Shown in pieces: positions 1-55,892 of a stretch of 55,892 bases of DNA. This stretch comes from Glycomyces sp. L485 (GTDB taxonomy: Bacteria; Actinomycetota; Actinomycetes; Mycobacteriales; Micromonosporaceae): the NCBI RefSeq assembly GCF_022548875.1, contig NZ_JAKZEW010000031.1:1-55892 (forward strand), given 5' to 3'. The translations under genes were made by a program, and so were the position numbers. Numbering within the stretch: the first letter of the stretch is position 1; each line of letters starts with the position of its first letter. The notes under the pieces were generated by a model, which was given only the letters and a program-made list of their open reading frames with translations, had not been told where the DNA came from and ran no database searches.

Positions 1-1
1 C

Positions 2-79
2 CGCACCGACCCGTTCGCCATCGTCCCCGCCATCACACACCTCCTCCGTCACCGCCAGATCTTCGAACAATCTCCCTGA
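2..79 (+). CDS. C-terminal fragment of an unidentified rightward gene (partial)
   Basis: An open frame enters from the left edge and ends in TGA at 77-79. Its 25 residues end in LLRHRQIFEQSP. The frame has plausible codon use, but the piece is too short to assign to a family. It converges on the minus-strand operon that ends at 421. It could be the tail of a real gene or chance coding; upstream sequence is needed. Confidence 0.3.
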   Translation, partial: RTDPFAIVPAITHLLRHRQIFEQSP

Positions 80-420
80 TTCCGACTGTTCGTCCTATAC
101 TTCAATGATACGGGCCTGACCAGCAGAAATCATCACCCGACAGGGGGAGAAACCCCTCATGTTCGACCCCGGACCGCCTGCCGCCCAACACAACACGAGC
201 AAAACTCACCCACCAACGCCGCCACACGCGCACCCGGCCACCGCAGCGAACCCCGGGAAACCCTCCACCTCCCCGTCGCCGCCGCCCTTGGCGCAGATCG
301 ACCACCCACGAGAATGAAGCCGCCAGCGCCCCCGCGACCATTTCCGGCCTCCCCGGGCGCCGCAAGGTCCATCCGCCACCGGCGTCTCGCGTTCACCAAC
401 CGACGGCCCCGTGCAGTGAG
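80..420. other. Non-coding gap at the left end
   Basis: These 341 bases lie between the stop of the partial rightward frame and the stop of the first leftward glycosyltransferase. The overlapping open frames here are Arg/Gly-rich with no recognisable domain, so I read them as chance frames of GC-rich DNA. A weak 5-bp hairpin (AGGGG/CCCCT, 142-157) and a lone GTTCACC heptamer (391-397) are present. I see no gene or strong terminator. Confidence 0.5.
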
Positions 421-1953
421 CTACCCCCCGCGCGTTCGGGTGTAGACCCCGTCCAGGAGCGCGGCCTGCGACTCCCACGTCCACTCGTGAAGCGGAACGA
501 CGTCGCTGTAGACCTTGCGGTACCGGTCTATGTCGCCGAGGACCTGCCCGACCGCGCGCGCGAAGTCGTCGGTGTCCTCGGCCCGGAAGACCTCGCCCTG
601 GCCGGTCTCGCGGACCTTCGCGGCCATCGTCTTCACGTCCGAGACGACGATCGGCAGCTTGGCGTGCGAGTACTCGAAGAACTTCGTGATGAGCGCGATC
701 TCGTGGTTGAGCCAGTGGTGGATCGGGATGACCCCGATGTCGGCAGCCGACAGGAACGGCACGATCTGCCAGTGCGGCACGTACGGCAGGATGTGGATCC
801 GGTCGGTCACGCCCAGCTCCTCGGCGCGTTCGCCGAGGGCGACCACGTCCGTCCATTCCGGTCTGGACACGATGAACGCCGCATGTACATCCTCAAGAGA
901 CGGCAACGCCTCGACCATCGTCATCAGGCCGCGCCGGGCCATCGGCGCGCCGCTGTAGACCATGAGCGGGGTGTCGGGGCCGATCCCGCACAGCTCGCGC
1001 AGGTCCGGCACCGGGCCGTCGTCGTCGGGCCGATCGCCGAGGTCGGGCACGTTCATCACCACGTCCGGTCGCTCGGTGAGCCCGTGGCGCTCGATGAGCA
1101 TGTCCGCCAGCGTCTCCGAGACGGTGACGACCGCGTCGGCGTAGCGCGCGTACTCGTTCTCGTGGGCGATCTGGGCCGGCTTCCACGCCGGGTGGTCGAT
1201 CCATGACTTGATGCCCGGCAGGTACTCGTGGACGTCCCACACCAGCTTCACGTCGCGTCCGGCGGCGCGGGCCCTGACTGCGGCCCGGGCTCCGACGCCG
1301 AGCATCTGGAAGTCGTTGGCGTGGATCAGGTGCGGCTTCAGCTCGTCGATGACGGGCCCGAAGGCGAGTTCGAGGTCCCACAGGTTCGGGTCGAGTCGGC
1401 GCCAGGCGCGGTCGCCCATGGCGGTCTTCCAGAACCAGATGGCGAGGCGGTCGACCGGACCGGTCATGGTCTTGCGGCGTCTCCGGAGCCGCTCGGTGTG
1501 GGCGCTGCGGACCTGCGCCCACTTCCCGACGAGCTTCACGGCGACGCGCCTGGGCAGCAACGCGAGCTTCCGGGCGAAGGTGACGGCCCGACTCTGGTGG
1601 CGGGCGTCGATCGCCTGACGGGCCTTGAGGTGTCCGATCTCGGCGCGCCACGCCTGGAGCTGGCGCTTGCGGTAGGCCTCGAACGGCCCGAACGGGTAGG
1701 CGATCGGGTCGCGGAGCCAGTGGGTGCGCAGTTCGTGGCGGCGCCGACCGAGTCCCTTACGGACCTGGATGAGGCGGACCTCTGCGTCTCCGAGACGCCA
1801 GGAATGGGCCTCGCCGTCGGGCGAGCGTCCGACTAGGACTACGTTCCAGCCGGCCGCAGCGGCGGACTCCGCCTGCTTCTGGACGCGGGAGTCGCCGTTG
1901 ACCCCGTTCTGCACCAGCATGACCACCGTGCCGCGATGCTGCGCTGAGCCCAT
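421..1953 (-). CDS. Glycosyltransferase, GT4-type, GT-B fold (paralogue of 3065-4594)
   Basis: This is a predicted cytoplasmic GT-B glycosyltransferase of 510 residues. The N-terminus carries MLVQNGVNGDSRVQKQAE, a typical start of the donor/acceptor Rossmann half. The C-terminal half has the GT4-like pattern (VYSGAPMARRG, then HEIALITKFFEYSHAKLPIV with the conserved Glu/Phe region). The start at 1953 is preferred over the ATG at 2001 because it aligns with the start of its paralogue and has AAGGAGAGG upstream, though the spacing is rather long at 10 nt. It is the last gene of the leftward operon and lies about 50 bp after the neighbouring transferase. Donor and acceptor cannot be read from sequence. 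Context points to wall polysaccharide assembly. Confidence 0.85.
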   Translation of the reverse strand: MGSAQHRGTVVMLVQNGVNGDSRVQKQAESAAAAGWNVVLVGRSPDGEAHSWRLGDAEVRLIQVRKGLGRRRHELRTHWLRDPIAYPFGPFEAYRKRQLQAWRAEIGHLKARQAIDARHQSRAVTFARKLALLPRRVAVKLVGKWAQVRSAHTERLRRRRKTMTGPVDRLAIWFWKTAMGDRAWRRLDPNLWDLELAFGPVIDELKPHLIHANDFQMLGVGARAAVRARAAGRDVKLVWDVHEYLPGIKSWIDHPAWKPAQIAHENEYARYADAVVTVSETLADMLIERHGLTERPDVVMNVPDLGDRPDDDGPVPDLRELCGIGPDTPLMVYSGAPMARRGLMTMVEALPSLEDVHAAFIVSRPEWTDVVALGERAEELGVTDRIHILPYVPHWQIVPFLSAADIGVIPIHHWLNHEIALITKFFEYSHAKLPIVVSDVKTMAAKVRETGQGEVFRAEDTDDFARAVGQVLGDIDRYRKVYSDVVPLHEWTWESQAALLDGVYTRTRGG

Positions 1954-2006
1954 GTCGGAATGGCCTCTCCTTCTCGGGTTGTCGCCTCCGAACCAACGCA
2001 CTGACG

Positions 2007-3038
2007 CTACTCAGGCTCAGTGAATTCGCGGCGAACACCTGTCCATCGCCGCGTTAACCCGAGGAACGTCTGCAGTCTCTCGGCACTCCATCGGCCATCA
2101 TGGACCATCCTGGCGAACTGGAGCGATTCGGAACCGAGCCGACGGGTGCCCGCGGGGTCGCCGATCAGCATCTCCAGTCGCTCCGAGAGCGTATCGGGCT
2201 CGATACCGACAACCGGTGGCACCACGCTCATCCGCTCGACATTGGAAGGGTGCATGTACGCCATGACGGGCTTGCCCGCGGCCATCGCTTCACAGGCGAA
2301 GGCGCTGTATGTGCCGATGCCGATCTGCTCGACGACGATGTCGGCGTCGTGGATGGATCGACGCATCTGGTCACTCGGCACGCCCTCTACGAGTCGGAAC
2401 TCGATCACCCTGCGTTCATGGAGCCGCTCAAGGACAGGAACTATGTGGGCCGAGCCCTTCGTCCAGCGTTTCGAGGGCGCATGGACGACAACCGGGCGGC
2501 GCCGTTCCATGACCGGACGGTCGCAGTACCAGTAATCCACGTCGACCGTGAGCGGGAGCCACTTCGCGCCCGGCAGATCGTCCAGCAGATCGGGAGTCGT
2601 CACGAACAACGGCAGCTCGGCTTCGGCGGCGACGGCCCGGTTGCGGGCCGACTTGCGTCTCAGGATGGCCGCGACATCGTCGGGGACATAGCGGTACAGC
2701 GAGAATTCGTACTTGTCGAGATGACCGTCGGCGTCGCGGACCTCGCTGCCGTGTCCGAGCAGCGCGATCCGTAGCCCATCGCGCTTGCCGGCTCGACGTG
2801 CCGCCTTGCGGATTCGTTGCGCGCCTTCCTCGTCGGAGCAGACGACCGCCGCCGCCGCGTCGAGTTCCCGCAGTGCGGTCAGTAGCGCTGTCAGGTCGCA
2901 TCGGCGCCGATCCGCCAGAACAGCCAGCAGCGGTGTATCAGCGGGCACGCCGCAGCGCCGCGGCGCTGACACCGGCCACCGCCTGCTCGCGGCGGAGCGA
3001 CCGCCGAAATCGAAGAGACCCACTCGAACCTCTGCCAC
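2007..3038 (-). CDS. GT-B glycosyltransferase-like protein
   Basis: The 343-residue product has a C-terminal GT4-like half: VHAPSKRWTKGSAHI is the usual HAPS...KG nucleotide-sugar loop, and EQIGIGTYSAFACEAMAAGKPVMAY is the E-x7-E type donor region (shown here only to mark its position, about residues 235-259). The N-terminal half is shorter and more divergent than in its two flanking relatives, so acceptor recognition is unclear. The GTG at 3038 has no clear ribosome binding site, and a start further inside is possible. It lies between two paralogous transferases in the same orientation with a 26-bp gap upstream, so co-transcription is likely. Confidence 0.75.
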   Translation of the reverse strand: MAEVRVGLFDFGGRSAASRRWPVSAPRRCGVPADTPLLAVLADRRRCDLTALLTALRELDAAAAVVCSDEEGAQRIRKAARRAGKRDGLRIALLGHGSEVRDADGHLDKYEFSLYRYVPDDVAAILRRKSARNRAVAAEAELPLFVTTPDLLDDLPGAKWLPLTVDVDYWYCDRPVMERRRPVVVHAPSKRWTKGSAHIVPVLERLHERRVIEFRLVEGVPSDQMRRSIHDADIVVEQIGIGTYSAFACEAMAAGKPVMAYMHPSNVERMSVVPPVVGIEPDTLSERLEMLIGDPAGTRRLGSESLQFARMVHDGRWSAERLQTFLGLTRRWTGVRREFTEPE

Positions 3039-3064
3039 AATCGCAGTTCAAACGGAGAACATCG

Positions 3065-4594
3065 TCAACTCTGCCCGTCAAGCAGACGGCGGTAGACGCT
3101 GTGCAGCCGGTCGGCCTGGGCGCGCCAAGTCCACTCGTCGAGCAGGCCCGCCTCGTAGACCGAGCGGTATGCCTTGGGATCCCCCAGGATCGCTTTGGCG
3201 GCGCGCGCCAGATCCTCGGGATCCTCGGCCCGGCACACCTCACCCTGCCTGGTCGCGCGGACCATCCCGCCCATGGCCTCGACGTCGGTGACCACGATCG
3301 GCAGCCGTGCATGGGAGTACTCGAAGAACTTCGTGATGAGCGCGATCTCATGGTTCATATAGTGGTGCAGCGGGATCACTCCGATGTCCGCGCTCGACAG
3401 GAACGGCACCACCTGCCCGTGCGGCACGTAGGGAATCACGTGCAGACGGTCGGCGACGCCCAGTTCCTGAGCCTGGGCGACCAGTTCCTTCGGGAACTTG
3501 GACTCGGGCTTGCCGACCACGAGCGCGCAATGCACCCCGTCGAGGTAGGGAAGCGCGGCGACCATGTCGGCCAGACCACGCTGCGGGGCCGCGGCGCCGC
3601 TGTAGACCATGAGCGGCACCTCGGGCGACAAACCGCAGCTCGCCCGCAGATCGGGCACGTTCTCCTCCTCCCCTTGACAACCGTCGGCATCGGGTACGTT
3701 CATCACGACGGTCGGGAGCTCGGCGAGGCCGTGCCGCTCCCGCAGGAGTTCGGCAACCGATTCAGAGACCGTGGTCACCGCATCGGCGTAAGAGGCGTAC
3801 TCCAACTCATGAGCGACCTGAGCCGGATGCCATCGGGGATTCTTGACCCACGGCTTCATCCCGGGCAGATACTCATGGGCATCCCACACGAGCTTGACGT
3901 TCCGGCCCCGAGCACGCTGCCGCATCACGGCCCGGGCTCCCACCCCGAGCATCTGGAAGTCGTTGGCGTGGATCAAGTCCGGTTCCAGAGCGTCGATGAC
4001 CTTGCCGAAGGCGATCTCGAGCTCCCACAGTCCCGGGTCGAAACGCCGCCAAACTCGGTGGCCCATCGTTCGCGCCCAGAACCGGTTGGTGAACCGGTCG
4101 AGGACCGAGTCCATCTCGCTACGACCGTCCCTGAGCCGGTCGCTTTGGCGAATCCGCAGTCGAATCCACTTGCCGGCGATCTTGACCGCGACTCTCCTCG
4201 GCAGGAGCGCGAGCTTGCGAACGGCGCGGGCCAGCGCATTCTGATCACGACCCTCAAGTGCCTGTCGAGCCTTGATCTCCGCGATCGAGGCGTGCCAAGC
4301 GCGGCGCTGGCGCTCGCGTTGGTTCCGGCGCGGCCCTGGCGAGTACGCGAGCGGGGCGCGCAGCCACCCGCCGCGGACCTCGTACGGCTGGCGCGTCGCC
4401 TTCACCGGCAACAGCCGCACCTGTGCTCCGCCGAGCGCCCATCGCTCCTCGCCGCGGCGTCGGGAGCGTCCGAGCAGGACCACGTCCCATCCGGCGTCGG
4501 CTGCCGACTCGGCCTGCTTCTGGACCCGGGAGTCGCCGACCACTCCGTTCTGGACCAACATGACTATGCGTTCGCCGCGTCGCCCCCGTGCCAT
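3065..4594 (-). CDS. Glycosyltransferase, GT4-type, GT-B fold (paralogue of 421-1953)
   Basis: The 509-residue protein is clearly homologous over its full length to the product of 421-1953. Shared blocks include MLVQNGV-GDSRVQKQAESA, DLIHANDFQMLGVGARA, VWDAHEYLPG and HEIALITKFFEYSHARLPIV. Both also share a basic middle segment (LALLPRRVAVKIAGKW). The ATG at 4594 follows the dehydrogenase stop by 13 bp, which supports a single transcript. The pair probably arose by duplication and now adds two different sugars, or the same sugar at two positions, of one repeat unit. This is inferred; the sequence does not give the donor. Confidence 0.85.
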   Translation of the reverse strand: MARGRRGERIVMLVQNGVVGDSRVQKQAESAADAGWDVVLLGRSRRRGEERWALGGAQVRLLPVKATRQPYEVRGGWLRAPLAYSPGPRRNQRERQRRAWHASIAEIKARQALEGRDQNALARAVRKLALLPRRVAVKIAGKWIRLRIRQSDRLRDGRSEMDSVLDRFTNRFWARTMGHRVWRRFDPGLWELEIAFGKVIDALEPDLIHANDFQMLGVGARAVMRQRARGRNVKLVWDAHEYLPGMKPWVKNPRWHPAQVAHELEYASYADAVTTVSESVAELLRERHGLAELPTVVMNVPDADGCQGEEENVPDLRASCGLSPEVPLMVYSGAAAPQRGLADMVAALPYLDGVHCALVVGKPESKFPKELVAQAQELGVADRLHVIPYVPHGQVVPFLSSADIGVIPLHHYMNHEIALITKFFEYSHARLPIVVTDVEAMGGMVRATRQGEVCRAEDPEDLARAAKAILGDPKAYRSVYEAGLLDEWTWRAQADRLHSVYRRLLDGQS

Positions 4595-4607
4595 CTGCCC
4601 ACGGCCC

Positions 4608-5891
4608 CTACGCGCCGATGACGATGTGTCGGCGCCCGGCCCAGGCCTCCGGCCTGGTGACGCGTCGGCCGTCGAGGAGAACCCTGACGTCGGGCAGGTC
4701 GGCGGGGCCGAGGCTCCGGTACTCGTCGTGGTCGGCCTGGACGATGGCGGCGGTGACGGTCTCGCCTCGGTGGGGCCTGAACCCTTCGGCTTGGAGTTCG
4801 GCGGCGGTGTACATGGGGTCGGCCACGTACGGGTTGGCGCCCTTGGCCCTGAGCGAATCGACGAGCCCGAAGACGCCGGAGAAGGCGGTCTCCTTGACGC
4901 CGCCGCGGTAGGCGGCGCCGAGGACGAGGACGTTCGCGCCGTCCAGGTCGCCGTAGGCGGCGGCGAGGACGTCGACGGCGTAGGCGGGCATCTCGGCGTT
5001 GGCCTCTCGGGCGGTGCGCACGATGGAGGCTTCGGGGTCGTTCCACAGGTACATCTGCGGGTAGATCGGGATGCAGTGGCCGCCGACTGCGATGCCGGGC
5101 CGGTGGATGTGACTGTACGGCTGGGTGTTGCAGGCCTCGATGACCTTCATGACGTCGATGCCCTTGGCGTCGGCGAAGCGCGCGAACTGGTTGGCGAGGC
5201 CGATGTTGACGTCGCGGTAGGTGGTCTCGGCGAGCTTGGCGAGTTCGGCGGCCTCGGCGGATCCGAGGTCCCATACGCCGTTGGGCCGGTCGAGGTCGTC
5301 GCGGTCGTCGAAGTCGAGGACCGCTGAGTAGAAGCGGACGCCGGCCTCCGCCGATGCCCGGTCGACGCCGCCGACGAGCTTGGGGTAGCGGCGCAGGTCG
5401 GCGAAGACGCGGCCGGTGAGGACGCGTTCGGGGCTGAAGACGAGGTGGAAGTCCTCGCCGACGGTGAGTCCGGAACCCTGTTCGAGCATGGGCGCCCAGC
5501 GTTCGCGGGTGGCGCCGACCGGGAGGGTCGTCTCGTAGGAGACGACCGTGCCCGGCCGGAGGCCGGCGGCGATGGATTCGGTGGCGTCGTCCATCCAGCC
5601 GAAGTCGGGGACGCCTTCGGCGTCCACGAACAGGGGCACGACGACGACTACGGCCTCGGATTCGCGCACGGCGGCGGCGGTGTCGGTGGTGGCCCGCAGG
5701 CGCCGGGCCGTGACGGCGTCTTTGAGCCGCTCGGCCAGGAGGTGCTCGCCGGGGAAGGGTTCGGCGCCGTCGTTGACGGCGTCGACGACGCGCTTGTTGA
5801 CGTCGGCGCCGATGACTTCGTGGCCTTTGGAGGCGAACTGGACGGCGAGCGGCAGCCCGATCTTGCCCAGTGCGACGACACAGACTCTCAT
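4608..5891 (-). CDS. Nucleotide-sugar dehydrogenase (WecC/WbpA-type, UDP-HexNAc 6-dehydrogenase-like)
   Basis: This NAD-dependent enzyme oxidises C6 of a UDP-hexose or UDP-HexNAc to the uronic acid. The 427-residue protein opens with a Rossmann motif (VALGKIGLPLA, with GKIG in place of the usual GYIG). It has the catalytic Cys in VGGHCIPIYP at about residue 267 and the conserved LAETTYRDVNIGLANQFA helix. The start has a purine-rich GAGAGAGAA site upstream. It lies in the same operon as a Gfo/Idh/MocA oxidoreductase and a DegT aminotransferase, which favours UDP-GlcNAc (WbpA role) over UDP-glucose. Substrate is inferred from context only. Two more dehydrogenases of this superfamily lie at 40338 and 54371. 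Confidence 0.85.
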   Translation of the reverse strand: MRVCVVALGKIGLPLAVQFASKGHEVIGADVNKRVVDAVNDGAEPFPGEHLLAERLKDAVTARRLRATTDTAAAVRESEAVVVVVPLFVDAEGVPDFGWMDDATESIAAGLRPGTVVSYETTLPVGATRERWAPMLEQGSGLTVGEDFHLVFSPERVLTGRVFADLRRYPKLVGGVDRASAEAGVRFYSAVLDFDDRDDLDRPNGVWDLGSAEAAELAKLAETTYRDVNIGLANQFARFADAKGIDVMKVIEACNTQPYSHIHRPGIAVGGHCIPIYPQMYLWNDPEASIVRTAREANAEMPAYAVDVLAAAYGDLDGANVLVLGAAYRGGVKETAFSGVFGLVDSLRAKGANPYVADPMYTAAELQAEGFRPHRGETVTAAIVQADHDEYRSLGPADLPDVRVLLDGRRVTRPEAWAGRRHIVIGA

Positions 5892-5940
5892 TGCATTCTC
5901 TCTCTACCGATTGGGACGGCAAGGATGTTCATCGCCGCAT

Positions 5941-7530
5941 TCACTTCTTGCGCGACGGGCGGAGCAGTCGCGCGAGTCCGCGCCGGGTGGCCCTCTCACT
6001 CACGCGGACGGCGAGCGCCCGCTTGTCGCCCCATTCGACGGACACGCCGCGGGGGAGGCCCTGTCGCTGGACGCGGTCGTGCGGGGATTTGAGCGGCAGG
6101 TCGTAGACGAAGTCGCCGAGCTCGATGTAGCCGCGCAGCGACCACCGGCCCGGCGCCTTCGCGGCGAGCTCCGCGCATGGCATGCGCGCGATGACCACGG
6201 TCTCGTCTCCGGCGGGCTCGCACACCACATCGGCCTCGATCTGCGGGCCGGCGCCCTCGTCGGCAGGCCGGGCGGTGCGTTTGCGGGGGCTCTTGTCGCC
6301 CTTGAGGCGGACGAGGCCGACCTTGACCGCTTCGGCGTCGATGCCTTCGACGGGGAGGCTGAAGGAGTACTCGATGGCGTACTCGTCGCGTCCTGCGCCG
6401 GTCCACACGAAGCGGCGGGGCTCCACGCCGCGGGCGAAGCGGACGGTGACCTTGTCGCCCAGCAGCTCGAAGGTCTCGTCGTCGAGTTTGGCGGCGTCGT
6501 CGCGGAAGCCGGGGTAGCGGGCGAAGGCGCGGCCGGACTCGACGGTGAACCCGACGGGCTCGACGAACTCGATGGCCTCGATCAGCCGCGGGATGTCGCG
6601 GGCCTGGGCGAGGGCGAGGCGGACCCGCTTCTGGACCGGGAGGCGGCGGCGCATCTCGTCGGTGAGGTGGGCGTCGGCCAGGTCGGCGACGCCGTCGCAG
6701 ATCTCGCGCCGTCCGGCCCCGTCGAGCACGACGAAGCCCTCCTGGAGGAGAATCCACTGCTCGTAGGCGAAGGTGCGGTACAGCAGAGCATCCCTTTCGG
6801 GACCCGGCTCGTACAGGCGGCAGATCGTGTCGACGATGCGCCTGATGGCGAACAGCCGCTCGCTCAGCTTGGAGCTGTAGGTGACGTTGAGGGCGTTCTC
6901 TCGCTCGACGGTGTAGTAGTACTCGTAGTCGGCGAGGTTGGAGACCTTGCGGGCGTTCGCCATCGCCTCGATGGTGAACGGCACGTCGCTGTAGACCGAG
7001 ACGTCCTCGCAGAAACGCAGGTTCAGGCGTTCGACCAGGTCGCGACGGAACAGCTTCGTGTTCGACAGCGCCCACACGAGTTTCGAGCGCGGGAACGGCA
7101 CGTCGGTGCCGGGCTGCTCGAACGCGGTCTTGGGGGCGCGGCGGCCGCCGACGCCCACCATGAGGCCCATGACGACATCCGAGGAGTGCTCGTCGGCGCA
7201 GTTCACCATGCGCTCCAAGGCCTCGGGGCCGAGGTGGTCGTCGGAGCCGAGGAAGAACACGTAGCGGCCGGTGGCGAGTTCGAGAGCGACGTTGCTGGGG
7301 TTGGCCGGGCCGCCGGAGTTGACCTGGTGAACGACCTTGACCGTCTCGGGGTGGGCCTCGGCGAAGCGGTCGAGTTCGGCGCCGCTGGTGTCGGTGGAGC
7401 CGTCGTCGACGGCGATGAGCTCGATCCGGTCGACCCCGAGCGTCTGTTCCAGGACCGATTCGACACAGCGGGTGACGTACGGCATCGTGTTGTAGACGGC
7501 GGTGACGACCGTGACGTCGGGCGCGTTCAT
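5941..7530 (-). CDS. GT2 glycosyltransferase resembling TarS (polyribitol-phosphate glycosyltransferase)
   Basis: The N-terminal GT2 domain (about residues 1-240) has VVTAVYNTMPYV, AVDDGSTD, NSGGPANPSNVAL and FFLGSDDHLGPEAL. These follow the order seen in Staphylococcus TarS: NSGGP..P.NVAL, then SDD, then a downstream segment with SKLVWALSNTKLFRRDLV. About 290 further residues form an accessory C-terminal part with a beta-rich look, ending in a basic tail (RRGLARLLRPSRKK). TarS adds beta-GlcNAc to ribitol-phosphate teichoic acid, so a wall-teichoic-acid decorating role is proposed. The similarity is from memory of the family and not from an alignment. Its ATG overlaps the upstream stop as ATGA. 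Confidence 0.75.
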   Translation of the reverse strand: MNAPDVTVVTAVYNTMPYVTRCVESVLEQTLGVDRIELIAVDDGSTDTSGAELDRFAEAHPETVKVVHQVNSGGPANPSNVALELATGRYVFFLGSDDHLGPEALERMVNCADEHSSDVVMGLMVGVGGRRAPKTAFEQPGTDVPFPRSKLVWALSNTKLFRRDLVERLNLRFCEDVSVYSDVPFTIEAMANARKVSNLADYEYYYTVERENALNVTYSSKLSERLFAIRRIVDTICRLYEPGPERDALLYRTFAYEQWILLQEGFVVLDGAGRREICDGVADLADAHLTDEMRRRLPVQKRVRLALAQARDIPRLIEAIEFVEPVGFTVESGRAFARYPGFRDDAAKLDDETFELLGDKVTVRFARGVEPRRFVWTGAGRDEYAIEYSFSLPVEGIDAEAVKVGLVRLKGDKSPRKRTARPADEGAGPQIEADVVCEPAGDETVVIARMPCAELAAKAPGRWSLRGYIELGDFVYDLPLKSPHDRVQRQGLPRGVSVEWGDKRALAVRVSERATRRGLARLLRPSRKK

Positions 7531-8540
7531 GAGAGTGCTCCGGCGCCGTCGAGCTCGACGGTCTCACCGCGTTCGGCCGACCGCAGCATCATCTCCGAGA
7601 TCTCGACCGTGGCACGTCCCTGGGCGAGGTCGACGATGTCGCTGTCGAGGCCGAGCATCGCGTCGCGGAATTGCTCGTGCTCGACCTGGAGGGGCTCGCG
7701 CTTGCGGATCGCGTACCGAATCATGTCCCCTTCGGACACGCCTCGGAACGCGCGCAGGGCCTCCCACTCGGTGTTCTCGACGCCGTTGGCGTAGAAGGTG
7801 AGGTCGGCGGTGAGGGTGTCGGCGATGAAGCAGCCGCGGTCGCCGGTGACGACGGCGGTGCGCTCCTTGAACGGACTCAACCAGTTCACCGAGTGGTTCG
7901 CGATCGCCCCGCCGGTGAGGCTCCCGACCGCCGAGAGCAGGTCCTCGTGGATGCGGCCCGAACGCGAGACTGTGCGAGCGGTGATCGACCGGTACGACTG
8001 GCCGGTGACCCAGCAGGTCAGGTCGATGTCGTGGGTGGCGAGGTCCTTGACGACGCCGACGTCGGCGATGCGGTGCGGGAACGGTCCCTGACGCCGCGTC
8101 ACGACCTGGAGGATCTCCCCGAGCTCCCCCGCTTCGAGGCGGGAGCGGAGATTCGTGATGGCGGGGTTGAACCGTTCGATGTGGCCGACGCCGGCTACCA
8201 GGCCGCGGGAGGCGAAGGCCTCGGCGAGGCGGCGGGCGGCCCCGGAAGTGTGTGCCAGCGGCTTCTCGATGAGCGCGGAGACTCCCGCCTCGGCCAGCGC
8301 CAGGCCGACCGTCTCGTGCTCGGCGGTGGGGCAGGCGACGACCGCGTAGTCGAGCTCGAGCTCGACGAGCTGCTCGATGGTGTCGACCAGGGGGACGTCC
8401 GCTGGGACGGCCCGCTTGTCGGCGACGGGGTCGACGACCCCGACCAGTTCGACGCCGTCGAGGCCGTGGAGGACCCGGGCGTGGTTGCGGCCCATGGCTC
8501 CCAGGCCGATCAGGCCGACGCGCAACTGCTGTCGGTTCAC
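7527..8540 (-). CDS. Gfo/Idh/MocA-family oxidoreductase (WbpB/WlbA-like)
   Basis: This NAD(P)-dependent sugar oxidoreductase has 337 residues. It starts with GLIGLGAMGRNHARVL (Rossmann fold) and has the EKPLA signature at about residue 105 and HDIDLTCWVTG further on. In O-antigen pathways WbpB/WlbA oxidises C3 of UDP-GlcNAc-uronic acid. The presence of a dehydrogenase and a DegT aminotransferase in the same operon supports that role. The GTG at 8540 overlaps the aminotransferase stop (GTGA) and fixes the start; the open frame upstream of it is low-complexity shadow of that gene. A different sugar C3 or C4 oxidation is possible. Confidence 0.82.
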   Translation of the reverse strand: MNRQQLRVGLIGLGAMGRNHARVLHGLDGVELVGVVDPVADKRAVPADVPLVDTIEQLVELELDYAVVACPTAEHETVGLALAEAGVSALIEKPLAHTSGAARRLAEAFASRGLVAGVGHIERFNPAITNLRSRLEAGELGEILQVVTRRQGPFPHRIADVGVVKDLATHDIDLTCWVTGQSYRSITARTVSRSGRIHEDLLSAVGSLTGGAIANHSVNWLSPFKERTAVVTGDRGCFIADTLTADLTFYANGVENTEWEALRAFRGVSEGDMIRYAIRKREPLQVEHEQFRDAMLGLDSDIVDLAQGRATVEISEMMLRSAERGETVELDGAGALS

Positions 8541-9625
8541 GGCATCTGCTCCAGAGAGTTGACCGCGTCGGCGACGCGGTCGATTTCGTCGGCGGTCAGC
8601 GAGGGATGCACGGGCAGCGAGAGGACTTCGGAGGCGGCGCGGTCGGTCTCGGGCAGGTCGGCCCCGGAGCCAGCGTAGGGGGCGAGGCGGTGGATCGGCG
8701 TCGGGTAATACACGGCGGTGCCGATCCCGGCGGCTCGCAGCCGTTCTTGGGCGCGGTCGCGGTCGGGGAGGCGGACCGTGTACTGGTGGTAGACGTGGTG
8801 GGCGCCAGGCGCGACCGGCGGGGTGGCGGCGGCGGTGATCGCCTTGTCGAGGCGGGCGGCGTTGGCGCGGCGCTGCTCGGTCCATTCGCCGAGGCGGGCG
8901 AGTTGGACGCGGCCGATGGCGGCGGCGACGTCGGTCATGCGCATGTTGGCGCCGACGATCTCGTTGGCGTAGCGCTGCTCCATGCCCTGGTTGCGCAGCA
9001 GCCGGAGGGTGCGGGCCAGCTGGGCGTCGTCGGTGGAGATCATGCCGCCTTCGAGGGAGTGCATGTTCTTGGTCGGGTAGAAGCTGAAGGCGCCGACCGC
9101 GCCGAAGGAACCGACGCGCCTGCCGTCGAGCTCGGCGCCGTGGGCTTGGCAGGCGTCCTCGACGATCGCGAGGGAGTGGCGCTCGGCGAGCGGCGCGAGC
9201 CGGTGCATGTCGGCGGGGTGGCCGTACAGGTGGACGGGCATGACCGCGGCGGTGCGCGGCCCGACGAGGGCGGCGACGGCGTCGGGGTCGAGGCAGAAGC
9301 TGCCGTGTTCGATGTCGGCGAAGACCGGTTCGGCGCCGACCAGGCGGACCGCGTTCGCCGAGGCCGCGAACGAGAACGAGGGGAGGATGACCTCGTCGCC
9401 CGGCCCGATGCCGAGCGCCAGGAGCGCGAGTTGGAGTGCGGAGGTGCCGGAGTTGACGGCCACGCAGTTCGCTGTGCGCGACACCTTGCAGAACTCGTCT
9501 TCGAAGGCGGCGACTTCGGGCCCCTGGACGACCCTGCCGCCGCGGAGCACTCGAACGGCCGCCTCGATCTCCGCCTCGCCGATGTGCGGCTTGGCGGGTG
9601 GAATGAGTTCCCGCTGTTCGCCCAC
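8537..9625 (-). CDS. DegT/DnrJ/EryC1/StrS sugar aminotransferase (WbpE-like)
   Basis: This PLP-dependent enzyme transfers an amino group to a keto-sugar nucleotide. The 362-residue protein has the family landmarks: VNSGTSALQLALLALGIGPG, EVILPSFSFAASANAV, EDACQAHGAELDGRRVG, and SFYPTKNMHSLEGG with the PLP-binding Lys (TKN). The GTG at 9625 is preceded by GGGGGAC at good distance. The longer open frame upstream to 9994 is Arg-rich and overlaps the next gene, so I exclude it. It is the promoter-proximal gene of the leftward operon. With the C3 oxidase downstream it would make a 3-amino sugar. Confidence 0.88.
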   Translation of the reverse strand: MGEQRELIPPAKPHIGEAEIEAAVRVLRGGRVVQGPEVAAFEDEFCKVSRTANCVAVNSGTSALQLALLALGIGPGDEVILPSFSFAASANAVRLVGAEPVFADIEHGSFCLDPDAVAALVGPRTAAVMPVHLYGHPADMHRLAPLAERHSLAIVEDACQAHGAELDGRRVGSFGAVGAFSFYPTKNMHSLEGGMISTDDAQLARTLRLLRNQGMEQRYANEIVGANMRMTDVAAAIGRVQLARLGEWTEQRRANAARLDKAITAAATPPVAPGAHHVYHQYTVRLPDRDRAQERLRAAGIGTAVYYPTPIHRLAPYAGSGADLPETDRAASEVLSLPVHPSLTADEIDRVADAVNSLEQMP

Positions 9626-9771
9626 CGTCCGTCCCCCGAATCGGTCGTGTTTCCGCTGCAATGCGTCCTTGCCGCTATGGAAGCGAGCATAAGTTAATTT
9701 TCGGATAACACGGGCGGAAGCGACAATGATGCGAGGGCGAATCGATGAGGAGGTCGTGATGGGAGCCGGGT
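9626..9771 (-). promoter_or_regulatory. Probable promoter region of the leftward polysaccharide operon
   Basis: This 146-bp gap precedes the aminotransferase. It contains an AT-rich patch at about 9688-9710 (around AAAATTAACTTATG on the minus strand), unusual in this GC-rich window. I cannot assign confident -35/-10 boxes. Confidence 0.35.
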
Positions 9772-10572
9772 TCAGGCTTGGATGTCCGAGTCGAGCGAGT
9801 CGCGGGCGAACTTCAGCGACTCGGCGAGGTCGGCTGCGCGGCGGGTCCGGTTGCCGGACTTGCGGGTCGAGACCTCTACCGTGATCGAGCCGTCCCAGCC
9901 GGAGGCGGCGAGCTTGCCGAGCAGTTCGGCGCAAGGCTGCGTGCCCCGTCCGGGGACCATGTGGGCGTCGCTGCCCGGGGCGGTGCCGTCGCACAGGTGG
10001 ATGTGCCGCAGCCCGTCCCCCATCCGCTCGGCCATCGCGAGGGCGTCGGCGCCCGAGGCGGCGCAGTGCGACAGGTCGAGTGTGTAGGCGTCGTAGCCGT
10101 GCCTGGTCGGGTCCCAGTGCGGGCTGTACGGGACGAGCTTCCGATTGCCGAGCTTGAGCGGGAACATGTTCTCGACGGCGATCGTGATGTCCGGATAGCG
10201 GGCCTTGAGGCTCTCGAGCACCGAGGAGAACTTGCGGGCGTAGTCGCGCTGCCAGGAGAACGGCGGGTGGATGACCACCGTGGGCGAGCCGAGGTACTCC
10301 GCTGCCTGCACGGAGCGGCGCAACCGCGTCCAGGGATCGGAACTCCAGACCCGTTGTGTCACCAGCAGGCAGGGAGCGTGGATGGCGCCGATCTTGACAC
10401 CGTAGTGGCGCGAGAGGCCTGCGGCGGCCGACGGGTCTTGGGATATCCGGTCGGTGAACACCATGAGCTCGACGCCGTCGTAGCCGAGCTCGGCGGCAAG
10501 CTCGAAGCCCACCGCGGTGGGCTCCGGATAGACGGACGTAGTCGACAGCAGGACCGGGACGGACTGGGTCAC
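9772..10572 (-). CDS. Sugar phosphate isomerase/epimerase-like TIM barrel (AP endonuclease 2 family)
   Basis: The 266-residue protein fits the xylose-isomerase-like TIM-barrel family: ELAAELGYDGVELMVF, IGAIHAPCLL, VVIHPPFSWQ, IAVENMFP, YTLDLSHCAASGADAL, HIHLCDGTAP, HMVPGRGTQPC and SITVEVS. The His, Glu and Asp residues at strand ends are the usual divalent-metal ligands. The GTG at 10572 follows an AAGGG; the frame upstream is shadow of the divergent gene. The family includes inosose, tagatose and hydroxypyruvate isomerases, so the substrate cannot be named. The gap to the next operon (146 bp) suggests separate transcription. Confidence 0.75.
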   Translation of the reverse strand: MTQSVPVLLSTTSVYPEPTAVGFELAAELGYDGVELMVFTDRISQDPSAAAGLSRHYGVKIGAIHAPCLLVTQRVWSSDPWTRLRRSVQAAEYLGSPTVVIHPPFSWQRDYARKFSSVLESLKARYPDITIAVENMFPLKLGNRKLVPYSPHWDPTRHGYDAYTLDLSHCAASGADALAMAERMGDGLRHIHLCDGTAPGSDAHMVPGRGTQPCAELLGKLAASGWDGSITVEVSTRKSGNRTRRAADLAESLKFARDSLDSDIQA

Positions 10573-10668
10573 ACCCTTCAGGGTACGCCGGGCCGATTTC
10601 ACGGCTCGCGCGCTTCGCCGGCGGTGCGCGTCCCGAGCCGCTCGCGCAGTCGCGGGTACGGTGGATTG

Positions 10669-11478
10669 ATGACCGACGAGGTGGCGCCGAACTTCGACCG
10701 CGAATGGGTGGAGTTCTTCGATCCAGACGACCCTGAGACGCTGGTCCGGGCGGACCTGACGTGGCTGCTGTCGCGCTGGGGCTGCATCTTCGGAAAGGCG
10801 CCCGAGGCGGGCGGCTGCCCCGGCATCGACCACGACCGGCCCGCGGACGGGTGCTGCCTGCACGGCGCCTTCTACACCGACGCGGCGGACGTTCGGCGCA
10901 CGCGCCAGGCCGCGGCGAAGCTCACGCCCGAGACGTGGCAGTTGCACCGGCGGTGGAAGGACACGATCGTCGACGACACGCTCGAGAACGAGGAGGGCGT
11001 CGAGGAGCCGGCGAAGAAGACCGCCGTGGTGGACGGGGCATGCGTGTTCCACAACCGCGACGGCTTCCCGACCGGGAGCGGCTGCGCGCTGCACCAGCAG
11101 GCGATGCGCGACGGGGTCCACCCGATGGCGTACAAGCCCGAGGTGTGCTGGCAGTTGCCGGTGAAGCGGGACTTCAAGACCGAGCACCGGGCCGACGGGA
11201 CCGCGGTAGAGGTGACACTCATCACCGAGTTCGACCGGGCGTCGTGGGGACCGGGCGGGCATGACTTCGACTGGTGGTGCACGGGTTCACCGCTGGCGCA
11301 CACGGCCGCCGAACCGGTGTACGCCTCCTACGAGACCGAGCTGACCGAGCTGCTGGGGAAGGCGGCGTACGACCGGCTGCGCGAGCTGTGCGCTGAGCGT
11401 GAGAAGCGCGGCCAGATCGCCCCCCACCCGGCGAGCGCGAGGACGCAGGAACACCTGGACGCTCCGCGTCGGCGCTGA
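10669..11478 (+). CDS. Cys-rich conserved protein of unknown function
   Basis: The 269-residue product has a regular set of cysteines: Cys39, Cys50, adjacent Cys62-Cys63 (GCCLHGAF), then ACVFHNR, GSGCALHQQA, KPEVCWQLP and DWWCTGSP. Many are next to His, Trp or Gly, which suggests a zinc or Fe-S cluster, broadly like the YkgJ and DUF3109 groups. There is no signal peptide or membrane segment. The ATG at 10669 is about 95 bp from the divergent isomerase-like gene. The family is widespread in actinomycetes as far as I recall. No biochemical function is proposed. Confidence 0.75.
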   Translation: MTDEVAPNFDREWVEFFDPDDPETLVRADLTWLLSRWGCIFGKAPEAGGCPGIDHDRPADGCCLHGAFYTDAADVRRTRQAAAKLTPETWQLHRRWKDTIVDDTLENEEGVEEPAKKTAVVDGACVFHNRDGFPTGSGCALHQQAMRDGVHPMAYKPEVCWQLPVKRDFKTEHRADGTAVEVTLITEFDRASWGPGGHDFDWWCTGSPLAHTAAEPVYASYETELTELLGKAAYDRLRELCAEREKRGQIAPHPASARTQEHLDAPRRR

Positions 11479-11651
11479 GACCGGCCCGAATCGCGACTGC
11501 GCGCACGTAGCGAACACGAGATATCACGTGGTAATGTGACGCAACTCATTCCACACGGAGCGATTCCGTCGCCCGTGCGGATGGCCCCACCCGCCCGACC
11601 CAGCCACCCGGCCGATCGTTCCGATGCACCTCGGCACGTCCCCAGCAGCGC

Positions 11652-13448
11652 GTGACCGAGGCCCCGCTCCGACTAGTCGCACCCAGCCCGCTCGCCGGCC
11701 GTCGGCCGCGGGGCACGGATCGGCGCCCGGTGGACCCCGAACCGAGAGTCAGACCGATGCTCAGAGAACTCCTGCGGCGTGCGCGCCCGCGAAAGGTCTT
11801 GCCCGACGCGCTCCCGGTGCTGTGCCATGCCCTGCTCCTGTACGGCCCTGCGCCCGCGTGGCGGGCCGCGGGCCTGGCCCTCGTCGCTGCCACGCTGGCA
11901 CTCCTCCTGTTCGACCCGAAGTCCGGACAGCCAGGGCGTCACGCGGTGGGGAGGGCGCTGCTCGCGCTCACTCCCTTCACCGCTGCCTTGGCCGCGGGTA
12001 TCGAGGTGAGCGCGGCCTGGGGGCTCGCGGCGCTCGGCGCGGCCGGTCTGGTCGCGATCGAGCGACCGCTCGGCAGGTTCGTCTCGGCGAGCGGCGTGGC
12101 CGCGGCGAACCTCCGATCGAACATGTCCGTAGGCGACTCGACGACGCGCCGGACCCTCTTGATCCGCCTGTCGACGGTCGCGGTCCTGGCGGTGCAGGTG
12201 CCGATCGCGGTTCCAGGTGCGGCCTCGGCGGTGCCGTACGCGGTGGTCCTGGCGGCGCTGCCGGCGGCGGCACTCGCGACGGCGAGGGCCTGCGGGCTCT
12301 CCCGTCTCGTCCTGCCCTCCTCGGAGGACATCGCCTGGACGGCCGCGAACGCCCTGGACCGGCTGGACCCGGCGTTCATGGTCTACTTCGCCGGGCCTCC
12401 CGGCGGCGCCTACCAGTTGGCGACATGGCTGCCCTACCTCGAAGCCGTCGACGGCGGGTTCTTCATCATGACCAGGGAACCGCACCACCTCGCCGAACTG
12501 GCGGGCGCCACCGGTCGCCCGGTCGTGTACGTGGAGGACCAACGACGGATCGACGCGATCATCCCGGAGTCGGTGAGCACGGTCTTCTACGTCAACAACG
12601 ACATGAAGAACACCAACATGGTCCGCAACGCCGACTTGCTGCACATTCAGCTGCTCCACGGCGACTCGGACAAGCCCTCCGGCGCCGACCCGGCAGCGGC
12701 CATGTACGACCGGATCTTCGTCGCCGGACAAGCCGGCGTCGACCGCTACGCGGACCGGGGCGTCGGCCTCCGGTCGGACCGGTTCGACGTCGTCGGACGC
12801 CCCCAGGTGTCGGGGCTCGACATTCCCCGGACCGAGATCAGCGACGTCAAGGTTCCGACGGTGCTGTACGCGCCGACGTGGACCGGCATCTACGTGGACG
12901 CGGACCACTGCTCGCTGCCGCTGGGGCCACAGCTGGTGCGGACACTGCTGGACCGCGGCGCGACCGTCCTCTTCCGCCCGCATCCTCGCACCGATCGCGA
13001 CGACCGGGCGCGGCGAGCGCGCATCGAAGTCGAACGACTGCTGCGCGCCGACGCGGCGACGACCGGGCGCGCTCACGTCTGGGGCGCGAAGGCCCGGGAG
13101 GAGATGACCCTGTACGACTGCTTCGACGCCGCCGACGCCCTCGTGTGCGATGTCAGCTCGGTCGCGACGGACTGGCTCTACACCGAGAAGCCGTTCGCGG
13201 TCGTCGACGCCCGAAACGAGGGCCCGGACTTCCCGGAGACGTTCGGGCTCGCGCGGGTGTCCTACCGGATCGACAGCACCGGGGCGAACCTCGATCCCGT
13301 GCTCGACGAGCTGCTCAAGACCGATCCTCTGCGATTCGAACGGGCCAGGGCGAAGGTGTACCACCTCGGCGACTTCCCAGCCGAGAACTACGAGCGGGCC
13401 TTCGTCGACGTGGCGCAGAAGTACATCGACGTCGGCGTCCTCGACTGA
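11652..13448 (+). CDS. Membrane-anchored CDP-glycerol/CDP-ribitol phosphotransferase (TagF/TarL-like)
   Basis: The 598-residue protein has several predicted membrane segments in the first ~220 residues (for example ALPVLCHALLLYG, AAGLALVAATLALLLF, VVLAALPAAALATA). A C-terminal domain of the teichoic acid polymerase family follows. Landmarks are VFYVNNDMKNTNM, HGDSDKPSG, VVGRPQ, VLYAPTWTG, FRPHPRTD and DVSSVATDWL. Such enzymes polymerise polyol phosphate from CDP-polyol. The GTG at 11652 gives the longest product; an ATG at 11757 (563 residues, MLRELLRRARPRK) may be the true start. It is convergent with a paralogue across a strong terminator. Confidence 0.82.
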   Translation: MTEAPLRLVAPSPLAGRRPRGTDRRPVDPEPRVRPMLRELLRRARPRKVLPDALPVLCHALLLYGPAPAWRAAGLALVAATLALLLFDPKSGQPGRHAVGRALLALTPFTAALAAGIEVSAAWGLAALGAAGLVAIERPLGRFVSASGVAAANLRSNMSVGDSTTRRTLLIRLSTVAVLAVQVPIAVPGAASAVPYAVVLAALPAAALATARACGLSRLVLPSSEDIAWTAANALDRLDPAFMVYFAGPPGGAYQLATWLPYLEAVDGGFFIMTREPHHLAELAGATGRPVVYVEDQRRIDAIIPESVSTVFYVNNDMKNTNMVRNADLLHIQLLHGDSDKPSGADPAAAMYDRIFVAGQAGVDRYADRGVGLRSDRFDVVGRPQVSGLDIPRTEISDVKVPTVLYAPTWTGIYVDADHCSLPLGPQLVRTLLDRGATVLFRPHPRTDRDDRARRARIEVERLLRADAATTGRAHVWGAKAREEMTLYDCFDAADALVCDVSSVATDWLYTEKPFAVVDARNEGPDFPETFGLARVSYRIDSTGANLDPVLDELLKTDPLRFERARAKVYHLGDFPAENYERAFVDVAQKYIDVGVLD

Positions 13449-13466
13449 ACGGCGCCCCGGAGGTGA

Positions 13467-13499
13467 GAGGGGCCCTGCCGCGGTGCGGCAGGGCCCCTC
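13467..13499. terminator. Bidirectional terminator hairpin
   Basis: A perfect 15-bp stem (GAGGGGCCCTGCCGC with its complement) closes on a 3-base loop GGT. It lies between the stops of two convergent polymerase genes (13448 and 13515). It lacks a clear T-run, as is common in high-GC actinomycetes. Confidence 0.85.
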
Positions 13500-13514
13500 C
13501 CGGGTTCGATACGG

Positions 13515-15230
13515 CTAGCCGGCGAGCGCCGACAGGGCCGACTCCCCCGTGGCCTCCTTGTGGACGGGATTCGCGTAGGTCGCCTTGACCTGGTCGACGA
13601 AAACACCGACGAGGTCTTCGGGGGCGATGTCGCCTAGGTAGTACTCGCGGATCTCGGCGCGGACCGAGGCCTTGGAGTCGGTCAGGAGCAACTCGTCGAG
13701 GACCTGTTCGATGTTGTGCGCCTCGGGTTCGAGCAGATAGGCGGCCTTCGCCAGCGGGAACTCCCCGAGGTAGGCGTCGCCGAAGCCCTTCGGGTCGGTC
13801 ATCGCGAACGGCCGCCCGCAGTACAGCCAGTCTGAGGCGGTGCCGCTGATGTCGGAGACGGCGACGTCGGCGGCGTTGATGCAGTCGCTCAAGGTCACCT
13901 CGGACTCGGCCTGGTCGCCCCACAGGTGCGCACGCCCGGTCTCGGCCGCATCGGCCGCGATCATCGCTTTGATCTCCTCGGCGAGGGCGAGGTAGGCGGC
14001 GTTCGTGCGCGTGTAGGGATGGGTGCGGAAGATGACCGTCACGTCGCGCCGCAGGAGCGCTTCGACGATCCGCTTGCCCTGCTTGAGGGAGGAGTAGTTG
14101 ACGTCTTCGGTCAGACCGGTCCACGTCGGCGTGTAGAGCACGACCTGGCGGTCGGTCTCCAGCTTCTCCCGTTGCCCCACGCGGATGTCGTGGAGCTGCG
14201 GGCGGCCGACCTTCTTGAACTTGTAGTTCGGGATGTCGACGCCGTGGCGGTGGTAGCGGTCGACTCCGGCCTGCCCGGCGACGAACACGCGGTCGTACAT
14301 GAGCGAGACCGGGCTGCGGCTGATGGCCTTGTCCGAGTCGCCGTGCATGAGCTGCACGTGAATATACTTGTCCAGCTTGATGAGTTGGGCGTTCTTGACC
14401 GCGTGGTTGACGTAGAAGACCGAGCGGACGCTCTCGGGCAACAGCTTGTCGAGCACCGACTGCGCCGGGACGACCACGATCGGCGTCTCGGTGCGAGCGG
14501 CGATGCCGGCCACCAGGTAGCGGTCACGGACGATGATCATGTACGGGTCGCCGACCTGCTCGAAGTACGGCAGCCACATCGCGAGCTGGTACTCCGATTC
14601 GCGTGAGCCGGCGAAGTGGATGACGAACTGCGGCTCCAGCCGCTCGATCGCAGCCATGACCTGTGAGTCGACCGGGTGGGATTCACGGCGGCGGCGCATG
14701 TATCCCTCGGCCATCGCCGCCGTGGTCCAGCCGAACACGGCGACCGCGGCGATGAGGAGGACGATGTCGGTCGCGGCCCGGACCGGCGCGTCGGGGACGG
14801 CGGCGGCCAGGACGTATGCGATGGCCAGGCAGTTCGCGAGCATCGCAATGACCGGGGGCAGCTCCCAGCGGCGGCGACGGGAGCGTTCGACGTCGAGGTT
14901 CACGGTCTCGAGATAGCCGATGCGGAGCGCCTTGGCGACGACGTCCGCGTAGGCGCAGAAGAGGGTGAGGGCGACGCCCGCCGCGAGCAGCCCGAGCCGC
15001 TCGGTGCCGCCGGAGTACCAGACCTCGATGAGGACGGCGAGTGCGGCCAGGGTGCGGGCGATGCGCATGGAGGAGACGGCCTTGCGGCTGCGCCAGGCGT
15101 TGATGCCGAAGACGGCGAACGCGAGCGCGAGTGTGAGCAGGGGTATCCCGCGCAGCGCCACCGCGGCGATGACCGCGGCGACCGCCAGCAGGTTGAGCCT
15201 GATCGACCAGGAAGTGAGCAGTTTCTTCAT
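13515..15230 (-). CDS. Membrane-anchored CDP-glycerol/CDP-ribitol phosphotransferase (TagF/TarL-like), paralogue
   Basis: The 571-residue protein has the same architecture as its convergent neighbour. About 190 residues of hydrophobic helices come first (LNLLAVAAVIAAVAL, LLTLALAFAVFGI, ATDIVLLIAAVAVFGW). The polymerase domain follows with VFYVNHAVKNAQL, HGDSDKAIS, VFVAGQAGVDRY, VGRPQLHD, LYTPTWTG, FRTHPYT and DISGTASDWLY. HGDSDK and FRTHP correspond to conserved active-site blocks of TagF. Two such enzymes may act as primase and polymerase, or on two different CDP-polyols. The ATG at 15230 fits a membrane protein start (MKKLLTSWSIRLNLL). Confidence 0.82.
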   Translation of the reverse strand: MKKLLTSWSIRLNLLAVAAVIAAVALRGIPLLTLALAFAVFGINAWRSRKAVSSMRIARTLAALAVLIEVWYSGGTERLGLLAAGVALTLFCAYADVVAKALRIGYLETVNLDVERSRRRRWELPPVIAMLANCLAIAYVLAAAVPDAPVRAATDIVLLIAAVAVFGWTTAAMAEGYMRRRRESHPVDSQVMAAIERLEPQFVIHFAGSRESEYQLAMWLPYFEQVGDPYMIIVRDRYLVAGIAARTETPIVVVPAQSVLDKLLPESVRSVFYVNHAVKNAQLIKLDKYIHVQLMHGDSDKAISRSPVSLMYDRVFVAGQAGVDRYHRHGVDIPNYKFKKVGRPQLHDIRVGQREKLETDRQVVLYTPTWTGLTEDVNYSSLKQGKRIVEALLRRDVTVIFRTHPYTRTNAAYLALAEEIKAMIAADAAETGRAHLWGDQAESEVTLSDCINAADVAVSDISGTASDWLYCGRPFAMTDPKGFGDAYLGEFPLAKAAYLLEPEAHNIEQVLDELLLTDSKASVRAEIREYYLGDIAPEDLVGVFVDQVKATYANPVHKEATGESALSALAG

Positions 15231-15304
15231 CGAAGTGGTGCGAGCCCTACGTTAGGTGGTGCTACCTGTGATTGTGCGCCGACGTCGGCTGCTTGCCGCG
15301 TCGC

Positions 15305-16000
15305 TTACTTGAAATGCTGGTTGACGCTGTTGAGGTCCTCGGCGAAGTCGACCTCGATGACGTTGTGCTGCGAGATGTCGACCGCCTCGAACTTGAGGCC
15401 GTCCTTCTCGATGGCGGCCTCGATGCCGCCCTCGAAGTACTCCTGGTCGTCGACCTCGGCGAGCCGCTTGGCGACGATGGCTCGATCGTCGGCGGAGACG
15501 AAGTTGATGCCGACGGCCTCGCCGAGGGCTCCGTCGGAGACCTTCTTGGAGAGCTTGTTGATGTAGCCGTCCGCGCCGAGGGTGTACTTGACCTCTTCGT
15601 CGGAGACCTTGGCGGTGTTGACGGAGATGAAGGAGCGGTCCATGGCGATGTGCGGCAGCAGCACGTCGAGCACCTGCGGGTCGAAGACGACGTCGCCGTT
15701 GAGCCACAGCACGCCGCCGGGGCCGAGGATGTTGAAGGCCTTGAGGAGGCTCTTGGAGGTGTTGGTGTCGCCGTAGGCCTGGTTGTAGATGAAGCCGACG
15801 TCGGGCACCTCCTCCATGATCATCTCCTTCTTGAAGCCGACGACGAGGTGGATGGAGTGGCGACTGAATCGCGAGGTGAGCAGGCGCAGCGAGCGTCCCA
15901 GGATCGTCTCGCCCGTGTTGAGGGGGGTCAGCGGCTTCGGGTGCGGCTTGCCGAGCCGCGAGCCGACGCCGGCCGCCAGGATCACGATGTTCGTGGACAT
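15305..16000 (-). CDS. Sugar/polyol-phosphate nucleotidyltransferase
   Basis: The protein (231 residues) is a small NTP transferase. It opens with NIVILAAGVGSRLG, a variant of the GxGxRxG nucleotide loop, followed by the lysine block KPHPKPLTPL. LWLNGDVVFDP carries the metal-binding Asp, and EYFEGGIEAAI resembles the C-terminal acceptor region of LicC-type phosphocholine cytidylyltransferases. The ATG at 16000 has GAGGTG upstream; a GTG three codons earlier overlaps that site and is less likely. It may activate a polyol phosphate, phosphocholine or sugar phosphate for the neighbouring polymerases. Base specificity is not readable. It is divergent from the IspD/TarI-like gene. Confidence 0.78.
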   Translation of the reverse strand: MSTNIVILAAGVGSRLGKPHPKPLTPLNTGETILGRSLRLLTSRFSRHSIHLVVGFKKEMIMEEVPDVGFIYNQAYGDTNTSKSLLKAFNILGPGGVLWLNGDVVFDPQVLDVLLPHIAMDRSFISVNTAKVSDEEVKYTLGADGYINKLSKKVSDGALGEAVGINFVSADDRAIVAKRLAEVDDQEYFEGGIEAAIEKDGLKFEAVDISQHNVIEVDFAEDLNSVNQHFK

Positions 16001-16165
16001 TGGTGCCACCTCGATTGGTTAGGGTGCAAGATCAGTGCAGTTTACCTAGTTGAACAGGCAATTGAGCAGAGACCAACGACCGGCGGCAGCGGCGGTCACA
16101 CCCGCGTTCGGCGGTATTCTTCCGCTCAGGTCGCACCCGTCCGCCCAGTTCCCAGGAGTGCCGTC

Positions 16166-16918
16166 GTGCCAGGAAGCGAAACCGCCGCACCGTACGCTGC
16201 CGTCTGGCCGACCGTGGCGGTGGTCCTGGCCGGAGGCACCGGCGCCCGGATGGGCGCGCCGGTCCCGAAGCAGCTGCTCGACGTGGGCGGCAAGCCGGTG
16301 ATCCGCCACACACTGGAGGCGTTCGAGGCCGCACCGGAGGTCGACGAGATCCTCGTGGTGATGGCCGACGGCTACGCCGACCGGGTCCGCGCCATCGCCG
16401 ACGACGCGCGCGTCGCGAAGCTGGCCGGCGTCGTCACCGGAGGCTCCACCAGGAGCGATTCGTCGATGGCGGCCGTGGCCTGGGCGAGTTCCCGGTTCGG
16501 TCCGGGCGCGGAGTGCAAGCTGCTGCTGCACGACGCTGCCCGGATGCTCGTCTCGGGACGGATCATCGCCGAGGTGGCGTCCGCGCTCGACCACTGCAGC
16601 GCGGTCGGTGTGGCGGTGGCCTCCTCGGACACGGTGATCGAGGTCGAGACCTCCGGCGGGGAGGCGTTCATCGCCTCGGTGCCCGACAGGGCTCGGCTGC
16701 GCCGGATGCAGACCCCGCAGGGCTTTCACCTGTCGGCGATCCGGGCCGCCTACGCGGCGGCCGAGGCCGATCCCGATTTCAGGGCGACCGACGACTGCTC
16801 GGTGGTGCTGCGGTTCCTGCCGCATGTGAGGGTGCGGATCGTCGAAGGCGAGGAGCGGAACCTGAAGGTTACCGAGCCGATCGACCTGGTCGTGGCCGAA
16901 GCGCTGCTCAAGCGATGA
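16166..16918 (+). CDS. IspD/TarI-family cytidylyltransferase
   Basis: The 250-residue protein belongs to the family that makes CDP-methylerythritol (IspD) or CDP-ribitol (TarI). It has AGGTGARMGAPVPKQ, GGKPVIRHTLEAF, LLHDAARMLVS, RRMQTPQGFHLSAI and ATDDCSVV. The GTG at 16166 is set by AGGAG seven bases upstream, and the longer open frame to the left is shadow. IspD in actinomycetes is usually next to ispF and carD-type genes. Here it sits among CDP-polyol polymerases and a TarS-like transferase, so CDP-ribitol synthesis is the favoured role. It ends 9 bp from a convergent GT4 gene. Confidence 0.82.
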   Translation: MPGSETAAPYAAVWPTVAVVLAGGTGARMGAPVPKQLLDVGGKPVIRHTLEAFEAAPEVDEILVVMADGYADRVRAIADDARVAKLAGVVTGGSTRSDSSMAAVAWASSRFGPGAECKLLLHDAARMLVSGRIIAEVASALDHCSAVGVAVASSDTVIEVETSGGEAFIASVPDRARLRRMQTPQGFHLSAIRAAYAAAEADPDFRATDDCSVVLRFLPHVRVRIVEGEERNLKVTEPIDLVVAEALLKR

Positions 16919-16927
16919 CCGGTGCCG

Positions 16928-18094
16928 TCACGGCCGGGCTTTGAGCAGGCGCTCGAAGAGCGCCACGTGCTGGCCGACGACCTGATCGGGCTCGAAGCGG
17001 GCGGCGGTCCGGCGCCCGGCCTCGGCGATCTTGCGGCGCAGTTCGGGGTCGCTCATGAGACGCGCGAGGGCCTCGCCCAGCTCGGCGGGGTTCTTCGGCT
17101 TGACGAGCAGGCCGTTGACCTCGTTCTCGATGATCTCCAGCGGGCCGTGCTTGACGGCGGCGCAGACCACCGGGAGCCCGGCGGCCATCGCCTCGACGAT
17201 GACGAGCCCGAACGGTTCGAAGCGGGAGGGGATGGCGGCGATGGCGGCCTTGCGCCACTCGCCGTCGAGCGGGGTGACCGGGCCCATGAGCTTGACGCGG
17301 GCGCGCAGTCCGTACTCGCCGATGAGCCGCTGGAGCTTCTTGCGGTCGCGGCCGCGGCCGTAGATGTGGACCTTCCATTCGGGGAAGCGGTCGGCGATCT
17401 CGCCGAAGGCCTCGACGAGGATGTCGAAGCCCTTCATGCCGGTGAGGCGCCCGGCGGTCATGATGACCGGCTCGGTGAGGTCGGAAGGCTCGTTCGGGTT
17501 CTGCGGGATCGAGTTGGGGACGCATTCGACGAGATGGGCGTGTTCGGGCATGGCCTTGCGGTAGATCTCGGCGTCGGCCTCGGTGATGGTGACGATGGCG
17601 TCGAACCTGCCGTAGTTGTCCAGGATCCTGCGGCGCACTTCGGGCGGGTAGTTGTCGAGGTACAGGTGTTCCTGGGCGACCTTGACGCAGCCGGGCCTTC
17701 CGTACCGGGCGACATAGAGGTTGAGGCTCACCTGGGTGCTGACCAGGACGTCGGTGTCGACGTCGTGGAGGAACCGCTTCACCTTCTTATCGAGGAGCCT
17801 CGATGACTCCCCCATGTTGTTCACTTTGTCGGCATCGAGAAACGAAGGAACTCTCTTGTTCACCTTGTCTACAAGCGACAGTGTTTCGCCACCCTGCGAG
17901 GCGTTGCGGACGTCCCATAGGTTGACGACTTCGATGCGCGGGTCGATCACGAAGTCGGCGTTGTCCTTGTGGCGCACGCAGGACGCGATGGTGACGTCGT
18001 GGCCGAGCTCGACCAGGGCTTCGGCCGTGTTCAAGGTGGTCTTGATGGTGCCGCCGATACCCCAGATGTTCCGAACCAGAAACGTGATGCGCAT
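16928..18094 (-). CDS. GT4 glycosyltransferase
   Basis: This 388-residue GT-B enzyme starts MRITFLVRNIWGIGGTI, where the GG loop is typical of the N-terminal Rossmann half. It has MTAGRLTGMKGFDIL, HIYGRGRDRKKL and PSRFEPFGLVIVEAMAAG, the last being the GT4 E-x7-E donor-binding block. It lacks a signal peptide. The ATG at 18094 is the natural start by family; the ribosome binding site is weak. The open frame upstream to 18304 is in the intergenic region. It probably glycosylates the polyol-phosphate polymer or its linkage unit. Donor unknown. Confidence 0.85.
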   Translation of the reverse strand: MRITFLVRNIWGIGGTIKTTLNTAEALVELGHDVTIASCVRHKDNADFVIDPRIEVVNLWDVRNASQGGETLSLVDKVNKRVPSFLDADKVNNMGESSRLLDKKVKRFLHDVDTDVLVSTQVSLNLYVARYGRPGCVKVAQEHLYLDNYPPEVRRRILDNYGRFDAIVTITEADAEIYRKAMPEHAHLVECVPNSIPQNPNEPSDLTEPVIMTAGRLTGMKGFDILVEAFGEIADRFPEWKVHIYGRGRDRKKLQRLIGEYGLRARVKLMGPVTPLDGEWRKAAIAAIPSRFEPFGLVIVEAMAAGLPVVCAAVKHGPLEIIENEVNGLLVKPKNPAELGEALARLMSDPELRRKIAEAGRRTAARFEPDQVVGQHVALFERLLKARP

Positions 18095-18254
18095 GAGTTC
18101 GTAACCCGCTCTCCAAGAATTGTTGCGTGTTCCACATAAGACGGTCGATGCTCGACATCGAACGCCAACCCACAATTCTCTGACGCGACAGTACACCTCA
18201 AGGTTGCCTCCACGCAGAGAAAATCCATCTAGACTCCCTAAATACGCGAAGGGA

Positions 18255-18283
18255 AAGCCGATCGGTTGCACACCGATCGGCTT
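18255..18283 (-). terminator. Terminator hairpin downstream of topA
   Basis: A perfect 11-bp stem (AAGCCGATCGG with complement) and a 7-base loop lie 43 bp beyond the topA stop. No T-run follows on the minus strand, so it is a GC-type terminator candidate. Confidence 0.6.
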
Positions 18284-18325
18284 CAGGAATGTCGAACGGG
18301 CCACACGCTCAGGAGGGCCCGGGCC

Positions 18326-21082
<2,757 letters not shown>

Positions 21083-21175
21083 TGCTCCCACCAATTCACT
21101 CGGATTCGCTGAAAAATACGCACTCGATTCGTTACCGTAGCTCACGCTTCGAGGCCCCGTCCCCTGAGTATGGCG

Positions 21176-21202
21176 GTGCCCCGGCCGCACTGGCCGGGGC
21201 AC
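21176..21202 (-). terminator. Terminator hairpin downstream of hppA
   Basis: A perfect 11-bp stem (GTGCCCCGGCC and complement, loop GCACT) begins 23 bp beyond the hppA stop, before topA. It is GC-rich with no T-run. Confidence 0.7.
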
Positions 21203-21225
21203 GCGCTGGGTTCGACCCGGATCCG

Positions 21226-23544
21226 CTAGCCGACCTTCACGGCGTCACGGTCCTCCGGGACCCTGTCTTCCCCCGCTTCCACCACCGCCGAGCGGCGCTT
21301 GGAGATGACGATCGCGGTGACGAGGACGAGCACCGCGACGCCCGCTACGATCCACCGCAGCGGGCCCGAGGCGTCGTCGCCGACCGTCGCGACCACGACC
21401 GCCGGGGCGATGATGAGGGCGACGAGGTTCATGACCTTGAGCAGCGGGTTGATGGCGGGGCCGGCGGTGTCCTTGAACGGGTCGCCGACCGTGTCGCCGA
21501 TGACGGCCGCGGCGTGGGCCTCCGAGCCCTTGCCGCCGTGGGCGCCGTCCTCGATGTCCTTCTTCGCGTTGTCCCAGGCGCCGCCCGAGTTCGCCAGCAT
21601 GATCGCCATGAGCACCCCGCAGGAGATCGCCCCGGCGAGGTAGGCGGCGAGCGGGCCGACGCCGAGTCCGAAGCCGACCGCGATGGGCGCGGTGATGGCG
21701 AGCAGGCCCGGCGTCGCCAGCTCGCGCTGGGCGTCGCGGGTGCAGATGTCGACCACGCGGCCGTATTCGGGGCGCTGCTCGCCGGTCATGATGCCGGGGA
21801 AGCGCGCGAACTGGTCGCGGACCTCCTGGACGACCGCGCCCGCGGAGCGGGCCACGGCGTTGATCGCCAGACCGGAGAACAGGAACACGACACTGGCGCC
21901 GATGATGAAGCCGACGATGTTCGCCGGGTCGGCGATGCTCAACCGCTCGAACAGCGCGGCGCCCGCCAGTCCTTCGGAGGCCACCGCGTCGGTGTAGGCG
22001 CCGAACAGCGCGGTCGCGGCCAGCACGGCCGTGGCGATCGCGATGCCCTTGGTGATGGCCTTCGTGGTGTTGCCGACCGCGTCGAGGTCGGTGAGCGTCT
22101 GAGCCGCGTCACCGTCGACGTCGCCGCTCATCTCCGCGATGCCCTGCGCGTTGTCGCTGATCGGTCCGAAGGTGTCCATCGCGACGATGACGCCGACGGT
22201 GGTCAAGAGGCCGCAGCCGGCGAGCGCGACGGCGAACAGGCTCACCAGCAGCACGCCGCCGCCGAGCAGGTAGGCGCCGTAGACCGCCGCGGCGATGAGC
22301 AGCGCCGAGAACACGGCGGACTCCAGGCCGAGCGAGAAGCCCGACAGGATGTTCGTGGCCGCACCGGTGCGGGTCGAGGCGGAGACGTTCCTCGTGGGCT
22401 TGTACCGGGTGTCGGTGTAGTAGCCGGTGAGCGTCATGATGGCCGCGGCGAGCGCGATGCCGATGACGACGGCGATGATGGCCAGCGCCTGCGGGTTGAC
22501 GGGAATGCCGGAGGCGTCGATGTCCGTGCCGAGCTCGGCCCAGGTGGCCGGGACGTAGGCGAGCACGGCGACGGCCGTGAGCATCGCGCTGATAGCCGCC
22601 GATACGTAGAACGCCCGGTTGATCGCGGTGAGTCCGGAGGCGTCGGAGGCGCGCATGCGGGTGATGACCACGCCGATGAGGGCGCAGACGATGCCGACGG
22701 AGGCGACCAGCAGCGGCAGGACCAGGCCGGTCTCGCCGAAGGCGGCGCGGCCGAGGATGAGGCTCGCCACGAGGACGACGGCGTAGGACTCGAACAGGTC
22801 GGCGGCCATGCCGGCGCAGTCGCCCACGTTGTCGCCGACGTTGTCGGCGATCGTGGCGGCGTTGCGGGGGTCGTCTTCGGGGATGCCCTTTTCGACCTTT
22901 CCGACCAGGTCGGCGCCGACGTCGGCGGCCTTGGTGAAGATGCCGCCGCCGACGCGCATGAACATCGCCAGCAGTGCGGCGCCGAAGCCGAAGCCCTCCA
23001 GGACGATCGGCGCGTCGGAGCTGTAGACGAGGACTACGACCGAGGCGCCGAGCAGGCCCAGGCCGACGGTGAGGAAGCCGACCACGCCGCCGGTGCGGAA
23101 CGCCAGGTGCATCGCTCCGGTGGCCTTGCCTTCGCGGGCTGCCGCGGCGACGCGGACGTTCGCGCGGGTCGCCAGGCCCATGCCGGCCCAGCCGATGAAG
23201 GCGCTGAACCCGGCGCCGACCACGAAGAACAGGCTCCGGCCGATCTTGACGTCGGTGCCCGCGTCGCCGACCGGCAGCAGGAACAGCAGCACCACGGCGG
23301 CGATCACGAAGAGCCCGAGCGTGCGGAATTGGCGGCGCAGGTAGGCCGAGGCCCCCTCTTGGACGGCACCGGCGATCTCGCGCATCTTGTCGGTGCCGGT
23401 GCCCGCTCCCAAAATGCTCTTGACCAGCGCGGCGGCGGAGCCCAGCGCTATCAGCGCGAGCACGGCGGCCACGACCACGAGACTCACATTGGAGCTCGTG
23501 AGTGGGCCTACGCTCTCGTCGCCATTGGCGAGCAACGTATGCAT
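21226..23544 (-). CDS. hppA: Membrane-bound proton-pumping pyrophosphatase
   Basis: This 772-residue integral membrane enzyme couples PPi hydrolysis to H+ export. It has about 16 hydrophobic segments. DVGADLVGKVE is the substrate/Mg signature, and the DDPRNAATIADNVGDNVGDC block follows. The segment GNTTKAITKG carries Lys and Thr at the two positions that mark K+-independent H+-PPases; K+-dependent ones have Ala there. The ATG at 23544 has GGAGG six bases upstream. The position next to topA and the bldG pair follows the gene order I recall from streptomycetes. Confidence 0.95.
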   Translation of the reverse strand: MHTLLANGDESVGPLTSSNVSLVVVAAVLALIALGSAAALVKSILGAGTGTDKMREIAGAVQEGASAYLRRQFRTLGLFVIAAVVLLFLLPVGDAGTDVKIGRSLFFVVGAGFSAFIGWAGMGLATRANVRVAAAAREGKATGAMHLAFRTGGVVGFLTVGLGLLGASVVVLVYSSDAPIVLEGFGFGAALLAMFMRVGGGIFTKAADVGADLVGKVEKGIPEDDPRNAATIADNVGDNVGDCAGMAADLFESYAVVLVASLILGRAAFGETGLVLPLLVASVGIVCALIGVVITRMRASDASGLTAINRAFYVSAAISAMLTAVAVLAYVPATWAELGTDIDASGIPVNPQALAIIAVVIGIALAAAIMTLTGYYTDTRYKPTRNVSASTRTGAATNILSGFSLGLESAVFSALLIAAAVYGAYLLGGGVLLVSLFAVALAGCGLLTTVGVIVAMDTFGPISDNAQGIAEMSGDVDGDAAQTLTDLDAVGNTTKAITKGIAIATAVLAATALFGAYTDAVASEGLAGAALFERLSIADPANIVGFIIGASVVFLFSGLAINAVARSAGAVVQEVRDQFARFPGIMTGEQRPEYGRVVDICTRDAQRELATPGLLAITAPIAVGFGLGVGPLAAYLAGAISCGVLMAIMLANSGGAWDNAKKDIEDGAHGGKGSEAHAAAVIGDTVGDPFKDTAGPAINPLLKVMNLVALIIAPAVVVATVGDDASGPLRWIVAGVAVLVLVTAIVISKRRSAVVEAGEDRVPEDRDAVKVG

Positions 23545-23743
23545 GTTGTTCCTCCATAGGAATGGCCGCGCGACTCACGCGCGTGCGGATTCAATGAGGC
23601 CGCCTGCGACGGGTCGCGGCGGCACTCGGGTGTGCACCTGTCGGTGCGATTGGCATAACGTGCGGAGTGTAACGATGTGAGCTCTTTACGAGTGGGTTCG
23701 GTCACTGCGCGGGGTCGTTCCGGTTCCGGGGCGCGACCCAGGG

Positions 23744-24253
23744 TCAGTGCTCTGTGGACTGGGATCCGCCGGGGAGCGGCCAGCTCATGGAGACGGTGGT
23801 GCCCTTCTCGAGGTCGGGACCGGTCACTACCAGGTCTTCCACCAGACCGCCGAGGACTATGAGGGTGATCTCCTCGGAGAGGGTGTCCTCTTCGAGCACG
23901 TCTTGATCATTCGGGCGCGTACCGCTCTGATAATGCGAGGCGGCGAGGCGGCTGTCGGATTGCGCGCGCAGATCGCGCGCATTGTCAGTGATTTTCGCAA
24001 CAAAACGATCACCGATCGAAAACTCTACGCGCACGAGATCGTCGATCTCGCTGTCTCGGTGCCTGAGGACCGCTCGGGTGCACGCCTCGCCGACGGCCTG
24101 GCGCACCTCGTCGAGCAGGCCGGTCGCGACCCCCGCGTGGGAGGCGACGTCGGCGGCCACGAGACGGGCGGCACGGACGTACGCTGCGGCGGGCGTGAAC
24201 GCGAACCGCACCGTCACCGGTTCCGAGCGGGGGTCGTGTCTTGCGGCGTTCAC
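23744..24253 (-). CDS. Anti-sigma-factor-like protein, partner of the BldG-type STAS protein
   Basis: The 169-residue protein resembles RsbW/SpoIIAB-type GHKL proteins, with an N-terminal helix and DEVRQAVGEACTRAVLRH in the N-box region. The usual Asn of the N-box is Arg here, and the G1 box (ITDNARDL) lacks the glycines of DxGxG, so ATP binding or kinase activity is doubtful. Its ATG overlaps the stop of the upstream STAS gene (ATGA), which implies translational coupling. In Streptomyces the corresponding gene is described as an anti-sigma factor homologue cotranscribed with bldG. The target sigma factor is not in the window. Confidence 0.8.
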   Translation of the reverse strand: MNAARHDPRSEPVTVRFAFTPAAAYVRAARLVAADVASHAGVATGLLDEVRQAVGEACTRAVLRHRDSEIDDLVRVEFSIGDRFVAKITDNARDLRAQSDSRLAASHYQSGTRPNDQDVLEEDTLSEEITLIVLGGLVEDLVVTGPDLEKGTTVSMSWPLPGGSQSTEH

Positions 24254-24609
24254 TCGCTGGGCACCGCTTCCCGGACATCGAGAACCTTGTCCAGGCCGGT
24301 CAGGTCGAGAAGCTTCCGGATGCGGGGGTTCGAGCAGACCACCACCAGCGCCCCGCCCGCGTCGCTGAGTCGGCGCCGGGCACCGATGAGCACACCGAGG
24401 CCGGTCGAGTCGCAGAACTCGGTGGGCGTCAAGTCGATCGCGACGCGCATGCGGCCTTCGGCGGCGAGCTGCCGCACAGCCTCACGTAGCTGCGGCGCCG
24501 TGTACATGTCGATCTCGCCGGTCACGGAGATCACCGCGTAGGCACCGACCGTGGACAGGCTCAGTCCCAGTTCAGGCTCGGGCGCTCCGTCGCTGGATGT
24601 TCCCCTCAC
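24250..24609 (-). CDS. bldG: Anti-sigma factor antagonist, STAS domain (BldG-type)
   Basis: The protein has 119 residues. A STAS fold follows from VISVTGEIDMYTAPQLREAV, VAIDLTPTEFCDSTGLGVLIGA and LVVVCSNPRIRKLLDLTGLD. The phosphorylatable Ser is the one in DSTG (residue 68 from this start). The GTG at 24609 has GGGGAG five bases upstream and is favoured over the GTG at 24615. BldG controls morphological development and secondary metabolism in Streptomyces. The name rests on sequence type plus the neighbouring anti-sigma gene, helicase and hppA. Confidence 0.82.
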   Translation of the reverse strand: MRGTSSDGAPEPELGLSLSTVGAYAVISVTGEIDMYTAPQLREAVRQLAAEGRMRVAIDLTPTEFCDSTGLGVLIGARRRLSDAGGALVVVCSNPRIRKLLDLTGLDKVLDVREAVPSE

Positions 24610-24722
24610 GCGCACTCCCCAAGGCTTCGATGTGTCCTAGCGCATAAGCGTACTGGTTCAGGTGTCGGTGCGTGCCGGGAGCACAGCTGTGGGTGTCAGG
24701 CCACTGCGGCATCATTGATCCC

Positions 24723-27053
24723 GTGCCATCGGACCAGCTCATCAGCGCGCTCAGCGCCGACACGGAGGGAATGCGCCATCTGCGACGCGTCCCGCCGCGC
24801 CGGTCGGCGCACACCGACTGGCCCGAATGGGTGCCTGAAGAGGTGCGACGGGCCCTGGCGGACAACGGCATCGTGCAGCTGTGGCCGCACCAGGCCGAGG
24901 CCGCGACCCGCGCCTACGAGGGCGGCGACGTCGTCGTCGCGACGGGCACCGCCTCGGGCAAGAGCCTCGCGTACCTCCTCCCGGTGCTCACCGAGGCGGC
25001 GAACGGGAGCGAGGGCCGGAGCCTCTACCTGGCGCCGACGAAGGCGCTCGCGGCCGATCAGGCGCGCGCCGTCGGCGAATTCGACGCGCCCGGGCTGATC
25101 CCGGCGATCGTGGACGGCGACACGCCGTACGAGCACCGCCGATGGGCGCAGCGGTTCGCCAACCTGGTCTTCTCCAACCCCGACCTCGTCCACCACTCGA
25201 TACTGCCGAGGCACCGGTTCTGGCGGTCGTTCCTGTCCAACCTGAAGTACGTCGTCGTCGACGAGTGCCACATCTACCGGGGCGTGTTCGGCGCCCACGT
25301 GGCGCTGACGCTGCGGCGCCTCCTGCGACTCGCCGAGCACTACGGCTCCTCGCCGACCGTCATCGCCGCATCGGCGACGGCCGCCGACCCGGCCGCGTCC
25401 CTGTCGACCCTCACAGGACGGCCCGCCGCGCAGGTCACCGTCGACGCATCGCCCTCGCCGGGGGCGAGCATCGCCCTGTGGGAACCGGAGACGTACGAGA
25501 TCGAAGGCGAACCCCAGAAGGCCTCCACGCTGAGCGAGACCGCGCGGATGCTCGCGCAGCTCACCCGGCGCGGCATCCGGACACTCGCGTTCGTGCCGTC
25601 GAGGCGCGGCGCTGAGATCGTCGCGGCCGAGGCGAGATCGCGGCTCGGCGCCGACCCGAAGGCGGACCGGATCGCCGCCTACCGGGCCGGATACCTGCGC
25701 GAGCACCGCCGGGACCTCGAAGCCGACCTGCGCGAAGGCAGACTGCTCGGCGTCGCGACGACCAACGCCCTCGAACTCGGCATCGACGTGACCGGGCTCG
25801 ACGCGGTGATCCTGTGCGGATACCCGGGCAGGCTCGCCTCCTTCTGGCAGCAGGTCGGGCGCGCCGGGAGGGGCGAGACGGAGGCACTGGCGATCATGCT
25901 CGCCAAGGACGACCCGCTCGACACATACCTCGTCCACCATCCGGAGGCGATCTTCGACAAGCCGGTCGAGGCGAGCGTTTGCGACCCGTCGAACCCGTAC
26001 GTCTTGGCCGGGCACCTGTGCCTGGCCGCGGAGGAGCTGCCGCTGCGGGAGTCCGACCTGGACAAGATCCCGGGCAGCCGCGAGGTCGCCGAGCAGCTGT
26101 GCGAGCAGAAGCTCCTGCGCCGCAGGCCGGGAGGCCGCTACTACTGGGTCGGCTCGGAGCGCCCCGAAGTCACCTTGCGCGGCTCGGGCCCGATGGGCGT
26201 CGACATCGCCGAGACGTCCACCGGCCGCCTCATCGGGACCGTCGATGCGGCGGCGTCGCACCGGCTGGTCCACCGCGGAGCGCTGTACCTGCACCAAGGA
26301 GAGTCCTATGTGGTCGACGAGTTGGACCTGGACGACGGCATCGCACTGGTCCACGCCGCGAAGCCGCCCTGGACGACCAGCGCGCAGGAGATCACGCACC
26401 TGGAGATCCTGAGCACGCGCGAGCACCGCGAGATGGGCGAGGTGACCATGTGCCTCGGCGAAGTCGAGGTGACGTCGGCGGTCATCTCATACCAGCGCAG
26501 GCGCATACCGGGCGGCGAGGTCATCGACACCCAGGCTTTGGACCTGCCGCCCCAGACGCTGAAGACGGTCGCGGTCTGGTGGACGGTCGCGCCGGAGGCG
26601 ATGCCCGGCATCTCGGATTTGCCGGGTGCGCTGCACGCGGCGGAACACGCCTCGATCGGACTCCTGCCGCTCATAGCGACCTGCGACAGGTGGGACATCG
26701 GGGGGCTGTCGACCGCGGCGCATCCGGACACGGAGCTGCCGACGGTCTTCGTCTACGACGGCCACCCGGGAGGCGCGGGCTTCGCCGAGCAGGCGTTCCG
26801 CAAGTGGACGGACTGGCTGGGCGCGACGAAGGGTGCGATCGAGGCCTGCGAGTGCAAGGCGGGATGCCCGAGCTGCATCCAGTCCCCGAAGTGCGGCAAC
26901 GGCAACGAGCCGTTGGACAAGACCGGAAGCGTCCGGATCCTGGACCTGGTCCTGGCGGCCGACGACGGCGAGCCCCCGGTCGTGCTCCATGCCGCAACCC
27001 CCGTACCGGCGGCAACGGAAGCAGACGAAGACCTCTGGCCGGGCGACTTCTGA
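24723..27053 (+). CDS. DEAD/DEAH-box helicase with C-terminal DUF1998 (MrfA/Hrq1-like)
   Basis: This superfamily 2 helicase of about 776 residues has ATGTASGKS (Walker A), VVVDECHIYRG (motif II, DECH), SATAADP (motif III), TTNALELGIDVTGLD and QQVGRAGRG (motif VI). The C-terminus has four Cys in ACECKAGCPSCIQSPKC, the metal site of DUF1998 in MrfA and Hrq1. MrfA repairs mitomycin C damage, so a DNA repair role is likely. The GTG at 24723 is chosen because homologues begin near this point; the GTG at 24672 would add 17 residues. It is divergent from bldG with a 113-bp gap. Confidence 0.88.
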   Translation: MPSDQLISALSADTEGMRHLRRVPPRRSAHTDWPEWVPEEVRRALADNGIVQLWPHQAEAATRAYEGGDVVVATGTASGKSLAYLLPVLTEAANGSEGRSLYLAPTKALAADQARAVGEFDAPGLIPAIVDGDTPYEHRRWAQRFANLVFSNPDLVHHSILPRHRFWRSFLSNLKYVVVDECHIYRGVFGAHVALTLRRLLRLAEHYGSSPTVIAASATAADPAASLSTLTGRPAAQVTVDASPSPGASIALWEPETYEIEGEPQKASTLSETARMLAQLTRRGIRTLAFVPSRRGAEIVAAEARSRLGADPKADRIAAYRAGYLREHRRDLEADLREGRLLGVATTNALELGIDVTGLDAVILCGYPGRLASFWQQVGRAGRGETEALAIMLAKDDPLDTYLVHHPEAIFDKPVEASVCDPSNPYVLAGHLCLAAEELPLRESDLDKIPGSREVAEQLCEQKLLRRRPGGRYYWVGSERPEVTLRGSGPMGVDIAETSTGRLIGTVDAAASHRLVHRGALYLHQGESYVVDELDLDDGIALVHAAKPPWTTSAQEITHLEILSTREHREMGEVTMCLGEVEVTSAVISYQRRRIPGGEVIDTQALDLPPQTLKTVAVWWTVAPEAMPGISDLPGALHAAEHASIGLLPLIATCDRWDIGGLSTAAHPDTELPTVFVYDGHPGGAGFAEQAFRKWTDWLGATKGAIEACECKAGCPSCIQSPKCGNGNEPLDKTGSVRILDLVLAADDGEPPVVLHAATPVPAATEADEDLWPGDF

Positions 27054-27125
27054 CCATTGGTACTTCTCACGTTGCCTTGAGTCAGTCATTTCCCTATCTG
27101 AAGCGTCGGCAACGCCTTCGTCCGT

Positions 27126-27716
27126 TCAGCCTTCGATGCGGTCGAGACGGGCCGACAGGTGGGGGCTCAGCGGCTTGCCTTCGGCGGCCATCTCCACGGC
27201 GTACATCAAGGCCCCCTCCACGATGCCGTAGAGGCGCTTCGAAGCGGTCACCTCCTTGGCCTGCGGGCTGCGCACCACCGCGTCGGTCGCGATCTCGATC
27301 TTGGGGCCGTCCACATGGCCGTAGTACAGGTCGAGGATGCCCGTCGGGTGCGCCAGCATCGCCTCGACTTCGGGGCGCTTGGGGTCCTCGCCCCCCACGA
27401 CGCGCCACCAGCCCGACTCCTGCGCGGCGGGCCGCACCGGCTTCCCCTCATCGTCGATGATCCACGAGCGGGCCTCGTAGCGCAGGAACGGCCGCCCGTC
27501 GTGGGTGAAGCTCACCTCTTGGGCGTACATGAAGTCCTCTGTGCCCGGGTAGCCGCCCTGGCCCCTCCCCCGCCAGCGCCCCACCAGAGGCAGCAGCGGC
27601 AGCAGGTCGTCGTGCAGGTTCGGACCGCTGCGAAGGTCGGCGGTCTCCTCGAACGGGTAGGCCTCGACCTTCTCGTAGGTCGAGGCGAACTCCGCGGGTG
27701 TCTCGCGCTCGCTCAT
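27126..27716 (-). CDS. Nitrobindin-like heme protein (FABP-fold, THAP4 heme-binding family)
   Basis: The 196-residue protein has the family motif GRWRGRGQGGYPG near residue 46, a ten-strand beta-barrel pattern, WWRVVGG, ILDLYYGHVDGPKIE and the C-terminal SPHLSARLDRI. The His there corresponds to the proximal heme ligand in nitrobindins, which bind NO and isomerise peroxynitrite. There is no signal peptide. Its ATG overlaps the stop of a tiny membrane-protein gene (27713-27808). It is convergent with the helicase with a 72-bp gap; no hairpin of note lies between them. Confidence 0.85.
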   Translation of the reverse strand: MSERETPAEFASTYEKVEAYPFEETADLRSGPNLHDDLLPLLPLVGRWRGRGQGGYPGTEDFMYAQEVSFTHDGRPFLRYEARSWIIDDEGKPVRPAAQESGWWRVVGGEDPKRPEVEAMLAHPTGILDLYYGHVDGPKIEIATDAVVRSPQAKEVTASKRLYGIVEGALMYAVEMAAEGKPLSPHLSARLDRIEG

Positions 27717-27808
27717 TTGTTCCTCCCCGTTCGGATCGTCCAGTAGCCGAATACGCCCGCCAACGCGCCGGATGCGATGACGAGCACGGCGGTCAATGCC
27801 GTGTCCAC
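27713..27808 (-). CDS. Small single-span membrane protein (31 aa)
   Basis: A short frame starts at a GTG (27806-27808), after AAGGG two bases upstream. It encodes one hydrophobic helix (LTAVLVIASGALAGVFGYW) followed by a basic tail (RTGRNK). Its TGA overlaps the ATG of the nitrobindin gene, which suggests coupled translation. The strongly hydrophobic profile and the overlap support it as a real gene. Too short to assign a function. Confidence 0.5.
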   Translation of the reverse strand: MDTALTAVLVIASGALAGVFGYWTIRTGRNK

Positions 27809-27858
27809 GGCCCTTACTTTACGGCCGTCACTCGCCGTTTCGATTCCGCGATGGCAAG

Positions 27859-28653
27859 ATGTTGACCATGGATACACCTGGACCCTTCGACTCGTGGCTC
27901 TCGGACATGGACGGCGTGCTCGTCCACGAGGGGGTTCCCGTCCCGGGGGCCAACAAGCTCATCGAGAAGCTGCAGACGGCGGGGAAGCGGTTCCTCGTGC
28001 TCACCAACAACTCGATCTACACCCCGCGCGACCTCCATGTGCGGCTGAAGAACTCGGGACTGACCGTTCCCGAGGGATCGATCTACACCTCAGCGATGGC
28101 GACCGCCGACTTCCTGCACTCGCAGCGCCCTGCGGGCTCGGCCTACGTCATCGGCGAGGCGGGGCTCACGACGGCGCTGCACGAGATCGACTACGTGCTG
28201 ACCGACTACCGGCCGGACTACGTGGTGCTCGGCGAGACCCGCCGCTACGACTTCGGGGCGATCACCACGGCGGTGCGGCTGATCAAGAGCGGGGCGCGGT
28301 TCATCGCCACCAACCCGGACGCCACCGGGCCTTCGCTGGAGGGGATCCTTCCGGCTACGGGCGCGGTCGCGGCCATGATCTCGGAGGCGACCGGCTCGGA
28401 TCCGTACTTCGTGGGCAAGCCGAACCCGCTGATGATGCGCAACGCCTTGCGCCGCATCGATGCCCACTCGGAGTCGACGGTCATGATCGGCGACCGCATG
28501 GACACCGACATGCTGTCGGGCCTGGAGGCCGGGCTTGAGACGGTGCTCGTTCTGTCGGGGGTGACTGACAGTATGGAGGAAGTGGAGAAGTACCCCTTCC
28601 GGCCGAACCACGTGAAGGATTCGGTCGCGGATCTCATCGACTGGATCGAATGA
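27859..28653 (+). CDS. HAD-IIA (NagD-like) sugar/nucleotide phosphatase
   Basis: The 264-residue HAD hydrolase has WLSDMDGVLVHEG (motif I, both Asp), VLTNNSIYTPRDL (motif II), VGKPNPLMM (motif III Lys) and MIGDRMDTDMLSGLEAG (motif IV). A cap domain lies between motifs II and III. NagD dephosphorylates nucleoside monophosphates and sugar phosphates; the exact substrate is unknown. ATGs at 27859 and 27868 are both possible starts and neither has a good ribosome binding site. It is divergent from the small membrane protein and 26 bp upstream of the DUF3263 gene. Confidence 0.88.
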   Translation: MLTMDTPGPFDSWLSDMDGVLVHEGVPVPGANKLIEKLQTAGKRFLVLTNNSIYTPRDLHVRLKNSGLTVPEGSIYTSAMATADFLHSQRPAGSAYVIGEAGLTTALHEIDYVLTDYRPDYVVLGETRRYDFGAITTAVRLIKSGARFIATNPDATGPSLEGILPATGAVAAMISEATGSDPYFVGKPNPLMMRNALRRIDAHSESTVMIGDRMDTDMLSGLEAGLETVLVLSGVTDSMEEVEKYPFRPNHVKDSVADLIDWIE

Positions 28654-28679
28654 GGAGCCCCGTCGAGTTAGGAGCGAGC

Positions 28680-29063
28680 ATGCCTCCCGGCAGCACCCCC
28701 GTACATTCCGCGGCGAGCGCGCGTGCGGCAGAGGACGAGTGCGTTCCGACGCCGCGCGGCCCGATGACGACGGGCGCCGCCGCGCGGGTCGCCACCGAAT
28801 CGCCGGTCGGCCCCTCGCAGGCACCGCGTGAGCCGGAGACCAAGCTCACCGGCCTGGAGCAGCGGATCCTGGCGTTCGAGGCGCGCTGGTGGCGCGCCTC
28901 GGGCGCGAAGACGCAGGCGATCGCCGACGAGCTCGATCTGACGCCGGAGCGGTACTACCAGTATCTGGCGCGGCTGGTCGACCATCCGGAGGCGGCCGGG
29001 GAGCAGCCTGCGGTCATCCGCCGGCTCCGGGCCGCCCGCGATCACCGTAGGCGCGCTCGCTGA
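28680..29063 (+). CDS. DUF3263 protein
   Basis: This 127-residue protein has a disordered, Pro/Ala-rich N-terminal half. The C-terminal DUF3263 domain has LTGLEQRILAFEARWWR, AIADELDLTPERYYQYLARLVD and a basic end. The domain has a helix-turn-helix look and is found in actinobacteria; function unknown. The ATG at 28680 has AGGAG five bases upstream, whereas the ATG at 28650 only overlaps the HAD stop. Its 3' end overlaps the convergent permease gene by 50 bp. Confidence 0.75.
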   Translation: MPPGSTPVHSAASARAAEDECVPTPRGPMTTGAAARVATESPVGPSQAPREPETKLTGLEQRILAFEARWWRASGAKTQAIADELDLTPERYYQYLARLVDHPEAAGEQPAVIRRLRAARDHRRRAR

Positions 29064-30282
29064 CCGCGTACCAGACGGCGCCGACGGCGAAGACCGCCAG
29101 GCCGCCGACTACGGAGGCGACAGGGAGGCTCGCGGCGACGACGACGCACCCGGCGACGCCGATCCACGGCAGCGGCGCGCGCAGGTCGAGCGTGATCGCC
29201 GAGGTGTTGGCGATCGCGTAGTAGACGAGCACGCAGAAGCTGGAGAAGCCGATCGCGCCCGCGAGGTCGAGGGTCGCGACGATGGCGAGCACGACGCTGC
29301 TCGCGGCGAGCTCGGCTGCCCAGGGGACGCCGAAGCGCTCGGAGACGGCGGTGAGGCCGCCGGGCAGGCGGCGGTCGCGCGCCATGGCCAGGGCGGTGCG
29401 CCCGATCCCCGCAAGGAGGCTCAACAGGACTCCGGCGACGGCGATGCCGGCGCCGATGGCGACGAGCGGTTCGAGGGCCGGGGCGCCGGCGGCCGCGAGG
29501 TCTGCCAGGGGCGCCGACGACCCGGTGAGGGTCCCGACGCCGAGGACGCTGATCACGGTGAAGGCCACGACGGCGTAGATCACCAAGGTGACCGCGAGGG
29601 CGATCCCGATCGCCCTCGGGATCGTCCATTCAGGACGTTTCACCTCCTCGCCGAGGGTGGCGATGCGGGCGTACCCGGCGAAGGCGAAGAAGATGAAACC
29701 TGCGGCGGTGAGCACGCCCCACGGGTCCGCCTCGCCCGGGCTCTGGACGGCGGCGGGCCCGGTGAGTCCGGCGATGACCACGGCGATGAGCACCGCGATG
29801 GTGATGCTCGTGAAGCCCGCCGAGGCGACGACGGTCTTCTTGACACCGAGGAGGTTGATGGCGCAGAAGGCGACGACGGCGGCGACACCGAGGGCTCTGG
29901 GGTGGTCGGGCATGAGGTAGTGGCCTAGGGTCAGCGCCATGGCGGCGGCCGAGGCGGTCTTGCCGACGAGGAATCCCCAGCCTGCGGCGAATCCGGCCGT
30001 TGGGTGGAGCCGCTCGGTGCCGTAGACGTAGGTGCCGCCGGCCTGCGGGTAGATCGCGGCGAGTCGCGCCGAGGAGCGGGCGTTGCAGTAGGCGATGAGT
30101 CCGGCGACGGCGAGAGCGGTCAGCAGCGCCGGAGCGGAGCCGGCGGCTTCGGCGGCCGGCCCCCAGACGGAGAAGACGCCCGCGCCGAGCATGGAGGCGA
30201 GTCCGATGACGATCGCCGAGGGCAGTCCGAGGTGGCGCTGGAGGGCGTGGGGAGGCCGGTTTTGCGACGGCTGAGCGGGCAT
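29014..30282 (-). CDS. APC-family amino acid permease
   Basis: The 422-residue protein has about 12 hydrophobic segments and starts with IGLASMLGAGVFSVWGPA, the TM1 signature of the amino acid-polyamine-organocation superfamily. FIFFAFAGYARIATLGEEVKRP matches the TM6 region. The substrate is not predictable. The ATG lies 3 bp after the PAP2 stop, so the two genes form an operon. The last 50 bp overlap the end of the DUF3263 gene on the other strand. Confidence 0.85.
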   Translation of the reverse strand: MPAQPSQNRPPHALQRHLGLPSAIVIGLASMLGAGVFSVWGPAAEAAGSAPALLTALAVAGLIAYCNARSSARLAAIYPQAGGTYVYGTERLHPTAGFAAGWGFLVGKTASAAAMALTLGHYLMPDHPRALGVAAVVAFCAINLLGVKKTVVASAGFTSITIAVLIAVVIAGLTGPAAVQSPGEADPWGVLTAAGFIFFAFAGYARIATLGEEVKRPEWTIPRAIGIALAVTLVIYAVVAFTVISVLGVGTLTGSSAPLADLAAAGAPALEPLVAIGAGIAVAGVLLSLLAGIGRTALAMARDRRLPGGLTAVSERFGVPWAAELAASSVVLAIVATLDLAGAIGFSSFCVLVYYAIANTSAITLDLRAPLPWIGVAGCVVVAASLPVASVVGGLAVFAVGAVWYAVSERAYGDRGRPGAGG

Positions 30283-30285
30283 GTC

Positions 30286-31068
30286 CTAAAGATATCGTTT
30301 CTCTGGTTCGAGCCAAACGGGCAGTTCCACTGTCTCCCAGCGGACTCGCTTCACAATGCGGATGATGAGGAAACCGATGAACAGTCCCGCGGGGGTGTCG
30401 GTGAACCAGTGGAAGCCGAGGTAGGTCGTCGAGAGGGTGACGACGATCGGCGGGACGATCAGGAACAGTCTCCGCTGCCAGGGTTTGAAGTGCGCGCCGA
30501 CCAGCAGCACGATGAAGCCGTACCAGACGATCGTGTTGAGCACGTGCCCGGACGGGTAGGCTCCGGCCGGCTCAAGAGTGGTGAAGAGCGTCGCCTGCTC
30601 AGCCGTGGCGTACGGCGGGTTCTCCACCGTCGGCCAGTGCGGGTAGACCCGGAGCAGGCCGAACTTGAGCAGCAGCACCGAGCCGGCCATGGCATAGGTC
30701 GTGAGGAAGGCGATGAGCGGCCGCACCGTGTGCCGGCGCCAGGCGATGATCGCGGCCAGGGCGAGCGCGATGCTGCCGAGAGCGCCGCCCTGGCCGAGCA
30801 TGTTGGTGTAGATCACGACCTGTTCGGCCCAGTCGGGCCTGTGGGTGTCGGACAGGTCGCGGATCCAGATGTCGAGTTCGACGAGGGGACTGGTCCAGGC
30901 CAGCGGGATCGTGCACGCGACCAGCGCGCACACCATGGCCGCCTCGAATCCCCACGAGCGCGGGCGCTTCGGAACGAAGGGCTTCCAGGCGCTCGTGGGG
31001 TCTCGAGTATGACGATGGTCTACAACGATCACGGCCGTAAGCCTAGCGATATCGCGGATCGCTGCCAA
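30286..31068 (-). CDS. PAP2-family membrane phosphatase
   Basis: The 260-residue membrane protein has about six hydrophobic segments and the PAP2 signature: KFGLLRVYPH, then AYPSGHVL (catalytic His), then STTYLGFHWFTD with the second His and Asp. Likely substrates are phosphatidic acid, diacylglycerol-pyrophosphate or undecaprenyl-PP; the last would recycle the lipid carrier for wall polymers. There is no signal peptide beyond the first membrane helix. It is followed 3 bp later by the permease gene. Confidence 0.82.
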   Translation of the reverse strand: MAAIRDIARLTAVIVVDHRHTRDPTSAWKPFVPKRPRSWGFEAAMVCALVACTIPLAWTSPLVELDIWIRDLSDTHRPDWAEQVVIYTNMLGQGGALGSIALALAAIIAWRRHTVRPLIAFLTTYAMAGSVLLLKFGLLRVYPHWPTVENPPYATAEQATLFTTLEPAGAYPSGHVLNTIVWYGFIVLLVGAHFKPWQRRLFLIVPPIVVTLSTTYLGFHWFTDTPAGLFIGFLIIRIVKRVRWETVELPVWLEPEKRYL

Positions 31069-31101
31069 TTCGATACGGCATAGCCGCCCGGAATATACGG
31101 A

Positions 31102-31121
31102 CGGCCACTAAGCCGTGGCCG
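31102..31121 (-). terminator. Weak hairpin downstream of mdh
   Basis: A 7-bp stem (CGGCCAC with GTGGCCG) lies 46 bp beyond the mdh stop, within the 98-bp gap before the PAP2 gene. It is followed on the minus strand by a mildly T-rich stretch. Confidence 0.4.
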
Positions 31122-31166
31122 GGAGGTCCGAGCTGATTTCCCGGCCGCGGCCGAGCCCTGTCGGAA

Positions 31167-32117
31167 CTAGAGGTCCGCGACGTCGGCCTGCTTGGCGCGG
31201 ACGGCCTCGGAGGCGGCCTTGAGGTTCGCCAGTTCCTCGTCGGTCAGGGGGGTCTCGACGACCTCCTTGACGCCCTCGGCGCCGATCTTCGCGTTGACGC
31301 CCAGGTAGACGCCCTCGATGCCGTACTGGCCGTCGACCCATGCGCACACGGGCATGACCGCGCCGGAATCCTCGGCGACCGCCTTGGCCATGCGGGCCGC
31401 GGCAGCCGACGGGGCGTAGTAGGCCGAGCCGGTCTTGAGCAGCGCGACGATCTCGGCGCCGCCGCCGCGGGTCTTGGCGACGAGCTCCTCGATCTTCTCG
31501 GCGGGGAGCAGGTCCGCGAGCGGCTTGCCGTCGACCGAGGACTGGCTCGGCACGGGCACCATGGTGTCGCCGTGGGAGCCGAGGGTCAGGGTCGTGACCG
31601 AGCCGACCGGGACGCCGAGCTCGACGGCGACGAAGTTGGTGAAGCGGGCGGTGTCGAGCATGCCGGCCTGGCCGAGGACCCGGTTCTTGGGGAAACCGGA
31701 CGCGAGCTGGGCGAGCGCGGTCATCTCGTCGAGCGGGTTCGAGACGACGATGATGACGGCCTCAGGGGACTTGGCGACGAGGTTCTCGGTGACGCCGCGG
31801 ACGATCCTCGCGTTGACCTCCAGCAGGTCCATGCGGCTCATGCCGGGTTTGCGGGGCAGGCCGGCGGTGATCACGATGATGTCGGAGTTCGCGGTCGCCT
31901 CGTAGCCGCCTCCCTCGTTGTCGGTGGTGGTGCCGACGACCTTGGTCTCGAAGCCCTCGATGGAGCGGGACTGGTTCATGTCGAGCGCCAGGCCCTCGGG
32001 CTTGCCCTCGACGATGTCGGTGAGGACGACCTCGTCGAAGATGTCGAACTCGGCGAGACGCTGAGCGGTGGTGGAGCCGTAGAACCCGGCGCCTACGACC
32101 GTGACTTTCTTACCCAT
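31167..32117 (-). CDS. mdh: Malate dehydrogenase, LDH-like type
   Basis: This TCA-cycle enzyme interconverts malate and oxaloacetate with NAD(H). The 316-residue protein has VTVVGAGFYGSTTAQRL (Rossmann), GLPRKPGMSRMDLL (substrate Arg), VVSNPLDEMT and LGSHGDTMVP with the catalytic His. The Arg at the substrate loop (RKPGMSR) separates MDH from LDH. The ATG at 32117 follows AGGAG by seven bases, so the six-codon extension is rejected. It is divergent from the TauE/SafE gene with about 190 bp between. Confidence 0.93.
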   Translation of the reverse strand: MGKKVTVVGAGFYGSTTAQRLAEFDIFDEVVLTDIVEGKPEGLALDMNQSRSIEGFETKVVGTTTDNEGGGYEATANSDIIVITAGLPRKPGMSRMDLLEVNARIVRGVTENLVAKSPEAVIIVVSNPLDEMTALAQLASGFPKNRVLGQAGMLDTARFTNFVAVELGVPVGSVTTLTLGSHGDTMVPVPSQSSVDGKPLADLLPAEKIEELVAKTRGGGAEIVALLKTGSAYYAPSAAAARMAKAVAEDSGAVMPVCAWVDGQYGIEGVYLGVNAKIGAEGVKEVVETPLTDEELANLKAASEAVRAKQADVADL

Positions 32118-32247
32118 GGTGATGCTCCTCTGCATAGGGACTACGGTTTCACGCTATGACTCGGGTCATGGGATGCTCACGCGGCCCCTGGTCGCGTGGC
32201 TCACGCCTCCTAAGGGAGGGTGCCGCGTCCCGCCGACTGGACCGTAC

Positions 32248-32277
32248 TTGACAAGTCCTACTAGATTAGTGGACTAT
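32248..32277 (+). promoter_or_regulatory. Promoter with embedded inverted repeat upstream of the TauE/SafE gene
   Basis: TTGACA (32248-32253) and GACTAT (32272-32277) are 18 bases apart and may form -35 and -10 boxes. Between and across them (32254-32275) lies an imperfect inverted repeat, AGTCC-T-ACTA then GAT then TAGT-GGACT. Repressor binding there would block RNA polymerase. Confidence 0.5.
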
Positions 32278-32310
32278 TGCCCGAACGCAGGAGACGTAGG
32301 GAGTCCCCCA

Positions 32311-33183
32311 GTGCTGACCATGGCCATGATCTCGAGCCTCGCCGGGTTCGTCGCCCAGCTGGTGAACGGCAGTCTCGGCATGGGCTACGGCACGATCACC
32401 ATGACGTTCCTGCTGGGACTGGGCATCGCCCCGGCCGTCGCCTCGGCGTCGGTCAACGTCGCCACCGCCGCCTCCGACCTCGTCAGCGGCTTCTCGCACT
32501 GGCGGCTCGGCAACGTCCACTGGCCCACCGTGCTCAAGCTCGGCATCCCCGGCGCTGTGGGCGGCTTCGCCGGGGCGTGGGCGCTGGCGTCGCTGACGTC
32601 GCTGGACGCCGCCACGCCGGTCACCAGCACCATCCTTATCGGCCTCGGCGTCATCATCGTCTGGCGGTTCGCGAAGGGCCGCAAGTCCCATCACAGCGAG
32701 AAGGCCCGCACCGGCTTCGCCGCCCCGACCGGCCTGGTGGCCGGGTTCCTCAACGCCGTGGGCGGCGGCGGGTGGGGCCCGGTGACGATGCCGGTCATGC
32801 TCACCACCTCGCGGCTCGCCCCGCACAAGGTCGTCGGCTCGGTCTCGGCGGCCGAGTTCGCCGCCGCGACGGCCGCCGTAGTCGGCTTCTGGCTCGCCCT
32901 CCCGAACGGCCTGACCGTGCTGTGGCCGCTGGTCGTCGGCATGGCCGTCGGCGGCATGATCGCCGCCCCGGCAGCCGCCTGGCTGACCCGCAAGATCCCC
33001 ACGCTCAAGCTCGGCACCACCATCGGCATGCTGGTGATCGCGCTGAACCTCAAGACGTTCCTCGGGAACTTCTCGGTCCCGTGGCAGGTCGTCGCCTTCA
33101 CGTACCTCGCGCTCGCGGCCGTGTGGGTCGCGGCCCTGGTCGGCCGCCGCACCACCCCGGAGCCGGCCAAGGCCGAGGCCTGA
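32311..33183 (+). CDS. TauE/SafE-family sulfite/organosulfonate exporter-like membrane protein
   Basis: The 290-residue protein has about eight hydrophobic segments in two repeats. GSLGMGYGTITMTFLLGLG and AGFLNAVGGGGWGPVTMPVML are the paired Gly-rich signatures of this family. Members export sulfite, sulfoacetate or other C2 anions. The GTG at 32311 has AGGGAG seven bases upstream. It is followed 78 bp later by a flavoprotein disulfide reductase, and a sulfur-related task for the pair is a guess. Confidence 0.82.
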   Translation: MLTMAMISSLAGFVAQLVNGSLGMGYGTITMTFLLGLGIAPAVASASVNVATAASDLVSGFSHWRLGNVHWPTVLKLGIPGAVGGFAGAWALASLTSLDAATPVTSTILIGLGVIIVWRFAKGRKSHHSEKARTGFAAPTGLVAGFLNAVGGGGWGPVTMPVMLTTSRLAPHKVVGSVSAAEFAAATAAVVGFWLALPNGLTVLWPLVVGMAVGGMIAAPAAAWLTRKIPTLKLGTTIGMLVIALNLKTFLGNFSVPWQVVAFTYLALAAVWVAALVGRRTTPEPAKAEA

Positions 33184-33261
33184 CCAGCCCGGGGATTACC
33201 GCGCCTCTCCCGCGGGTACCTGCCCTGCTACTGGCGTCTTCCACCGGGGCGGGTGAGGTTC

Positions 33262-34614
33262 ATGGGCGAGCACTTCGACACGGTCGTGATCGGCATGGGG
33301 CCGGGCGGGGAGGTCGCCGCCTCCCGCCTGCTGAAGGCGGGCCGACGCGTGGCCGTCGTCGAGCAGGAGCTCATCGGCGGCGAATGCGCCTACTGGGCGT
33401 GCATCCCCTCCAAGACGCTGCTGCGGTCCGCCGAGATCAACGAGCACGCGCGGCGAACCCCGGGCGTCAGGTCCGCCCAGGTCGACTGGGCCGAGGCGGC
33501 GCAGTGGCGCGACACCATGATCCGCGGCCTCGACGACCGCAAGCAGCGCGAAGACTATGAGCGGCGGGGCGCCGCGGTGCTCCGCGGCAGGGCCCGTATC
33601 GCCGGAAGTGGCAGGGTCGTCGTCGGCGACCGGGAGCTCGACTGCGACCACATCGTCGTCGCCACCGGCTCGGAGCCGATGGTCCCGCCGATCGAGGGCC
33701 TGGAGGAGGCCGAGGTGTGGACCAACCGCGAGGCCACCTCGACCACCGAGCTCCCCGGCCGGGCGGTGGTCATCGGCGGCGGCCCGGTCGGCTGCGAGAT
33801 CGCGCAGTACCTGCGCCGATTCGGCGCCGACGTCACCGTCGTCGAACTGGCCGACGCGCTCGTCGCGCGCGAGGACCCGCGCGTCGGCGCCCTCCTCGCA
33901 CGCGGCCTCGCCGAGGAGGGCGTCAAGATCCACCTCAAGACCGAGATCAAATGTGTCTACCGCGACGGCGACGCACACGTGGTCAGCCTCGACGACGGCA
34001 CCACCGTCGGCTGCGACGTCGTCATCGCCGCCTCGGGCCGCCGCCCGCGCACCGCCGGGATCGGACTGGAGACCGTCGGGCTGGACGCGACGCCGGGCCA
34101 CCCGATCGAAGTCGACCGGCACTGCCGGGCCGCCGACGGAGTGTGGGCCGTCGGCGACGTCACCGGTGCCATGCCGTTCACGCACGTCGCCAAGTACCAG
34201 GGCCGCGTCGCCGCCGACACGATCCTCGGCAAGCACCGCACCGCGCGCTACGACGGCATCCCGCGGGTGGTGTTCACCGACCCGGAGATCGCCGCGGTCG
34301 GGCTGACCGAGGAGCAGGCGCGAGAGCGCGGGGTCAAGACCGTCACGACCGAGATCGACCTCGCCGAGACCCTCGCGCGGCCCTGGACGCTCCAGAAGAA
34401 GCCGGGCGGGGCGCTCGGGCTCATCGCCGACGCCGACCGCCGAGTCCTGCTGGGCGCGTGGGCGGTCGCGCCGTTCGCCGCCGAATGGATCCACCAGGCC
34501 GCGCTCGGCGTGCGGGCGGCGATCCCCGTCGAGGTGCTGCACGACCAGATCGCCCAGTTCCCGACCTACGCGGAGGGTTTCCAGGTCGCCCTCGCTTCCC
34601 TCGACTTCAAGTGA
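33262..34614 (+). CDS. FAD-dependent pyridine nucleotide-disulfide oxidoreductase (Lpd/MerA-like)
   Basis: The 450-residue flavoprotein has VVIGMGPGGEVAASRL (FAD), the redox pair in GGECAYWACIPSK, VIGGGPVGCEIAQYL (NAD(P)) and GVWAVGDVTG (FAD). The C-terminal dimer region has QFPTYAEGF where typical family members have HPT..E. The catalytic His is thus Phe while the Glu remains, so it is unlikely to be a standard lipoamide or glutathione reductase. The ATG at 33262 or the GTG at 33253 may start it. It lies upstream of, but 80 bp from, egtA. Confidence 0.85.
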   Translation: MGEHFDTVVIGMGPGGEVAASRLLKAGRRVAVVEQELIGGECAYWACIPSKTLLRSAEINEHARRTPGVRSAQVDWAEAAQWRDTMIRGLDDRKQREDYERRGAAVLRGRARIAGSGRVVVGDRELDCDHIVVATGSEPMVPPIEGLEEAEVWTNREATSTTELPGRAVVIGGGPVGCEIAQYLRRFGADVTVVELADALVAREDPRVGALLARGLAEEGVKIHLKTEIKCVYRDGDAHVVSLDDGTTVGCDVVIAASGRRPRTAGIGLETVGLDATPGHPIEVDRHCRAADGVWAVGDVTGAMPFTHVAKYQGRVAADTILGKHRTARYDGIPRVVFTDPEIAAVGLTEEQARERGVKTVTTEIDLAETLARPWTLQKKPGGALGLIADADRRVLLGAWAVAPFAAEWIHQAALGVRAAIPVEVLHDQIAQFPTYAEGFQVALASLDFK

Positions 34615-34694
34615 GCGCGGCTCGCGAAATCCCGAATCGGCGGGCGTGCGCGGGCGTAGCGTGAAATCGACGGAGCCGCCGCAGAGGTGATGTG

Positions 34695-35936
34695 ATGAGC
34701 GGGAAGCTGACCGAGGCCGAAGCCGAGACCTACCTGATCGAGCGCTGTTTCACCGTCCACCGACCGCGCCGGATCGGCGTGGAGCTCGAATGGCTCGTGC
34801 GCCGCGCCGGCGACCGGGCCGCTCCCGTGAGCCGGGAGCTGTCCCGATCCGCCGTCGCCCCGCTGGAAGCGGCCAGTCCGCTGCGCGGCGGCGGCCTGGT
34901 CACCAGGGAACCGGGCGGGCAGATCGAACTGAGCTCGCGCCCCGCCGACAGCCTCGGGGCGCTCCTGGCCGACGTCGAGACCGACCTGGCCGTCCTCGCC
35001 GGCGCACTCGCCGCCCGCGGCCTGGTCATCGACGGCAACGGCCTCGACTCCTGCCGTGAGTCCCACCGCGTCCTCGACGACCGCCGCTACCGCGCCATGG
35101 AGGCCTACTTCAGCGACCAGCCGTCCGGCCGGACCGTGATGTGCTCGACCGCGTCCGTGCAGGTCAACCTCGACGCCGGAACCGAACACGGGATCTTCGG
35201 CCACAGGCGGCGCTGGCACCTCGCGCACCGCCTCGGTCCGGTCCTGGTCGCCTCGTTCGCCAACTCCCCCTTGAGGGACGGGCGCCCGACCGGCTGGAAG
35301 TCCACTCGGCAGGCCCTGTGGTTCCAGATCGACCCCGGCCGCACCTTCCCCGTCCCCGACGAGCACGACGTGCGGGCCGCGTGGGCCCGATACGCCCTCG
35401 ACGCGCGGCTGCTGTGCCTCAAGCGCGACGCCGCCGACCACTGGAACGCCCCGCCAGGGCTGACGTTCCGGGCCTGGCTGCGCGGCGAAGGCGGCGAAAG
35501 ACATCCCACAGTGGACGACCTCGACTACCATCTCGGCACGCTCTTCCCGCCCGTCCGCCCGCGCGGCTGGCTGGAACTGCGCATGATCGACGCCCAGAAC
35601 GGCGACGACTGGATCGTCCCCGTGGCGCTGTGCGCGGCCCTGTTCGACCACCCGGGAGCCACCGTCACGGCCTGGGAGGCCACCGAGCCGCTCGCCGCCG
35701 GGCGCCTCCACCCCCCCTGGGAGACCTGGAGGCTCGCCGCCCGGGAAGGCCTCGACGCCCCCGCCGTCCGCGAAGCCGCGCAGGCCTGCTTCACCGCCGC
35801 CGAGAGCGCCCTCGCCCGAAGCGGCGCACCCGCGAAGGCCCAGACCTCGCTGCGCGACTTCGCCTCCCGCTACATCGACCGCGGACGCACCCCTGCCGAC
35901 GACCAACTCCCCACGCACCAGGAGTTCTCGTCATGA
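34695..35936 (+). CDS. egtA: Glutamate-cysteine ligase of ergothioneine synthesis
   Basis: EgtA joins glutamate and cysteine to gamma-glutamylcysteine, the sulfur donor for EgtB. The 413-residue protein resembles the GCS2/plant-type ligase: RIGVELEWLV, EPGGQIELSS, CSTASVQVNLD and WLELRMIDAQ. The ATG at 34695 has AGAGG seven bases upstream. Its stop overlaps the egtB start (ATGA). It is the first gene of the egtABCD operon. Confidence 0.93.
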   Translation: MSGKLTEAEAETYLIERCFTVHRPRRIGVELEWLVRRAGDRAAPVSRELSRSAVAPLEAASPLRGGGLVTREPGGQIELSSRPADSLGALLADVETDLAVLAGALAARGLVIDGNGLDSCRESHRVLDDRRYRAMEAYFSDQPSGRTVMCSTASVQVNLDAGTEHGIFGHRRRWHLAHRLGPVLVASFANSPLRDGRPTGWKSTRQALWFQIDPGRTFPVPDEHDVRAAWARYALDARLLCLKRDAADHWNAPPGLTFRAWLRGEGGERHPTVDDLDYHLGTLFPPVRPRGWLELRMIDAQNGDDWIVPVALCAALFDHPGATVTAWEATEPLAAGRLHPPWETWRLAAREGLDAPAVREAAQACFTAAESALARSGAPAKAQTSLRDFASRYIDRGRTPADDQLPTHQEFSS

Positions 35937-37210
35937 CCGACTTCAAGACCCGCGCCGCCGGCTCCCTCGACGCCGCGCGGCGCCGCACCCGCGCCCTCAC
36001 CGACTGCCTCGACGACGCCGAGCTGCTCGCGCAGCACTCGCCGCTGATGTCCCCGCTGGTGTGGGACCTGGCGCACGTCGGCAACGTCGAGGAGGTCCAC
36101 CTCGTGCGCCGACTCGGCCACCGGCCCGCGATCCGGCCGGACCTGGACGAGGTCTACGACGCCTTCGAGCACCCGAGGGCCGAGCGGCCCGCCCTGCCAC
36201 TGCTGTCGCCCACCGAGGCCAGGGACTACATCGACACCGTCCGCGCCCAGGCCTTCGACGTGCTCGACTCGCTGGAGGGCGACGCCGAGGAGCGCCGGAC
36301 GGTCCTGTTCCTCGCCCAGCACGAGCACCAGCACGGCGAGACCATGCTCGCCACCCACCAGCTCCGCGAGGGCGAAGCCGTCCTGACCGCGCCCCGCCCA
36401 CAGGCGTCCGCCCCGCCCGGACCGCCCGTCGAAGTCCTCGTCGAACACGGAGCCTTCATGATGGGCGCCGCCACCGACGAATGGGCCCTCGACAACGAGC
36501 GCCCGGCGCACGTCGTCGACATCCCGGCGTTCTGGATCGACACCTCACCGGTCACCGCCGCCGAATACGGGCGGTTCATCGACGACGGCGGCTACGAGGA
36601 CCAGCGCTGGTGGACCGCCGAAGGTCGCAAGCACCGGACGGAGGCGCGGCTCGAAGCACCCCTGTTCTGGCGCAAGGAAGGCGGCCTGTGGGCCCGGCGC
36701 CGCTTCGGGCGCACCGAGCCCGTGCCCGGCGACCAGCCGGTGATGCACGTCAGCTGGTACGAGGCCGACGCCTACGCCCGCTGGGCCGGGCGGCGGCTGC
36801 CGACAGAAGCCGAATGGGAGAAGGCCGCCCGATGGGACCGGTCGGCCGGACTCACGCGGCGCAACCCCTGGGGTGAGGAGGACGCCGACACCGACCACGC
36901 GGGGCTGGGGCGACACCTGGAACCGGCGCCGTCGGGCTCGTTCCCGGCAGGGGAGTCGCCGTGCGGGGCCCGGCAGATGATCGGCGACGTCTGGGAGTGG
37001 ACCTCGAGCGACTTCGACGGCTACCCCGGTTTCCGCCCGTACCCGGGCCCCGACTACTCGGAGGTGTTCTTCGACGGGCGGTACAAGGTGCTTCGGGGCG
37101 GCTCGTTCGGCACCCACCCCGACAACGCCCGCGCCACCTTCCGCAACTGGGACTTCCCGGTCCGGCGCCAGATCTTCGCCGGATTCCGCACCGCGCGAGA
37201 CGCCGGCTGA
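35933..37210 (+). CDS. egtB: Hercynine oxygenase (sulfoxide synthase)
   Basis: This non-heme iron enzyme couples hercynine with gamma-glutamylcysteine and O2. The 425-residue protein has an N-terminal DinB-like domain with His48 (DLAHVGN) and the QHEHQHGET motif (His130 and His134), the three iron ligands known in mycobacterial EgtB. A C-terminal FGE-sulfatase domain follows, with HVSWYEADAYARWAG, LPTEAEWEKAA, GDVWEWTSSDF and LRGGSFGTHP. The ATG overlaps the egtA stop and has GGAG upstream. The longer in-frame region to the left is shadow of egtA. Confidence 0.94.
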   Translation: MTDFKTRAAGSLDAARRRTRALTDCLDDAELLAQHSPLMSPLVWDLAHVGNVEEVHLVRRLGHRPAIRPDLDEVYDAFEHPRAERPALPLLSPTEARDYIDTVRAQAFDVLDSLEGDAEERRTVLFLAQHEHQHGETMLATHQLREGEAVLTAPRPQASAPPGPPVEVLVEHGAFMMGAATDEWALDNERPAHVVDIPAFWIDTSPVTAAEYGRFIDDGGYEDQRWWTAEGRKHRTEARLEAPLFWRKEGGLWARRRFGRTEPVPGDQPVMHVSWYEADAYARWAGRRLPTEAEWEKAARWDRSAGLTRRNPWGEEDADTDHAGLGRHLEPAPSGSFPAGESPCGARQMIGDVWEWTSSDFDGYPGFRPYPGPDYSEVFFDGRYKVLRGGSFGTHPDNARATFRNWDFPVRRQIFAGFRTARDAG

Positions 37211-37968
37211 TGTGCCGCCACCTGGCCTACCTGGGCCCGCCGCGAACGCTCGCCGAGCTGCTCACCGACCCGCCGCACGGCCTGTGCGAGCAGTCGTTCG
37301 AACCGCGTTGCCAGGAGCACGGCCGCGTGAACGCCGACGGCTTCGGCTTCGGCTGGTGGGACGGCGACGAGGGCCCGTACCGGTACCGGCGCGCCGTCCC
37401 GATCTGGTCCGACGCGAACCTGGCGGAACTGGCCCCTCGCGTCCGCAGCGGCGCAGCGCTTGGCACGGTCAGGGACGCGACCACCGGGTCCGTCCTCGAC
37501 GAGGCCTCGGTCGCACCGTTCCGGAGCGGCCGGTACCTGTTCAGCCACAACGGAGTCGTCCCGAACTGGCGACTGCTGCCGGAGGACGTCGACACGAGCC
37601 TGAGCGGCTCGGAGCTCCTGGACCTGGAATCGCTGAGCGACTCGGCGCTGCTGTGGGCGATGATCGTCGCGCGGATCCATGACGGGCAGCGTGTGGACAA
37701 GGCTGTGGAGACCGTGATCGCCCTGGTCGCGACCGTACGGCCGCAGGCGCGGCTGAACCTCCTCGTCATGGACTCGGGCGAGATCGTCGCGACGCGCCTG
37801 GGCGATAGTCTGATGTGCCGCCGAGGCGACGGCTGGATCCGCATCGCCTCGGAGCCCAGCGACGACGACGAGGGGTGGCGAGAGGTCCCGCAACGGCATC
37901 TGGTCCGGGCGACGGCGACGACCGTCGAGGTGCGGGCGCTGGCGCTCGCCGACGAACTAGGGACATAG
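37210..37968 (+). CDS. egtC: Gamma-glutamyl-hercynylcysteine S-oxide amidohydrolase
   Basis: This class II glutamine amidotransferase-like hydrolase removes glutamate from the EgtB product. The start Met and the nucleophile Cys2 (MCRHLAYLGPP) fit Ntn-type processing, and NADGFGFGWW, FSHNGVVPNW and SDSALLWAMI are family blocks. The ATG shares one base with the egtB stop (TGATG). The 252-residue length is normal. An egtE-like lyase does not follow. Confidence 0.92.
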   Translation: MCRHLAYLGPPRTLAELLTDPPHGLCEQSFEPRCQEHGRVNADGFGFGWWDGDEGPYRYRRAVPIWSDANLAELAPRVRSGAALGTVRDATTGSVLDEASVAPFRSGRYLFSHNGVVPNWRLLPEDVDTSLSGSELLDLESLSDSALLWAMIVARIHDGQRVDKAVETVIALVATVRPQARLNLLVMDSGEIVATRLGDSLMCRRGDGWIRIASEPSDDDEGWREVPQRHLVRATATTVEVRALALADELGT

Positions 37969-37977
37969 GAGGCGGGA

Positions 37978-38943
37978 GTGAAGGACCGAATCAGCGTCGA
38001 GGATCTGCTGAGCGCCGACCACTTCGAGCGGGAGCTCCGCGCCGACGTGGTGAAGGGTTTCGGCTCGGCCCAGAAGTCGCTGCCGCCCAAGTGGTTCTAC
38101 GACGACGAGGGCAGCCTGCTGTTCGAGCGGATCACCGGGCTGCCGGAGTACTACCCGTCCAGGGCCGAACGGGAGATCCTCGGCGACCGGGCGGCCCGGA
38201 TCGCCGAGACGGGCGCGCGGAGCCTGATCGAGCTCGGCTCGGGCTCCTCGGAGAAGACAAGGATCCTGCTCGACGCCCTGCACCCCGAGGTGTACGTCCC
38301 GGTCGACGTGAGCCGCGGCGCTCTGGAAGCGGCGGCCCGCGGACTGAGCAGCGCCTACCCGGGCCTCGCGGTCCGAGCCGTGGTCGGCGACTTCCAGCAC
38401 GACCTGCGCCTCCCCCGCTTCCAGGCTCCTCGCCTGCTGGCGTTCCTCGGCGGCACGATCGGGAATCTGCTTCCGGAGCAGCGCGAGCGGTTCCTCTCCG
38501 ACGTTCGTGGGTTGCTGGAGCCCGGGGACGCGCTGCTGGTGGGCGCCGACCTGGTCAAGGACGTGCCGACGCTCGTGGCCGCCTACGACGACGCGGAGGG
38601 GGTGACCGCGGCCTTCAACAAGAACGTCCTCAAGGTGCTGAACCGGCGGCTCCGCGCCGACTTCGACCCCGAGGACTTCGAACACGTCGCCCGCTGGGAC
38701 GAGGACGGCGAGCGGATCGAGATGCGGCTGCGGGCGGTCCGCGAGGTGACCGCCGAGTTCGCCGAGCTCGGTCTCGCCGTGAGATTCGAGAAGGGCGAAG
38801 AGCTGCTGACCGAGACCTCGGCGAAGTTCCGTCCCGACGGCCTGCGAGGCGAGCTCGTGCGCGCCGGCTTCGAACCGCGGCACTGGTGGACCGATGCCGG
38901 GGCGCGCTACGGGCTCTGCCTCGCGGCCGTACCGCCTTCCTAG
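37978..38943 (+). CDS. egtD: L-histidine N-alpha-methyltransferase
   Basis: EgtD transfers three methyl groups from SAM to histidine to form hercynine. The 321-residue protein has [23 protein letters not shown] at the N-terminus (residues 38-60), then [13 protein letters not shown] (SAM loop), [27 protein letters not shown] and the C-terminal GLCLAAV. The GTG at 37978 has GGAGG five bases upstream. Its TAG stop overlaps by two bases the stop of the convergent acyl-CoA dehydrogenase. Confidence 0.94.
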
Positions 38944-40106
38944 AAGGCCTTGCCTCTGAGCAGCTCGCGGGCCATGACGATCCGTTGGATCTGGTTGGTG
39001 CCCTCGTAGATCTGGGTGATCTTGGCGTCGCGCATCATGCGTTCGACCGGGAAGTCCTTGGTGTAGCCGTAGCCGCCGAGGACCTGGACCATGTCGGTGG
39101 TGATCTCCATGGCCGCGTCGGAGGCGAAGCACTTGGCGGCCGCGCCGATGTACGTCAGGTCGGCGTCGCCGCGCTCGGACTTGGCCGCGGCGGCGTAGGT
39201 GAGCTCGCGTGCGGCGCTGATCTTCATGGCGGCGTCGGCCAGCATGAACTGCACGCCTTGGAACCCGGCGATCGGCTTGCCGAACTGCTCGCGCTCGGCC
39301 GCGTAGCCCGCGGCGGCGTCGAGCGCGCCCTGGGCGATGCCGAGGGCCTGGGCGGCGATGGTCACGCGGGTGTGGTCGAGCGTCCGCATGGCCAGGGAGA
39401 AGCCCTGGCCCTCCTCACCGACGATCCGGCCGGCCGGGATGCGCACCGAGTCGAAGTAGACCTCGGCGGTGGGCGAGCCCTTGATGCCGAGCTTCTTCTC
39501 GGGGGCGCCGAAGGAGACGCCGTGGTCGGCCTTCTCCACGACGAACGCCGATATGCCCCTCGAGCCGGCCTCGGGGTCGGTCACGGCGAAGACCGTGTAG
39601 TACTCGCTGACCCCGGCGTTGGTGATCCAGCGTTTGACGCCGTCGAGGACCCACTCGTCACCGTCGCGCACGGCGCGGGTCTTCATCGACGCGGCGTCGG
39701 ATCCGGCCTCGGGCTCGGACAGGCAGTAGGAGAACATCGCCTCGCCGGAGGCGACCGGCGGCAGGTAGCGCTGCTTGATCTCCTCGGAGGCGTCCAGCAG
39801 CAGCGGCAGCGTGCCCAGCTTGTTGACCGCCGGGATCAGCGAGGAGGAGGCGCAGGCGCGGGCGACCTCTTCGATGACGATGGCCGTGCCCAGCGCGTCG
39901 ATGCCGGCACCGCCGTACTTGACGGGGATGTGGGGCGCGTGGAGGTCGGCGGACCGCAACGCCGCATAGGAGGCCGAGGGGAAGGCGGCATCGGCGTCGG
40001 CCTCGGCGGCGTGAGGTGCGACTCCCGCATCGCAAACATCGCGTGTGGCAGTCCGGATTTCGGAGTATTCTGCTGGCAGCTGGTAGGGGCTGAACCCGGT
40101 GGACAT
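38940..40106 (-). CDS. Acyl-CoA dehydrogenase
   Basis: This FAD enzyme of beta-oxidation or branched-chain acyl-CoA catabolism has 388 residues. It has [61 protein letters not shown] and [12 protein letters not shown]; the Glu in YEGTNQIQR is the catalytic base of the short/medium-chain group. Chain-length preference is unknown. The ATG at 40106 lies 19 bp from a 14-bp palindrome that may be its operator. Confidence 0.93.
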
Positions 40107-40125
40107 CGATGGCTCCCGGTCGTTG

Positions 40126-40139
40126 TTACTCGCGAGTAA
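40126..40139 (-). promoter_or_regulatory. Perfect 14-bp palindrome upstream of the acyl-CoA dehydrogenase
   Basis: TTACTCGCGAGTAA is a perfect palindrome 20-33 bp upstream of the ATG. Its position fits repression by a dimeric (for example TetR-family) regulator. Regulator not seen in the window. Confidence 0.55.
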
Positions 40140-40337
40140 GGTAAGTCGAGTCTAACGCATCCTCGGAGAACCCGGTGACACGGAACACCGGGAATTCGAC
40201 GCCGCTTTCCTGCAACGTCACCGCCGGTTCAACCGTGGAGCAGAATATACGATGGCGCATACCGAGGGCCCAAAGACGACGCAGCCACGCGAACCGGCCC
40301 AGGACTTAGACGACGAGACAGACAGGGCACGTATTAG

Positions 40338-41738
40338 ATGGGCAACCCGACTCAGAACCCCGAGACCCCGCAGAACACCACCACCCGGCCCCGCATCTCC
40401 TTCCTCGGGTGCGGCTACCTGGGCATCACCAACGCGATCTGCTTCGCCGAGCTCGGCTACGAGGTCATCGGGTACGACGTCGACGCCGCCAAGATCGAGG
40501 CGTTCTCCTCCGGGACCTTGCCCATCCACGAACCCGGACTGCCGGAACTGCTCAAGAAGAACCTCGAATCCGGGCGCCTGCGCTTCACCACCGACATCCA
40601 GACCGTGGCCGACTTCGCCGACGTCCACTTCATCTGCGTGGGCACCCCGCAGCGCCAGGGGGAGCACTCCGCCGACCTGTCCTACATCGAGGCCGCCGTC
40701 ACCGACCTCTCGCGCCACCTGAGCCGCAAGTGCCTCATCGTCGGCAAGTCCACCGTCCCGGTCGGCACCGCCTCCTGGGTCCAGGAGCTGGTCGACCGCC
40801 ACGCGCCCGAAGGACTCGGCGTCGAGGTCGGCTGGTCCCCCGAGTTCCTGCAGGAGTCGAACGCGATGCACGACGTCCTGCGCCCCAACCGCATCGTCTA
40901 CGCCGCTCAGAGCGAATGGGCCTCCAAGCTCCTCAGGGACGTCCACAAGGGCATCCTGGAGCTCGCCGCGGTCGAGGACCGCGAGGTCCCGATCGTCGAG
41001 ACCGACCTGGCCACCGCCGAGCTCGTCAAGGTCGCGGCGAACGCGTTCCTGTCGACCAAGATCTCCTTCATCAACGCCATGGCCGACCTGTGCGAGGTCA
41101 CCGGCGGCGACGTCACCGACCTTGCCCGCGCCATCGGCTACGACGCCCGCATCGGCAACAAGTTCCTACGCGCCGGCATCGGCTTCGGAGGCGGCTGCCT
41201 GCCGAAGGACATCCGCGCCCTCACCGCCCGCGCCGGCGAGCTCGGAGTGGGCGAGTCCTTCCGCTTCCTGGGCGAGGTCGACCAGCTCAACTCGCGGCGC
41301 CGCAGCCACACCGTGCGCGCCGTGGCCGACCTCGTCGGCCGGCCCTCCGGCCCGGCGGGGCCGAACCTGTCGGGCCTGCGCGTCGCCTACCTCGGCGCCA
41401 CCTTCAAGCCGGACACCGACGACATCCGCGACTCCCCGGCGCTCGCGATCGCGCGCAAGCTCCGCCAGGCCCGCGCCGACGTCGTCGTCTACGACCCCGA
41501 GGGCATCGAGAACGCCAAGGCGGCGGCTCCCGAACTCAGCTTCGTGAAGACTCTCCCCGAGGCCGTCGCTGAGGCTGACGTGGTGTGCGCGATGGTGCCG
41601 TGGGAGGAGTTCCGCACGCTCGACCCCGAGGCGCTGGGCCGCCAGGTCGCCGAACGGCGCATCCTCGACGGCATGAACGCCTTCGATCCCGAGCAGTGGA
41701 GCGCACACGGCTGGGACTACCGAGGCATCGGCCGCTGA
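40338..41738 (+). CDS. UDP-glucose 6-dehydrogenase-like enzyme
   Basis: The 466-residue UDP-glucose/GDP-mannose dehydrogenase family member has FLGCGYLGITNAICFAE (Rossmann), STVPVGTASW, ELVKVAANAFLSTKISF and GFGGGCLPKDIRAL with the catalytic Cys. The motif set, with FGGGCLPKD, is that of UDP-glucose dehydrogenases making UDP-glucuronate. Its ATG lacks a strong ribosome binding site. The 231-bp gap upstream holds a leader with no clear promoter. UDP-glucuronate could feed wall polysaccharides coded on both sides. Confidence 0.9.
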   Translation: MGNPTQNPETPQNTTTRPRISFLGCGYLGITNAICFAELGYEVIGYDVDAAKIEAFSSGTLPIHEPGLPELLKKNLESGRLRFTTDIQTVADFADVHFICVGTPQRQGEHSADLSYIEAAVTDLSRHLSRKCLIVGKSTVPVGTASWVQELVDRHAPEGLGVEVGWSPEFLQESNAMHDVLRPNRIVYAAQSEWASKLLRDVHKGILELAAVEDREVPIVETDLATAELVKVAANAFLSTKISFINAMADLCEVTGGDVTDLARAIGYDARIGNKFLRAGIGFGGGCLPKDIRALTARAGELGVGESFRFLGEVDQLNSRRRSHTVRAVADLVGRPSGPAGPNLSGLRVAYLGATFKPDTDDIRDSPALAIARKLRQARADVVVYDPEGIENAKAAAPELSFVKTLPEAVAEADVVCAMVPWEEFRTLDPEALGRQVAERRILDGMNAFDPEQWSAHGWDYRGIGR

Positions 41739-41746
41739 GGAGAGAT

Positions 41747-41768
41747 CCTATATCCTATAGGAAATAGG
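41747..41768. terminator. AT-rich inverted repeat between convergent genes
   Basis: CCTATaTCC, TATA, GGAaATAGG form a 9-bp stem with one mismatch and a 4-base loop. It is centred in the 32-bp gap between the stops of the UDP-glucose dehydrogenase and the 87-aa gene. It may act as a bidirectional terminator. Confidence 0.5.
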
Positions 41769-41770
41769 GG

Positions 41771-42034
41771 TCATACGTTCGGGTAGCTCGCGCTGGTCGT
41801 GATCCTCGTGAACGGCCAGGCGTGGGGCGGCCGTTCGACCAGGTCTTCCGGAGGGTCGGGCAGCGTCCTCGGGGCGTCGTGGCCGACCACGATGACCACG
41901 ACCCGGCCCGATGCGGTGAACACCTCGGTCCGGACCGACTCGCCGAGTCCCGCCACACCCTGGGTCAGCACCCATTCGAGCAGCTCGCCTCCGAGCCCGG
42001 AGCGGGCCTTGGCCTCCCACATCAACGTGTCCAT
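41771..42034 (-). CDS. Conserved small protein of unknown function
   Basis: The 87-residue product starts MDTLMWEAKARSG and has VFTASGRVVVIVVG and PPHAWPFTRI. Similar short proteins next to flavin prenyltransferase genes are familiar from other actinomycetes, but I know of no function. There is no signal peptide or membrane span. Its ATG lies 5 bp after the ubiX stop, so the two genes are likely co-transcribed. Confidence 0.65.
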   Translation of the reverse strand: MDTLMWEAKARSGLGGELLEWVLTQGVAGLGESVRTEVFTASGRVVVIVVGHDAPRTLPDPPEDLVERPPHAWPFTRITTSASYPNV

Positions 42035-42039
42035 GAGGT

Positions 42040-42630
42040 CTACTCTCTTTCGGGGTCAGGCCCTTCCGAACCTAGTCCGTTCCAGCGCCTGGCCTTCGGG
42101 CCGGGCAGGTCGAACTGGTCGAGGGCCCGCACCACGACGTGGTCCACGATGTCGTCGACCGTCTCGGGGAGGTTGTAGAACGCCGGGACCGGCGGCATGA
42201 CGACTGCGCCCATGCGCGAGAGCGCCAGCAGATTCTCCAGGTGGATGTCCGATAGCGGACTCTCGCGGGCGACGAGGACGAGCCTGCGCTTCTCCTTGAG
42301 CACCACGTCGGCGGCCCGTCCGATGAGGCCCTCGGTGTAGCCGGTGCGGATGCCCGCCACGGTCTTCATGCTGCACGGCGCGATGATCATGCCGTCGGTG
42401 CGGAAGGAGCCCGAGGAGATCGGTGCGGCCTGGTCCCCGTGCCCCCAGGTGTGGTCGGCGAGCCGCGCGAGTTCGGCCACCGTGCGGCCGGTCTCCAGTT
42501 TCAGGGTGGTGCGCGCCCACTTCGAGACGACCAGATGCGTCTCGACGTCCTCGATCCCGTGCAACGCTTCGAGCAGCCGGACCCCGAACACGGCTCCGGT
42601 GGCCCCGGTCATGCCGACGATCAATCTCAT
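42040..42630 (-). CDS. ubiX: Flavin prenyltransferase, UbiX family
   Basis: UbiX makes prenylated FMN for UbiD decarboxylases. The 196-residue protein has VGMTGATGAVFGVRLLEAL, APCSMKTVAGIRTGYTEGLI, LVLVARESPLSDIHLENLLAL and MPPVPAFYNLPETVDDIVDH, all standard. The ATG at 42630 follows GGAGG by six bases. No UbiD-like gene is in the window; in many actinomycetes this pair serves futalosine-route menaquinone synthesis. Confidence 0.92.
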   Translation of the reverse strand: MRLIVGMTGATGAVFGVRLLEALHGIEDVETHLVVSKWARTTLKLETGRTVAELARLADHTWGHGDQAAPISSGSFRTDGMIIAPCSMKTVAGIRTGYTEGLIGRAADVVLKEKRRLVLVARESPLSDIHLENLLALSRMGAVVMPPVPAFYNLPETVDDIVDHVVVRALDQFDLPGPKARRWNGLGSEGPDPERE

Positions 42631-42788
42631 GCGAGACCTCCAGACTCCCGACGACTGCACCGTAGAGCGCCGCCGACGCACCGCGGCGGCGAGACCGCCG
42701 CGAAGCGAGGTCACTCACGGCCTCGCCCACGCTGTCCCATCCCGGCTTATTACCCCGAATCACGGCATCTGAGCCATAAACTCACGGC

Positions 42789-43640
42789 ATGAGGCGATTC
42801 AAGATCGGGATCGGCGTCGCGGCCACACTATTCATTCTGCTCGCCTGGGCCTGGCCGAACGGTCCCGATGCCGAACAGGACCGCTCGGGCGCGGAGACCT
42901 CGGCGACGGAGTCCCCGTCGCCGGACCGCAGAGCCGCCGCCGAGCCGGAACCGGAGCAGACGTCCCCGAGCGAGGAGGAACCCTCCCCCACCGAGGCCGA
43001 GCCGAGCGGCGAGCCCGAGACCGGGCCGGTCGGCGAGCGGCACCGGGGGCCGCTCGGCACCCGCGACCGCACAGGCGCCGACACCATAGCCCTGACCTTC
43101 GACGACGGACCCGACCCGAAGTGGACGCCGAGGGTCCTCGACAGGCTCCGCGAAGACGGCGTCAAGGCCACGTTCTGCGTCATCGGCGCCTACGCCGAGG
43201 CCAACCCCGACCTCATCGCCGATATCGTCCACGACGGACACACGCTGTGCAGCCACACCTGGTTTCACGAGTTCGACCTGGGCAGATGGAGCGACCGGGA
43301 GATCCGGGCGAATCTACAGCGCACGAACGACGCCATCCAGAAGGCCGCCCCCGGCACCGAAGTGAGGTACTTCCGCCACCCGGGCGGGAGATGGACCCAG
43401 CGCGCCATCGCCGTCGCCGCCGACATGGGCATGGAGTCGCTCCACTGGGCCGTGGACCCCTCCGACTGGGACGCCGGTAAGACCGAGGCCCAGATCCGCA
43501 ACCACGTCCTCAACCGGACGAAGCCGGGCTCGATCGTCCTGCTGCACGACGGCGCGTCGAACCAGAGGCACATGTACGGCGCCCTGGGCTCCATCCTGGA
43601 CGAGTTCGGGCGCCGCGGGTACGCCATGGTGGCCTTGTAA
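42789..43640 (+). CDS. Secreted or membrane-anchored polysaccharide deacetylase (CE4)
   Basis: The 283-residue protein starts with a signal or anchor helix (IGVAATLFILLAWAW) and a disordered Glu/Pro/Ser linker of about 75 residues. The NodB domain follows with LTFDDGPDPKWTP, HTLCSHTWFHEF (metal His pair), YFRHPGGRW and IVLLHDG. It would act outside the cell on peptidoglycan or a GlcNAc polymer. It converges on the small Asp-rich protein with a 14-bp gap. Confidence 0.87.
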   Translation: MRRFKIGIGVAATLFILLAWAWPNGPDAEQDRSGAETSATESPSPDRRAAAEPEPEQTSPSEEEPSPTEAEPSGEPETGPVGERHRGPLGTRDRTGADTIALTFDDGPDPKWTPRVLDRLREDGVKATFCVIGAYAEANPDLIADIVHDGHTLCSHTWFHEFDLGRWSDREIRANLQRTNDAIQKAAPGTEVRYFRHPGGRWTQRAIAVAADMGMESLHWAVDPSDWDAGKTEAQIRNHVLNRTKPGSIVLLHDGASNQRHMYGALGSILDEFGRRGYAMVAL

Positions 43641-43654
43641 GGGCCGCGAAAAGA

Positions 43655-44083
43655 TCAGCGCAGGTTCTCGGGCATCCTGCGACCCGGCAGGAGCGCGAGG
43701 AACGCGAGGCCGAGGAGCCCGACGGACAGGGCCGCCTGCACCGGGGCCGAGAGGCCGAGCCGGCCGCGGCCGGCTCCGCCGTCGCCGGCCTCGCCGCCGG
43801 GTTCGCGGACCTCCGGCTCGGGAGGACCGCCGCCGCCGGGGGTGGAGCCGGTCGTGTCGTCGCCGTTCCCTTCGCCACCGTCGTCACCGTCCTCCGCGTC
43901 GGGCGTGCCGTCGCCGTCGTAGTCGGGGACGGGGGTCTCCGGTGGGAAGACCGGGTTGGTCTCGTCGACGTAGCTCCAGTCCACCTGGGGCGCTTCGCCA
44001 TCGTGCGGAGGGAATGACAGAGCGCCCACCGCGCCGACGAAGGTCGCGGCGAGCACCAGACGCAGCAGCCGGTTCTTGCGCAC
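43655..44083 (-). CDS. Secreted Asp/Gly-rich protein with C-terminal membrane anchor
   Basis: The 142-residue product has an N-terminal signal helix (LLRLVLAATFVGAVGAL) and an acidic low-complexity middle with DYDGDGTPDAEDGDDGGEG, like a thrombospondin type 3 calcium loop. A Pro/Gly-rich spacer follows, then a C-terminal helix (AALSVGLLGLAFLALLPG) with a basic tail. It lacks an LPxTG motif. The GTG at 44083 has AAGGTG upstream. Function unknown; a calcium-binding surface protein is a possibility. Confidence 0.6.
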   Translation of the reverse strand: MRKNRLLRLVLAATFVGAVGALSFPPHDGEAPQVDWSYVDETNPVFPPETPVPDYDGDGTPDAEDGDDGGEGNGDDTTGSTPGGGGPPEPEVREPGGEAGDGGAGRGRLGLSAPVQAALSVGLLGLAFLALLPGRRMPENLR

Positions 44084-44175
44084 AGGTACACCTTAGTTCC
44101 AATGCACCAGAGCCGCTCGCCTGTTGCCCCCTATAACCCGTTCGAGTTTTGTTGAAGGACTTGGAAGGCGGCGAG

Positions 44176-46143
44176 CTAGGCGCGGGCGGCTCGGCGGGCG
44201 CCGACGATGATCGCCCCGACGAAGGTGGCGGCGACGTAGACGGCGAGCGCGGCGAACGTCGCGGTGGCGACGATCGGCTCGGTCACGAGCGAGGCCGCGG
44301 AGGCGGCGACGGCGATGAGGCCGCGCGCGGGCCAGCCGAGTCCGAGGTCGCGGCGGCTCACGGGCGAGGCGGCCTTGTCGAGCCCGGCGGCGAGGTCGTA
44401 GAAGTACAGGGAGACGACGCCGAGCAGCGCGAACAGGACCGGCCAGGAGACCCCGGCGACGAGTCCGGCGGCGGTGATGACGCCGAGTTCGATCGCGCGG
44501 AGCCCCGCGGGGATGAGCCAGTCGAAGATGCCGTCGTGGTCGCTTCTGGCCGAGGCGATCCCGGCCAGGACCGCGACGCATGCGAGGACGAGCGGTGTCC
44601 ACGTGAGGCCTTCGGCGGCGCGCCACACCGCGACGCCCGTCACTGCGGCGGCCAACGCGGTCGAGACCACCGGGAGGTTCGAGAAGCGGTGCCGGTTGGC
44701 GGGCATGGCCCGCGCGAGGACGCCGTCGTCGCGGTGGGCCGCCCGGTCGGGGCGGCGCAGTGCGGCGGTGCGCGCCGCGAGGGTGCGCAGGAGGCGTCCG
44801 GCGCTGGTGTACGCGAGGGCGAGCAGCTGCCAGCACAGGAGCGCTGTGATCGCGATCCTCGGGCCGAAGGCCACGGCGGCGACGGCCAGCAGAAGCCAGC
44901 GCTCGCCGACGCCGGCGACGATGGTGCGCTTGGCCCAGTACAGGAAGGACCGGTGGGCGCCCATGACGTGCTCGGAGGCCGAGCCGAGGCGCTGCCCGAG
45001 GTGGGCGGCGCGTCCGACGGGCGGGGCGGTTTCGCGTTTGCGGGCCTGGCGGACGACGGCGGTGTCGAGCAGGACGGCGTACCAGGTGTCGGCGGTGTGC
45101 CTGACGGTCTGCGTGACCATGGCTGCGACGGCGATGCCCCAGGCGGCGGCGGTGGAGCCGTCGAGAGCGGCACCGGCGGCGAGGCCGGCGTAGATCGCGT
45201 ACTCCTTGCCGCGGTCGGCCATCATGTCGAGCCAGCCGCCGAAGGACGAGAAGTTCTGGGTGTAGCGCGCGAGCTGGCCGTCGACGCAGTCGAACACGAA
45301 GCTGAAGTACATCAGGGCGGCGGCGAGGAGGTACCACCAGCTGAAGCCGGAGGCGAAGATCGCGGCCGCTCCGAGCGCGAGGGCGATGGAGACCCAGGTG
45401 ATGGGGGTGGGGGTCCATCCCAGTCGCGCTCCGAACTTGACGAGTCTCGGGGACCACGAGGAGACGGCGTAGGTGGCGAAGAGGTCGTCGTCGTATTTGA
45501 CGGCGTTGCGCAGCCGCCAGGCGTCCATGTCGACCGAGGTGAACTCGGCGATGGTCTCGGCGGCCTCGTCGGCGTCGCCGGCCTGCCGGTGCGCGAGTCC
45601 GCTCGTCCGGTAGGCGTTGACGGGGATCGCGCGGGCGTGCAGGGCGGCGAGGACGGCCTCGAACGCGTCGCCGGGGGATTCGGCGGGCCAGTGGCGGCGC
45701 AGGCGCGCCAGGTGCGCGGCCGAGACCTTCGCGAGCCCGCCGAGGCGGGCCGGGCCGGGGCCGGGGCCGGTGACCAGGCCGCGTTCGACGCTCACCGGTT
45801 CGGCGGCCGCGTCGTCGGTGCCGACGAGCACGCCGGAGCGGCGCGAGGAGTCGGATAGGACGGCGGCGACGGTGGTCTGAGAGGCGACCAGGTCGGCGTA
45901 GGCGAGGAACAGGGCGCCGGTTCCCGAGAAGGCGATCTCGCGGAGGTGTTCGAGGTCGCTCGCGGCGTCGGCCGACTCGATCTGCGCGGCTTTGACGGTC
46001 AAGTCCGCTCCGGGCCTGATGAGCACGGTCACATCGTCGCATCCGGCCTCTCGGACCTGGGCGATGAGCCGGTCGAGGACCGTGCCGTCTTCGGGTGTTT
46101 CGATGGAGCCGCCTGGCGCCGGCAGGATGACGGCTCGGCTCAC
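44176..46143 (-). CDS. CDP-alcohol phosphotransferase with N-terminal nucleotidyltransferase-like and C-terminal DUF5941 regions
   Basis: The 655-residue protein has a soluble N-terminal region (1-210) with the length and order of a nucleotidyltransferase but a degenerate loop (LPAPGGSIE in place of LAAGxGxR). The CDP-alcohol phosphotransferase domain starts near 245. Its full signature D-x2-DG-x2-AR-x8-G-x3-D-x3-D lies at residues 285-310. Many more membrane segments follow to the end. It could transfer a polyol phosphate or inositol phosphate to a lipid or second polyol. It overlaps the ABC ATPase gene (ATGA). Confidence 0.82.
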   Translation of the reverse strand: MSRAVILPAPGGSIETPEDGTVLDRLIAQVREAGCDDVTVLIRPGADLTVKAAQIESADAASDLEHLREIAFSGTGALFLAYADLVASQTTVAAVLSDSSRRSGVLVGTDDAAAEPVSVERGLVTGPGPGPARLGGLAKVSAAHLARLRRHWPAESPGDAFEAVLAALHARAIPVNAYRTSGLAHRQAGDADEAAETIAEFTSVDMDAWRLRNAVKYDDDLFATYAVSSWSPRLVKFGARLGWTPTPITWVSIALALGAAAIFASGFSWWYLLAAALMYFSFVFDCVDGQLARYTQNFSSFGGWLDMMADRGKEYAIYAGLAAGAALDGSTAAAWGIAVAAMVTQTVRHTADTWYAVLLDTAVVRQARKRETAPPVGRAAHLGQRLGSASEHVMGAHRSFLYWAKRTIVAGVGERWLLLAVAAVAFGPRIAITALLCWQLLALAYTSAGRLLRTLAARTAALRRPDRAAHRDDGVLARAMPANRHRFSNLPVVSTALAAAVTGVAVWRAAEGLTWTPLVLACVAVLAGIASARSDHDGIFDWLIPAGLRAIELGVITAAGLVAGVSWPVLFALLGVVSLYFYDLAAGLDKAASPVSRRDLGLGWPARGLIAVAASAASLVTEPIVATATFAALAVYVAATFVGAIIVGARRAARA

Positions 46144-46970
46144 GAAGCCGCCTCGACAGGCCGGCGGGCGGCCTCCTCGGCTGCCCTCTTCTCAGCGGCC
46201 TTCTTCTCGGCCTTGCGCTTCGCGTTGGCGTCGCTGGACTCGTTGTAGGAGTCGAGGGCCTCCTCGACGGTGCCGTCGGTGACGACGCGCCCGGCGTCGA
46301 GGAAGATGCCGCGCTTGCAGTAGCGCTTGAGCTCGCCGGCCGAGTGGGAGACGAACACGAGCGTGCGGCCCTCTTTGAGAAGGCCGGCGATGACGCCGTG
46401 GCACTTCTTCTTGAAGGCCTTGTCGCCGACGGCGAGCGCCTCATCGACCAGGAGGATCGGGTGCGGCAGCTGGGTGATGACACCGAAGCCGAGGCGCACC
46501 TTCATGCCCGAGGAGTAGTGCTTGACGGGCGTGTCGATGAAGTCCTCGAGCTCGGAGAAGTCGACGATCTCGTCGAACTTCGACTTGATCTCCTTGGTGG
46601 TCATGCCGTGGAGCGCGCCGACGAGGTTGACGTTCTCGCGCCCGGTGAGGTCGCCGGAGAATCCGGCCGACAGGGCGATGAGCGGGGCGACGCGGCCCTC
46701 ACGGCGCACGTAGCCCTCGTCGGGGATGAGGACGCCGGTGATCAGGCGCAGCAGCGTCGACTTCCCGGTGCCGTTCGATCCGATGATGCCGACCGAGTCG
46801 CCGGGGAAGATGTCGAAGTCGACGTGGCGCAGCGGCCAGAAGTCCTCGCTGGCGGCACCCTTCTTGTTGGCGGATCGCCGGACGAACAGGTCCTTGACTC
46901 GGCCCTTCTTCTGCTTGCCTTTGGCGAAGCGGATTCCGAGGTCGCGAGCCTGGATGATCGGCTCCTCCAT
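46140..46970 (-). CDS. ABC transporter ATP-binding protein, TagH/Wzt-like polysaccharide exporter
   Basis: The 276-residue ATPase has IIGSNGTGKSTLLRLITGV (Walker A), KHYSSGMKVRLGFGV (signature), PILLVDEALAVGD (Walker B) and VSHSAGELKRYC (H-loop). RDLGIRFAKGKQKKGRV...DFWPLRHVDFDI is the TagH-type N-terminus, and the C-terminal tail is a charged coiled coil. It would power export of teichoic acid or a related polymer. The ATG at 46970 has GGAGG nine bases upstream. No ABC-2 permease gene is next to it or elsewhere in the window. Confidence 0.88.
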   Translation of the reverse strand: MEEPIIQARDLGIRFAKGKQKKGRVKDLFVRRSANKKGAASEDFWPLRHVDFDIFPGDSVGIIGSNGTGKSTLLRLITGVLIPDEGYVRREGRVAPLIALSAGFSGDLTGRENVNLVGALHGMTTKEIKSKFDEIVDFSELEDFIDTPVKHYSSGMKVRLGFGVITQLPHPILLVDEALAVGDKAFKKKCHGVIAGLLKEGRTLVFVSHSAGELKRYCKRGIFLDAGRVVTDGTVEEALDSYNESSDANAKRKAEKKAAEKRAAEEAARRPVEAAS

Positions 46971-47075
46971 AGGGGCGGCCCTCCCAGAACAGGTGGTTGA
47001 CACGGCGCGCCAATACTACCGCTCGCCCCGCATGCGGGCACCCCGGCCGAGGACGACGGTCACGAACGCCCGATC

Positions 47076-47420
47076 TCAGCGGTTCTGTTCTTGTATGCGA
47101 GCCTTGCCGCGGGCGTGCCTGCGCTCGGCGGCCAGGCGCTCGACCTCGATGGCGGCGAGTATGCGGCGGTAGGTGACCTCGGTCCGCTCGCTCGTGGCGC
47201 GCATTTCAGCGCGGGCCTTGCGGGACTCGTTCCACACCAGGGCCAGGGCGCCTATCGTGACCAGGCTCATCAGCAGTGACAGCGACGACACCAGGCGGGC
47301 GTCGCCGAAGTACGCGACGGCGACGAGCGCCGCTGCGGCGAGCATGCCGAGGACGGCGGCGAGGCGCCGCGGAGCCGGGCGGCCCAGGCGGTTGTAGAGG
47401 GCCTTGAGTATCGATTTCAA
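47076..47420 (-). CDS. Small membrane protein with C-terminal charged helix
   Basis: The 114-residue frame starts at a TTG (47420) with AAGG upstream. It has two hydrophobic segments (LAAVLGMLAAAALVAVAYFG and LSLLMSLVTIGALALVW) followed by an Arg/Glu-rich helix to the end. It begins 11 bp after the 813-aa glycosyltransferase stop, so it is probably coupled to it. I do not recognise a family. It may scaffold or anchor the polymer machinery. Confidence 0.55.
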   Translation of the reverse strand: MKSILKALYNRLGRPAPRRLAAVLGMLAAAALVAVAYFGDARLVSSLSLLMSLVTIGALALVWNESRKARAEMRATSERTEVTYRRILAAIEVERLAAERRHARGKARIQEQNR

Positions 47421-47431
47421 TGGAGGAACCT

Positions 47432-49873
47432 TCAGGAAAGCAGGTCGGTGACGAGTTTGCGGTAGGAGTCGTGGCTGAAGCGCTCGCGCACGCGCTGCTG
47501 GGCGAGGGCGCTGCGCGCCAGGAAGCGCTCTGGGTCGCCGTAGTGGGCGTCGACGAGGTCGGCGACTTCGGCGGGTTCGCAGTACAGCGCGGCGTCGCCG
47601 AACGTCGGTTCGAATCGGGGAGGCAGGAGGACGACGCAGCCGGCGGCGAGCGCTTCGAGGACGGCGCGTCCGAAGGCCTCGTACTGCCTCGGGTGGGGGA
47701 AGTAGATCCAGAAGTCGAGCTGGAAGAGGAAGGAGTCGACGTCGGTCTCGTTGAAGCCGTAGCAGGTCCACTCTGCGGGCACGTCCCCTGTGAGGCGCCG
47801 GATGGTCTTGACCCCGCCCATGACGCGGACGTCCCAGCGGCCGTCGCCGGGGTAGACCTTGTAGACGTCCTCGGGGACCGGCCATTTGGACCAGTCGTCG
47901 CGGGAGTGGCGGCCGACGACCGGCAGCACCGAGCGGAAGCCGCTGCGGGCCGGGGCGAGAGCATCGGCGTCCAGGATTCCGGGCATGTCGAAGTCGGCGA
48001 GGCGCCCGGCGGTGAGGTCGCCGAGGGCCTCGCGCACCTGCGGCCCCTGGGGCACCCACAGCGGCGCGACGCCGAACAACTCGGTGGCGTTGGCGTGGCA
48101 GGCGTCGGGGATGTAGCGGATGTCGGAGCCGTCGCGCTCGGTCGGGGCCTGGTTCGCGAGGACGATCATCCGCTCCGGGCGCACGTTCGAGCGCTCGCTG
48201 GAGCGGAACTGGAGGATCGGCGGGTAGCGCAGGACGAGCAGGTCGCATTCGACCTCGTCGGTCGGCAGGACCTGGTCGACGGTGCCGTCGTTGACCATCT
48301 GCTGTATCGCGTCGCACAGGGGACGGTCCTCGGTGGTCATGTGCCGCCACGATTCGAGGTGCATGACCGCTACGCGGCGGCCCTCGGATCGGAGGGCCCT
48401 GATCTCCTCCATCGTGGACTTCTGAGGCCCGCCGAACGGCCGCCAGTCGAGGACGAATACGACGTCGAAGTGGCGTTTGCGCTGGTCGCGAGCGGCGACG
48501 GCAGTGTGGTACGGAGCCCAGAACGGCCGCTCCCGGGTTCCTCTCGACAGGTACGGATCGGCTTTTCCATCCTCGATCTCGCGGTGCCAAAGGGGGTAGG
48601 CGGACTGGTAGGCACGCCGGGACGGGTGCTTCCAACCGGGCCCGAACTCGTCGCGGGAGAGCGAGCCGGGCGCCTGGCGCATGAGCGTGTCCCATGTTCC
48701 CTGGAGGCGCAGCACCGCCGGCTTGCCGAAGGCGGCGGCGACGCGGTTGAGGAATTCGGTGTCGGCGCCCTTGCGAACCTCGTCGTAGTAGCCGATCCGG
48801 TCGATCACGCCGCGGCGGAACATCATCGAGGCGGTGGAGGCGGTGGTGAGGACGCGCCCGGGGCGGGTGACGGTGAGGTCCTCGCCGAACAGGAACGCCT
48901 CGGAGTAGGTCAGCTGGAGCTCGGGGTCGGCCAGCAGCGGCGCGATGGAGTTCGCGAGGCGGTCCGGGGCGGCCCAGTCGTCGGAGTCGAGGCCGGTGAG
49001 GAAGTCGCCGGTGGCGGTGTCGAAGGCGGCGTTCCGGGCGGCGAAGGTGCCTCCGTTGGTCTCCGTCCTGACCACGCGGACCCGGTCGTCGAGGGCGGCG
49101 ACCTCGTCGAGGACCGCGTCGTACTCCTCGCCGGAGGCGTCGTCGACGACGAGGACCTCCAGGTTGGACCAGGTGCCGTTCAGCAGGGACTCGACGGCGG
49201 TGCGCAGGGCCCGGTCGGGCCGGTAGGCGGTCATGACCACCGAGATCTTGGGGCCCCGGACGATGGCCGGGCCCGCGTCGGCGCGGAGCCGATCGAACCA
49301 GGGCAGGCTCGTGTCGGGGTCGAGCCGCAACTCCCGGTGGCGGCACAGCCGCCCGAGGCGCTTGATCCAGGCACGCTCGTCGCCACCGCGGTCGGGGTGG
49401 GCCAGGTCGGCCTGGAGGCCGCCGAATTCGAGCGCGGGCATGTGCCGGTAGCGACGCAGCAGCGCGCGCACCCGGTCGGCCTCGCCGAGCGACCAGGCGA
49501 GCTGGGCGTGCACGGCCTGGTGGCGGGGTTCGACGCGCTTCGGTCCGCCGAGCTTCAGCGCCAGCTCGTAGAGGGCGAGCGCGTCGCGGCGGTCGTCCTC
49601 GCCTCCGAATTGGAGGCCGACGACGCGGGCGAGTTCACATAGCGCCGCAGGGTCGATGTCGGTGCCGCGCGAGTCACCCGAACGGGCGGTTTCGAGCAGC
49701 CGCGGGAACGTCAGGGTCCGGCAGGCCGCTCGGGCGAGCAGGTACCGGGCGCCGGGCGAGCGGGTCCTCAAAGCGGTGACGCCCATCGTGCCGGGCCGGC
49801 GCCTCGCCGCCCGCTCCAGATGGTCGTCGGTCAACCGAGGCGGGTAGAGCCCGGTCGCATCCTCAACGTTCAT
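47432..49873 (-). CDS. Two-domain glycosyltransferase: GT2 fused to GT-B
   Basis: The 813-residue protein has an alpha-helical N-terminal part (1-200). A GT2 domain follows with ISVVMTAYRPDRALRTAV, LVVDDASGEEYD, NGGTFAARNAAFD and the DSDD metal site at residues 296-299. From about 468 a GT-B domain begins (VVFVLDWRPFGGPQKSTM); it includes PHPRQYEAFGRAVLEALAAG (donor block) and ends in RERFSHDSYRKLVTDLL. The ATG at 49873 is chosen by homology of what follows; the spacing to GGAG is long. It likely adds two successive residues. Confidence 0.82.
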   Translation of the reverse strand: MNVEDATGLYPPRLTDDHLERAARRRPGTMGVTALRTRSPGARYLLARAACRTLTFPRLLETARSGDSRGTDIDPAALCELARVVGLQFGGEDDRRDALALYELALKLGGPKRVEPRHQAVHAQLAWSLGEADRVRALLRRYRHMPALEFGGLQADLAHPDRGGDERAWIKRLGRLCRHRELRLDPDTSLPWFDRLRADAGPAIVRGPKISVVMTAYRPDRALRTAVESLLNGTWSNLEVLVVDDASGEEYDAVLDEVAALDDRVRVVRTETNGGTFAARNAAFDTATGDFLTGLDSDDWAAPDRLANSIAPLLADPELQLTYSEAFLFGEDLTVTRPGRVLTTASTASMMFRRGVIDRIGYYDEVRKGADTEFLNRVAAAFGKPAVLRLQGTWDTLMRQAPGSLSRDEFGPGWKHPSRRAYQSAYPLWHREIEDGKADPYLSRGTRERPFWAPYHTAVAARDQRKRHFDVVFVLDWRPFGGPQKSTMEEIRALRSEGRRVAVMHLESWRHMTTEDRPLCDAIQQMVNDGTVDQVLPTDEVECDLLVLRYPPILQFRSSERSNVRPERMIVLANQAPTERDGSDIRYIPDACHANATELFGVAPLWVPQGPQVREALGDLTAGRLADFDMPGILDADALAPARSGFRSVLPVVGRHSRDDWSKWPVPEDVYKVYPGDGRWDVRVMGGVKTIRRLTGDVPAEWTCYGFNETDVDSFLFQLDFWIYFPHPRQYEAFGRAVLEALAAGCVVLLPPRFEPTFGDAALYCEPAEVADLVDAHYGDPERFLARSALAQQRVRERFSHDSYRKLVTDLLS

Positions 49874-50034
49874 GGATTTCGTCGTCTCCTGGTCCGAGTC
49901 CGCCCGATCGTCGCGTCCCAATTCGCAAGAAGCATGAATACAATTCAAACAATTACCTTCACCTGCGTAAACAAATATTAAACAGGCAAGCCGGTCTATG
50001 CCTTGGGGAGAGAGCGGGATATCGTGAGCACGAA
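49874..50034. promoter_or_regulatory. AT-rich divergent promoter region between two glycosyltransferase genes
   Basis: The segment 49920-49985 is markedly AT-rich (CAATTCAAACAATTACC and ACAAATATTAAAC) compared with its neighbours. It must carry promoters for both directions. No box can be assigned firmly. Confidence 0.4.
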
Positions 50035-51534
50035 ATGAACGACTCACCGAAACGCCCACGCATCGTCCGCAATGACTATAGGGCTCTGCATCCACCGACC
50101 GCTACAGACTGGCAGCCGAGTCTGGCGGTGACCGTGGTCATTCCAGCTTACGGGAATCAGGAGAAACTCGACCTGACTCTCGCCGCCCTTGCCGCCCAAA
50201 CGTACCCGACCGAACTCATGGAAGTCGTCGTCGTAGACGACAGCTCCAGTCCGGCCCTGCGCCTGCCAGAATTGCGACCCGAGCACACTCGCCTGGTCGT
50301 CACCACACAGGAGTCCTGGGGTTCGGCCCACGCCGTCAACACCGGCGTCGACCACGCCGAAGGCCAGGTCATCCTGCGCCTCGACTCGGACATGGTCGCG
50401 TGGCGGGACCACGTCGAGGCGCAGATGCGCTGGCACCACGCCGCCGACTACCTCGCCGTCCTCGGCCACAAGCGCTTCGTCGAGTGGCAGGACGGCGCTC
50501 GCACCCCGGAACAGGTCTACGAGAAGATCGTCTGCGGTGAGGGCCACTCGCTGTACGAGATCGAGTCCTCCAGGCCGCACTGGATCGAGACGGTCATCGA
50601 CGACACCGACGGCCTCACCGTCCACAACCCCGGCATCTACCGGGTGTTCATCGGCGCGACCGGCTCGCTCCACCGCGACCTGTTCAAGACCGTCGGCGGA
50701 CTCTCCACCGACCTGCGCCTCGGCAGCGACTCGGAGTTCGCCTACCGCCTCGCCCAAGCCGGCGCCGTCTTCGTGCCCGAGCAGACCTCCTCCTCCTGGC
50801 ACCTCGGCATCCCGCAGATGCAGCAGAAGGAGGCCGAGGGCCGAGCGCAGCGGCTCCCCTACATCGCCCAGCGCGTCCCGCTGCACGGCATGCGCCGCAC
50901 CGCCCCGCTCCGCGCCTGGCGCGTCCCGCACGTCGACATCGTCATCGACGTCGGCGACCACACCGTCGCCGATGTGGACGCCGCGCTCGCCCCGGTCCTG
51001 GCCGGCACCGACTCGGACGTGCGGATCACCCTCGTCACCGGCCAGGCCCCACCCCGGCACGACCGCGAGGCCATCCTCTCCGGCGAGGGCGCCCAACTGC
51101 GCCTCATAGAAGAGATGTACGACACCGAATCACGCGTGCGCATCACCACGGACGAACCCGAGGCCGACCCCGCCGTCCCCTTCCGGCTCGTCCTGCCCAA
51201 ACCGGTCCCGCTGCGGCCCGGAAGCATCACGGGGATCCTCGCCACCGCCGGTCGAGAGGACGCCGGACTCGTCCTCGCCGAACTGCCGGGCTCGGCCCCG
51301 GCCCGCTTCGAGCGCACCGCCGCCTTCTCGCGCGCCCGCCACATCGCCCCCGGCGAGGACCTCGACCGGGTCGTCGCCGGCATCTGGGGCGCTGTCACCC
51401 ACAAGGGATTGGCCGCGCCCGAGCCCGGCAACACCGCCTTCACGCCGAACCGGGCAGGCGCGGCCCGCCGCCTCGCCCGCCGGTTCCTGAACGCCCGCCA
51501 GCGCGCTCGCCTGCGCAGCCTGCTGCGGCGATAG
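50035..51534 (+). CDS. GT2 glycosyltransferase with long C-terminal domain (first of tandem pair)
   Basis: The 499-residue protein has a GT2 domain in its first half: VTVVIPAYGNQEKLDLTLAAL, EVVVVDDSSSP, WGSAHAVNTGVDHAEG and ILRLDSDM with the DxD Asp117/Asp119. MRWHHAADYLAVLGHKRFV follows and then GSDSEFAYRLAQAGAVFVPE. The remaining ~220 residues are a domain I do not recognise, with a basic end (RRFLNARQRARLRSLLRR). It shares all landmarks with the gene that follows 21 bp later. Confidence 0.85.
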   Translation: MNDSPKRPRIVRNDYRALHPPTATDWQPSLAVTVVIPAYGNQEKLDLTLAALAAQTYPTELMEVVVVDDSSSPALRLPELRPEHTRLVVTTQESWGSAHAVNTGVDHAEGQVILRLDSDMVAWRDHVEAQMRWHHAADYLAVLGHKRFVEWQDGARTPEQVYEKIVCGEGHSLYEIESSRPHWIETVIDDTDGLTVHNPGIYRVFIGATGSLHRDLFKTVGGLSTDLRLGSDSEFAYRLAQAGAVFVPEQTSSSWHLGIPQMQQKEAEGRAQRLPYIAQRVPLHGMRRTAPLRAWRVPHVDIVIDVGDHTVADVDAALAPVLAGTDSDVRITLVTGQAPPRHDREAILSGEGAQLRLIEEMYDTESRVRITTDEPEADPAVPFRLVLPKPVPLRPGSITGILATAGREDAGLVLAELPGSAPARFERTAAFSRARHIAPGEDLDRVVAGIWGAVTHKGLAAPEPGNTAFTPNRAGAARRLARRFLNARQRARLRSLLRR

Positions 51535-51555
51535 CGACAGTCAGAGGAGACCGAG

Positions 51556-53004
51556 ATGGCAAGCAGCCCGAGCATTCGCCGCAACGACTACGGCCCGCTG
51601 CGACGGCCGGTCGGGGAGTGGACGCCGAGCCTGAGCGCCAGTGTCGTCATCCCCGCGCACGGCCAGCAGGAGAAGCTGGACGTGGTGCTGGCGGCGCTCG
51701 CCGCGCAGACCTATCCCGAGGAGCTGCTGGAGGTCGTCGTCGTCGACGACTGCTCCGACCCGGCGCTCCGGCTGCCGGACCTGTGCCCGAAGCACGCGAA
51801 GATCGTGCGGCCGCTTCCCGGCGGCTGGGCGTCGGCGCACGCGACGAACTCCGGTGTGGAGCGCAGCGACGGCGACGTGATCCTGCGCCTCGACTCGGAC
51901 ATGCTGGCCTTCGCCGACCACGTCGAGTCGCAGATGCGCTGGCACCACGCCGCCGACTACCTGACCGTGCTGGGGCACAAGCGCTTCGTCGACTACCAGG
52001 CCGGGGACCTCGACCCGCGCGAGGTCTACGAGCGGGTCGGCGCGGGAGGCGCGGCGGAGCTGTTCGACCTCGACTCCTCGGAGCCGCAGTGGATCGAGGC
52101 GATCATCGACCGCACCGACGGGCTGAAGGACGCCGACCACCGGGCCTTCAGGGTGCTGGTCGGCGCCTCGTTCTCGGTGCCTCGGGGCCTGTACAAGGCG
52201 TCCGGCGGGATGGACGCGGACGTGATACTCGGTTCGGACACGATCTTCGGGTACCGGCTGCACCAGGCCGGGGCGGTGTTCGTGCCGGATGTCGACTCGT
52301 CGTCGTGGCACCTGGGGCCGCGCCAGATCAGTGCGCGCGGTGACCTCGCCAAGCGGTACCGCAGGCCGCACATCGCGAACCGGGTGCCGGAGTTGGACAC
52401 GAAGCGGCCGAGGGCGAGGCGGTCGTGGGTCACGCCGCTGGCCGAGGTGGTCGTGGGGGCCGGGCCCGGGACGGAGTCCTGTGTCGACAAGGTCCTCGCC
52501 GGTTCGGTCCCGGACGTGCGGGTGACGCTGCTGGGCGAGTGGCCGAAGCCGCTGCCGGAGCGCCATGCGCCGCTGGACGACCCGGATCTGGACGCGCGAC
52601 TGCAGGTCGAGTCGTTCCGTGGCGAGCCGAGGGTGCGGACGGCTTCGGAGGTCGAGGACGACCCGACGGTGCCGTACCGGATCTGGCTGCCCGAGGGCGC
52701 GAAGCCGCACCGCGACGCGGTCGCCTCGCTCATCGGGTACGCGAACGAGCACCGCCTCGGCCTGCTCGAAGTGGTGCTTCCCGAGGGCGTCGCGCGCTTG
52801 GAGCGCACGGCGGCGGCGGCGAGGGCCGCGCATCTCGGATCGGACATCGCCGAGGTGTGGGGAGCCGAGCGTGTCACCGAGGGCGCGCTGGTGGACGCGC
52901 TGCTCGGAGTGAAGCGGTCAGGAGTTGGAGATGTGGGCCGAGCTCCCGACGGACTGGGCCGGCGGTCGCGTCGAATCCTGCGACGGGTCCTCGGCCGGCG
53001 CTGA
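51556..53004 (+). CDS. GT2 glycosyltransferase with long C-terminal domain (second of tandem pair)
   Basis: The 482-residue paralogue of the preceding gene has SVVIPAHGQQEKLDVVLAAL, EVVVVDDCSDPALRLPDL, WASAHATNSGVERSDGDVI, LRLDSDM and MRWHHAADYLTVLGHKRFV. The ATG has AGGAG upstream and follows the first gene's stop by 21 bp. The C-terminal 87 bp overlap the end of the convergent GT2 gene on the other strand. The basic C-terminus resembles its twin, so both ends look genuine. Confidence 0.85.
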   Translation: MASSPSIRRNDYGPLRRPVGEWTPSLSASVVIPAHGQQEKLDVVLAALAAQTYPEELLEVVVVDDCSDPALRLPDLCPKHAKIVRPLPGGWASAHATNSGVERSDGDVILRLDSDMLAFADHVESQMRWHHAADYLTVLGHKRFVDYQAGDLDPREVYERVGAGGAAELFDLDSSEPQWIEAIIDRTDGLKDADHRAFRVLVGASFSVPRGLYKASGGMDADVILGSDTIFGYRLHQAGAVFVPDVDSSSWHLGPRQISARGDLAKRYRRPHIANRVPELDTKRPRARRSWVTPLAEVVVGAGPGTESCVDKVLAGSVPDVRVTLLGEWPKPLPERHAPLDDPDLDARLQVESFRGEPRVRTASEVEDDPTVPYRIWLPEGAKPHRDAVASLIGYANEHRLGLLEVVLPEGVARLERTAAAARAAHLGSDIAEVWGAERVTEGALVDALLGVKRSGVGDVGRAPDGLGRRSRRILRRVLGRR

Positions 53005-54027
53005 CGGGTCGCTTCGCTTGAGCTTGCGCTTCGCTGACTGCGATAGGCGCCAGGCCTTGCGCAGCGCCTCGTATCCGAGGTAGGCGCGGGCGGCGAGCAG
53101 CCGCTGCTTGAGGCCGTCGGCGCCCCTGGCGGGGCGCCATGCGTCCGGGCCTGGGTGGTAGCGGCGGTACAGATCGGAGGTGCGGCGGAAGAACTCGCGG
53201 CGCTTCTTGGGGTCGACGCGCTCGGTGTTGCCGATGACGAGCAGCAGGTGCCACACCATGTGGTTGAACAGGGCGACGCGGACGCCGGGGTCCTCTACGG
53301 ACTCGAAGTCGTCCCAGACTCGCTGCCATTGGGTGAACACGTCGAAGTGGCGGTCGTCGCGGGTGCGGGTGATCGAGGAGCCGGCCCGCTGGATCCACTG
53401 GTAGCAGCATTCGGTGACGAGGGCCATGCGCTTCGCGCGGCGGAACAGCCCGTAGGTCCAGGGGATGTCGGTGTACCAGCCGGAGGGGAAGTCGAGGTCG
53501 ATCGAGGTGAGGAACTCGCGGCGGGAGACCTTCGTCCACGGCGTGTGCGTGTAGTCGATGATCCGGGGCCATTCCTCCAGTGTGAATCCGGCCGGGTCGA
53601 CGGGGCTGCGTCCCGCGAGGTCGGCGAGTTCGCCGGCTTCGACGGCGCCGGTGTCGCGCACCTTCTCGTGCTGGACGAGCACGACGTCGGGTTTTTCTCC
53701 GTCGGCGGTGACTGCGGCGATGACGCGATCGACCGCACCGGGTTTGAGCTCGTCGTCGGCGTCGACGAACCACACGTAGTCGCCTGTGGCGTGTGTGAGT
53801 CCGTGGTTGCGGGCGGGGCCAGAACCGGCGTTCTCGGGTGTGGACACGACGCGGATGCGCGGATCGCCTTCGGCGTAGCGATCCGCTATGGCGCGCGAGG
53901 CATCGGGCGAGCAGTCGTCTGAGATGACGACTTCGAGCTGGTCTCCTCCGCCGACGATGGTGTCGAGGCATCCCGCGAGGTATTCCTCGGCCTGATAGAC
54001 GGGGATGACAATGCTCAATGAGGGCAT
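52918..54027 (-). CDS. GT2 glycosyltransferase
   Basis: The 369-residue protein has SIVIPVYQAEEYLAGCLDTI, EVVISDDCSPD, PENAGSGPARNHGLTHATG and YVWFVDADDELK, the GT2 fold with a DADD metal site. The C-terminal third is basic and then disordered (SQDSTRPPAQSVGSSAHISN). Its ATG is 343 bp from the divergent WbpA-like gene, across the 11-nt direct repeats. Its 3' end overlaps the convergent GT2 gene by 87 bp. Confidence 0.85.
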   Translation of the reverse strand: MPSLSIVIPVYQAEEYLAGCLDTIVGGGDQLEVVISDDCSPDASRAIADRYAEGDPRIRVVSTPENAGSGPARNHGLTHATGDYVWFVDADDELKPGAVDRVIAAVTADGEKPDVVLVQHEKVRDTGAVEAGELADLAGRSPVDPAGFTLEEWPRIIDYTHTPWTKVSRREFLTSIDLDFPSGWYTDIPWTYGLFRRAKRMALVTECCYQWIQRAGSSITRTRDDRHFDVFTQWQRVWDDFESVEDPGVRVALFNHMVWHLLLVIGNTERVDPKKRREFFRRTSDLYRRYHPGPDAWRPARGADGLKQRLLAARAYLGYEALRKAWRLSQSAKRKLKRSDPSAPAEDPSQDSTRPPAQSVGSSAHISNS

Positions 54028-54176
54028 GAATAGATTCTAACCCTGCGGTGACCGTCTCAGTGCACCCCGAATACGCGCGAAATCACAGTCCTGCAAACGC
54101 GTTCTGGCATGTGAACGGCAGATTCTGGGATGCGATTCATGGGATTGGCGCGACACGCCGATCAAATCGGACGACG

Positions 54177-54205
54177 GGTGAACTCTTGTGGAGCGTCCGG
54201 TGAAC
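54177..54205 (-). promoter_or_regulatory. PHO-box-like direct repeats, three 11-nt units
   Basis: On the minus strand, GTTCACC (54199-54205), GCTCCAC (54188-54194) and GTTCACC (54177-54183) start exactly 11 nt apart. Two are perfect matches to the 7-nt core of streptomycete PHO boxes and the middle one is degenerate. OmpR-type regulators such as PhoP bind such 11-nt repeats. Confidence 0.55.
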
Positions 54206-54248
54206 AATCCATTCGGTCGACTATTGCCTTGCCTACACATGTACCAAA

Positions 54249-54266
54249 CGTGAACCATTCGCGAAC
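54249..54266 (-). promoter_or_regulatory. Second pair of PHO-box-like units
   Basis: On the minus strand GTTCGCG (54260-54266) is followed 11 nt later by GTTCACG (54249-54255). This is the same spacing as the triplet 44 bp away. A single GTTCACA also lies at 54110-54116. Confidence 0.4.
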
Positions 54267-54370
54267 AACCATTTACGTTCGCCCTGGTCAGATAATCAAG
54301 TTTCGTTGTTGCTAATCTCTGAATCAGGACCTTCGACCGCACCCCGCACAGATTCGCAAAGGATTCTACT

Positions 54371-55648
54371 GTGGCACCGAATGAAAACGCGAGTGAGACA
54401 CCGATCGACCTCGTCGTGGTCGGTCAGGGCTATGTCGGGCTCCCGCTCGCTCAGGCCGCGACCGCCAAGGGGCTCAACGTGGTCGGACTCGACCGCTCGA
54501 AGCGCGTCGTCGCCGCCCTGAACGGCGGCACCAGCCACATCGACGACATCACCGACGATGAGCTCGGCAACATGCTCCGAAAGGGATACACCGCCTCGAC
54601 CGACGCCTCGGTCCAGGCGCGTGCCAAGGCGATCGTCATCTGCGTGCCGACGCCGCTTTCCGAGGTCGGCGGCCCGGACCTGACCGCCGTCACCTCCGCG
54701 GCGCGGTCGGCCGGCGACCACCTGATGAGCGGCACGCTCGTGGTTTTGGAGTCCACCACCTACCCGGGCACCACAGAGGAGGTCGTCGCCCCGATCCTGG
54801 AGAAGAACGGCCTCAAGGCCGGCGAGGACTTCCATCTCGCCTTCTCGCCCGAGCGCGTCGATCCGGGCAACCCGATCTACGGGATCGTCAACACCCCCAA
54901 GGTCGTCGGCGGCCTCACCCCGGACTGCACCGCGGCGGCCGCGGCGCTCTACAGCCAGTTCATCGACACCGTCGTCGAGGCGAAGGGCACCCGCGAGGCG
55001 GAGATGGCGAAGCTGCTGGAGAACACCTACCGGCACGTGAACATCGCTCTGGTCAACGAGATGGCGGTCTTCTGCCGCGAGCTCGGCGTCGACCTGTGGG
55101 ACGCGATCGGCCTGGCCAAGACCAAGCCGTTCGGCTACCAGGCCTTCTACCCCGGGCCCGGCGTCGGCGGGCACTGCATCCCGATCGACCCGAACTATCT
55201 GTCCTACAAGGTCCGCACGCTCGGCTACCCATTCCGATTCGTCGAGCTGGCCCAGGAGATCAACAACCGGATGCCCGAGTACGTGGTCAGCCGGGCGATG
55301 GCGAGTCTGAACAAGAACCGCCTGGCGCTGTCGCGCTCGCGCGTGCTGCTACTGGGCGTCACCTACAAGCCCGACATCGCCGACCAGCGCGAATCGCCCT
55401 CCGAGCCGGTTGCGAAGAAGCTCATCGATGCCGGTGCCGAGGTGGCCTACCACGACCCGCATGTCGAGACGTGGTCCGTGAACGGTCGCGAGGTGGAGCG
55501 GGTCACCGAGCTCTCCTCGGCGAAGGCGGACCTGGCGATCGTGCTGACGAACCACAGCGAGTACACCGCCGAGTCGCTTCCCGACGGTGTGGCGGTCCTC
55601 GATACGCGCGGAGCCCTGCGCGGTGTCGAAGGCGTCGAGCTGCTCTGA
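54371..55648 (+). CDS. UDP-N-acetylhexosamine 6-dehydrogenase (WbpA-like)
   Basis: The 425-residue dehydrogenase has VVVGQGYVGLPLAQAA (Rossmann), STTYPGTTEEVV, LLENTYRHVNIALVNE and FYPGPGVGGHCIPIDPNYL with the catalytic Cys. LGVTYKPDIADQRESPS is in the C-terminal domain. The GxGVGGHCIPIDP block matches WbpA, which makes UDP-GlcNAc-uronic acid. The GTG has AAAGGA seven bases upstream. A strong terminator follows, so it is probably monocistronic. Confidence 0.9.
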   Translation: MAPNENASETPIDLVVVGQGYVGLPLAQAATAKGLNVVGLDRSKRVVAALNGGTSHIDDITDDELGNMLRKGYTASTDASVQARAKAIVICVPTPLSEVGGPDLTAVTSAARSAGDHLMSGTLVVLESTTYPGTTEEVVAPILEKNGLKAGEDFHLAFSPERVDPGNPIYGIVNTPKVVGGLTPDCTAAAAALYSQFIDTVVEAKGTREAEMAKLLENTYRHVNIALVNEMAVFCRELGVDLWDAIGLAKTKPFGYQAFYPGPGVGGHCIPIDPNYLSYKVRTLGYPFRFVELAQEINNRMPEYVVSRAMASLNKNRLALSRSRVLLLGVTYKPDIADQRESPSEPVAKKLIDAGAEVAYHDPHVETWSVNGREVERVTELSSAKADLAIVLTNHSEYTAESLPDGVAVLDTRGALRGVEGVELL

Positions 55649-55667
55649 AGGAACGAACAGACGACAT

Positions 55668-55705
55668 CCGCCGCGGGCCCACGTGAGGCCCGCGGCGGTT
55701 TTTGT
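55668..55705 (+). terminator. Rho-independent terminator
   Basis: A perfect 12-bp stem (CCGCCGCGGGCC and complement) with a 7-base loop is followed by TTTTTGTT. It begins 20 bp after the dehydrogenase stop. It is the clearest terminator in the window. Confidence 0.92.
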
Positions 55706-55892
55706 TGCCCGACTGCTGTCGCGGCGCCTGGGGAGGCCTGAAATGGCCCTTGTTCGGTAGGCGGCGTCTTTCTCGTGGGTGGTTGTTGTGCGCCAAGGGC
55801 AGCAGCGACGAAGGCGTGAGTGGATGGGCGGGCTCGGTCTCGGGCCGCCTGGCCGAGTGAGGTCGGACGAGACTTCCTCGTGTTGTGTTGGG
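55706..55892. other. Right-end non-coding segment
   Basis: The last 187 bases carry no recognisable gene start or domain on either strand. The open frames are short and Arg-rich. Confidence 0.4.

Follow-up and report, generated by a model that had tools for sequence, protein, structure and literature searches.

The 11-nt direct repeats located between the divergent genes of a WbpA-like nucleotide-sugar dehydrogenase and a GT2 glycosyltransferase in Glycomyces sp. L485 probably represent a PHO-type operator whose central unit is degenerate and through which RegX3/PhoP would act mainly on the wbpA promoter. The window, that is, the whole stretch of 55,892 nucleotides that was analyzed, corresponds to contig C125 in a draft genome of 4.42 Mb. 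The features in and around its 343-nt wbpA/GT2 interval are the following.

52918..54027, minus strand: GT2 glycosyltransferase gene, divergent neighbour of wbpA and possible second target.
54034..54039, minus strand: predicted GT2 -10 element TAGAAT, 6 nt before the ATG.
54177..54205, minus strand: array A, GTTCACC-N4-GCTCCAC-N4-GTTCACC, predicted PHO-type three-unit operator with a degenerate middle unit.
54238..54266, minus strand: array B, GTTCGCG-N4-GTTCACG-N4-GTACATG, weak ancillary array of which only the middle unit is conserved.
54282..54289, plus strand: CCCTGGTC block, a conserved stretch a short way upstream of the wbpA -10, spanning roughly -43 to -36 relative to the inferred start.
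54313..54318, plus strand: predicted wbpA -10 element TAATCT, extended (TGC before it), assigned by eye from sequence and conservation.
54371..55648, plus strand: wbpA-like nucleotide-sugar dehydrogenase gene and favoured target; the equivalog models closest to it are those of UDP-N-acetylmannosamine dehydrogenase, whose cut-offs it does not reach.

Array A is made up, on the minus strand, of A1 (GTTCACC, 54205-54199), a middle unit (GCTCCAC, 54194-54188), and A3 (GTTCACC, 54183-54177), which follow an 11-nt register; the GTTCACC core is exact in A1 and A3, and the middle unit is in register. Array B, on the same strand, comprises B1 (GTTCGCG, 54266-54260), B2 (GTTCACG, 54255-54249), and B3 (GTACATG, 54244-54238), the last being a third unit of the second repeat group by which the 11-nt register is kept. 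The three 7-nt minus-strand units and the second pair of equal spacing, as described in the sequence-only reading, are exact in both letters and coordinates. Exact GTTCACC-N15-GTTCACC is found at two places in the genome, namely, array A and a site within a long open reading frame. With up to two mismatches allowed, the 56-kb window holds one match (the exact one) against 0.33 expected, and at least one match was present in 29 of 100 shuffles; the chance test on letters alone within the window is modest evidence. A search of 22 Glycomyces genomes for exact TTCACC-N16-TTCACC gave 33 sites, of which 16 carry the array A letters and a further one lies before pap in genome G021; the reversed control pattern gave two. 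It is conservation that carries the case for array A as a putative operator.

The closest relatives of the GT2 protein, with 70-85% identity, belong to 20 named Glycomyces genomes and one actinomycete MAG (loci L009-L029), and the divergent wbpA/GT2 pair is present in all 21 of these loci. Conservation of the repeats upstream of orthologues, a check proposed together with the PHO-box reading, was borne out, since the 22-nt-spaced array A is kept in 21/21 aligned relatives. In the intergenic alignment of 22 sequences (the window plus 21 relatives), GTTCACC is unchanged as A1 in 18 and as A3 in 16, with one or two bases different in the remaining sequences; 0.9% and 2.3% of the 7-nt alignment windows are more conserved than A1 and A3, respectively. 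The middle unit is poorly conserved and not outstanding in the alignment, its leading G being found in 22/22 sequences and the T two places on in 21/22. In array B, B2 keeps GTTCA in 21/22 sequences, while B1 begins with GTT in 15/22 and reads GTTCGCG solely in L485; conservation of B1 and B3 is no higher than that of their surroundings. The array B pattern has two matches in the window, a count reached by 15 of 100 shuffles, and array B alone is not beyond chance. The second pair, GTTCGCG/GTTCACG, is weak, with a single conserved unit.

Spacing between A1 and A3 is 22 nt in 22/22 sequences; likewise, in each of these the CCAGGG block lies 31 nt from the wbpA -10, B1 21 nt from this block, and B2 11 nt from B1. 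From B2 to A1 there are 50 nt in 20/22 sequences, and from the inferred wbpA -10 to A1 113 nt in 20/22 (112 and 114 in the other two), whereas five different distances, of 153-157 nt, separate A3 from the GT2 start in the same set. As the distance between array A and the wbpA -10 is almost fixed and that to the GT2 start is variable, wbpA is favoured as the partner of the operator; among the targets initially proposed, which were GT2, wbpA, or both, the geometry points to wbpA rather than to GT2. The CCCTGGTC block is highly conserved at fixed spacing to the wbpA -10 and, taken in its wider context, is the best match of the genome and the sole one with fewer than three mismatches. A recognisable -35 element was not found in the wbpA promoter, and a single -35-less wbpA promoter seems to be formed by the -10 with the CCCTGGTC block and array B. 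Counting against the preferred reading, array A precedes the inferred wbpA start by about 120-148 nt, which is far for direct contact.

The GT2 gene, alone or together with wbpA, could be the real target of a PHO-type operator acting via a leaderless GT2 promoter; this is compatible with the preferred reading, yet considered rather unlikely. A leaderless start itself is likely, as the predicted GT2 -10 lies 6 nt before the ATG. Array A is placed between both genes, at 153-157 nt from the GT2 start in all 22 sequences, and its units are oriented toward GT2, not toward wbpA; in the pap and senX3 boxes of the same genome the units are also found on the strand opposite to the gene, as is the case for array A and wbpA. 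In addition, the activated members of the Pho regulon listed for P. rosea include the orthologues of SCO4877-SCO4880 and SCO4882, among which SCO4878 is a GT2 gene (PMC8269224). Against this stand the distance of about 137 nt between array A and the inferred GT2 -10, too far for a classical activator position, the spacing to GT2, which is more variable than that to wbpA, and the result that a conserved -10 following array A was not found by eye in the 22 aligned sequences. There may be an effect on GT2, which is the less likely main target.

For ranking of the site, a genus PHO matrix was trained on ten unit sets (pstS and pap, three each; senX3 and pstB, two each), with the window excluded. 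The pstS rows were taken from 20 of 21 loci (the start in L141 was not resolved), the 22nd genome giving a weak match only, and the pap rows from 21/22 loci (L198 is without a box) with a pattern that presupposes the first pap unit; senX3 rows were obtained from 16/22 with a pattern that presupposes the box, and pstB rows from the L485 genome alone. The pstS box, GTTCACC-N4-GTTCAAC-N4-AGTCAGC, is nearly invariant in the 20 aligned loci, and the three-unit array of the DUF47 pap gene was parsed in 21/22 loci, with a variable third unit. In L485, the senX3 box reads AGTCACC-N4-GTTAACC, a similar pair being found by pattern in 16/22, and the pstB box, ATTCACC-N4-GTTCACC, precedes a gene that was named by eye from its translated start. 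On contig C12 of this genome, the pstB gene so named seems to lie on the opposite strand and to have a PHO-boxed promoter of its own, and phoU is located directly upstream of pstS, as opposed to its position beside phoR-phoP in Streptomyces (PMC7866108). A second PBP_like_2 match lies at C111:30406.

The scan covered 443,945 bases on both strands, consisting of 388 kb of L485 genome stretches and the window. This sample is non-random: eight of 20 stretches of one set were chosen for pattern matches or phosphate genes, and some of the remaining stretches also carry pattern matches. The resulting enrichment for strong sites makes the rank of the window worse, not better. With a triple score of 22.84, array A comes fifth, below pap-pit (32.19 and 25.05, in two registers), pstS (25.51, trained), and ppk (23.83, untrained) and directly above a C18 site (22.67) that overlaps open frames. 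The pap-pit, pstS, and pstB promoters of L485 serve as training members and yardsticks alike; only ppk and phoX are independent. The ppk array lies directly before the polyphosphate kinase gene (L109:7282, minus strand; contig C111:22281), and a pair scoring 16.84, likewise untrained, precedes the gene of a PhoX-type phosphatase (L095:15864, plus strand; contig C37), both gene products being confirmed by Pfam. Since these two promoters were retrieved untrained, the genus-specific matrix built from pstS, pap-pit, senX3, and pstB finds phosphate genes beyond its training set.

The triple score of array A was reached by 0/5000 shuffles of the 343-nt interval, and array A is the best triple of the whole 6-11-kb locus in 21/21 relatives, although L024 and L025 score low (12.5 and 10.1). 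Two of 147 AT-rich 343-nt tiles of the L485 genome score higher on triples (pap-pit and pstS; the ppk array is split by a tile edge), and 13/147 score at least as high as the array A region on pairs. The best adjacent pair of the interval, at 11.60, is equalled or exceeded in 576/5000 shuffles and is no better than chance. Pair matches above 17 were also found beside or inside frames without a known phosphate link (L094:10485, L102:2769, L095:10206, and L101:9203), and the specificity of pairs is limited by several such matches between 17 and 19. The proposed comparison with the Pho promoters of the same genome thus came out in favour of array A on triples, where it ranks with pap-pit, pstS, and ppk, but not on pairs. 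Two adjacent well-matching units are not present, as the score of 11.60 for the best adjacent pair tells. With its middle unit degenerate, array A is therefore designated a PHO-type variant rather than a canonical PHO box. What stands of the PHO-box reading is the PHO-type operator, which is backed by triple rank, conservation, and the presence of a RegX3/PhoP orthologue; what does not is the pair of adjacent good units. On the two points by which the sequence-only reading was to be judged, the repeats are conserved and the triple score is beyond random.

That array A would be a conserved promoter sequence of unrelated function, merely resembling PHO units, is very improbable. The non-significant pair score is in line with it, and the CCCTGGTC block provides a case of similarly high conservation at fixed spacing; the triple score (0/5000 shuffles), its first rank in 21/21 loci, and the retrieval of the untrained ppk and phoX promoters by the matrix argue to the contrary, as does a search of 53500-54600 against Rfam, which was without a match down to the limit of E 0.1.

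The PHO box of Streptomyces consists of 11-nt units with a GTTCACC core, and binding is reported to need two units (PMC6988585, PMC4415409). The L485 genome encodes seven OmpR-type response regulators and four weaker matches, at least one of these being an AfsR-like SARP. The RegX3/PhoP orthologue (L112:1054-1740) matches RegX3 (2oqr) at E 6.8e-107; its winged-helix segment, from RVLTRGQLIDRVWGA through VKRLRSKIE, has one difference from RegX3, and its gene comes after that of a histidine kinase. L112 would, from these matches, provide the cognate response regulator with a matching recognition segment.

A regulator of the AfsR type sharing these sites is, together with GT2 as the target, the chief rival of the preferred reading, although an improbable one. 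SARP boxes are direct repeats 11 or 22 bp apart, located 8 bp from the -10 (PMC10936776), and both the 22-bp spacing in 22/22 sequences and the GTTCA core of array A would fit; moreover, the sequences bound by AfsR overlap those bound by PhoP at pstS, phoRP, and glnR (PMC10936776). L485 itself encodes a protein of AfsR architecture (BTAD, NB-ARC, and TPR), about 100 nt before whose gene a PHO-like pair, GTTCAAC-N4-GATCACC, is located (L238:4697, plus strand; contig C117), which hints at PhoP control of AfsR or at an overlap of their sites. No -10 conserved 8 bp from the 3' repeat of array A was found by eye in the 22 sequences, however, and the same units occur before pstS, pap-pit, senX3, ppk, and phoX, which is a phosphate set.

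Phosphate-dependent control by RegX3/PhoP, the preferred reading, was also followed outside the genus. Of the 57 genomes matching there, four from three genera were picked for high identity; the divergent wbpA/GT2 pair is present, less tight, in 4/4, and a PHO-like array is found in the wbpA/GT2 intervals of 4/4, with a best shuffle count of 1 or 2 of 1000 per genome. Altogether, 12 shuffle tests were run on six intervals, eight of which gave at most 10/1000 and four 33, 41, 42, and 53. The remaining tiles of these loci score lower in 4/4, one triple of L182 being nearly equal (17.0 versus 18.8). In L182 and L183, which are of one genus, a methyltransferase-like gene (named by eye) is located between the wbpA/GT2 pair, and PHO-like pairs precede both this gene and GT2. 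The arrays of the other genera differ from array A in letters, place, and form; differing in letters and place, they are support for control, not for homology of the site.

In the window, operator-like arrays are seen by sequence at two dehydrogenase genes, the second array being the weaker.

40205..40233, plus strand: array U, CTTTCCT-N4-CGTCACC-N4-GTTCAAC, candidate array before the second dehydrogenase.
40338..41738, plus strand: second nucleotide-sugar dehydrogenase gene, TuaD-like, candidate member of the same regulon.

The best equivalog of the second dehydrogenase is TuaD, with 360.6 bits, below the 700-bit cut-off. Array U, with a triple score of 15.24, is similar to array A but weaker. 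Its gene was found in 15 of 16 fetched relatives (L243 was too short); with the window added, 16 rows were aligned, 15 of which were parsed for geometry (L252 has a short upstream region). In 15/15 parsed sequences the last unit reads GTTCA and is located 11 nt before the conserved ATATACGA, and ATATACG(A/G) following array U is likely to be the -10. The distance of the last unit from this element is close to that at the activator position of PhoB. It is also close to the activator position of AfsR (PMC10936776). The first two units are no more conserved than their surroundings, the middle one being absent in L240, L245, and L247 (3/15), so array U is offered as a candidate only.

As to other genes of the surface polymers, a TagF-like fusion protein is encoded elsewhere in the L485 genome, and the matrix found no PHO site above threshold at the start of its gene; a PHO-like pair scoring 20.51, ATTTACC-N4-GTTCACC (L237:6735, minus strand; contig C138), precedes, by about 90 nt, a GT2 frame of 826 aa located after the TagF-like fusion gene. 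Within the window, the 3' end of the minus-strand GT2 gene overlaps that of a convergent, plus-strand GT2-like frame at 51556-53004 by 87 nt (52918-53004). Two further minus-strand frames, 51541-52833 and 44093-46483, were rejected as genes, both having no family match and a translation unlike a real protein; in the former case, the true gene is the plus-strand frame 51556-53004.

Among known systems, array A shares with the Streptomyces PHO box the GTTCACC core, the 11-nt register, and the regulator family, and like units are found in L485 before pstS, pstB, pap-pit, senX3, ppk, and phoX. It differs in that two good units are 22 nt apart instead of adjacent, with a degenerate middle unit, and in that its target would be a nucleotide-sugar dehydrogenase promoter. 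In the Bacillus subtilis tua operon, tuaD is under PhoP. The TuaD-like gene at 40338-41738 resembles this situation; the differences are that the best box is at a WbpA-like (UDP-ManNAc type) dehydrogenase, over which control would be exerted, and that the two Glycomyces dehydrogenase genes lie apart in the cluster rather than in one operon. PhoP of Bacillus subtilis governs the genes of phosphate-free wall polymers in the teichuronic acid switch (PMC4415409), and in Streptomyces, teichuronic-acid genes are reported to be activated, and teichoic-acid genes lowered, by PhoP (PMC6988585). SCO4877-SCO4882 are, like those of the window, actinobacterial surface-polymer genes including GT2; unlike them, they include a sialic acid synthase, and a dehydrogenase box is not described in the excerpts of PMC8269224. 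In Microlunatus phosphovorus, PolR binds five promoters (two pit, ppgk, ppk, and pstS) with GTTCAC units at 11-nt spacing, its recognition sequence GTTCACnnnnnGTTCaC having been footprinted on one pit promoter (PMC6754071). Units and spacing are as in array A, whereas the two units are adjacent and PolR is of a different two-component system that is thought to sense oxygen (PMC6754071); "teich" does not occur in the main text of that paper. A taxonomic survey, PMC6113628, contains both words, Glycomyces and teichuronic. "Glycomyces" was absent among the matches listed of a literature search, and "UDP-glucose dehydrogenase" was absent from the text portions of the papers matching a further one.

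Summarizing, under phosphate limitation, phosphorylated RegX3/PhoP would occupy array A, with cooperativity bridging its degenerate middle unit, as well as array B, and from there would activate the -35-less, extended -10 promoter of wbpA. This would raise the supply of UDP-hexosaminuronic acid for a phosphate-free surface polymer. Binding of RegX3/PhoP, activation at low phosphate, wbpA as the main target, and the polymer switch are inferred from sequence. Control is probably shared by the TuaD-like dehydrogenase, whose gene lies at a distance of about 13 kb. A wider proposal is made more tentatively, being possible though somewhat short of even expectation: the WbpA-like and TuaD-like dehydrogenases of one surface-polymer cluster might both belong to the phosphate-starvation regulon, each with a three-unit operator whose middle unit may decay.

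That L485, a soil bacterium, and the relatives examined retain an array resembling the boxes of their phosphate-uptake genes beside a gene for a sugar-acid surface component suggests that phosphate supply controls cell wall composition in Glycomyces. If true, the wiring of two dehydrogenases would provide a further lineage of actinobacteria with a wall switch of the teichuronic type, using genes other than those of the Bacillus tua operon or the Streptomyces SCO4877-4882 cluster, and phosphate control of wall-polymer choice, which is known from Bacillus and reported for Streptomyces, would extend to Glycomyces with a different enzyme pair. It is further suggested that degeneracy of the centre unit does not prevent an operator from persisting genus-wide, which matters for searches that demand two adjacent good units.
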